Part shown: one piece after another, positions 1-38,245 of the stretch
Position numbering within the stretch: position 1 is the stretch's first letter
How the letters are laid out: each line of letters opens with the position of its first letter
NCBI RefSeq assembly: GCF_009711445.1
Contig: NZ_SMMC01000214.1
Span: 1-38,245 of the forward strand
DNA length: 38,245 nt
Origin: Curvivirga aplysinae
Lineage (GTDB): Bacteria; Pseudomonadota; Alphaproteobacteria; UBA8366; Aestuariispiraceae
Direction of reading: 5' to 3'
Made by a program: the position numbers and the translations under genes
The notes under the pieces: generated by a model
Seen by the model: only the letters and a program-made list of their open reading frames with translations
The model's database searches: none
What the model was told of the DNA's origin: nothing

Positions 1-24
1 GAAGATTGAGTTGTAACTCTAGTA

Positions 25-747
25 ATGGAACAAAAAGTGAATAAAAATACATTTTCTCTAAATTCAACATTGGCAAAAGATAGTCCAGCTGATCCAGAAG
101 ATACCTTAAATGTGAAAAGGAAGCTTCATAAATCTGGGTTTATGGATATGCCCTCCTATGGTCTGGATGATATGCCGGATCAACCGATGTTTGATGGTAT
201 TAAGAAATTTCAGGCCGCCAAGAAATTAAAAGTCGATGGCGTGATGAAGCCGGGTGGTGAAACTGAAAAGTCAATGCAATCCCATCCGGGAAAACCCGGC
301 CCAGATTTACCTGTTGTTATGCCGGGACCAGGAGAAGGACAAGATGAGAATTGTACCGAAATTATACATCGTCTGCAAAGATCATATGAACTGAAAAAGG
401 AATTAGATTTTAAGACTTTAGGCCTTAAGTCAAAGGCAGAAGCAAATATTTCTCAAGCGAAATCTGTGCGGGAGCTTGCGGGGCTTGCTTCTGAAGCTGA
501 TGTTGGCTTGAAGGCAGCCGCAGGATTGATTGGTTCTGAGTTACTGAAAAAACTATCAATGGTTATGGGGGAATTTGCAAATCGTGCAACTAAGCTAGGA
601 TTAATGCTAGCAATTGCAGATGCAATTTTAACGGAAACTGGAGTTATTAATAATGATATAGATAGTTATCGCAGGCAATTATCTGATGTAGAATCGGATA
701 TTGTCGAATTAACAAATAAGGCAATGCAATTAGGATGTAAGTTATAA
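25..747 (+). CDS. Peptidoglycan-binding-like domain protein
   Basis: A 240-residue protein. Residues about 28-85 look like a peptidoglycan-binding-type three-helix domain, with the recognisable stretch MFDGIKKFQAAKKLKVDGVM followed by KPGGETE, the pattern of PG-binding-like domains in alphaproteobacterial accessory proteins. A Gly/Pro-rich linker (about 86-107) follows, then a mostly helical C-terminal half (about 110-240) with an Ala/Leu-rich stretch near 155-205 that may be amphipathic or membrane-associated. There is no signal peptide. No clear ribosome-binding site precedes the ATG, and only 24 bases of upstream sequence are visible, so the start is not secure. It may be the last gene of a plus-strand unit beginning outside the window. 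The domain call is from pattern memory; the function (cell-wall contact, secreted effector or structural protein) is unknown. Confidence 0.6.
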   Translation: MEQKVNKNTFSLNSTLAKDSPADPEDTLNVKRKLHKSGFMDMPSYGLDDMPDQPMFDGIKKFQAAKKLKVDGVMKPGGETEKSMQSHPGKPGPDLPVVMPGPGEGQDENCTEIIHRLQRSYELKKELDFKTLGLKSKAEANISQAKSVRELAGLASEADVGLKAAAGLIGSELLKKLSMVMGEFANRATKLGLMLAIADAILTETGVINNDIDSYRRQLSDVESDIVELTNKAMQLGCKL

Positions 748-754
748 ATTGTTT

Positions 755-786
755 GGGGTCTGCTGGGATTTATTTCAGCAGACCTC
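755..786. terminator. Hairpin at convergent 3' ends
   Basis: GGTCTGCTG (757-765) and CAGCAGACC (776-784) form a perfect 9-bp stem with a 10-nt loop, extendable by a G-U and a G-C pair. It follows the PG-binding-like gene and overlaps the last codons of the convergent Sel1-like gene. Neither strand has a good T-run after the stem, so it may stabilise 3' ends or terminate weakly rather than act as a canonical intrinsic terminator. Confidence 0.45.
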
Positions 787-1387
787 TATACCATTCGTAG
801 ATTTCAACACTATAATTTTTGATTTTGTTATAGGTTCCGAATTTATTATAAACCTCATCAATATCTCTTAATACAATAGCGCTCCAATACTCTTCTTTAA
901 CTGAGTCTGGCTTATGAAGCTCATAAATATAAGCGAGACTTGCAGGTGCGACTTTGTCCCCATTTTCTGCAGAAAGTAAGAAATAATACTCTGCTTTATC
1001 AAAATCTTGACGATTGCAGTAATCCCAATAGTAGATATCACCTATAATAAAATATGCCCTACCAATTTCTTCGGTGTCTAAAGCGGATTCGGCGAGCCGC
1101 ATAATTTCTTCACAACCAATTTCGTCTCTTTTATGATAAAAATGAGATTGTGCCAGATGTGCATTGGCGGCTTTGTTCCCTAAGTCACTTGCTTTTTGGT
1201 AATATTCTATAGAGAGCCAATAATCCCCTAAAGGATAAGTTGGGGATGAATATTTTTCCCCAAGTTGCATAGCAATATCCGGATCGGTTATATCTTCAGG
1301 AGACGGCTGCATGAATTGGGCAATCAAATAAATACCAACCAATGCAGTTGGAATAAGAATGATTGTAATTATGAAGCGTTTCAGCAT
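770..1387 (-). CDS. Membrane-anchored Sel1-like repeat protein
   Basis: A 205-residue protein with an N-terminal hydrophobic segment (about residues 5-26), either an uncleaved signal anchor or a signal peptide, then helical repeats of the Sel1/TPR-like type. Repeat-like units include the stretch around SIEYYQKASDLGNKAANAHL and a later one around AEYYFLLSAENGDKVAPASL; the small residue and Gly spacing is typical of Sel1 repeats. Such proteins usually act as periplasmic scaffolds. It is followed on the same strand by another short Sel1-like protein, suggesting a duplicated pair. The 3' end carries a hairpin shared with the convergent gene. No partner or substrate can be inferred. Confidence 0.7.
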   Translation of the reverse strand: MLKRFIITIILIPTALVGIYLIAQFMQPSPEDITDPDIAMQLGEKYSSPTYPLGDYWLSIEYYQKASDLGNKAANAHLAQSHFYHKRDEIGCEEIMRLAESALDTEEIGRAYFIIGDIYYWDYCNRQDFDKAEYYFLLSAENGDKVAPASLAYIYELHKPDSVKEEYWSAIVLRDIDEVYNKFGTYNKIKNYSVEIYEWYRGLLK

Positions 1388-1489
1388 GTTTTAAAATCCT
1401 AAGACATTTATCCTAAAGCCATAATGAAATGATTTGAGTTATCTTTCAATTAACTGTGGTCAGTGATGAAGATGAATGAAGCAGCAAGG

Positions 1490-2044
1490 TCATTCTTTGT
1501 CGGCAAGCGCAATATGAAAAGCTTCTCTTAGAATTGGCATGTCTTTTTCTCCATAGAATAGATAAGCGAAATTCATAACTATGAAATCAAAATCACCTTT
1601 ATCAAGTGTGTTGAGCATGTTGAAAGCTTCAATGTAGATTTCTTTGGCATATTCGGGGTCGGCTGTAATACCAATTCCTTTTTCGGTTAAATAACCTAAA
1701 TGAAAGACATCATATAAATATCCATTATTGGCAGCCCTTTCTACAATACCATACGTCATTTCCTCGTTCTTGGGTACGCAAACCCCTAATGCAAACATGC
1801 GTGCGAACCAGAATTCATCTTCATGAAGTTGTGAGCTAGTGAAATAGGTTTTTAAAATGTTAAGGCAATCTCCACGTTCTAAAAGGTCGTAATATGTTTG
1901 CCATCTCACATAGCCTGAACTGAATTTTGTTTTTTGAGCTGGGTCAGCGATATTATTTTTATTTTGAATTGGATAAAGATAGTACCCAATTGCACTTACC
2001 AAACAGAGGCCCATAACACCGAATATTTTGCGCATTTTCATCAA
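1490..2044 (-). CDS. Membrane-anchored Sel1-like protein
   Basis: A 184-residue protein with a signal anchor or signal peptide at about residues 6-25 and a helical body. The stretch YDVFHLGYLTEKGIGITADP, followed by YAKEIYIEAF, is a good Sel1-like unit. Two cysteines flank the first repeat region (about residues 59 and 88). It lies about 100 bases upstream of the other Sel1-like gene on the same strand, and the two have similar architecture but clearly different sequences. Translation could begin at either of two early Met codons, MMK or the Met at residue 4. Role unknown; a periplasmic scaffold is the family expectation. Confidence 0.65.
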   Translation of the reverse strand: MMKMRKIFGVMGLCLVSAIGYYLYPIQNKNNIADPAQKTKFSSGYVRWQTYYDLLERGDCLNILKTYFTSSQLHEDEFWFARMFALGVCVPKNEEMTYGIVERAANNGYLYDVFHLGYLTEKGIGITADPEYAKEIYIEAFNMLNTLDKGDFDFIVMNFAYLFYGEKDMPILREAFHIALADKE

Positions 2045-2116
2045 TTCAGTCCAAGTTTAATTCTGTATAGAGATTTATGAAAGGAATTGAGACATTTTAA
2101 TTGAATCGCGAAAATT

Positions 2117-2932
2117 TTAGAGAATATGTGCGCCAACAACATTTTCGCGGGATAGGTTTGCGTTCCGATCAGCTTTTGGCATTTCTTCAACGGGGCAAAT
2201 TTGCCAGTTCCAAAGCTTATCGGGACGTGGCATTTTGACGCCATCTAGTGGATCAATGCGTTCTAATACACGACCCTGTAATATTTCCTTTGTCACCCAT
2301 TGGCGGTCGCAAATTAAGAGTTTTATCGCCTTTTCAAATTTTAACATCCATTGAAGATGGGCTGCTACCATATCATGGCCAAATTTTGTAATGGCTTCAT
2401 CATTATCTACCCCATGAGATTGGAGCCATGTGGTCGGGCTAATCGAAAGTTGGCTGGCGATGTTTAAGGAAACGACTAAGTCAATATCCGGAAATCCGTG
2501 ATAAAGGCTTGGCAAACCAACAACAGGAATTTGATTTGGATCTTGGATTAATCGATCACAAAGTTCAGTGATGTCGCCTGAAAACAGAATAACTTTTTCA
2601 TGTCCTATTTCTTTATGAAGTTTTTTCACCCGTGACTTCATGTATTTGGGGTGTACTGCATCTAAAAGAATGATCGTGTTAAAATCGTTTGCCAATTCTT
2701 CTAGTGGTAAATCATATCCGGGGCCTGATCCAACGATGAGCGCTGTGCGTTTAAGGGTGCAGGTTTTAGCGGCATCTCGAATAGCTTGTTTGGAATTTTC
2801 TAAATGGCTTGCCCAGGCGTCCTTACATCTTTCATAACGGGCCTCTATGCCAATACTTTCGGTGAGGTAACCAAGTTTTTTTGCCCATTTGGGGGCAGGG
2901 CTGGTGATATAGGAAAGTATTTCTAAAATCAT
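2117..2932 (-). CDS. Putative SAM-dependent methyltransferase
   Basis: A 271-residue, probably cytosolic protein. The glycine-rich motif VGSGPG at residues 67-72, preceded by hydrophobic residues, and the downstream acidic strand end (ILLDAVH) fit motifs I and II of a class I Rossmann methyltransferase. A later stretch around LVVSLNIASQL corresponds to the motif IV region. Neither the substrate nor a named family is recognisable. It is the last gene of a tight minus-strand group, 8 bases after the small membrane protein and downstream of the cobalamin adenosyltransferase, so co-transcription is likely. Methyl acceptor unknown; involvement in cobalamin metabolism would be guesswork. Confidence 0.6.
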   Translation of the reverse strand: MILEILSYITSPAPKWAKKLGYLTESIGIEARYERCKDAWASHLENSKQAIRDAAKTCTLKRTALIVGSGPGYDLPLEELANDFNTIILLDAVHPKYMKSRVKKLHKEIGHEKVILFSGDITELCDRLIQDPNQIPVVGLPSLYHGFPDIDLVVSLNIASQLSISPTTWLQSHGVDNDEAITKFGHDMVAAHLQWMLKFEKAIKLLICDRQWVTKEILQGRVLERIDPLDGVKMPRPDKLWNWQICPVEEMPKADRNANLSRENVVGAHIL

Positions 2933-2940
2933 GAGGCTGG

Positions 2941-3222
2941 TTAGATGTTATCACCACTGATCATCGCAAGTACAAGGCCTGCAGCCATAGCAGCAATCGC
3001 AAGATATTTTTGAGCCCGTATAAATTTCATGCCTGTTTCCGTATAAGCAAGGTCTTTATTTTTAAACATGGAATCTTTATGCACAAATTGAAGCCAATCT
3101 TTGCTGCGATGGCGCATGGCAAAAAACTGGCAGGCCACAGCTGCAAAGATAAACCCACCTAGCAAAATGAATAATGCGATTTGTGCAGGTGAGGAGACAA
3201 TTTCAGTAGTTTCAGATGTCAT
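2941..3222 (-). CDS. Small two-helix membrane protein
   Basis: A 93-residue protein with two predicted transmembrane helices (about residues 13-37 and 69-88) separated by a basic loop containing RHRSKDWLQF. No family recognised with certainty. It lies between the adenosyltransferase gene (31-base gap) and the methyltransferase gene (8-base gap) in the same direction, so it is probably part of the same transcript. Inner-membrane location is inferred from hydrophobicity only. Confidence 0.6.
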   Translation of the reverse strand: MTSETTEIVSSPAQIALFILLGGFIFAAVACQFFAMRHRSKDWLQFVHKDSMFKNKDLAYTETGMKFIRAQKYLAIAAMAAGLVLAMISGDNI

Positions 3223-3253
3223 ATTTTGATCTTGTTTTAGTTATGGATGATAC

Positions 3254-3832
3254 CTAACGATTGGCACCGGGAACCCATAACACATCATTCTTACCCTTGT
3301 CATTGCAATAACGGCTTAAGACAAAGAAAAGGTCAGAAAGACGGTTTAAGTATTTGACGGCTTCGGGGTTGATTGTTTCCTCACCCGCCAGCGCAACACA
3401 TAATCTTTCTGCGCGGCGTGTAACCGTGCGCGCCAGATGCATATAAGCCCCGGCCTTTGTCCCGCCTGGTAAGATAAAACTCGTCAGGTCTGCAAGGTCT
3501 TCGTTGAATTTATCGCATGCAGTTTCGATGGCTTCCACTTGGGTTGCGGAAATACGTAGAGCCGCCGCAGCTTTTTCAGGGTTTTTTGCCTCGTCACCTT
3601 CTGGTCGACAAAGATCCGCACCTAAATCGAATAGATCATTTTGAATATTGCCTAAAAGGGTATCAATTTCACCTGTTGTTTGAAGACGTATTAAGCCAAC
3701 ACATGCATTGGCTTCGTCTACAGTGCCATATGCTTCTACCCGTAAATTGGCTTTGGACCGACGTGATCCATCGCCTAAAGATGTTTCACCTTTATCACCG
3801 CCACGAGTGTAAATTTTTGTTAAGCTGACCAT
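3254..3832 (-). CDS. Cob(I)alamin adenosyltransferase, PduO type
   Basis: Transfers the adenosyl group of ATP to cob(I)alamin, giving adenosylcobalamin, the cofactor of enzymes such as methylmalonyl-CoA mutase. The 192-residue length fits the PduO family. The N-terminal ATP-binding signature TRGGDKGETSLGDG lies at residues 9-22, followed by VEAYGTVDEANACVG; the C-terminal half has PGGTKAGAYMHLARTVTRRA and YLNRLSDLFFVLSR, all hallmarks of the family. The ATG has a possible AAGG site about 11 bases upstream. It sits in a minus-strand operon with a HIG1 protein upstream (25 bases) and a small membrane protein downstream. In many alphaproteobacteria this gene adjoins electron-transfer flavoprotein genes; none are nearby here. 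Confidence 0.93.
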   Translation of the reverse strand: MVSLTKIYTRGGDKGETSLGDGSRRSKANLRVEAYGTVDEANACVGLIRLQTTGEIDTLLGNIQNDLFDLGADLCRPEGDEAKNPEKAAAALRISATQVEAIETACDKFNEDLADLTSFILPGGTKAGAYMHLARTVTRRAERLCVALAGEETINPEAVKYLNRLSDLFFVLSRYCNDKGKNDVLWVPGANR

Positions 3833-3857
3833 AGATTTTTATACCTTATTACAGATT

Positions 3858-4064
3858 TTAGTTACCGCCGTTTTTCATCAGGTAAAGCCCCAACATAAAC
3901 ATAGCAATCGCAAAGGCTTGGGCGATAATGCGATAACGCATCAAACGATTAGACCAGCGGTCATTAAAATCACCACCACGCGCCATCGAAATAATGCCAA
4001 TTGCAAGTATGGCAAGTGTTGCTATTAGGCCGATAGCCATCAAAATGGTTGCAAAAATATTCAT
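3858..4064 (-). CDS. HIG1-domain twin transmembrane protein
   Basis: A 68-residue protein with two transmembrane helices (about 5-27 and 46-63) joined by a short charged loop. The loop and second-helix start contain NRLMRYRIIAQ, close to the HIG1 family motif of spaced R-x-R-x3-Q residues. Bacterial and mitochondrial HIG1 proteins are small inner-membrane factors linked to cytochrome oxidase assembly or respiratory supercomplexes. It is the first gene of the minus-strand operon, 25 bases before the adenosyltransferase. The family assignment rests on the motif and topology; a role at a terminal oxidase in this organism is inference. Confidence 0.75.
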   Translation of the reverse strand: MNIFATILMAIGLIATLAILAIGIISMARGGDFNDRWSNRLMRYRIIAQAFAIAMFMLGLYLMKNGGN

Positions 4065-4196
4065 GTATTTATCTACCTTTGTCCTTGAATACGTTTGGCA
4101 TATAGGGACAGATTAAATCTATTTGGAATCTTTTTAAAATCTAGGTGCTTTTTTCATAAACCACAATGGGAAAGAAAGACCTTATTTAAGCGAGTG

Positions 4197-4475
4197 TTAG
4201 GAAATATCAGTTTTTCGCTGTCGGGCAGGAAATTGCAGGATATTAGATCGTCTTGGATAAGGATTTAATCGTTTGCGCCTTGCTTCTTCTTGTTCTTTAG
4301 CGAGATCAGAAAACAGCTGCCCAATGACCGTATGATCATTCATCGGGAAGCTTGCATTATAGCCACCATGATCGTAACGGATTGCACAGCAGGGGCGACG
4401 CCCCCAAGTTCGTAATCTGTTTATATCGCCATCTTTATGTCGCACGACTTTCTCCTCTAGAGGTAGTGATGGCAT
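4197..4475 (-). CDS. Small conserved-looking protein, unknown
   Basis: A 92-residue, Arg-rich soluble protein. Visible features are a basic N-terminal region (EKVVRHKDGDINRLRTWGRR), a Cys-Cys pair after it, an aromatic stretch (RYDHGGYNASF) and a helical, charged middle (SDLAKEQEEARRKR). There is no signal peptide or membrane segment. It is divergent from the AEC transporter operon, with 133 bases between them, and has no close partner downstream. I do not recognise the family. Codon use and ORF integrity suggest a real gene, but confidence is moderate because it is short. Confidence 0.5.
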   Translation of the reverse strand: MPSLPLEEKVVRHKDGDINRLRTWGRRPCCAIRYDHGGYNASFPMNDHTVIGQLFSDLAKEQEEARRKRLNPYPRRSNILQFPARQRKTDIS

Positions 4476-4608
4476 TCTATTGATTGTGGATCAAGTGCTT
4501 GTCTGAATTTTCTTGCCTAGCTACTTGTTCCGATATGGAAATAAAATTACAGTTGCGAATGGGATTTTTGATCTGGGATTTGGGGACGCTTCGTTCTAAA
4601 GGTATTTT

Positions 4609-5556
4609 ATGACAGTTGTATTAGAGATCGTATTGCCAGTTTTTGGTATTGTGATGATGGGGTTCGGAGCCAATAAACTTGGTTGGTTTAGCGAACAGGC
4701 AGAGCAGGGTTTGACCACGTTCACATTTAATTTTGCGGCACCTTTAATGTTGTTTAATGTGATTTCCCAAGTTGATCTTCCATCCGATCCGCCGATTTCT
4801 TTATTCATAACATTTTATGGACCTTTGTTTACGGTTGCGATTTTAGGCTTTTTATCTTCACGATATATTTTTAAGCGTAATTATACGGTTCAAGTTATAT
4901 CTGGTTTTTCTTGTGCCTTTGGTAATCTTCTATTGTTGGGATTGCCTTTATTCTTGTTGGCATTTGGTGAAGAGAAGATCTTGCCGTTTTTTATCTTGCT
5001 CTCCGTACATGGCCTAACATTGTTTACAATTGTGACAATATTACTTGAAATCGGGGTCAAAAAAGAAAACTCAGATAATTCAGGCAATAGATTGGCCAAA
5101 ACCATTGTGGTTGCCCTTATCCAAAATCCGATTTTAATTGGGATTATTTGTGGTTTAACCGTGAATTTATTGCAAATTCCAATGCCTGAGGCCGTTTATA
5201 CATTATCGGGATTGATGAAAGGGGCGATGATCCCGGCTGCTTTGTTTGCCTTAGGATCAAGTTTAACACGCTATGGTATTCGCGGACGTTTTTGGGAATC
5301 TCTATCAATTGTTATCTGTAAGATAATCATATTCCCGATCCTAGTTTACGTTGTTGGAACATATATCTTTGAGTTGGATTATTTTGTAGTGGCGTTATTG
5401 ACCTTGATGGCAGCCCAGCCCCCTGGTGTGATGGGATATATGTTTGCGACAAAATATCATGTTGGTGAGGCGGTTGTATCAACCAGTATTTATGTTGCAG
5501 CTGTTAGTTCTGTTGTTACACTGACATGGCTATTATATTTCTTTAACGTCCGATAG
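4609..5556 (+). CDS. AEC-family transporter (auxin efflux carrier type)
   Basis: A 315-residue integral inner-membrane protein with about ten hydrophobic helices and the layout of the AEC (auxin efflux carrier, PF03547) family. Family-like stretches are the N-terminal half with NFAAPLMLFNV, the central PILIGIICGLTVNLLQIPMP and the later PAALFALGSSL. Bacterial members export or exchange small carboxylates; no substrate can be read from the sequence. It is first in a plus-strand group and ends 12 bases before the Nudix hydrolase gene, followed by a VOC protein, so a shared transcript is likely. Confidence 0.88.
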   Translation: MTVVLEIVLPVFGIVMMGFGANKLGWFSEQAEQGLTTFTFNFAAPLMLFNVISQVDLPSDPPISLFITFYGPLFTVAILGFLSSRYIFKRNYTVQVISGFSCAFGNLLLLGLPLFLLAFGEEKILPFFILLSVHGLTLFTIVTILLEIGVKKENSDNSGNRLAKTIVVALIQNPILIGIICGLTVNLLQIPMPEAVYTLSGLMKGAMIPAALFALGSSLTRYGIRGRFWESLSIVICKIIIFPILVYVVGTYIFELDYFVVALLTLMAAQPPGVMGYMFATKYHVGEAVVSTSIYVAAVSSVVTLTWLLYFFNVR

Positions 5557-5568
5557 ATGGATTAAGAC

Positions 5569-6420
5569 ATGCCGGGATTTTATCGACATATCGAATTTGC
5601 CAATAATGCCGATATTACTCATTTTCTGCCTTATGTTTGGCAAGGAAAACGCATCGGGTGGATACGTAAAACAAATCTGGATTTCTTATCTGCCCATTCC
5701 GAAGCATTTAACATCCAATCAGATCAAGTTATCTTGGCACCTAAGATTGATACCTATGAAGGTCGTTCTAATGTATTACGCGATGCCTTAAGTGATCTGT
5801 ATGACAAAGGCCAACTTGGGGGATGGTGGGATGAATTATATCCCTTGGTGCAAGCTTATGGACATGAACCTATTGCAGAATTAGAGCGCGGTGGTTGCCC
5901 ATATCTAGGCATGCGATCTTGGGGGGTGCATATGACAGGATATGTAAGTAAACCTGACGGATTGTATTTATGGGTCGCGAAACGATCTATGAGCAAGCGC
6001 AATGACCCGGGTATGTTGGATAATATGGTGGCTGGTGGCCAGCCTCTGGGATTGAGCATAAAAGATAATATGCAAAAGGAATGCGAAGAAGAAGCGGGTA
6101 TCCCGTTATCCTTAAGCCAACATCTGAAACCAGTTGGCAGCATTACATATTGCTATGAACATAAGCATGGGTTGAAGCCTGATCAGATTTTTAACTTTGA
6201 TCTGGAACTTCCAGAAGATTTTATCCCTCAAGCAATGGATGGTGAAGTAGATAGTTTTACTTTAATGCCCGTTCACGAAGTAATGGAATTGATCAGTCAA
6301 ACAGATGATATGAAATATAATTGTAATCTGGTATTTATCGATTTCTTCATCAGACATGGTTATTTACATGCGGATAATGAACCGGAATATTCAGATATTT
6401 GTCTAGGTTTGCAGCAATAA
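5569..6420 (+). CDS. DUF4743 Nudix hydrolase (YJR142W/NUDT20-24 type)
   Basis: A 283-residue protein with an N-terminal DUF4743-like region (about 10-120) and a Nudix domain. The Nudix box runs from G156 to I178, with KECEEEAGI at 170-178 supplying the metal-binding glutamates. The Glu expected seven residues into the box is Leu162 and the usual Arg is Lys170, as I recall for this subfamily. Eukaryotic relatives (yeast YJR142W, plant NUDT20/24) are reported to hydrolyse damaged thiamine diphosphate derivatives, so a housecleaning diphosphatase is the best guess. It sits 12 bases after the AEC transporter gene and 39 before the VOC gene. Fold confidence is high; substrate confidence is low. 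Confidence 0.85.
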   Translation: MPGFYRHIEFANNADITHFLPYVWQGKRIGWIRKTNLDFLSAHSEAFNIQSDQVILAPKIDTYEGRSNVLRDALSDLYDKGQLGGWWDELYPLVQAYGHEPIAELERGGCPYLGMRSWGVHMTGYVSKPDGLYLWVAKRSMSKRNDPGMLDNMVAGGQPLGLSIKDNMQKECEEEAGIPLSLSQHLKPVGSITYCYEHKHGLKPDQIFNFDLELPEDFIPQAMDGEVDSFTLMPVHEVMELISQTDDMKYNCNLVFIDFFIRHGYLHADNEPEYSDICLGLQQ

Positions 6421-6459
6421 TTACTGAAATAAGAAAATAAATTCAGAAAGGATCGAACA

Positions 6460-6882
6460 ATGCTAATGCCGCCTTTTCATTTGGCTTTTCCCGTAAGTGA
6501 TTTAGACGCAACGCGTGATTTTTACGTAAATGATCTGGGCTGTGAGATTGGGCGTGAAGACGTGAAATGGATTGATTTTAATTTCCATGGACATCAGATT
6601 TCGGCTCATCTTCGCCCTGAAGAAGTAGCTATTGCTCATACAAATTCGGTTGATGGAGATGAAGTGCCAGTACGTCATTTTGGTTTGGTTTTACAATGGG
6701 ATAAGTGGGAAGAGCTGCACACGAGTTTAGAGGCGAAAGGGCGTGAGTTTCTCATTGAACCACGGACGCGTTTTGAAGGTCAGGCAGGCGAACAGGGTAC
6801 TTTCTTTTTGCGTGATCCGTCAGGTAATGCGCTGGAATTTAAATCCTTTAAAAATATGGATCAACTATTTGCGCGTGATTAA
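6460..6882 (+). CDS. VOC-family (glyoxalase/dioxygenase fold) protein
   Basis: A 140-residue single-domain vicinal oxygen chelate protein. The first module begins PPFHLAFPVSDLDATRDFY and the second includes VRHFGLVL; the C-terminal end has RDPSGNALEFK. Likely metal ligands are His7, His73 and Glu126, the arrangement of metal-binding VOC enzymes. An AAAGGA ribosome-binding site precedes the ATG. It is third in the AEC-Nudix-VOC unit. The family includes glyoxalases, dioxygenases and resistance proteins, and the substrate cannot be assigned here. Confidence 0.85.
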   Translation: MLMPPFHLAFPVSDLDATRDFYVNDLGCEIGREDVKWIDFNFHGHQISAHLRPEEVAIAHTNSVDGDEVPVRHFGLVLQWDKWEELHTSLEAKGREFLIEPRTRFEGQAGEQGTFFLRDPSGNALEFKSFKNMDQLFARD

Positions 6883-7003
6883 CGGTCAGGTTGCTTTTTT
6901 ATATCAGCAACTCATAACAAACTATTGAGACCAAATGGTTGTCAGGTTGAATTTCATAAATTTAACATAATTCAGGGTTTGTATATCACCACCTTTTTAT
7001 GTT

Positions 7004-7009
7004 TATAAT
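7004..7009 (+). promoter_or_regulatory. Candidate -10 box for the OmpA-like gene
   Basis: A perfect TATAAT lies about 60 bases before the OmpA-like lipoprotein gene. The best -35 candidate is TTGTAT at 6979-6984, with a rather long 19-base spacer, so the -10 call is stronger than the full promoter. Confidence 0.4.
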
Positions 7010-7068
7010 GCTTTGGGGCCTAAATCTATTTCTCCGACGACACTGAAATATATCAGGAGGACTGACCA

Positions 7069-7947
7069 GTGAAGAAAATGAAAATTGCAACTTTAGTTGT
7101 TTTAATGCCTTTGGTGGCTGCATGTGCAAATCGCTTGCCTCATGTGGCTGAGAACCCACCTTCGTCCGGTGCATTCGAAAAGGCTTTGCATCAGGGATAT
7201 GTGGGCTTGGCACAGGCTGAGATTGACGAATATGATTGGTCAGATGGTGGCAAATTCACCAAACGTGCTGATATGCTTTCTAATGGTAATATGGTATTAC
7301 CTGAAGAAATCGCGATGCGTGATTTACCAGCAGATCGTGTAAGTGTTTTGACATCGTCCCGTGCACGTTTAATGAAGGCTATTGATGCTGGTCTAACATC
7401 TACATATCCAGATCAGCTTGCGCGTGCGCAAGTGGCATTCGATTGCTGGATGCAAGAGCAAGAAGAAAATCGCCAACCAGCAGATATCGAAGCATGTCAA
7501 AAAGACTTCATCGCAGCGATGGAAGAAGTTGAAGCTGCTGAAAAAGCAAAAACGGCGAAATCAGAACCTGCACCGACACCAGCAGCGGCACCTGCTCCGA
7601 CACCAGCATCATTGCCAGAAGGTATCGCTATTTACTTCGATTTCGATAGTGCAAATCTAGGTGGGTATGGCAATTCCGTGGTTGAAGATGCGGCATCCGT
7701 ATTTACTGATCTAGGCGCAACTTCTGTAACATTATCCGCTTATGCAGATCGTTCTGGTGATACAGCTTATAATGATGCACTTGCAGCGCGTCGCGGTGAA
7801 GCGGTAAGAGATGCTTTAATTGCAAATGGTGTAAGTGCTGATGCAATCACAGTTGAAGTATTAGGTGAGCGTGAGCAAGTTTTTGCAACAGAAGATGGTG
7901 TACGTGAAGCACGTAACCGCTCTGTATTGTTTAATTTTGCACGCTAA
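7069..7947 (+). CDS. OmpA-family outer-membrane lipoprotein
   Basis: A 292-residue lipoprotein. The signal peptide ends in a lipobox V16-A17-A18-C19, and the mature N-terminal part (about 20-160) is a helical domain specific to related alphaproteobacterial proteins. A Pro/Ala/Thr linker (about 166-190) precedes an OmpA-like peptidoglycan-binding domain (about 195-292), which starts IAIYFDFDSANL and contains AYADRSGDTAYNDALAARRG. Family members anchor the outer membrane to peptidoglycan. A strong AGGAGG ribosome-binding site lies before the GTG start, which is the first codon of this ORF. A TATAAT box lies upstream and an intrinsic terminator follows, so it is probably a single-gene transcript. 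Confidence 0.9.
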   Translation: MKKMKIATLVVLMPLVAACANRLPHVAENPPSSGAFEKALHQGYVGLAQAEIDEYDWSDGGKFTKRADMLSNGNMVLPEEIAMRDLPADRVSVLTSSRARLMKAIDAGLTSTYPDQLARAQVAFDCWMQEQEENRQPADIEACQKDFIAAMEEVEAAEKAKTAKSEPAPTPAAAPAPTPASLPEGIAIYFDFDSANLGGYGNSVVEDAASVFTDLGATSVTLSAYADRSGDTAYNDALAARRGEAVRDALIANGVSADAITVEVLGEREQVFATEDGVREARNRSVLFNFAR

Positions 7948-7972
7948 TCGTTCAAAAAAGAATAATGAAATG

Positions 7973-8004
7973 AAAGGAAGGCCTTGCAGCCTTCCTTTTT
8001 CTTT
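7973..8004 (+). terminator. Intrinsic terminator after the OmpA-like gene
   Basis: AAAGGAAGGC (7973-7982) pairs perfectly with GCCTTCCTTT (7989-7998) over a 6-nt loop and runs into a T-rich tail. It lies 25 bases after the OmpA-like stop codon. Confidence 0.9.
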
Positions 8005-8048
8005 GCGATTTTAAGAGATGATATAAACACAGTTGGAAGATAGTACCA

Positions 8049-8327
8049 ATGGCAAGCGAAACCCAAAATACGGTCTTAAGCAAAATAATTAAATTGGCGG
8101 TGGCTAGTTTAATCGTAGGGTTTGTGGTGCATTTTTTTGGCCTGACGCCTGAACGTGTTTGGGAAAATTTAGGTGAAACCGTTCATGCACTTTGGGGAAT
8201 TGTGCAAGGTTTCTTCACTTGGGCTGGTGATTACATTCTGACAGGTGCGCTGATTGTAGTGCCAATCTGGGCTATTGTGACGGTATTAAAATATGTTAAC
8301 AACGCGATTTCTAATCGTAAGAAGTGA
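8049..8327 (+). CDS. DUF6460-family small membrane protein
   Basis: A 92-residue protein with two hydrophobic helices (about 12-30 and 60-82). The overall pattern, a first helix ending GLTPERVWENLGE and a second helix containing ALIVVPIWAIV, matches the DUF6460 family as I remember it in alphaproteobacteria. A GGAAG ribosome-binding site precedes the ATG. It follows the OmpA terminator, so it has its own promoter or depends on readthrough, and it is convergent with the ABC ATPase gene 21 bases away. Function unknown; inner-membrane location inferred. Confidence 0.7.
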   Translation: MASETQNTVLSKIIKLAVASLIVGFVVHFFGLTPERVWENLGETVHALWGIVQGFFTWAGDYILTGALIVVPIWAIVTVLKYVNNAISNRKK

Positions 8328-8348
8328 TCAATTTTATCGTCCGTTTTT

Positions 8349-9128
8349 TTAAGACGCTTCACGTAATTTCATTCTAATCGGTCCGTCTTTATCACCATTC
8401 AACATTTGTAGTAATGCTTGATGACCTGACGTTTTGGCATCATTACTTGGTCCTTGCCATTGAATGGCTTTGTCATGCAGTAAAGCGATATGGCTGTATC
8501 TCTTTTCTAGATCGGTCATATCACCAGTCACCACTAATGCCGTAGCATTCGTCCGTTTTACTAATTCTTGAATTAGATTCGTAATTGCTAAAGATAAAAT
8601 AGGGTCTAGGCCTGCTGTGGGATCATCCAAAATCAGAAAATCAGCTTCGGAAGCAATCGCACGTGCAAGTCCTACACGTTTTTGCATGCCGCCTGATAAA
8701 TCAGATGGATAAAGCAAAGCTGTTTCTGGTTTCAATCCGACTTTACCTAAAATTTCTATCGCTTTTTCATAGGCCTGTTTACGAGATAGACTTTTATTTG
8801 AAATAGGGCGAAAGCATACATTTTCCCAAATCGTTAAGCTATCAAATAGTGCATTTTGCTGAAACAAAACACCAATTCTATCCATCATGCGAGCTTTGTT
8901 TTTGCGGCTTAGTCTGTTTATATTCTGTCCTTCAATAGTGACACTTCCACTATCAATTGGGTATAGTCCAAGAAGGCATTTCAATAAAACAGATTTTCCG
9001 GATGCGCTTGGGCCGATTAAAGCTGTAACGGCGCCTTTGGGAATAGCAAGAGACACATCCTTCAAGACTAAATGGTCACCAAATGACTTAGTCAAATTTT
9101 CAATATGAATGATGTTTTCTTGGGACAT
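8349..9128 (-). CDS. MlaF-like ABC ATPase with altered catalytic residues
   Basis: A 259-residue ABC ATP-binding subunit resembling the MlaF/Mkl group, which powers phospholipid or lipid transport between membranes. Walker A is GPSASGKS (39-46), the signature LSGGMQKR is intact, and Walker B is FLILDDP followed by TAGLDP. Two normally conserved positions differ: the catalytic Glu after Walker B is Asp169, and the H-loop His is Gly202 (VVTGDM). No permease (MlaE) or MCE protein (MlaD) gene is adjacent; neighbours are mnmC upstream on the same strand and a convergent DUF6460 gene. It could be a slow or regulatory ATPase working with partners encoded elsewhere. Confidence 0.85.
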   Translation of the reverse strand: MSQENIIHIENLTKSFGDHLVLKDVSLAIPKGAVTALIGPSASGKSVLLKCLLGLYPIDSGSVTIEGQNINRLSRKNKARMMDRIGVLFQQNALFDSLTIWENVCFRPISNKSLSRKQAYEKAIEILGKVGLKPETALLYPSDLSGGMQKRVGLARAIASEADFLILDDPTAGLDPILSLAITNLIQELVKRTNATALVVTGDMTDLEKRYSHIALLHDKAIQWQGPSNDAKTSGHQALLQMLNGDKDGPIRMKLREAS

Positions 9129-9188
9129 GAGACAGGCCTTAAAATTCGTTTCGATGAGTTTAACTGTTTCGTAAGGGGCGGGGCAAGT

Positions 9189-11258
9189 TTAGTTTTCGTC
9201 ACGAAGATGTGGGGGGCGTTTCAGTTTTCGAATTTGAAACCGTGCAGGATGCAGTGCGATTAATTGATCCTTAGGTAAGGCGCATGGTTCCCCCGTCATC
9301 AGATCAGCCAGAACTTCTGCTAATAGAGGTGATGTTTGTACGCCACGACTGCCAAGTCCCGTCAGGCAATAGAGACCTTCATGGTATTGTCCTTCAGGAT
9401 ATCGATGAGATGGTTTACCATGATGAAGATCGCCATAGGCCTCTTCAAAAAATTCATAATCAGGTAACGGACCAACAATTGCCAGATGATCAGGGACCGT
9501 CGCTCTTAACCCTGCTCTGCCTGAAAATGTATTAAGTTCTTCTTCTAGGTCTAGATGTGGTAAAAACTTTGATACATTCTCTTTAATATCTAATCGGTCT
9601 TGTTCTCTCAGATGACGCCAGTCTGCCACTTCATCCGCATTTTTTTCCACAGGCGGGTTTTTGTCGAAATTCGCGTAGCTGGCACCTGCTACATGGAGTG
9701 GGATATCTTGCTGGTTTGTGGTGATATTCGCAGCGGGGCTGATATAGCCTTCAAATGCAATGCTGCAATTTAATTTACGACTTTTTTCTGTCGCTTTATA
9801 GTGAACAACTTGCCCTCGTTTTGCATGGAGAGGAACGTCCCAATCGGTCCATAGTTGATCCGCGTAAGGTCCATTTGCAAGAATGATAGCTGCATAATCT
9901 TCGGAGGTGAATTTCTTGTTATCTGCTAAGCCATGGAGCCGCCATCCGGTTTCAAGTTTTTCGATTCGTTGAATAAGATGGTTTGAATGAAAATTTTTAT
10001 GATTTTGGGCAGCTGAGATTACCCAATCACGCGGGGAAACACATCCAGCATATGGAAAATAAAGCGCATCTTGCTCAATTGTGGTTTTTGCAATTTCGCT
10101 GGCTTTGGCAGCAGAAACGAATTGCATGATATTAGCAGGAAGGCGCGCCGCGTCTATAAGCGATTGGAAACGAAAACTTTCGTCTTCAGTTCTGGCCAAT
10201 TGCAAGACACCTCGTTTGGGAAGCCAGACATTTTGTTTAAGACTTCCGGTTATGCCTGAATAATGTCGAACAGCATGTAAGAAGGCACTGGCATTAAATT
10301 TCCCGTCCAAGCTGTCCGCAGCAGTTAAGCGTGGTTGTACAAGGCCAATCAAATTCCCCGAGCCAACTGAAGCCGCTTCCGGTGCAGCTTCATATATATG
10401 CGTTTCAAAACCTCTTGCATTCAGGGCATGTGACGTCATGAAGGCAGCGATGCCACCACCAATTAAAGCGACTTTCTTCCCTGTTGATAGCGGCTGTGTT
10501 GGTGCGTACCAAGGTGTTTTATTGGACGAATTCTTTAAGATCTCTGAATTAAATGTGCCAGATAAGCATTCCCGTTTTTTGCCGAAACCGGGCCTCTTGG
10601 ACATTTTAAATCCTGCGGCTTCAAGTCCACGACGAACATGTCCTGCTGCTGTGAAGGTGGCAAGCTTAGCATCTGGTTTGGAAAGCCGAGCGATTTCATT
10701 ATAGAGATCTTCTGTCCACATGCTCTTATTTTGTGAAGGGGCAAATCCATCTAAAAACCAAGCGTCTACATAACCCTGTATTTGTGGGAACATTTCTGCG
10801 GCTGAACCGAAAAGAAGTGTGAGTGTCACACGCCCCTCATCAAATGAAATGCGATGAAGCCCTGGATGTATCTCTGGATAGGAAATACATAGCTTTTCCA
10901 TATATTCAGAGAGTTCAGGCCAGGCTGATAAGGCTTTTCGAATATCTTCGGTCTTAAGTGGGAAAGCCTCTACGGACAGGAAGTGTAGGCGTTGGTCAGG
11001 GTTACTGGAAGCATTCCATTCCTTCCATAAGTTTAGGAAGTTTAAGCCTGTTCCAAAGCCGGTTTCTCCCACGACTAGACATGGTGCATTCTCCCATATC
11101 TTACTTTCCCCGATACCTTCGATAAACACATATCGACTTTCGGCAAGTCCATCCGTTGGATTAAAGTAAATATCGCCAAACTCTATGGATTCTGGCGTAA
11201 TGCCGTCTTTCCATTTTAAGGTAGGAGATTGGAGTTTTTTATCTTGAGCAGAGGCCAT
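9189..11258 (-). CDS. mnmC: Bifunctional tRNA mnm5s2U biosynthesis protein MnmC
   Basis: Acts at the wobble uridine U34 of certain tRNAs: the C-terminal FAD oxidoreductase removes the carboxymethyl group from cmnm5s2U, and the N-terminal methyltransferase then makes mnm5s2U from SAM. At 689 residues the length is close to the E. coli enzyme (about 668). The N-terminal part has the SAM motif VGETGFGTGLNFL and the DUF752 signature DAWFLDGFAPSQNKSMW; the FAD motif is ALIGGGIAAF, and late motifs include GSRGVQTSPLLAEVLA. Both domains look intact. The gene starts 2 bases after the protease gene ends, so the two are probably co-transcribed and perhaps translationally coupled. The ABC ATPase follows in the same direction. 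Confidence 0.93.
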   Translation of the reverse strand: MASAQDKKLQSPTLKWKDGITPESIEFGDIYFNPTDGLAESRYVFIEGIGESKIWENAPCLVVGETGFGTGLNFLNLWKEWNASSNPDQRLHFLSVEAFPLKTEDIRKALSAWPELSEYMEKLCISYPEIHPGLHRISFDEGRVTLTLLFGSAAEMFPQIQGYVDAWFLDGFAPSQNKSMWTEDLYNEIARLSKPDAKLATFTAAGHVRRGLEAAGFKMSKRPGFGKKRECLSGTFNSEILKNSSNKTPWYAPTQPLSTGKKVALIGGGIAAFMTSHALNARGFETHIYEAAPEAASVGSGNLIGLVQPRLTAADSLDGKFNASAFLHAVRHYSGITGSLKQNVWLPKRGVLQLARTEDESFRFQSLIDAARLPANIMQFVSAAKASEIAKTTIEQDALYFPYAGCVSPRDWVISAAQNHKNFHSNHLIQRIEKLETGWRLHGLADNKKFTSEDYAAIILANGPYADQLWTDWDVPLHAKRGQVVHYKATEKSRKLNCSIAFEGYISPAANITTNQQDIPLHVAGASYANFDKNPPVEKNADEVADWRHLREQDRLDIKENVSKFLPHLDLEEELNTFSGRAGLRATVPDHLAIVGPLPDYEFFEEAYGDLHHGKPSHRYPEGQYHEGLYCLTGLGSRGVQTSPLLAEVLADLMTGEPCALPKDQLIALHPARFQIRKLKRPPHLRDEN

Positions 11259-11260
11259 GC

Positions 11261-12115
11261 TTATTCAATAGAAGATGTGGGGGCTTGTCCCTTGGTGTAG
11301 TGAATGATTTGTTCTCTGGAAAAAGCCTTACCATCATTTAGCAACTCTGCCATATACTTTTCAAGTGGTTCCAAGGTAACAGCGTAATTTGTTTTGTTTT
11401 CATAGTTTACGGCGGCGTTTATCCCAATGAGTGTGGCATAATTTTTATAAAAGATTGCAATCGGGCCACCTGAATCCCCTTCAACTAATTGGCAACTATG
11501 TCTCAAAAGCACCTGATCATCAGCAGACATTTTCAATCCACATTTGGTTTCAACTGTTAAGGCGTGTATGCGGTCTCTTGGATAACCGGCGACGAGAACT
11601 TTCCCACGTGAGTTGATCGTATCTCCTAAAGTTTTTGTATTAAATACACCCCAACCAAGATAACCCGTCTCTTTACCGATGGGGTCTTTCAACTTAATTA
11701 ATGCCCAGTCATTTCGGATTTGATCACGGCTGACATATTTTCCCTTGGATTTAAATTTATTATTGCTAATGATTTCTATGCCAGTGGTATGAGCCAGAAA
11801 TTTTTCTTTCTGATATCCTGCAGAAAAATGTACAATTTGGGGGTTCACGACACTATCAGTCAAAGGGTTGATCACACAATGTGCTGCCGTGATTAAGATA
11901 TCTTCGGCAATTAATGTGCCTGTACAACTGGATCGATTTGAAAAGCCTGCCCAATTGACAGTGCCAATCGCACTATAGGGGTAGGATGTCGCATTTTTTA
12001 TTTCACGATGTTTTGTCGTTGGAATATCTAAAGTGAATTCTGTGGCGAAAGCGCTGTGCACAAAGGTCAAACTTAAAAGGCTAATGGAAAGACAGAGTTT
12101 AATGGAAAATCGCAT
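11261..12115 (-). CDS. Secreted trypsin-like serine protease
   Basis: A 284-residue protein with a Sec signal peptide (about 1-24, cleavage near AFA-T). The chymotrypsin-fold catalytic triad is visible: His79 in TAAHC, Asp136 in NDWALIKL and Ser215 in GDSGGP. Cysteines C64/C80 and C192/C208 sit where the family forms disulphides. There is no PDZ domain, so it is not DegP-like; it resembles the V8/trypsin-like single-domain proteases. Location is periplasmic or extracellular. Its stop codon is 2 bases from the mnmC start, an unexpected pairing of a secreted protease with a tRNA-modifying enzyme. Substrate unknown. Confidence 0.88.
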   Translation of the reverse strand: MRFSIKLCLSISLLSLTFVHSAFATEFTLDIPTTKHREIKNATSYPYSAIGTVNWAGFSNRSSCTGTLIAEDILITAAHCVINPLTDSVVNPQIVHFSAGYQKEKFLAHTTGIEIISNNKFKSKGKYVSRDQIRNDWALIKLKDPIGKETGYLGWGVFNTKTLGDTINSRGKVLVAGYPRDRIHALTVETKCGLKMSADDQVLLRHSCQLVEGDSGGPIAIFYKNYATLIGINAAVNYENKTNYAVTLEPLEKYMAELLNDGKAFSREQIIHYTKGQAPTSSIE

Positions 12116-12170
12116 GAGACACCCTAACGTTGGAAATGCTATGAGAACTATAAGCGATTGTTTTTACTTG

Positions 12171-13439
12171 TCATGCGAAAATTGCTGAAACCGTAACCCC
12201 AGTCAAGTCAAGGGATGTTTCAAGACCACGCAACTCAACATCAATGCCGTTTTCTGTTAATCCATCTGCAGCTTGCTGGTATGCAAATTGTACGACAATG
12301 TCATTGGCATCTGATACATATAAGTCGGTAATGGCCATGTTGATATTGCCATCCGGAAGCGTTTCTGATGCTTTGACTCGAAGGTCATTTTGTTCAATAG
12401 CATCTAAAGCATCTGTATAGCCTAAACTATCCACACCGGAAATTAAAAGAGTCAGGCGCTTGGTTGACGTTTCGTCTTCTGTGTAAAAGGTATATCTGAG
12501 AGTAGGTTCATCGCCATCATAAGCATCTGCACGTTCACCACTGGTCGTGATGGATACTGTTTGATATTCTCCACGTGCTTCATAGGTGCCATTGTCATCA
12601 GCATCTTCTAGCTCAATGAAAGACAGATAATCTGTATTTTTATTATTGGCTGCTGTATAGGTGTAGTTAGCTAAATCAGAATATACGATTACAGTGTCTT
12701 TGGAGATTTCTGTATTTGTTGAGTCAGTAATTGTACCGACACCATCTGAACCAACTTCACTAAGCAAGCGTATCGCGAGATCAGTGGGGCTTCCTTGCGA
12801 ATTTGCGAGAAGTAATTCTGCTAGATTAATACTTTCACCTTGAGCGAGGCTAATGCGTTGGAAAAATTGGGTGTTTAAGTTGTCATCTTCTACAACGCCA
12901 TCATAAGTGGTTCCAAATGAATCTAATTCACTGGGACGATTGGTATAAGAAACAATCAGATTATCGAGATCCTTAGCCGTATAATTCACAGCATTTGAAA
13001 CGATTCCTTGTGCTTGTTCAGAAAGCAGAATTTCAAAGGAAGTGTTACTCAAGATGCTTCCGGCAATATTGCGGATGGTCGGTAAGCTATCGATTAAGCC
13101 CTGATTGTTGAGATAGTCATAAGCACGTTGTGCAAGTTCTGTATTAGAGGACGCAGAAAAGCCTCCTTCGCCCACACCTGTGACTTGGGATGACAATAAT
13201 AAGGTGTTTGTCAGCCCTATATCTACCGGACGATAGAATAGGGAAGGTGTGTCGTTACTATAACCGACAATCTGCCTTGTATCACTGACCACACCACCCT
13301 GAATGCCCGTCGGGTCCAGAACCGTACGGAACGCTCGCGATAGCGAGGATACGCCACTTTCTGCGAAGCCGGCGGCGGCTAACGTAGAAAAGATCGAGTT
13401 TTCCGAAAACACTGAACTGACGCCTGTATTAAGCGTCAT
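12171..13439 (-). CDS. Cysteine-free acidic protein, unknown, possibly secreted
   Basis: I prefer the ATG at 13439 (422 residues) over the TTG 39 bases upstream, because an AAGAG-type site lies at a reasonable distance. The protein has no cysteine, very few lysines and many Asp, Thr, Ser and Asn residues, typical of exported surface or appendage proteins. There is no Sec signal peptide. The N-terminal about 50 residues are Ala/Ser/Phe-rich, and the C-terminus alternates hydrophobic and polar residues, ending in SAIFA, which is compatible with a type I secretion tail but not diagnostic. The middle looks beta-rich. No family recognised. It lies alone between the protease and the dehydrogenase genes on the minus strand. 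Confidence 0.6.
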   Translation of the reverse strand: MTLNTGVSSVFSENSIFSTLAAAGFAESGVSSLSRAFRTVLDPTGIQGGVVSDTRQIVGYSNDTPSLFYRPVDIGLTNTLLLSSQVTGVGEGGFSASSNTELAQRAYDYLNNQGLIDSLPTIRNIAGSILSNTSFEILLSEQAQGIVSNAVNYTAKDLDNLIVSYTNRPSELDSFGTTYDGVVEDDNLNTQFFQRISLAQGESINLAELLLANSQGSPTDLAIRLLSEVGSDGVGTITDSTNTEISKDTVIVYSDLANYTYTAANNKNTDYLSFIELEDADDNGTYEARGEYQTVSITTSGERADAYDGDEPTLRYTFYTEDETSTKRLTLLISGVDSLGYTDALDAIEQNDLRVKASETLPDGNINMAITDLYVSDANDIVVQFAYQQAADGLTENGIDVELRGLETSLDLTGVTVSAIFA

Positions 13440-13533
13440 CTCTCTCTCACTCTTGTCCAAAAATTTCGTATATGACAATTATCTTACGAAAAAATATAAG
13501 AATCTCCAAGCCTTATTTTCTGCGGAAGTTGGA

Positions 13534-13571
13534 CAAAAAGAAAAGGCACCATATAAAGATAGCGCCTTTTC
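13534..13571 (-). terminator. Intrinsic terminator after 3-hydroxyacyl-CoA dehydrogenase
   Basis: Read on the minus strand, GAAAAGGC and GCCTTTTC form a perfect 8-bp stem (13540-13547 and 13564-13571) with a 16-nt loop, followed by a five-T run. It lies about 26 bases past the dehydrogenase stop, separating that gene from the acidic unknown gene. Confidence 0.85.
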
Positions 13572-13596
13572 GAAACATTATGCGAAGATATTAAGT

Positions 13597-14697
13597 TTAT
13601 CCACGTAAGCTTCCAACCTTATCAATAGAGGATGGCATTGCATGACCATATTGATCAATGATCGGGGTCAAGATACGTGTTACTTCTTCTTTGCCCAAGC
13701 TATCCATTAACTCACATGGGGCTTTGCCGAAGCGTAGTGCAAGACCTGCACCCATATCAATTTCACCAGCGGTGGCAACATTTTCATCCAAAGCTTGTAA
13801 AACTGGGAAGAATGCAGCGGCACGAAGACGATCAGCAACTACAGCATCATTTTCTGGGTTGCCTTCATCTGCATCATCAATTGCGTAATCTTCGCCTTTT
13901 GGCCCCTTGTCTTTAAGGCTTTCAGCAACGCTATAGAAGGCGCCATGTGGCGCTAGATTGGTCTGTGCATGGTACATTACGGAGGATTTTACCAAATTGG
14001 TGACCATCATTGGTCCTGCCGCAACTTCCATACATTCTTGCGCAACGCGGTCCAATTGTTTCGCAGATGCAATACCTTCATCCAACATACGCACAGCTTC
14101 ATTTGCATAAGGGACAAAGAAACGATTGATCGCAAAACCAAAGTTATCGGAACAGGCAATTGGTTTCTTTGCTGTATTTTTACAGAATTCAAGGCAACGC
14201 GCAAAAACAGCATCATCCGTTTCTTCGCCTTTAACAACTTCTACGATTGGGTTGATGGCAGCAGGATTGAAATAATGTAAGCCTAGGAAATTATTAGGAT
14301 TTTTAACTGTTTTTTGTAAGTCGGATACACGCAAACAAGATGTATTTGTGGCAATCACTGCATCATCAGGCATGATATCGTTTAATTTTTTGAATAATTC
14401 TTCTTTAACTGAAAATTCTTCAAAGATTGCTTCGATGACCAAATCACATTCACCACATTTGGCAAGGTCTGTTGTCCCTTCTACCAGAGACATTGCTTTT
14501 TCTACGTCAGCATCGGAAATTTTGCCTTTTTCTGCTGCCCGGCTAAAGAATTTATTCACAGCTGCAACACCGCGATCTACGCCTTCTTGTGCTGTATCAA
14601 CAAGAATAACAGCAACACCTTGCTGTGCAAGATTAGTTGCAATACCTGAACCCATGGTGCCTGCACCAACAATCCCAACTTTTGTGAAACTCATCAT
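13597..14697 (-). CDS. 3-hydroxyacyl-CoA dehydrogenase
   Basis: Oxidises (S)-3-hydroxyacyl-CoA with NAD+ in beta-oxidation, or works in the acetoacetyl-CoA/3-hydroxybutyryl-CoA direction. The N-terminal Rossmann fold has [19 protein letters not shown], and the catalytic His is in GLHYFNPA around residue 140. The C-terminal dimerisation domain (about 185-366) includes [18 protein letters not shown] and ends with [15 protein letters not shown]. At 366 residues it is longer than simple Hbd (about 280-290), with an insertion-like acidic stretch around [12 protein letters not shown]. No hydratase is fused or adjacent. Two consecutive ATG codons open the ORF; the second is better spaced from the GAG site. 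A 14-bp palindrome and a PhaR-like inverted repeat lie upstream. Confidence 0.9.
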
Positions 14698-14739
14698 TTT
14701 TACTCACGTCTTTATGGTTAACTTTTCAGCCGAGCCCTA

Positions 14740-14753
14740 AATAAGGCCTTATT
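14740..14753. promoter_or_regulatory. 14-bp perfect palindrome upstream of dehydrogenase gene
   Basis: AATAAGGCCTTATT is a perfect palindrome 43 bases before the 3-hydroxyacyl-CoA dehydrogenase start, flanked by CCC on one side and GGG on the other. The size and position suit a dimeric repressor operator; the regulator cannot be named from this. Confidence 0.4.
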
Positions 14754-14847
14754 CGGGTGAGGCATCATGACCAGTTTAAAAATTAATGTCATTGATGTTT
14801 CACTGAAATCAGCACTATATTTATGGAGAAATTCCCTGCTTCTTCGG

Positions 14848-14867
14848 AATTGTGCAATGCAACAATT
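14848..14867. promoter_or_regulatory. Inverted repeat resembling a PhaR operator
   Basis: AATTGT and ACAATT flank an 8-base GCAATGCA core, making a 20-bp near-perfect palindrome rich in TGC/GCA. It sits in the divergent region between the 3-hydroxyacyl-CoA dehydrogenase gene and the TPR/glycosyltransferase-like gene, about 60 bases from the latter's start. TGC...GCA palindromes are recognised by PhaR, the polyhydroxyalkanoate regulator of alphaproteobacteria; the match is from memory. Confidence 0.4.
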
Positions 14868-14927
14868 TTGAAGTCAAGATTTGTGTGATATTTTAGAATT
14901 TCAAGAACCAAGATTTAGAGCTTTTGA

Positions 14928-16589
14928 ATGTCCGACGCCAAAACGCAAGCTATGATGAAACAAGCCTTTTTGCTGGACCGCCAGGGAAATGGGTCTATGG
15001 CTGTTATGCTATGGCGTAAAATTCTTCTTGCTCACCCAGATCATGTGCCTTCGATTTACTATATGGCAGATGTGCTTTTTCGACTTGGTCGCCTTTCTGA
15101 GGCAGAAGCAGCATTGCGTGTTGCGTTGGAACGCGCGTCTGGTGAAGCTCATATTTGGGTGTTGCTTGGGAAGGTTTTGACTGACTGGGGAGAAGGCAGT
15201 CTGCGAGAAGCGGAAGAATGTTTCCATAACGCAATCGCACGTAATCCTGATAGCCCGGAAGGTCAGATTGGGCTTGGTGAATTTTATCTGTCACAACAAC
15301 GGGTGATGGAAGCAATGGCTGCTTTTCAGATGGCTGCAGATAAAGCGCCGGATAATCCTAAAGCATTGCGTGGGCTTGGCGAGGGATGGTGGCAACGTGG
15401 TCAAATGGAAGAAGCGCTCAGATGTTTCCGTGAAGCGCATGAAAAGGCACCAGATAATAAAATGGTGGAATTGCGTTATGCGACAGCATTACTTTCAACA
15501 GGAAATTATCTTGAGGGTTGGCCAAAATTTGAAGCGCGCTTAAAGGAAAGGCGCGCCTTGCCGATTACCGATTTACCAATCTGGGATGGTACTGATTTAC
15601 GCAATCGCGGTTTAATCGTGATATGTGAAGGTGGTTATGCGGAAACAGTTCAGTTTTGCCGTGTGGCAGGGCTTGTGAATCTTGTATTCCCTGAAGCAAA
15701 GGTTTCTTTGGTTGTCGCAGATGAGATGAAGCCTCTTTTGCGCACGATGCGCTGGTCTGTAACCGTGATAGGTGAAAGTGAGCGTTGGCCGGAAGCCGCC
15801 GCATGGGTGCCATTACTTTCCATTCCCGCAATTTTAAAGATGGATAAAACCGAAATTCCAAATCGTGTTCCATATCTTCGGCCTGACCCGACAGCTTTGG
15901 CGCCTTGGCGTGAAAGAATGGGCGAAGGCATTAAAATTGCGATAGCATGGCATGGAAATGAGCCCGCCTTTGATGATCGAGAGCGAAAAATTCCGCTAAA
16001 TGCCTTTGAGGCTATTCAAAAATTAAATGATGTTTCCTTGATTTCTGTTCAAAAGGGTGAGGGGCAGCAAGATATAGATAACGTTCCTTTTCCAATTTGG
16101 GATTTTAATGAAGATTTGGACGAAGCTGGCGGCGCTTTCGTCGATACGTTGGCTGTACTAGAATGTTGCGCTCTTGTGATTACTGTTGATAGCGTTATTG
16201 CGCATTTGGCTGGTGCTTTGGGGAAACCTGTATGGGTGCCATTACCTGCAGGTCAACCAGATTGGCGCTGGGCTGCAGATGGTCGTGACACTGCATGGTA
16301 TCCAACGATGGAATTATTCCCTGCCGATCCCCACGAAAATTGGACAGATCTTTTGATGCGTTTGGCACGTAGACTTGAAATGATGCAAAAAGGGATTGAT
16401 CCGGATGAGTTGGACAAATCTTTGACACAATCAGCAGATATCCCTCAATCTATACCTTCATCAGATGAAGAAATGAGCATTAGTAAAAAGACGAAAGATA
16501 TGAGTTCGTCTGCAAATATGGAGAATATGGATCCCATGACTGGCATGATCGCTTCGATGCCTTCACAAAATGGTGATTTGATTGAATAA
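14928..16589 (+). CDS. TPR protein with GT-B glycosyltransferase-like domain
   Basis: A 553-residue protein. Residues about 5-190 are tandem TPRs, with units such as AEAALRVALERASGEAHIWV and a repeated alanine/proline pattern (AADKAPDNPKALRGLGEGWW). Residues about 200-490 resemble the GT-B half-domains of GT9/GT41-like TPR proteins: AIAWHGNEP, then CALVITVDSVIAHLAGALGK (the nucleotide-sugar-side signature), PDWRWAADGRDTAWYPTMEL and a final helix. The last about 50 residues are Ser/Met-rich and disordered. It may add sugars to surface or flagellar proteins, but catalytic activity is not certain. A small periplasmic TPR protein follows 50 bases downstream. Confidence 0.75.
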   Translation: MSDAKTQAMMKQAFLLDRQGNGSMAVMLWRKILLAHPDHVPSIYYMADVLFRLGRLSEAEAALRVALERASGEAHIWVLLGKVLTDWGEGSLREAEECFHNAIARNPDSPEGQIGLGEFYLSQQRVMEAMAAFQMAADKAPDNPKALRGLGEGWWQRGQMEEALRCFREAHEKAPDNKMVELRYATALLSTGNYLEGWPKFEARLKERRALPITDLPIWDGTDLRNRGLIVICEGGYAETVQFCRVAGLVNLVFPEAKVSLVVADEMKPLLRTMRWSVTVIGESERWPEAAAWVPLLSIPAILKMDKTEIPNRVPYLRPDPTALAPWRERMGEGIKIAIAWHGNEPAFDDRERKIPLNAFEAIQKLNDVSLISVQKGEGQQDIDNVPFPIWDFNEDLDEAGGAFVDTLAVLECCALVITVDSVIAHLAGALGKPVWVPLPAGQPDWRWAADGRDTAWYPTMELFPADPHENWTDLLMRLARRLEMMQKGIDPDELDKSLTQSADIPQSIPSSDEEMSISKKTKDMSSSANMENMDPMTGMIASMPSQNGDLIE

Positions 16590-16639
16590 ACATAAGACCA
16601 CATCTAAATAGAAGTTTGGATGAGAAGAGGATTGTTAAC

Positions 16640-17089
16640 ATGAATAAATTAGTATTGAAGTCTGCCTTGGCAGGGGTATTGGGGTTAGGGATGGTAACTT
16701 CAATCTCTTTGACCCATGCAATGAGTTTTAACGGTGAAGCGCCATCATTGGATGATATTCAAAAACTAGTTGATGTCGGCGAGTATGATAAAGCGATCAT
16801 GGATTTGAAAGCCGTATTGGATATGGACTTGAAAAACGCAGACGGCTGGAATTTACTTGGTTATACCTATCGTAAATCAGGCCAGTTGGATTTGGCTTGG
16901 GATGCTTATGAGCGGGCATTGACTCTTGATCCGGATCATTTAGGAGCGACGGAATATATCGGTGAATTATATGTAACCCAAGGAAATTTGGAACAGGCCG
17001 ATGTACAATTACAAAAGTTAATGGTGCTTTGTCCTACAGGATGTGAAGCCTATGACACACTGAAAGCTTCTATTGCTGCTGCTCAGTAA
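16640..17089 (+). CDS. Periplasmic TPR protein
   Basis: I start it at the ATG at 16640, which has an AGAGG site upstream, rather than at a TTG 24 bases earlier. The resulting 149-residue protein opens with a Sec signal peptide ending near THA-M (about residue 27). About three TPR units follow; the clearest is the stretch DGWNLLGYTYRKSGQLDLAW followed by AYERALTLDPDHLGATEYIG. Two cysteines near the C-terminus (LCPTGC) could form a disulphide or bind a ligand. It lies 50 bases after the TPR/glycosyltransferase-like gene and probably shares its transcript. Its last 20 bases overlap the end of the convergent cyclase gene. Confidence 0.75.
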   Translation: MNKLVLKSALAGVLGLGMVTSISLTHAMSFNGEAPSLDDIQKLVDVGEYDKAIMDLKAVLDMDLKNADGWNLLGYTYRKSGQLDLAWDAYERALTLDPDHLGATEYIGELYVTQGNLEQADVQLQKLMVLCPTGCEAYDTLKASIAAAQ

Positions 17090-18779
17090 GCTTAGGTTTT
17101 TGTTTGATTGCCTGTAGTAGGGTATCAAAATCCTGTTTGCGCCTTAAGACATGTATACAAAGCCGCCCTTTGCGTCCGCGAATGGCGGTTTCTTGTATTG
17201 GAATATTTAATTCTTCAATTTCGGCAACCGTCAGAACATCTTGCGATATGACAAGATCTGCTTCCAAATCTTTGGTCAGGCCTTCTAGACGGCTAGCCGT
17301 ATTTACGGTATCCCCGATAGCCGTGAGTTGCGTTGCATTGCCATAACCCATATCGCCAATAATTGCATGACCACTATGCAAGCCAATACCAATTTGAAGC
17401 TCATGTTCTAGATCGCCTTCGAGGCTCTTGTTTAAGGCATGGATACCATCAACCATATCATTTGCAGCTTTCATAGCGCTGCGGGCGCATTGTCTTGATT
17501 GGCCATTTACACCGAAAAGAGCCATCACTCCGTCTCCGATAAATTTATCAAGATGTCCGCCATTTTTTTCAACGGCAGTACCCATCATAGCAAAGAAACG
17601 GTTAAGAACGAAAACGACATCATATGGCAATTTACTTTCTGATAATTTGGTAAAGCCACGAAGATCCGCAAATAGCACTGTGATTTCTTGCTCTTGACCT
17701 TGATGGAGGCTGTTTCGTTCATGCAGGTTTTCGTTATCAGTATCGGCAGGAAGCAGGCATGAAATTGAATATTCACCGGCAAAAGGTTTGCACTGACAAG
17801 CCAATCGAATGTCTTTTTCGGCATCAATCTTGTTTAGAATTTTTTGCTCAGCAACAGATGGCGGAGGAAGATTCTCGATACCTTTATTGATTCTTACACG
17901 GCATGTAGAGCAACGCCCGCGTCCACCGCATACGCTTGCATGAGGTTGTAAAAAACGATGGCTAATTTCTAAAAGAGAAACACCAGGTGCTGCCTTCACT
18001 TCACGTCCAGAATCATACGTAATTTTTATAGAGCCATTGCGTGCTTCCCAGACTGGACGTAATTGTCTTAAAACAAGTGTTAGGACAAGTAAAATGGCAT
18101 AGCCGATTAAGAAACCATATTCCCATTTGGCGAGATAAGCGTAATCAGAGCCTGTTGGTTGTTTGGTTAGGGTCAGGATTTCGCGTAACCAATTAGAATC
18201 TTCAAACAAGACCAGAACCTGTTTACTTGCATCCCATATCCCAAGCAAAGCAAGCGTGGGCCATAACAAGGCGATAGCAAGTACATAGCCGCGTAGTTTG
18301 GGCCAACTCTTTTTTAATCGAAGCCAAAAATAGATTCCTAAACAACCATGTGTCCAGGCGATTACCAGCACGGCTAATTGACGCACACCAGTGGGAATGT
18401 CGCCTTTCCAATAAATCAATAACATCCAAGCATAATTTGGATTGACGTCATAAAATTGTTCAATAATTAGGGTGCCAATGTAATGTAGGATTAAGAGTGG
18501 CGGAATGGAGAGACCAAAAATTAGTTGTAGCCATTCATTGGCCCGCATATTTGAAAAACGGCGCCGTTGATAGAGAGCATAAAACGCTAATCCGCCATGA
18601 ATCAGCATGGTAAGTGATAATACCAGTCGGCCTAACTCATTGCTCCAAATCAATTGAATCCAATAACGGGCTTCGTCCATAGCCTTTAAGGACCATAGAC
18701 CAATCATATGATTGCCTAAATGCATGAAAACATAGGTGAATAAAATCCATCCCGTGTAAAGTCGGATAGTTCTGGTCAT
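17070..18779 (-). CDS. Membrane class III cyclase with SdhC-like anchor and [2Fe-2S] domain
   Basis: A 569-residue multidomain protein. Residues about 1-235 form roughly six transmembrane helices with His20, His24, His61, His99 and His144 in or near helices, resembling the cytochrome b (SdhC-like) diheme anchor of redox-regulated cyclase CyaC of Sinorhizobium meliloti. Residues about 250-345 are a plant/adrenodoxin-type ferredoxin domain with C284-x5-C290-x2-C293 and C328. Residues about 365-535 are a class III cyclase: metal Asp372 and Asp416, substrate-specifying Lys412 and Thr486, and Asn493/Arg497, a class IIIb-like, apparently active set. It probably makes cAMP in response to quinone or electron-carrier redox state. 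Its 3' end overlaps the convergent TPR gene by 20 bases. Confidence 0.85.
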   Translation of the reverse strand: MTRTIRLYTGWILFTYVFMHLGNHMIGLWSLKAMDEARYWIQLIWSNELGRLVLSLTMLIHGGLAFYALYQRRRFSNMRANEWLQLIFGLSIPPLLILHYIGTLIIEQFYDVNPNYAWMLLIYWKGDIPTGVRQLAVLVIAWTHGCLGIYFWLRLKKSWPKLRGYVLAIALLWPTLALLGIWDASKQVLVLFEDSNWLREILTLTKQPTGSDYAYLAKWEYGFLIGYAILLVLTLVLRQLRPVWEARNGSIKITYDSGREVKAAPGVSLLEISHRFLQPHASVCGGRGRCSTCRVRINKGIENLPPPSVAEQKILNKIDAEKDIRLACQCKPFAGEYSISCLLPADTDNENLHERNSLHQGQEQEITVLFADLRGFTKLSESKLPYDVVFVLNRFFAMMGTAVEKNGGHLDKFIGDGVMALFGVNGQSRQCARSAMKAANDMVDGIHALNKSLEGDLEHELQIGIGLHSGHAIIGDMGYGNATQLTAIGDTVNTASRLEGLTKDLEADLVISQDVLTVAEIEELNIPIQETAIRGRKGRLCIHVLRRKQDFDTLLQAIKQKPKLTEQQQ

Positions 18780-19017
18780 AAAATGGTATGCCTTAATCCT
18801 GCCCCAAATAAGTAATATGATAGAAACTAGCCAATATTTTGATAGGGGGCGAGTATGAATTTAGGAATTTCTCTTCATTTTTATGTTATCGCTTGAAAAA
18901 AAGGGGCTGGCTTCATAAAGTCTTTCCTAGTTTTCTGTCATTATTGGTCTGTTCAATTTTAATAAGATTAATTGTGATGATCTTGAAAAATCAAAATAAT
19001 TTGTAAGGGAAGTAAAG

Positions 19018-19971
19018 ATGATCGAAATCGACCATCTGACAAAAGATTTTGGAACTTTCCGTGCTGTTGATAGCTTAAGCTTTTCTGTTGAGAAAGGTGA
19101 GGTTCTTGGCTTTTTAGGGCCTAACGGTGCGGGAAAATCTACCAGTATGAAAATGATCACTGGATATCTGTCACCGACCAGTGGAACCGCGCGCATCCTT
19201 GGCTGCGATGTACGCAAAGATCCTATTTCAGTTAAAAATGCCATTGGCTATTTGCCTGAGGGTGCGCCGGCTTGGCCGGATATGACGCCAGTTAGTTTTT
19301 TGAAATTTATTGCGCAAATTCGGAAAATATCTGGTGTTGAGACGGATAAAGCTATTGCAGAGGTAGTAGATAAAACAAATCTAGGAAATGTTTTGCACCA
19401 ACCAATTCAAACATTGTCCAAAGGTTTTAAACGTCGTGTTGGATTAGCTCAGGCTTTATTACATGATCCTGAGGTTTTGATCATGGATGAACCTACCGAT
19501 GGACTTGATCCTAATCAGAAAAAAGATGTTCGGGATTTGATTCAATCCATGTCGGCAGATAAAGCAATTATCGTATCAACACATATTTTGGAAGAGGTTG
19601 AGGTTATTTGTAGCCGTGCAATGATTATCGATACGGGACGAATTGTTGCTGATGGCCGACCAGAAGAATTAGAGGCGCAATCAGAACGTCACAATGCAGT
19701 GCGTTTGACTGTTGCCCCTGAACAACAGGAAAATGCACAGAAATTGTTGGAAGGGTCTGAAGTCGTTCAATCTGTGGAGTTGATTGGTGAAACCGGATTG
19801 AGAGCCTTGTCTGTTGATCGAAAACCAATTTTGGACCCTGTGCTTGCTTGCTTGGGAAAAGCCAACCTTAAAACGCTTGAAGTACAGGTTGAACGTGGAC
19901 GCCTAGATGATGTTTTTCGTAATTTGACCAAATCAGATATTCATCATTTTGATAACAGGGAGGCGCAGTAA
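19018..19971 (+). CDS. ABC ATPase, GldA-like
   Basis: A 317-residue ABC ATP-binding subunit, the motor of the three-gene exporter-type system that follows. Walker A is GPNGAGKS (34-41), the signature is LSKGFKRRVGLAQA, Walker B/catalytic Glu is LIMDEPTDGLDP, and the H-loop His is in VSTHILEEVE, so all catalytic residues are present. The C-terminal about 85 residues are the extension seen in GldA/NatA-type ATPases. An AAGGGAAG site precedes the ATG. The TAA stop overlaps the next gene's ATG by one base, indicating translational coupling. Gliding motility is not implied: homologous systems occur in many non-gliding Proteobacteria. Confidence 0.88.
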   Translation: MIEIDHLTKDFGTFRAVDSLSFSVEKGEVLGFLGPNGAGKSTSMKMITGYLSPTSGTARILGCDVRKDPISVKNAIGYLPEGAPAWPDMTPVSFLKFIAQIRKISGVETDKAIAEVVDKTNLGNVLHQPIQTLSKGFKRRVGLAQALLHDPEVLIMDEPTDGLDPNQKKDVRDLIQSMSADKAIIVSTHILEEVEVICSRAMIIDTGRIVADGRPEELEAQSERHNAVRLTVAPEQQENAQKLLEGSEVVQSVELIGETGLRALSVDRKPILDPVLACLGKANLKTLEVQVERGRLDDVFRNLTKSDIHHFDNREAQ

Positions 19972-20705
19972 TGTCTGCGATTTTGACTGTTTTTCGGCGT
20001 GAGATGGGTGCTTATTTTGCAACCCCTTTGGCCTATATATTTATCATCGTATTTTTGGTGCTAGCAGGCGTTTTGACTTTCTTCATGGGTGCATTCCTTG
20101 AAAGGGATCAAGCTGACCTAATTGCCTTTTTTCAATTTCATCCTTGGTTATATGTGGTTTTAATACCAGCAATTGCGATGCGTCTTTGGGCGGAAGAAGT
20201 TCAAAATGGTACAATGGAATTGTTGCTTACTTTGCCTATCACGCCGTTTCAAGCTGTGTTTGGGAAGTTTCTAGCAGCATGGGTTTTTACTGGCATCGCT
20301 TTAACATTAACTTTCCCGATATGGCTAACTGTGAATTATCTTGGTGATCCTGATAATGGAACAATTCTAGCAGGATATATTGGCAGCTGGTTTATGGCAG
20401 GTGGGTATCTTGCGATTGGATCGTTTGTATCGGCACTGACTAGAAATCAAGTGATTGCTTTTGTTCTTGGTGTCGCATTTTGCTTTATTGTGACCATGGC
20501 TGGTTCTCCGGTAATTTTAGGATTATTGACTGGATGGGTTGGTGATAATGCAATTAGCTTTATTGCGTCACTCAGTTTCATCACACATTTTAATGATTTG
20601 ATGAAGGGGGTGATTGATTTGCGCGATGTAATTTATTTTACAAGCTTGATTATTGCTTTCCTATTCGCAAATACAGTCGCTGTCGAACGGGCCCGTGGGG
20701 CTTAA
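19971..20705 (+). CDS. ABC permease, GldF-like
   Basis: A 244-residue inner-membrane permease with about six helices. The opening FRREMGAYFATPLAYIFI and the following AIAMRLWAEEVQNGTMELLL are typical of the ABC-2 permease GldF group; the Glu-x-x-x-Gly-Thr motif couples to the ATPase. It starts within the stop codon of the ATPase gene and ends right at the GldG-like gene, so all three form one operon. The substrate is unknown. The family's role in gliding bacteria is linked to motility or secretion, but in Proteobacteria it is unassigned. Confidence 0.88.
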   Translation: MSAILTVFRREMGAYFATPLAYIFIIVFLVLAGVLTFFMGAFLERDQADLIAFFQFHPWLYVVLIPAIAMRLWAEEVQNGTMELLLTLPITPFQAVFGKFLAAWVFTGIALTLTFPIWLTVNYLGDPDNGTILAGYIGSWFMAGGYLAIGSFVSALTRNQVIAFVLGVAFCFIVTMAGSPVILGLLTGWVGDNAISFIASLSFITHFNDLMKGVIDLRDVIYFTSLIIAFLFANTVAVERARGA

Positions 20706-20723
20706 GTGAAGGGAGAAATGGTG

Positions 20724-22688
20724 ATGTTATGGATTCAACGTAAACCTTTACTTGCAGCGTTTTTGGCGATTGTTGCATTTGTTGTGATTAACTTAGCAAG
20801 TGAAAAACTATCAAATGCTCGATTAGATCTTACGGATGAGAAATTATTTACCCTTTCCAAGGGCAGTGAAGTTGTGCTCACGGAAATGCAAGATCGTCCT
20901 ATACAGGTGACTTTCTATTATTCCAGTTCATTGGGTAAGGAAATCCCGACATATGGTGCGTTTGCTAGCCGTGTGCGTGATATGCTGAAGGAATTTGAAG
21001 CAGTTAGTAATGGAGGCATGGTTTTACGTGAAATAGACCCGAAACCGTTTTCTGCTGAAGAAGATGAAGCGGTTGAGAACGGAATGGAAGGGCTGCCCTT
21101 AGAAGCTGGTGGTGATAAAGTTTATTTCGGTATGTCTGTGGTTTATGCAGATGAAGCAGGTGAAGTCGCGGGTAGTCCAGAAGGTGAAGGGCCTATTGTT
21201 TCTGCAATTCCGTTCTTTCAAATTGAACGCGAGACCTTCCTTGAATATGACATGATGAAAGCAATTTATACCATTGGTAATCCAGATTTACCTGTGGTTG
21301 GTGTGATCACTGAAACAACCATGTTTGGTGATCCATATGCGCAAATGCAAGGTCAACAAATGGTACCTTGGGCGGCAATTGGCCAGGCACAAGATTTCTT
21401 TCAAATTGAACAAATATCTCGACCGGAAGATTTTTTGGATATTCAGCCTGATATGCTGCTGGTCGCTCATCCGGGTAATCTGCCTGACGATATGCAATAT
21501 GCCATTGATCAATTTATGATGCGCGGTGGTAAGGCCGTCTTTATGATGGACCCTTGGTTTGAAAGTAAGGGGAATGGTTATGCACCGGATCGATCTGATG
21601 GATCAGCCGAAAAATTATTCACGAAATGGGGCATTGAGATCTCAGAAACACAGGTGGTCGGGGACAAAAATATTGCGCGTCAGGTGAATGGTGGCACAGA
21701 TGGTCAGGTATTTGCGGCTCCTTATATCGTTTGGTTGCAACCAGAATTGAATAATCTAAACCAAAATGATCCAACTTTGGCTGATGTTGATAATCTTCTG
21801 TTACCATCTGCAGGGGCGATTATGCAATCAGATGACTCGCCATTAGTAATGGAGCCTTTAATTACCACAACATCTGATGCCAAATTGGTTCCTATTTCAG
21901 AGCTGCGTGAACGTGGTGTGATGAAATTATTGGAAGATTATCAAGCAGGTGAAGCTGCACCCTATGTTGTTGCGGCACGTTTTCATGGAAAAGTGGATAC
22001 CGCATTCCCCGAAGGTGAGCCACCATTAACCGAAGATCAATTGGCAGAGATTGAAGAAGAGAGAAAAGCATTAGAAGAAGCAGGTGAACCAATACCAGAA
22101 AGGGTACAACGCTATCTTGAACATAAGGCAAGTTCTGATGGTGATATCAATGTAATCCTGATTGCAGACGCCGACTTTATGGCGGACCGTTTTTGGGTGC
22201 GTGTGCAGGATTTCTTTGGTCAACAAGTGATGACCCCTTTTGCGGATAATGGCGCCTTTATGTTGGGTATGCTTGAATCTTTGAATGGCTCAGGTGAATT
22301 GATGAGTTTGCGAAGCCGCGGTATTTCAGCTCGCCCATTCACTGTAATTAGTGACATCCAGCGTAATGCGGAGGAAGAATTCCGTGCACAGGAACAAATG
22401 CTTTCTGCTCGTTTGGTTGAGATTGAACAGCAATTAGCTGAATTGCAAGGGGGCGGAGACGCCAATCTTGTTGGTCAAGCTAAAGAAGAGACCGAGCAAG
22501 CGATTGAAGCTTTTACACAGGATATGTTGAATATTCGTCAAGAGCTTCGATCTGTGAATTTGGCGTTGCGTGAAGATATCGAAGCTTTAGAGGCAAATGT
22601 GAAATTTGTGAATATTGCGTTGGTGCCGATTATAATTGTTATCGTAGCGATTATGACGGGTATTATTCGTCGACGTCGATATCGCTAA
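20724..22688 (+). CDS. GldG-like auxiliary ABC-system protein
   Basis: About 654 residues. I start it at the ATG at 20724, eight bases after an AAGGGAG site; a GTG at 20706 and an ATG at 20718 are alternatives. It has an N-terminal helix (about 8-27), a large periplasmic GldG/ABC-transporter-auxiliary region (about 30-560) with PVVGVITETTMFGDPYAQM and GGKAVFMMDPW, a coiled-coil-like Gln/Glu-rich stretch (about 555-620), and a C-terminal helix followed by basic residues (GIIRRRRYR). This is the normal GldG architecture, with both ends in the membrane. The DUF4340 protein that often accompanies such operons is not present downstream. An intrinsic terminator follows. Confidence 0.85.
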   Translation: MLWIQRKPLLAAFLAIVAFVVINLASEKLSNARLDLTDEKLFTLSKGSEVVLTEMQDRPIQVTFYYSSSLGKEIPTYGAFASRVRDMLKEFEAVSNGGMVLREIDPKPFSAEEDEAVENGMEGLPLEAGGDKVYFGMSVVYADEAGEVAGSPEGEGPIVSAIPFFQIERETFLEYDMMKAIYTIGNPDLPVVGVITETTMFGDPYAQMQGQQMVPWAAIGQAQDFFQIEQISRPEDFLDIQPDMLLVAHPGNLPDDMQYAIDQFMMRGGKAVFMMDPWFESKGNGYAPDRSDGSAEKLFTKWGIEISETQVVGDKNIARQVNGGTDGQVFAAPYIVWLQPELNNLNQNDPTLADVDNLLLPSAGAIMQSDDSPLVMEPLITTTSDAKLVPISELRERGVMKLLEDYQAGEAAPYVVAARFHGKVDTAFPEGEPPLTEDQLAEIEEERKALEEAGEPIPERVQRYLEHKASSDGDINVILIADADFMADRFWVRVQDFFGQQVMTPFADNGAFMLGMLESLNGSGELMSLRSRGISARPFTVISDIQRNAEEEFRAQEQMLSARLVEIEQQLAELQGGGDANLVGQAKEETEQAIEAFTQDMLNIRQELRSVNLALREDIEALEANVKFVNIALVPIIIVIVAIMTGIIRRRRYR

Positions 22689-22714
22689 TCTTCTTGTTAT
22701 TATAGTTAGATAAC

Positions 22715-22749
22715 GCCCGCCTAATGAATTTTTAGGCGGGCTTTTTTTA
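22715..22749 (+). terminator. Intrinsic terminator after the GldAFG-like operon
   Basis: GCCCGCCTAA (22715-22724) pairs perfectly with TTAGGCGGGC (22732-22741) over a 7-nt loop, followed by a seven-T run. The T-run borders the convergent cyclase stop codon; on the minus strand there is no T-tail, so it is one-directional. Confidence 0.93.
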
Positions 22750-24546
22750 TTTGGAGACTTCAGGAATTGTCTCACTCATCGTATAAAGGGAAACTGGTTG
22801 TTCTTTACCACGTATGTCAGCTTCGCCTAGTTTTTTGTAATTGAAATCAGGAGCCAAGGCTTTAGTCGTTTCTGAAATCAAGATATGACTGCCGAACTGT
22901 TTATTCATATTTTCGAGACGCGCGGCTGTATTTACAGCATCCCCGTGAACCGTGTAATTCATGCGGCTTTCCGCCCCGACATTGCCGGCAACCATTGTGC
23001 CTGTATTGATACCAATGCGGCATCTTAAACTATGGCCAAGATAACGTTTGTTATTAACAATATTCAACATGGCGTTACCCGCTTGTATCGCGTGAGCCGC
23101 ATGGTCAGGGTCTTCAATTGGTACATTAAAGACCGCAAGGATCGCATCACCTTGGAATTGTGTAATAATGCCACCATGAAACTCGATCACTTCAACCATA
23201 TCAGTAAAGAAGTTGTTGAGTAGTTCTACAATAGTTTGTGGTTCTAGTTTTTCGGACAGACTGGTAAAGCCTTCAAGATCACAAAATAGAACGGTCCCCT
23301 CTACATTTTGTGGTGTCAGAGTTCCTTGGGACTTTAACATGGCTTCTGCGACGCGTTCCGGGACCATTTTACCAAATAAGCCACGTATTTTTTCACGCTC
23401 TTGAAGACCTTGTACCATGCCGTTAAATGCTTTGGCGGCTTGGTCATATTCTAGGATACTACTATCTGGTAATTGTAGTGGCTCATTAAGTTTATTTTCG
23501 CCGATACGTAAAGATGCATCTGCCAATCGAGTTATGGGACGTTGCAAACGTTGTGACATAATCAATAGAATTATAATTGCAACAACGACGGTAATGCAGG
23601 CAATAATAGCAGATCGGATGAGGCGATCCATCTCAGTGCTGGAGTCATTCTCGCTCACATGGATACCAATAATGATAGGTTTATCCATGAGATTAGGTAA
23701 TTCTCGATACAGATAAAAATGTTCGTCACCCTCAATCCAATTTACAGAGGCCTGAATATCAGTGTTGCCAATCTCATCCCATTGGGCGTCTACACTCGAA
23801 CTAAAATACCCTAACATCGGGTCATTCACCTGATCCATTGTGGGTAAGGTTTGGTTCTCGGTAGATTTAAAAACTCCTAGTGCGAGATTTGGATGCGCTA
23901 ACACATATTTATAATCATAAATCATAAAGGGTGTTGCGCCTTCCCAGCTGTCAGCGGCTAGAAGTAACTCAGAAAGACTTTCTATGCTGACACCCTGAGC
24001 AAACATGACACGTTCGTTATTTCCAATGCCTAGGATGCTGCGGAGATTCACAAGAGTTCGTTGCAACTCCGGATGCCAAAATGGGCGATCCCAAATGCTT
24101 CCAAAACCGCTATTTAGTTGTTTTTGAACACGTGAAATTTCATGATAGCTTTGCGTGTAATTTTCGATCCGTAATATAGGAAAGTTTTTGGTCATCGAAT
24201 ATACGGAACCTTTTTGGTCGATGATCGCCATACCCGCAATATCGGCTGTGGCAGCCATACTTCCTACAAGGAATTTTTCTAATCCATCGGTATCGTCAAG
24301 GGTAATATGGCCAGTTGCTAATGCTTCACCAACCCAGCTGGCTTGATTTTCATATTTCTCTAAATCGTTGAGAATAATTTGTTCTGCATTATCAACTGCG
24401 GATTCTGCTGCAGAGGCTAAGAGAGAATAGGTATTTTTCGTGGCTGTTGCGAAACCAAGTAAAATAGTAATGGCTAGCGCACTGATAAGTAAGCCGCCAA
24501 AGCCAAATACAAGAACAGAGCGAATGGAAATTTGTATTTTTCGCAT
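22747..24546 (-). CDS. Cache/HAMP class III nucleotide cyclase
   Basis: I start it at the ATG at 24546 (599 residues), 27 bases inside a possible TTG start. One helix (about 8-28) leads to a large periplasmic sensor, probably a Cache-type domain (about 30-310), then a second helix, a HAMP linker, and a class III catalytic domain. Using the longer ORF numbering, metal Asp432 and Asp476 are present, as are Asn548 and Arg552, but the substrate-selecting Lys is Gln472 (TQFQGDA) and its partner is Thr541. This pattern differs from both standard adenylate and guanylate cyclases. It probably responds to an extracellular small molecule. Product (cAMP or cGMP) cannot be decided here. Confidence 0.83.
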   Translation of the reverse strand: MRKIQISIRSVLVFGFGGLLISALAITILLGFATATKNTYSLLASAAESAVDNAEQIILNDLEKYENQASWVGEALATGHITLDDTDGLEKFLVGSMAATADIAGMAIIDQKGSVYSMTKNFPILRIENYTQSYHEISRVQKQLNSGFGSIWDRPFWHPELQRTLVNLRSILGIGNNERVMFAQGVSIESLSELLLAADSWEGATPFMIYDYKYVLAHPNLALGVFKSTENQTLPTMDQVNDPMLGYFSSSVDAQWDEIGNTDIQASVNWIEGDEHFYLYRELPNLMDKPIIIGIHVSENDSSTEMDRLIRSAIIACITVVVAIIILLIMSQRLQRPITRLADASLRIGENKLNEPLQLPDSSILEYDQAAKAFNGMVQGLQEREKIRGLFGKMVPERVAEAMLKSQGTLTPQNVEGTVLFCDLEGFTSLSEKLEPQTIVELLNNFFTDMVEVIEFHGGIITQFQGDAILAVFNVPIEDPDHAAHAIQAGNAMLNIVNNKRYLGHSLRCRIGINTGTMVAGNVGAESRMNYTVHGDAVNTAARLENMNKQFGSHILISETTKALAPDFNYKKLGEADIRGKEQPVSLYTMSETIPEVSK

Positions 24547-24776
24547 ATTCAAATGAATTCCCGCCATGTGCAATCTAATAGAATAGAAGCACGCCTTTTG
24601 ATCCTAAAGCTAATGTAGGTAGCATATAGAATTTTACAAAGGGGAAAAGGAATTAAACGTTTTGAACAGTCGAAATTTTAGTCTCTTCACAGCTATGTGA
24701 GCAGTCTTGATTGGGTTTTGTGAGATCAAGTTTTTATAGTGTAGATGGATGTGATTAGTATAAACGAGGAAAATCC

Positions 24777-25544
24777 ATGAGCAAAACAACAGATGTCATT
24801 TCCTTTGATTCAAGAATAATCTTATTGGGTTTTTCTTTATGTATTTTTGCTTTGGGTTTTACGATGAAAAGTTGGGCTGCTTCCTCTTTGGACCGACCTG
24901 TTGTGGTTGAGCTTTTTACCAGCCAAGGCTGTAATTCATGTCCACCAGCGGAAAAGTTCTTAAATAAATTAGCAGAACGTGACGATGTAATAGCTTTGGA
25001 ATTTCATGTGGATTATTGGGATTACATTGGGTGGAAAGATCCTTTTGCCAGTCCGGAATATACCAAACGTCAACGTAGTTATGCGGGCCCGTTAAGCATG
25101 CGGTATATTTATACACCGCAAATGGTGATTAATGGTAAACGTCATGAGGTTGGTTCTCGTGAAATGTCGGTTGAAGTCGCCATCGATGAAGAAAAAAATC
25201 GACCATCTGAAGCGATGCCAGTTTTGCATCTTAATCATGGTGAAAATGATGTGAATATTCGCGTGCAATCAAATGGCGTCAATGCGAATGCGCTCTATGA
25301 TATCATATTGGTAAGCTATGATGCGCGCCATGAAACAAAAGTCACAAGAGGCGAAAATAGAGGCAGAACTTTGATCAGTTCAAATATTGTTAGAGATATG
25401 CGTGTGGTGGGTCGTTGGACAGGCGAGGATATGGAGTTCAATATACCAGTTCATGAATTATCAGGGGATGGAGGTTGTGCCGTATTATTGCAGGAACGTG
25501 GCGGCGGTCCCATTCTTGCTGCCGCCATGTTACCACTATCTTAG
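24777..25544 (+). CDS. DUF1223 thioredoxin-fold periplasmic protein
   Basis: A 255-residue protein with an N-terminal hydrophobic signal segment (about 13-35) and a DUF1223 domain. The family's redox-like motif is visible as ELFTSQGCNSCPPAEKFL, with Cys52 and Cys55 in a CxxC arrangement; later family features are FHVDYWDYIGWKDPF and the YIYTPQMVINGK stretch. DUF1223 proteins are thioredoxin-fold secreted proteins common in alphaproteobacteria with no confirmed function. An ACGAGG site precedes the ATG. Its stop lies one base from the convergent YbjQ-family gene, with no terminator between them. Confidence 0.88.
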   Translation: MSKTTDVISFDSRIILLGFSLCIFALGFTMKSWAASSLDRPVVVELFTSQGCNSCPPAEKFLNKLAERDDVIALEFHVDYWDYIGWKDPFASPEYTKRQRSYAGPLSMRYIYTPQMVINGKRHEVGSREMSVEVAIDEEKNRPSEAMPVLHLNHGENDVNIRVQSNGVNANALYDIILVSYDARHETKVTRGENRGRTLISSNIVRDMRVVGRWTGEDMEFNIPVHELSGDGGCAVLLQERGGGPILAAAMLPLS

Positions 25545-25545
25545 T

Positions 25546-25872
25546 TTATATTTTCTCTACTGTTACAGCAGTGCCACTTGCAACAACCATTAACATAGAA
25601 CTTTTATCACCAAGTGTTTCATAATCTAAATCGCAACCAATAACTGCATTGGCACCTAAATCTGCGGCACGCTTTGTCATATCTTCAATGGCGGTTTCTT
25701 TACCTTCATTTAAAACTTTTTCATATGAACCGGAACGGCCGCCAACAATATCACGAATGCCTGCAAAGAAATCTCGAAATATATTTGCACCAAAAATTGT
25801 TTCACCACTTACGATGCCGTGATAGGCGGTGACTTTATATCCTTCAAGGGTGTCTGTCGTACTTACTTGCAT
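25546..25872 (-). CDS. YbjQ/UPF0145 family protein
   Basis: A 108-residue small cytosolic protein of the YbjQ/UPF0145 family (heavy-metal-binding domain PF01906). Hallmarks are [40 protein letters not shown] and the [18 protein letters not shown] segment. Family members form oligomers; the metal-binding annotation is old and poorly supported. It is convergent with the DUF1223 gene and stands alone on its strand, with its own promoter in the region shared with the divergent kinase gene. Confidence 0.93.
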
Positions 25873-26005
25873 TTTTGTTTCTTTCTAATTTAGGTCAAAC
25901 TGTTAAGGTTGGCTTCTTCTCATTTTGGAACAGATTATCAAAGTTTCAAGGGTAAAGATAATCTTGTATTCAAGCAATATTGCATACGAAGTAGAAGAGA
26001 TAGAG

Positions 26006-26030
26006 ACTATTCTCTTGAAAAAAGAATAGT
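26006..26030. promoter_or_regulatory. Inverted repeat upstream of the hybrid kinase gene
   Basis: ACTATTCT (26006-26013) and AGAATAGT (26023-26030) form a perfect 8-bp inverted repeat with a 9-base spacer, about 95 bases before the kinase start in the divergent region with the YbjQ-family gene. There is no T-run, so an operator is more likely than a terminator. Confidence 0.35.
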
Positions 26031-26123
26031 AAAGAGACAAAATATTTAAATAAAATACAATATAATAACGTGTGATGATTGTGACTGATCAAAAGCGCAG
26101 GGATCAAAGATCAGGCCTGATAA

Positions 26124-28730
26124 ATGGGAACTCAAAAGTCGGATAAAAAAGACCTCATATCAAGAATGCCAGCTTATTTATTTGTGGCATTTATTGGATT
26201 CTATTTGAGTATCGGTGTCTTTCTGCTGTCTCAATATCATTCCAGTAAAAATGAATATGGTTTTTTGGAAGATAGCGGTAATTATTCAGAGATAGAAAGA
26301 ATAAAAACAGAGCTATTTGCTATCCATCAGGGGCTTGGTTTTGATGGCTTGTCATATCTTCATCATAAGGCAATTAGGACTGGTGATATAGATGTAGCCT
26401 TGCAGGTGAAAGATCAAATAAATATCCTTCAAAACCAATTGGCCAAGATATCGGATTTGCTTGATAAAGATGGAAAAGACATCCTTATTCGATTGAGTAT
26501 AGGATTACATGCTTATGATAAGCAAATCTCTGATTTTATAGCGGTATTAAATTTGGGTGACGACTATATTACTTTTGTTCAAAGTAATCCGGTGGATCGT
26601 TCTTTGATTGCTGAACCTTTAGCTGAGTTAGGTAAAGTTATATTTGATAAATATCAGCAAGAAGAATCCAAAAAAGTTTCATTTCTCCAAATTGCGGAAG
26701 TTTATGTTTATCTCGCCTATTTCAGTGTTTTATTTGTTGTCGGTGTTGCTTTTTTGATCTGGCGACAGCGGCAAACTATGGATCGATTACAGTTGAGATC
26801 GCAACTTCAACTTAATAATCGTTTAGCCGAATATAAAACACTCATTACAAATGCAAGCGATGCGATCATATATATTGATCAGGAAGGGGTGGTTAAATAC
26901 GTGAATCCTGCAGTAACTTCAATGTTTGGATACGAGGCGGATGAACTTTTAGGGAATAATGTCAACCTGTTATTGCCAATGTCCGAACGTAAGGATCATG
27001 ACGCTTATCTCAAGAATGCCCGACTGCATAAAAAAGATGTAATTAATTTTAATAGGGGTGCTTTGCAGGGATTACATAAAAATGGCTCAACATTTATGAT
27101 CGACTTAAACGTCTCAAGAATTGAAATAGAAGGTGCCCCACATTATGCGGGTATCTTAAGGGATGTTTCCGAGCGTGAACGAACGCAAAATGAATTGATA
27201 ACTTTATATCAGGAAGCGCCAATTGCCTATGCCACAATTCAACTCTCAGATGGCAGAATAACTCGACTAAATAAAACATTTGAAAGTCTTTTGGGATATA
27301 AGGCAAATGATCTGCTTGATAGTAATATTATGGATTATCAAGCAGATGTAGAAGGTCGGATCGAAGCCGCGCAGATATGGGCAAATTTCTTTAAAGGCAT
27401 AGAAATGCATGATCAAGAAGTTTGTTTGCGTAAGGCCTCGGGAGAATTAATCTGGGTCTCTATTTCTGCAGTTATTGTAATTGATGATGAAGTCGGCCTT
27501 CGAGAAGGTCGGGTTACTATGCTGGATATTTCAGATCGTAAAGAGGCCATTGAAAAACTTGAAGATGCGATTCATCAAGCTCAGAATGCGAATGATGCGA
27601 AAACTCGGTTTCTTTCCAATATGAGTCATGAATTACGCACGCCTCTTAATTCCATTTTGGGACATGCACAATTACTTCTTAACAGTAAAAGACATCAATT
27701 AGCAGAAAGGCAGCAGCGGCAAGTCTCTACTATTTTAAGCAGCGGAAATCATCTTTTGTCCTTGATTGATGAGGTTTTGGATATGGCGCGTGTAGAAAGC
27801 GATAAAGACGTTCTTAGTGAAGAGGTCGTTAATATGCGTGAGGTTCTACAAGCTGTTTGGGAACAATCCTTAATATTACCTACCCAATTAGATAAAGATG
27901 TGCGTTTTGACCTTGAATTGGGCAACAAAGATTTTTTTGTTTATGCTGATATGAGGCGTTTAAAACAGGTTTTTCTAAATCTTTTATCGAATGCTGTGAA
28001 ATATAACAAAGATGGTGGACAGGTAAAACTGAGCTGTGAGTTTCCTGAAGTAGACTTATGTCGGGTGACTGTTTCGGATACGGGTTACGGCATTGCTGAA
28101 GATAAACTAAGTGACGTTTTTTCACCTTTTAAGCGGTTAGGTGCAGAGCTCACACAAGTTGAAGGTACCGGGATCGGTTTATATCTCACTAAAATGCTGG
28201 TTGAAAATATGGGGGGTGGGATCGGTTTGAATTCTGTTGAAGGAGAAGGAAGTAAGTTTTGGGTAGAATTCCCCTTGGTTGCGGAAGAAGAAAAAGAAGA
28301 CAGCGAGCCTGTTTTCAGTGGTCGCAGTCTAGAAACCGTGGATATGGAAAATAAGGTCATTCTTTATATTGAGGATAATCTGCAAAATATCTCGTTTATG
28401 GAAGCCTTTGTTGAAGAGTTAGATAATACGGCATTGGTGGCTGCGATGGATGGTGAAGCTGGATTGTCCATGGCGAAAATGTTGAAACCGGATGCAATAT
28501 TACTGGATATTAATTTGCCTGATATTGATGGTATTACCGTGATGCAGAAAATGCGTACTTTACCTGAAATCAGAGATATCCCAGTTGCAGTAGTAACATC
28601 TAATATTGATCCAGATATACAGGATGTTATGATGAATTTAGGTTGTAAGGCATATATAAGAAAGCCCGTCGATTTGGCTTTGATCGTGGATTTTTTGGAA
28701 CAAAGTTTTGATGGAGATAAAAAGTCATGA
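26124..28730 (+). CDS. Hybrid sensor histidine kinase with two PAS domains
   Basis: An 868-residue inner-membrane sensor. Two helices (about 11-31 and 190-212) enclose a periplasmic helical sensor region. Two PAS domains follow (about 230-345 and 350-470, the first with NASDAIIYIDQEGVVKYVNP and GYEADELLGNNVNLLLP). Next come a HisKA domain with phospho-acceptor His502 in NMSHELRTPLN, a GHKL ATPase domain (about 600-725) with DTGYGIAEDK and GTGIGLYLTKMLVENMGG, and a receiver domain with Asp795 in LLDINLPDIDG. All signalling residues are present. It overlaps the HD-GYP regulator gene by 4 bases (ATGA), implying coupled translation and a shared pathway. Confidence 0.92.
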   Translation: MGTQKSDKKDLISRMPAYLFVAFIGFYLSIGVFLLSQYHSSKNEYGFLEDSGNYSEIERIKTELFAIHQGLGFDGLSYLHHKAIRTGDIDVALQVKDQINILQNQLAKISDLLDKDGKDILIRLSIGLHAYDKQISDFIAVLNLGDDYITFVQSNPVDRSLIAEPLAELGKVIFDKYQQEESKKVSFLQIAEVYVYLAYFSVLFVVGVAFLIWRQRQTMDRLQLRSQLQLNNRLAEYKTLITNASDAIIYIDQEGVVKYVNPAVTSMFGYEADELLGNNVNLLLPMSERKDHDAYLKNARLHKKDVINFNRGALQGLHKNGSTFMIDLNVSRIEIEGAPHYAGILRDVSERERTQNELITLYQEAPIAYATIQLSDGRITRLNKTFESLLGYKANDLLDSNIMDYQADVEGRIEAAQIWANFFKGIEMHDQEVCLRKASGELIWVSISAVIVIDDEVGLREGRVTMLDISDRKEAIEKLEDAIHQAQNANDAKTRFLSNMSHELRTPLNSILGHAQLLLNSKRHQLAERQQRQVSTILSSGNHLLSLIDEVLDMARVESDKDVLSEEVVNMREVLQAVWEQSLILPTQLDKDVRFDLELGNKDFFVYADMRRLKQVFLNLLSNAVKYNKDGGQVKLSCEFPEVDLCRVTVSDTGYGIAEDKLSDVFSPFKRLGAELTQVEGTGIGLYLTKMLVENMGGGIGLNSVEGEGSKFWVEFPLVAEEEKEDSEPVFSGRSLETVDMENKVILYIEDNLQNISFMEAFVEELDNTALVAAMDGEAGLSMAKMLKPDAILLDINLPDIDGITVMQKMRTLPEIRDIPVAVVTSNIDPDIQDVMMNLGCKAYIRKPVDLALIVDFLEQSFDGDKKS

Positions 28731-29794
28731 GCCAGTTGGACATAATTCTTCAGCAATCGAAAATTTTGATAGTTGATGACAAATTAGAAAATGTTCAGCT
28801 GTTAGAACACATGTTGGACGAAGAATATTTTGATAATGTTTACTCAACGACAGACCCCACTAAAGTTGTCTCGCTTCACAGAGAATATGATTTTGATATT
28901 ATCTTATTAGATATCCGGATGCCTGAGATGTCCGGTTTTGATGTGATGGATGCGTTAAAACCGGAAATCAAAGAAGATGATTATTTACCTGTTTTGGTTT
29001 TAACTGCTGAAACCGATGAAATAACACGTCAAAAAGCCTTGGAAAAAGGTGCAAGAGATTTTCTGGTAAAACCTTTTAAACATTGGGAAGTTATGCAGCG
29101 TATTCGCAATATGCTGGAAACTCGATATTACTTCAAACAACAAAGAATGAAAGTGGATGAGTTAGAAGGAATTGTTGAAAGGCGGACACAAGAAATTCGT
29201 GCGTCTCAACTTTCAGTGGTCCGTATCCTTGGTAAGGCGTCAGAATATCGGGATAATGAGACAGGCATGCATATTATCCGGATGAGTAAGATTTGCGAGA
29301 TGATTGCACGAGAGATGGGAGAAAGCGAACAATATTGCGAATTAATACTGAATGCGGCCCCCATGCATGATGTAGGGAAAATCGGTATCCCAGATAGCAT
29401 TCTATTAAAACCAGGGCGTCTTGATGCAGAACAGCGTGTGATTATGGACACCCATGCGGAAATTGGTGGCGAAATCTTGAATGGATATGATACGCCATTG
29501 ATGAATATGGCCTGTGAAATCGCGGTATGCCATCATGAGAAATGGGATGGATCAGGCTATCCCAAGAAATTATCTGGTAAGGACATACCGATTTCTGCAC
29601 GAATTGCGGCCGTGGCAGATGTTTATGATGCTTTGTTATCTGTGCGCCCCTATAAGAAGCCATGGAGCTTGGAAGATGCTGTTGAAATGATCAAATCCAG
29701 TGCAGGCAATCATTTTGATCCTGATGTGGTAGATGCGTTTATGCGTATTTTGCCCGAAATTAATGAAATGCGTGGTGAATTCCCCGATGATTAA
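28727..29794 (+). CDS. HD-GYP response regulator (RpfG-like c-di-GMP phosphodiesterase)
   Basis: A 355-residue regulator. The receiver domain (about 8-125) carries phospho-acceptor Asp62 in LLDIRMPEMSGFD and conserved Lys in FLVKPFK. After a short coiled linker comes the HD-GYP domain (about 150-350): HD at 214-215 in MHDVGKIGIPD, the HH pair at 269-270 in HHEKWDGSGYP, and the complete GYP at 277-279. All metal ligands appear present, so it should hydrolyse cyclic-di-GMP when phosphorylated by the upstream kinase. The gene starts inside the kinase gene and ends just before an intrinsic terminator. Confidence 0.93.
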   Translation: MSQLDIILQQSKILIVDDKLENVQLLEHMLDEEYFDNVYSTTDPTKVVSLHREYDFDIILLDIRMPEMSGFDVMDALKPEIKEDDYLPVLVLTAETDEITRQKALEKGARDFLVKPFKHWEVMQRIRNMLETRYYFKQQRMKVDELEGIVERRTQEIRASQLSVVRILGKASEYRDNETGMHIIRMSKICEMIAREMGESEQYCELILNAAPMHDVGKIGIPDSILLKPGRLDAEQRVIMDTHAEIGGEILNGYDTPLMNMACEIAVCHHEKWDGSGYPKKLSGKDIPISARIAAVADVYDALLSVRPYKKPWSLEDAVEMIKSSAGNHFDPDVVDAFMRILPEINEMRGEFPDD

Positions 29795-29800
29795 TAGACA

Positions 29801-29828
29801 AGGGCTTCAATCTTGAAGCCCTTTTTTT
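29801..29828 (+). terminator. Intrinsic terminator after kinase/HD-GYP operon
   Basis: AGGGCTTC (29801-29808) pairs with GAAGCCCT (29815-29822) and is followed by a T-run to 29828. It lies 6 bases after the HD-GYP stop and 12 bases before the convergent dioxygenase gene ends. Confidence 0.9.
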
Positions 29829-29840
29829 GCCTCTTAAAAT

Positions 29841-30716
29841 CTAGGCGGCATTTTCTTTATGTTTCGCCTGTTGATCAAAGAAAGAAGCGGATTTTGGTTT
29901 TTGTGGCATATCCATCTCATAATCCACAGAACGGATTTTGTTAGTTTTTTGTCCACGAACAATTAGGCCTTCATACTCTGTTGGCACGGGGTTGGGAGAG
30001 ACAGGAATGGCATCTTCGGCTGAATAGACACAGATAAATAATGTGCGTGGCTTATCTGAATTATTTGGCGCAGATCCATGTAAGGTACGTGTATGCATTA
30101 ACGCTACACTGCCTGCCTTGCCTGTGCAGATGACAGATTTTTTAATGCAATCGGCTGTTACGTCATCTTTGACCGCGCCTGTAAAAACGCCATCATGCCA
30201 TAATGTATGGATTTCCTTTTTATGAGATCCAGCAACAACTTCTAAAGGACCGTTTTCTTCGGTCACATCATCCACCATGAAAAGGCAGGTAATCAGATCA
30301 TCATTGGTATGAGGGGTGAAAGGAAAATCCTGATGCCATTTAACGACAGTTTTGGTCTTTGGCAATTTAGAATTGATCTTCGAGTGATGAAATTTAACAT
30401 TGGCACCAACCAAGTCAGCGACATAATTCCCAACATTACTGTTGATCATGGCATCATAATAAGCCTTAGAGACTTCAACAGGTGCATTTACCCGGCGTAA
30501 GCCCGGTTGAGCGGCGTTGTGGCCCGTTTCTAAATCAAAGCGCGGGCGTCCATCGACAGTTTCACCATATGGATTTTCAAATTTACGGCTTTCATCAACC
30601 CAATTATTAAAATCATCTTTCATCTGCTGTAATAGTTCAGGGTCAATTGCGTTTTCGACCACTAAAAAACCATCACGATTAAATTGTTCAATTTGCTCTT
30701 TGGTTAAGTTTTTCAT
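29841..30716 (-). CDS. PhyH-family Fe(II)/2-oxoglutarate dioxygenase
   Basis: A 291-residue cytosolic enzyme of the phytanoyl-CoA dioxygenase (PhyH) family, which hydroxylates small molecules with O2 and 2-oxoglutarate. The N-terminal FNRDGFLVVENAIDPELL is typical. The facial-triad ligands are visible as His128 and Asp130 in KWHQDFPF and the distal His213 in TLHGSAPNN; Arg224 is the likely 2-oxoglutarate anchor. The substrate cannot be told: bacterial members act on ectoine, natural products or acyl groups, and no such pathway lies nearby. It is divergent from a LysR gene 97 bases away, which makes LysR control likely. Confidence 0.88.
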   Translation of the reverse strand: MKNLTKEQIEQFNRDGFLVVENAIDPELLQQMKDDFNNWVDESRKFENPYGETVDGRPRFDLETGHNAAQPGLRRVNAPVEVSKAYYDAMINSNVGNYVADLVGANVKFHHSKINSKLPKTKTVVKWHQDFPFTPHTNDDLITCLFMVDDVTEENGPLEVVAGSHKKEIHTLWHDGVFTGAVKDDVTADCIKKSVICTGKAGSVALMHTRTLHGSAPNNSDKPRTLFICVYSAEDAIPVSPNPVPTEYEGLIVRGQKTNKIRSVDYEMDMPQKPKSASFFDQQAKHKENAA

Positions 30717-30813
30717 TTGGCTTCCATCCCATATTTTAATCTCTGGAAGAAAGAGTATCGGATATAGATAAATCAGAAAAACTGTTTTATATTTCCATTG
30801 AGGAAAGAAAAAT

Positions 30814-31710
30814 ATGGTTAAATATACTCTTAAACAATGTAGCTATTTCTTATCAGTCGTTGATGAGGGGGGCATTGCACAAGCATCGCGCACATTAAAT
30901 ATTTCCCAACCTGCCATTGCCCAAGCACTTGATAAGTTAGAAGATATATATGGATTTCAGCTTTTCATTCGCCATCATGCACGGGGGATGGAACTCACAT
31001 CTCAAGGACGAAGCTTTCTGATTCTGGCGAGAAATTTAGTGCAAGAAGCCAATCGTATGGAACGTGATGCTTTGTCTATCGCGGCTCATAAAAAGGGTAA
31101 GATTCGTATGGCTTGCTTTCATACAATTGCGCCTTTTTATCTTAGCGATTTAATTACTTCCTATATGAAGCAAGCATCATACATTGAAATAGAGGCTCGT
31201 GAAACTTTTCAAGATGAAATTGTATCCCATCTGTTAAAAGGAGAGGTTGATCTGGCATTGACCTATGATATGGGATTAGCGGGATCAGATTTGGATTGGA
31301 TCGTTCTAACAAGACTTAAGCCATATATTTTGTTACCCAAAGAGCATCCATATTCTATGCAGAAGAGCTTACCACTGGGTAGGTTATCAGGGGATAACTT
31401 TATCTTGTTTGATGGTCCTTATAGCCGAGAGTATTTTAAAGGTATCTTAAGTCATGCGGATATCAATCCACAAATTTCTTTCCGTTCCACAACCATGGAA
31501 TCCGTAAGATGTGCTGTTGCAAGTGGCTTGGGTTTTTCTCTTTCTGCGATGCGTCCTCAAACGCGTGAAACATATAATGGAGGTGAGGTCGTTGCCATAG
31601 AGATCGAAGATGATGTGCCCGCACTGCCTCTTATTCTTGCTTGGCGCGCTGGATATCCACCCTCGCAAATGCTTCAGGATTTCATCGACTTTACCAAGTC
31701 GAGATTTTGA
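30814..31710 (+). CDS. LysR-family transcriptional regulator
   Basis: A 298-residue LysR regulator. The winged helix-turn-helix occupies about residues 3-62, with ASRTLNISQPAIAQALDKLE and FIRHHARGMELT. The inducer-binding domain runs from about 90 to 298, with HLLKGEVDLALTYD and MESVRCAVASGLGFSLSAM as typical stretches. By the usual LysR logic it regulates the divergent PhyH dioxygenase gene and itself from the 97-base gap. Its stop is only 2 bases from the convergent GNAT gene. The inducer is unknown. Confidence 0.92.
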   Translation: MVKYTLKQCSYFLSVVDEGGIAQASRTLNISQPAIAQALDKLEDIYGFQLFIRHHARGMELTSQGRSFLILARNLVQEANRMERDALSIAAHKKGKIRMACFHTIAPFYLSDLITSYMKQASYIEIEARETFQDEIVSHLLKGEVDLALTYDMGLAGSDLDWIVLTRLKPYILLPKEHPYSMQKSLPLGRLSGDNFILFDGPYSREYFKGILSHADINPQISFRSTTMESVRCAVASGLGFSLSAMRPQTRETYNGGEVVAIEIEDDVPALPLILAWRAGYPPSQMLQDFIDFTKSRF

Positions 31711-31712
31711 TA

Positions 31713-32210
31713 TTAGCGGGCTGCTGTTATCTGCCCCGATAATTTTGAAAGATAGCCTTCTTTAAACTCTAGCCCCATAAAGGTTAAAGGGGCTACAGGG
31801 CCGGGCAGTTGGAGATTGGAAATGACATCTTCGCTATAGCCGAATGGTTTATAATAGTCAGGACGCCCAATAATCAGCATGGCAGGGTAACCTGCGGCTT
31901 TCACTTGATCATGTCCTGCTTGAATAAGACGTCTACCCAGGCCTTGACCTTGAAGGTCAGGTTGGACTGCAAGTGGACCAAATAGTGGAATCGTCTCTCC
32001 ATTAGGTAGGGTGACTGGCCAAAATCTGAGAGACCCAACTAAGTTGCCATTTTCATCCTTTGCAGTCATGCATAGTTTTTCATATGCATCAATACCGTCT
32101 CTGAATTGATAAACGGTTCTTGTTTTCCGATCTGTACCAAAACAGGTATCGATCAGTTGTGTGATGTCAGCTTTGTCGGTTATGTTTTCGGCTTGAAGGG
32201 TAATGGTCAT
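31713..32210 (-). CDS. GNAT-family N-acetyltransferase (YhbS-like)
   Basis: A 165-residue acyl-CoA-dependent N-acetyltransferase. The coenzyme A pyrophosphate loop is QGQGLGRRLI at 87-96, preceded by the family strand LFGPLAVQPD, and a late GRPDYYKPFGY is typical of YhbS-like members. The acceptor (amine, protein or small molecule) cannot be told. It stands alone, converging on the LysR gene with 2 bases between stop codons, and has its promoter in the long intergenic region shared with the ABC importer. Confidence 0.85.
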   Translation of the reverse strand: MTITLQAENITDKADITQLIDTCFGTDRKTRTVYQFRDGIDAYEKLCMTAKDENGNLVGSLRFWPVTLPNGETIPLFGPLAVQPDLQGQGLGRRLIQAGHDQVKAAGYPAMLIIGRPDYYKPFGYSEDVISNLQLPGPVAPLTFMGLEFKEGYLSKLSGQITAAR

Positions 32211-32296
32211 AGTTGCCTCTGATACTCTTTAAATTTTATCCACGCAGAGTTTCAGGGCAGGAATATTGAGGCCTGTTCTCTACGACATGCAGAAAC

Positions 32297-32324
32297 GAAC
32301 GGCGGATGCGATCCGGCGTCGTTC
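32297..32324. repeat. Imperfect GC-rich inverted repeat
   Basis: The outer arms GAAC (32297-32300) and GTTC (32321-32324) and the inner arms CGGAT and ATCCG around a GCG centre form an imperfect hairpin. No T-run follows on either strand, so it is not an intrinsic terminator. It could be part of a small RNA, a leader structure or a protein-binding site. Confidence 0.4.
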
Positions 32325-32450
32325 ATTGCTTCGTCGTCGTAGGTTTAAACTTGTCAGGCCCACTTTGGTCTTCCCGAAAGAAAAATTAAAATATCAATAA
32401 TTGGCTTCTATCCTGCAAATTCAGATCCGGCAAGACAGAAAATAACAAAA

Positions 32451-32495
32451 TGTGATTTTATTCATCGTCGATCTGACATCACATTTACGTGTGAT
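32451..32495. promoter_or_regulatory. TGTGAT/ATCACA half-sites upstream of ABC importer
   Basis: TGTGAT (32451-32456), ATCACA (32478-32483) and TGTGAT (32490-32495) lie 70-115 bases before the YnjB-like gene. The last two form an ATCACA-N6-TGTGAT inverted repeat; the first two form a wider repeat extendable to AAATGTGAT/ATCACATTT. Half-sites match those of CRP/FNR regulators, but the orientation of the close pair is opposite to the classic TGTGA-N6-TCACA site. Confidence 0.4.
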
Positions 32496-32564
32496 TGAAA
32501 ACTAGCGGCTGACAATCTTTGCTTATGTCTGTAGGAAAATCAGTGTATAAGAGGAAAGTTAACA

Positions 32565-33788
32565 ATGAGGCAGAATATGCGTAATTTCTTTCAAAAACTG
32601 GCTGCACCAGTCGTGGCGGGAGTGATTTCTCTAGCGGCTTTAACCGGAACTACTTTTGCGGAACAATGGGAAAAAACAGTTGTTTTGGCAAATGGTCAAA
32701 AAGTTTACTGGAATGCTTGGGGTGGGAGTGAAACCTATAACAACTATATCAGTTGGGTTGTAGATCGTGTTGAAGAAGATTACGGCATTGAACTAATTCA
32801 TGTGAAATTAACAGATACTGCGGATGCTGTACGCCGTGTTCTGGCGGAAAAATCGGCGGGGCGCGATGAAAATGGAAGCATTGATTTAATCTGGATTAAT
32901 GGTGAGAATTTCCGTCAAATGAAAGAAAACGGATTACTATTTGGTCCGTTTGTAGAGAATCTTCCAAATTTCAAATTAATTGATACAGATGAAAAGCCGT
33001 CCACTATTTTGGACTTTACCCTGCCAACAGATGGATATGAATCTCCATGGGGAATGGCGCAGCTGATTTTTATTCATGATCATGCACGTGTGCCAAATCC
33101 GCCAAAAAGCATATCTGCCTTTATGGAATATGCGAAGGCGAATCCGGGTCGTGTGACATATCCCGCTTTACCTGATTTCACAGGCACAACCTTCATGAAA
33201 CAAGTTTTATATGAGGTATCTGATAATCCGTCTCGATTACTGGTTGATGCGGGTGATGAGTTTGATCAGGAAACAGAAAAACTTTGGGCATGGCTAGATG
33301 AAATTCGTCCATATCTATGGCGTGAAGGAAAGCAGTTTCCGAAAAATGGTGATGAAATGATTCAGTTATTGGATGATGGCGAAATTGATTTTGCTTATTC
33401 CTTTAATGTTGGAAGTGCTTCTAATGCGATACAGGAAGGTAAATTGCCTGAAACAGCACGTAGTTTTGTGATGGAAAATGGCACGATCGGCAATACTCAT
33501 TTCGTCGCGATTCCCTATAACTCCGCTCATAAACAAGCGGCCCAAGTGGTGGCGAACTTCTTAATGTCACCAGAAGCGCAAGCCCGTAAACAAGATCCTG
33601 AATATTGGGGTGAGATTACAGTTCTTTCCATGTCCCAGTTAAAGGATGAAGACAAGGCGCGTTTCAATACCATTCCGCGTCATGAAGCAACTTTATCTAA
33701 TGATGAATTGGGGAAAAGTTTGTCTGAACCTCATTCAAGCTGGATGACAATGATAGAGGCAAAATGGCTTTCAAAATTCGGTAGCTAG
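32565..33788 (+). CDS. ynjB: YnjB-like ABC importer substrate-binding protein
   Basis: A 407-residue periplasmic binding protein with a Sec signal peptide (about 1-32, cleavage near TFA-E). The mature part resembles YnjB (COG4134): VYWNAWGGSETYNNYISWVV, IDLIWINGENFRQMKENGLL and the ESPWGMAQLIFIHD strand. A GAGGAAAG ribosome-binding site fits the ATG at 32565. It is the first gene of a ynjBCD-type operon with permease and ATPase following. The substrate of YnjBCD is not established to my knowledge; related clusters handle thiamine-like or metal-complex ligands. Confidence 0.85.
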   Translation: MRQNMRNFFQKLAAPVVAGVISLAALTGTTFAEQWEKTVVLANGQKVYWNAWGGSETYNNYISWVVDRVEEDYGIELIHVKLTDTADAVRRVLAEKSAGRDENGSIDLIWINGENFRQMKENGLLFGPFVENLPNFKLIDTDEKPSTILDFTLPTDGYESPWGMAQLIFIHDHARVPNPPKSISAFMEYAKANPGRVTYPALPDFTGTTFMKQVLYEVSDNPSRLLVDAGDEFDQETEKLWAWLDEIRPYLWREGKQFPKNGDEMIQLLDDGEIDFAYSFNVGSASNAIQEGKLPETARSFVMENGTIGNTHFVAIPYNSAHKQAAQVVANFLMSPEAQARKQDPEYWGEITVLSMSQLKDEDKARFNTIPRHEATLSNDELGKSLSEPHSSWMTMIEAKWLSKFGS

Positions 33789-33804
33789 GCAATAATAATT
33801 TTAG

Positions 33805-35535
33805 ATGCGGTTCTTCAAGGATTTATTCTCGCCGGATTATTTTCCAACTTTTCCGGCATTGGTTTTAGGCTTGTTCCTGATACCTGTTTTTGCGGGTGTT
33901 TTGGGCAGCCTTTTACCCGCATTAGGGTATTTTCCTGCTTTGGGCGGTTATAGCTTTTCTTTAGACATTTGGGAAAGGTTTTGGTCTTATCCTGCTGTTG
34001 AAAGCGCAGTATTGCGGTCTTTCTGTATTGGTATCATTGCTACCTTTTTGGCATTTGCTTTCTGCCAACTAATTTGCGCTTGTTTCTATCAAACAAAGAT
34101 GTTCGATAGAATCCTGCGTGGATTAAGTCCGATATTATCGATACCACATGTTTCTTTAAGTTTGGGATTGGTGTTTCTGTTAACGCCGTCTGGCTGGATT
34201 TTGCGTCTCATATCGCCTGAACTGACAGGTTTTGATCGCCCAGTACCTGTTTCTTTTTTCCCAGATATATATGGTGGCAGTTTGGTTATTGCCTTAGTTG
34301 TGAAAGAAATACCATTTTTGTTGATTATGACGCTTGGGGCTATGAATGAAATACCCGTAAACCGGGGACTTCGTGTTATGCGTGGGCTCGGCTATGGACG
34401 TTTGATGGGGTGGTCCAAGGCGATATTACCCCAGATATATGGTCGAATGCGTTTACCTGTTTTGGCTGTTTTGGTGTTTTCTGTATCTGTTGTTGATATG
34501 GCAATTATTTTATTGCCTTCAAACTCACCCAATCTGGGTATTCTAGTATTGCGCTGGTTCAATGATGGGGATTTGTCATTTCAATATCAAGCTGCAATGG
34601 GGGCGATGATTCAGATGATGATCGCTTTCACCGCAGTTTTAGTTTGGATTCTGTTGGAACAGATAGGTAAGTTTTGGTTATCCAAGTCGGTAATGCATGG
34701 GCGGCGCTATGTTTTTTCTTCCAGTTTGGTTGAGGCCGGTGTTGCAAAGATCATGCGTATATTTTCCGGTTTGGTATTTCTGTTAGGTGCGTTTTCTATT
34801 GTTATTTTATTCGTCTGGTCTTTTGCAGGGCGTTGGAAATATCCGGACGCCTTACCATCTTTATGGACAATAAAATACTGGTCGCGTCATCTAGACGGGG
34901 TTGGGGATGCCTTATGGCATACCATCTGCCTTGGTTTGTTTGCGACTATCCTATCTCTTATTCTGGTTATTGGTTGTTTGGAAACACAACAAGATCAGCG
35001 GAAGCGTTTTGTTTATGCCATGCAGATGTTGATCTATGTGCCATTGCTGGTACCGCAAATAGCTTTCCTGTTCGGTGTGCAGCTTTTTACACTGACCTTG
35101 CATTTGGACGGTGTTTATATCGGGGTGATTTGGTCGCATCTTCTATTTGTGCTTCCCTATATGTACCTCTCTTTGCAAGGGCCTTATTCCAACTTGGACT
35201 CACGTTATATTCATACGGCCAAGGTATTGGGGCAAGATCGTCTTCGTATTTTGTTTAAGATTAAGTTACCCATGTTATTACGCCCAATTCTTATTGCCTT
35301 TGCGATTGGTTTTGCCGTGAGTATAGCCCAATATTTGACCACTTTATTTATGGGGGCGGGACGTATCGAAACATTAACCACTGAGGCGGTCGCGCTCAGT
35401 AGTGGAAGTGACCGCCGGGTCATTGGTATTTATGCATTTGTACAGGCGATTTTGCCTTTTATTATCTTTGGCATTGCGACAATCTTACCAAAATGGATAT
35501 ATGCAAATCGCCTTGGTATGTTAGGGGAACGTTAA
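33805..35535 (+). CDS. ynjC: YnjC-like fused ABC permease
   Basis: A 576-residue inner-membrane protein made of two fused permease halves (about 1-290 and 305-576), each with about six helices, as in YnjC and ThiP-type permeases. The coupling (EAA) loops are visible as RVMRGLGYGRLMGWSKAILP in the first half and AKVLGQDRLRILFKIKLPML in the second. It lies 16 bases after the binding-protein gene, and its stop overlaps the ATPase ATG by one base. Complete in length and without interruptions. Confidence 0.88.
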   Translation: MRFFKDLFSPDYFPTFPALVLGLFLIPVFAGVLGSLLPALGYFPALGGYSFSLDIWERFWSYPAVESAVLRSFCIGIIATFLAFAFCQLICACFYQTKMFDRILRGLSPILSIPHVSLSLGLVFLLTPSGWILRLISPELTGFDRPVPVSFFPDIYGGSLVIALVVKEIPFLLIMTLGAMNEIPVNRGLRVMRGLGYGRLMGWSKAILPQIYGRMRLPVLAVLVFSVSVVDMAIILLPSNSPNLGILVLRWFNDGDLSFQYQAAMGAMIQMMIAFTAVLVWILLEQIGKFWLSKSVMHGRRYVFSSSLVEAGVAKIMRIFSGLVFLLGAFSIVILFVWSFAGRWKYPDALPSLWTIKYWSRHLDGVGDALWHTICLGLFATILSLILVIGCLETQQDQRKRFVYAMQMLIYVPLLVPQIAFLFGVQLFTLTLHLDGVYIGVIWSHLLFVLPYMYLSLQGPYSNLDSRYIHTAKVLGQDRLRILFKIKLPMLLRPILIAFAIGFAVSIAQYLTTLFMGAGRIETLTTEAVALSSGSDRRVIGIYAFVQAILPFIIFGIATILPKWIYANRLGMLGER

Positions 35536-36167
35536 TGAGCCTGCGCCTAGAAGATGTTCAGATTAAATTGGACAAGAAATCTTTATTTGATCCGATTTCC
35601 TGCCTCGTTAAAGATGGGCAATGCCTGACGTTAATGGGGCCATCGGGGGCTGGTAAATCTAGCTTGTTAGATTATATCGGCGGTGGCTTGTCACGTGATT
35701 TTACAGCGTCTGGTAAGGTTTATGTGGATGAGGTCTCAGTGGAAAGATGGCCTGCAGAGACACGCCGCATCGGCATTTTATATCAAGATGATTTACTTTT
35801 TCCTCATATGAATGTGGCGCAGAATTTAAGTTTGGGTATTTCAGCTGAAATTAAAGGTATTGAGCGTAAATTGCGGATTAAGCAAGCCCTGAAAGATGCG
35901 AATCTAGAAGGGTTTGAGAAACGCGATCCAGCCCGTTTGTCTGGCGGTCAAAGGGCACGGGTGAGTTGTATGCGGATGTTGTTATCGGAACCACGTGCCT
36001 TGTTGTTGGATGAACCGTTTTCTAAGCTAGATCAGGAATTACGGGAACGTTTTCGTGGCTTTGTGTTTGGTAGAGCTATGGATTTAAAACTACCGATGAT
36101 TATGGTTACACATGATCCGGCAGATGCAAAGGCGGCAAATGGCCCTGTTATTGAAATCGGGGCCTAA
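35535..36167 (+). CDS. ynjD: YnjD-like ABC importer ATPase
   Basis: I start it at the ATG at 35535, which overlaps the permease stop (TAATG) and has an AGGGGAA site, giving 210 residues; an in-frame codon 42 bases earlier lies inside ynjC. Walker A is GPSGAGKS (35-42), the signature LSGGQRARVSCMRM, the catalytic Glu in LLLDEPFSKLD and the H-loop His in VTHDPADAK are all present. The short length, lacking a regulatory C-terminal domain, suits YnjD. It overlaps the convergent lipoprotein gene by 4 bases at its stop. Confidence 0.9.
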   Translation: MSLRLEDVQIKLDKKSLFDPISCLVKDGQCLTLMGPSGAGKSSLLDYIGGGLSRDFTASGKVYVDEVSVERWPAETRRIGILYQDDLLFPHMNVAQNLSLGISAEIKGIERKLRIKQALKDANLEGFEKRDPARLSGGQRARVSCMRMLLSEPRALLLDEPFSKLDQELRERFRGFVFGRAMDLKLPMIMVTHDPADAKAANGPVIEIGA

Positions 36168-36589
36168 TGTTTTACAGCGGCTTTTTCGCCATCCACAATC
36201 AGGGTCTTACTGATTTTATGTTCATGCCCATTTTCGTCTTTGGCCCAATATTCAAAGGTGATTTCATCTTCTCCTTGGCGTGTAGCCACATGATGATTGT
36301 TTTGGATAAGCTTTCCATAAGCTTCTACTTCATATTCTAAAAACGCATCGACACAGGTCTTTTTGGATTCAACGCAAATTTTGCCGCGGGTGATCACTAG
36401 ATCAACACCATTCGTTTCGCGGAAAACACGGGTATGACTAAAAACCTGTCGACCATCTTTCACCGAAAACGAAATATCAAGAATATCCAAAAGCAGGTTT
36501 GCCTTTGGACTGTCCTTACTTTCAGTGTCATTACAGGCAGATAAAGTAAGTAATATAACAATACTGCAAAAGACTGAAGCTAACCGCAT
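36164..36589 (-). CDS. Small lipoprotein, unknown
   Basis: A 141-residue protein with a lipoprotein signal peptide and lipobox L16-S17-A18-C19; Asn after the Cys suggests outer-membrane sorting. The mature domain (about 30-140) is beta-rich and contains two cysteines in GKICVESKKTCVDAF that probably form a disulphide. No family recognised. A good promoter with a downstream inverted repeat lies before it. Its stop codon overlaps that of the convergent ABC ATPase gene. Confidence 0.65.
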   Translation of the reverse strand: MRLASVFCSIVILLTLSACNDTESKDSPKANLLLDILDISFSVKDGRQVFSHTRVFRETNGVDLVITRGKICVESKKTCVDAFLEYEVEAYGKLIQNNHHVATRQGEDEITFEYWAKDENGHEHKISKTLIVDGEKAAVKH

Positions 36590-36611
36590 CTAGTTAACGC
36601 CTTATATAATC

Positions 36612-36632
36612 AATCAGATAGCCCCTCTGATT
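36612..36632. promoter_or_regulatory. Inverted repeat downstream of lipoprotein promoter
   Basis: AATCAGA (36612-36618) and TCTGATT (36626-36632) form a perfect 7-bp inverted repeat with a 7-base spacer, positioned at the predicted transcription start of the lipoprotein gene. It could be an operator or an mRNA hairpin. Confidence 0.4.
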
Positions 36633-36639
36633 TAGATGT

Positions 36640-36667
36640 ATTATATAAAGCTATATCCAGATAGCAA
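36640..36667 (-). promoter_or_regulatory. Promoter of the small lipoprotein gene
   Basis: On the minus strand, TTGCTA (36662-36667) and TATAAT (36640-36645) are separated by 16 bases, a good sigma-70-type arrangement, about 50 bases before the lipoprotein start codon. Confidence 0.5.
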
Positions 36668-36711
36668 TTTGGATTTGGGAAAAAGACTGTTTTGGGGAAT
36701 GATAGCTAAGT

Positions 36712-38145
36712 TTAAGCCGCTGTCCCACCAACAGTTAAATCGTCAAGACGTAAGGTTGGTTGACCAACGCCAACAGGTACGCCTTGGCCATCTTTACCGC
36801 ATGTGCCAACACCTGGATCTAAGCTCATGTCATTGCCGATCATGGAAATACGGGTCAGGGCATCGGCACCACTACCGATCAAAGTGGCGCCTTTCACAGG
36901 GGCACCCAATTTACCATTTTCGATTTTGTAGGCTTCTGTGCAGGAGAAGACGAATTTACCATTTGTAATATCCACCTGTCCGCCACCGAAATTCACGGTG
37001 AAAATACCATCTTTCACAGATTCAAGTATTTCTTGTGGATCACGATCCCCGCCTAACATGTAAGTATTGGTCATGCGCGGAATAGGCATATGAGCATGAG
37101 ATTGACGACGACCATTGCCGGTTGGGTCGACTCCCATCAAACGTGCATTCATGCGGTCTTGCATAAAGCCTTTTAAAATACCATCTTCGATTAACACATT
37201 TCGTCCGGCTGGGGTGCCTTCATCATCAATGGTGATAGAGCCACGACGATCAGGGATTGTACCATCATCCACCACGGTCACGCCCGGCGCTGCCACACGT
37301 TCCCCAAGCAAGCCTGAGAAAACGGAAGTTTTCTTGCGATTGAAATCACCTTCCAACCCATGACCAACAGCTTCATGCAATAAAATTCCAGGCCAACCGG
37401 GGCCGAGAACAACTGTTGTTTCGCCCGCAGGTGCAGCAACAGAATCAAGATTTACAACTGCTTGACGTAATGCTTCGTCAACGGCGCCCTGCCAATGATC
37501 AGGGGTGACGAATAATTCATAGTTGGAACGACCACCGGACCCATGGCTGCCGCTTTCCATGCGGTCGCCTTGTTCCACAACCACCGATACATTTACGCGT
37601 ACCATCGGACGAATATCTGCCAGATGTAATCCACCCGGACGCAAGATATGCACCGCTTGCCAGCTGCCACCGATACTGGCGCTGACTTGTTTGACGCGTG
37701 GGTCTTTGTCACGGGCATAGGCATCCATCTGATGTAAAAGATCGACTTTATTTTCAAAAGTCATGTTACCCAACGGATTGTCATCTGTATACAGTGCCTG
37801 ATTGGTGGCGCGTGGCGCATCAGCCAATATGCCTGAATGACCAGATTTTACCGCTTTCACCGCATCAGCTGCACGTAAAAGGCCTGCTTCACTCATATCA
37901 GATGAATGGGCGAAGCCTGAAACTTCACCTGACACGGCACGTAAGCCGAAACCCTGAGATGTGTCATAACTTGCACTGCGGATACGTCCATCTTCAAAAA
38001 CAATATTTTCAGATTGTTTATATTCTAAAAACAACTCACCATCATCTGCCCCTTTTAAGGTGTCATTCACGATGGATTCCGCGCGTGCTTTATCTAATTC
38101 GCCGTCGGTGAAAAAAATAGAGTCGGTTTTAGAGACGTCAGACAT
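36712..38145 (-). CDS. tldD: Metalloprotease TldD
   Basis: TldD, with TldE (PmbA), forms a heterodimeric metalloprotease that degrades or matures peptides and is needed for some ribosomally made peptide products. At 477 residues the length fits. The zinc motif HEAVGH lies at 257-262 (His257, Glu258, His262), with the surrounding GPGWPGILLHEAVGHGLEGD. Other family stretches are GFGLRAVSGEVSGFAHSSDM and the C-terminal IGNDMSLDPGVGTCGKDGQG. No tldE is nearby, which is usual as the two genes are often unlinked. The region upstream, at the window's right edge, is probably a divergent promoter. Confidence 0.95.
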   Translation of the reverse strand: MSDVSKTDSIFFTDGELDKARAESIVNDTLKGADDGELFLEYKQSENIVFEDGRIRSASYDTSQGFGLRAVSGEVSGFAHSSDMSEAGLLRAADAVKAVKSGHSGILADAPRATNQALYTDDNPLGNMTFENKVDLLHQMDAYARDKDPRVKQVSASIGGSWQAVHILRPGGLHLADIRPMVRVNVSVVVEQGDRMESGSHGSGGRSNYELFVTPDHWQGAVDEALRQAVVNLDSVAAPAGETTVVLGPGWPGILLHEAVGHGLEGDFNRKKTSVFSGLLGERVAAPGVTVVDDGTIPDRRGSITIDDEGTPAGRNVLIEDGILKGFMQDRMNARLMGVDPTGNGRRQSHAHMPIPRMTNTYMLGGDRDPQEILESVKDGIFTVNFGGGQVDITNGKFVFSCTEAYKIENGKLGAPVKGATLIGSGADALTRISMIGNDMSLDPGVGTCGKDGQGVPVGVGQPTLRLDDLTVGGTAA

Positions 38146-38245
38146 TCCTGTATCCTTTTATTCTATCTTCTGTATATATGTTGAAACTTTTGATGTCTTA
38201 TCTTGGCCTAATAGCATATAAGAGTTTGGTTCTTGTATAGGAAAC

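Follow-up and report, generated by a model that had tools for sequence, protein, structure and literature searches.

CyaC of Sinorhizobium meliloti has been described as a quinone-responsive class III cyclase with six membrane helices and two b hemes (PMC10463352); oxidation reportedly activates it. The legend to Figure 6 of that paper assigns it a distal and a proximal heme B as well as a [2Fe-2S] cluster, and its catalytic residues are K410, T484, N491, and R495 (PMC10463352). Here, we compare with CyaC and with other known redox proteins the product of a gene found in 38,245 nucleotides of DNA from Curvivirga aplysinae (the whole stretch that was analyzed, referred to as the window). Judged by its sequence, the window protein is an ordinary relative of CyaC, of an already known kind. 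By analogy with CyaC, it is very probably a redox-controlled class III adenylate cyclase of the same type, in which the signal would run from quinone through the hemes and the [2Fe-2S] cluster to the cyclase dimer.

Domain Architecture of the Window Protein

The gene and the three parts of its product lie at the following positions of the window:

17070..18779, minus strand: CyaC-type cyclase gene (ATG start, 569 amino acids; open reading frame list and homologues)
18045..18779, minus strand: six-helix membrane anchor, residues 1-245 (invariant H20, H61, H99, and H144)
17784..18014, minus strand: Fer2 [2Fe-2S] domain, residues 256-332 (Pfam; C284, C290, C293, and C328)
17163..17696, minus strand: class III cyclase catalytic domain, residues 362-539 (Pfam and residue check)

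Both soluble domains exceed the Pfam gathering cut-offs (Fer2, residues 256-332, E 3.4e-8; Guanylate_cyc, residues 362-539, E 9.7e-20), and hydropathy averaged over the family places six membrane helices at approximately residues 7-31, 48-71, 83-107, 131-155, 160-185, and 215-245, bearing out the claim of an earlier note on this DNA that a six-helix membrane domain, a ferredoxin domain, and a cyclase are joined in one chain. The loops of the anchor follow a positive-inside pattern with charges fitting an N-in/C-in arrangement, which would place the Fer2 and cyclase domains in the cytoplasm. A residue check found H20, H24, H61, H99, H144, C284, C290, C293, and C328 all where the earlier note had put them. 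The catalytic set that it had described as complete is indeed present, with D372 and D416 for the metals, K412 and T486 for adenine, and N493 and R497 for the transition state, at a K-T-N-R spacing of 74/81/85. The cluster motif is CX5CX2CX34C, in what is by profile a Fer2 fold, and the domain is closest (by profiles and PDB relatives) to NqrF and putidaredoxin-like ferredoxins. A single-sequence AlphaFold model of the protein reached a pLDDT of 39.5, too low for use.

Conserved Ligands and the Predicted Heme Map

Ligand conservation was counted in an alignment of 102 homologues with identities down to 29%, in which H20, H61, H99, and H144 are invariant (102/102), as are C284, C290, C293, and C328 (again 102/102). 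H280 is kept in 100 of these proteins, and the Fer2 domain carries a basic CGGRGRC loop. H24 is kept in 92 and replaced by Leu or Ile in the other 10, and since it is not invariant, it is unlikely to be a heme ligand. Ligand conservation of this kind, together with intact domains and an intact catalytic set, is far beyond chance. The alignment thus provides a testable ligand map, in which H20/H99 are predicted as the likely distal and H61/H144 as the likely proximal heme pair, the four cysteines would be the cluster ligands, and H24 would be dispensable.

Against the PDB, the anchor profile gave weak matches to two chains only, both of them diheme anchors: SdhC of M. smegmatis Sdh2 (E 0.14) and subunit C of the D. 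gigas fumarate reductase (E 3.2). H20 and H61 fall on His C47/C87 in the M. smegmatis protein and on His C38/C79 in the D. gigas QFR, which are the published distal/proximal heme ligands of these proteins (PMC7447783, PMC6175931). When the anchor was compared by HHalign with a set of 11 SdhC b558 proteins, all four anchor histidines paired with the four invariant ligand histidines of SdhC (E 2e-4, probability 45%). With the histidine columns masked, the alignment shifts to another register, and the pairing therefore reflects a shared ligand pattern rather than independent proof of homology. The NCBIfam model sdhC_b558 (TIGR02046) matches 30 of 81 family members, with a best E of 1.7e-5; the score against this model is 15.7 bits, where the curated cut-off is 96. 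Proteins above this cut-off were found in the phylum of locus L001, and none were found in the window's own phylum. The SdhC-like diheme anchor proposed in the earlier note is thus weak by profile score and supported by the ligand-to-ligand alignment.

Relationship to CyaC and Spread of the Family

K412/T486/N493/R497 of the window protein have a spacing identical to that of K410/T484/N491/R495 in CyaC, with an offset of two, which implies that CyaC is of nearly the same length ahead of the cyclase. The sequence comparison itself was made with a protein from Sinorhizobium sp. C101, whose gene lies on a replicon of 3.5 Mb. Read from a TTG start, this protein has its catalytic residues at exactly 410, 484, 491, and 495, and because of this match to the published numbering, we take it to be the CyaC of strain C101. 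Its architecture is the same, including a Fer2 domain with the Cys motif, no His or Cys ligand is lost, and the 540 aligned columns, which cover the whole chain, show 40% identity with the window protein, in support of the likeness to CyaC that the earlier note had pointed out. A TetR-type gene adjoins the cyclase gene in this strain.

The anchor-Fer2-cyclase type is common in the window's class. Full-length or near-full-length homologues occur in approximately 33 of 59 related genomes, 10 of which (the window's own among them) have two copies, and a query of the first 345 residues finds matches in 80 of 289 genomes of the class (71 of 235 among those of good quality). Fer2 and Guanylate_cyc were both detected in 50 of 50 aligned members. 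Replicons matching most of the query include those of Rhizobium, Sinorhizobium, Azospirillum, Phyllobacterium, Cupriavidus, Burkholderia, and Methylocystis, and the matching records, where annotated, are named adenylate/guanylate cyclase domain-containing protein. A search of genome contigs for related loci gave only one match, a distant cyclase; viral contigs gave 20 related loci, nearly all aligned to the cyclase part only, the best of which (L159) spans residues 227-546 of the window protein.

The homologue search also located the second copy in the window's genome, which we list as follows:

G000:C57:16128-17750 (window's genome); L052:6111-7757, minus strand: second CyaC-type cyclase

This full-length copy (C57:16128-17750) has the same architecture and 38% identity to the window protein, with Gln in place of Lys at the adenine-specifying position and Leu in place of H280. 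It falls in a group of related copies, most of which carry Gln at this position, a residue found there in 21 of the 102 proteins overall, and such Gln copies may differ in substrate choice or activity.

Anchor-Fer2 Genes Overlapping MscS-Type Channel Genes

More unusual than the window cyclase are three cyclase-less proteins consisting of a six-helix anchor and a Fer2 domain, encoded at the following loci:

L102:3767-7095, minus strand: cyclase-less anchor-Fer2 gene and MscS-type gene (Pfam MS_channel match)
L103:5920-9008, plus strand: cyclase-less anchor-Fer2 gene and MscS-type gene (Pfam MS_channel match)
L147:2-2466, plus strand: cyclase-less anchor-Fer2 gene and MscS-type gene (sequence likeness only; both genes incomplete, as the stretch ends within them)

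At each of the three, the anchor-Fer2 gene is followed, with a 4-base overlap, by the gene for an MscS-type mechanosensitive channel, and in L102 and L103 the counterparts of H20/H61/H99/H144 and the four cysteines are kept. These pairs come from three genomes of two families and are rare in the class sample. It is possible, though we are inclined to doubt it, that the anchor and ferredoxin half works as a transferable redox sensor in the membrane, whose output would be either a cyclase, as in the CyaC type, or an MscS-type channel supplied by the overlapping gene. If so, the redox state of quinone would gate a mechanosensitive channel.

Genomic Neighborhood of the Cyclase Gene

The immediate neighbors of the cyclase gene in the window are the following:

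19018..22688, plus strand: divergent three-gene ABC operon (GldA-like ATPase, permease, and GldG-like auxiliary protein; domain searches)
16616..17089, plus strand: small TPR protein gene, convergent and overlapping the 3' end of the cyclase gene by 20 bases

The cyclase gene thus stands alone on its strand, with the ABC operon diverging from it at 19018 and the small TPR gene converging on it. The GldAFG-like operon is kept as its divergent neighbor in 6 of 16 related loci examined and the small TPR gene in three related loci, with the ABC operon and both TPR genes kept in L181. No cycR-like or TetR gene adjoins the cyclase gene in the window neighborhood; the nearest CycR-like TetR protein of the genome is encoded on another contig (C141, 37%). 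Reading the intergenic stretch 18780-19017 by eye revealed no obvious CRP-type palindrome.

We also note two further signaling loci in the window. Close by, at 22747-24573 (minus strand), lies another class III cyclase gene of a different kind, which encodes HAMP and Guanylate_cyc domains behind a long N-terminal region resembling a sensor domain, and the span 26124-29794 (plus strand) encodes a hybrid PAS histidine kinase with a receiver domain, overlapping an HD-domain response regulator.

Proposed Mechanism and Alternative Readings

In the mechanism that we propose, the six-helix anchor would hold two b hemes in the pattern of diheme succinate dehydrogenases and fumarate reductases, with the distal heme held by H20 and H99, between helices I and III, and the proximal one by H61 and H144, between helices II and IV. 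The redox state of the hemes would be set by the quinone pool, along a path from the distal to the proximal heme, and the cytoplasmic [2Fe-2S] domain, adjoining the proximal heme, would relay or share the electron. A change in the linker would then alter the packing of the cyclase dimer, and with it the output of cAMP, which would be read by CRP-family proteins; the genome has nine cNMP-binding domain matches, of which one lies elsewhere on the window's contig. Redox control is here carried over from CyaC, as is the sign of the response. Electron transfer by the cluster, with an effect on the cAMP level, is plausible, and the role of the cluster in CyaC signaling can be studied in many homologues.

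The [2Fe-2S] cluster could instead be a separate input, with soluble cytoplasmic reductants or oxidants acting on the cluster and quinones on the hemes, such that two redox signals would be integrated. The invariant cysteines, the almost invariant H280, and the basic loop of the Fer2 domain are in keeping with this arrangement, as is the fact that its closest relatives, NqrF and the putidaredoxin-like ferredoxins, exchange electrons. We nevertheless consider it unlikely, as no gene for a partner reductase or ferredoxin adjoins the cyclase gene in the window, and SDH-like layouts place the iron-sulfur centers in line with the proximal heme, which makes one chain the simpler reading. Far less probable is that the cluster and hemes are structural or a relic, and that the cyclase is controlled by some other signal such as membrane lipids: a response to lipids is reported for the hexahelical cyclase Rv1625c (PMC12505454), but the four histidines and four cysteines are perfectly conserved across proteins of as little as 29% identity, and heme-dependent redox control has been published for CyaC. 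Finally, we give almost no credence to the view that the inserted iron-sulfur domain makes this protein a distinct signaling device rather than a CyaC, which had in its favor nothing beyond a description of CyaC as diheme-anchored, with the cluster unmentioned, and which falls because CyaC itself has a [2Fe-2S] cluster according to the figure legend in PMC10463352, the C101 protein has a Fer2 domain, and chain length is nearly equal and domain order the same.

What the earlier note put forward on the domains, on an SdhC-like diheme anchor, and on the resemblance to CyaC is thus supported, and the distinctness it drew from the iron-sulfur domain is not. This domain is native to CyaC, in a family that is widely distributed, which removes the claim of novelty.

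Comparison with Known Systems

The ferredoxin domain shares its CX5CX2CX34C motif and, by profile, its Fer2 fold with the NqrF/putidaredoxin-type domains, but, in contrast to NqrF, it is not joined to a flavin reductase domain. With SdhC/FrdC of the b558-type succinate dehydrogenases and fumarate reductases, the anchor has in common the same four histidines on helices I-IV, in the order distal-proximal-distal-proximal, whereas the window protein has six helices, is fused to Fer2 and cyclase domains, and shows a similarity far below the family cut-off. The closest correspondence is with CyaC (SMc01818) of S. meliloti. The redox response of CyaC is published and that of the window protein is predicted, and CyaC has cycR (TetR) as an adjacent gene, in place of which the window gene has the divergent GldAFG-like ABC operon. 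In the protein itself, CyaC likewise combines a six-helix diheme anchor, a [2Fe-2S] domain, and a class III cyclase, with the same spacing of the K/T and N/R pairs.
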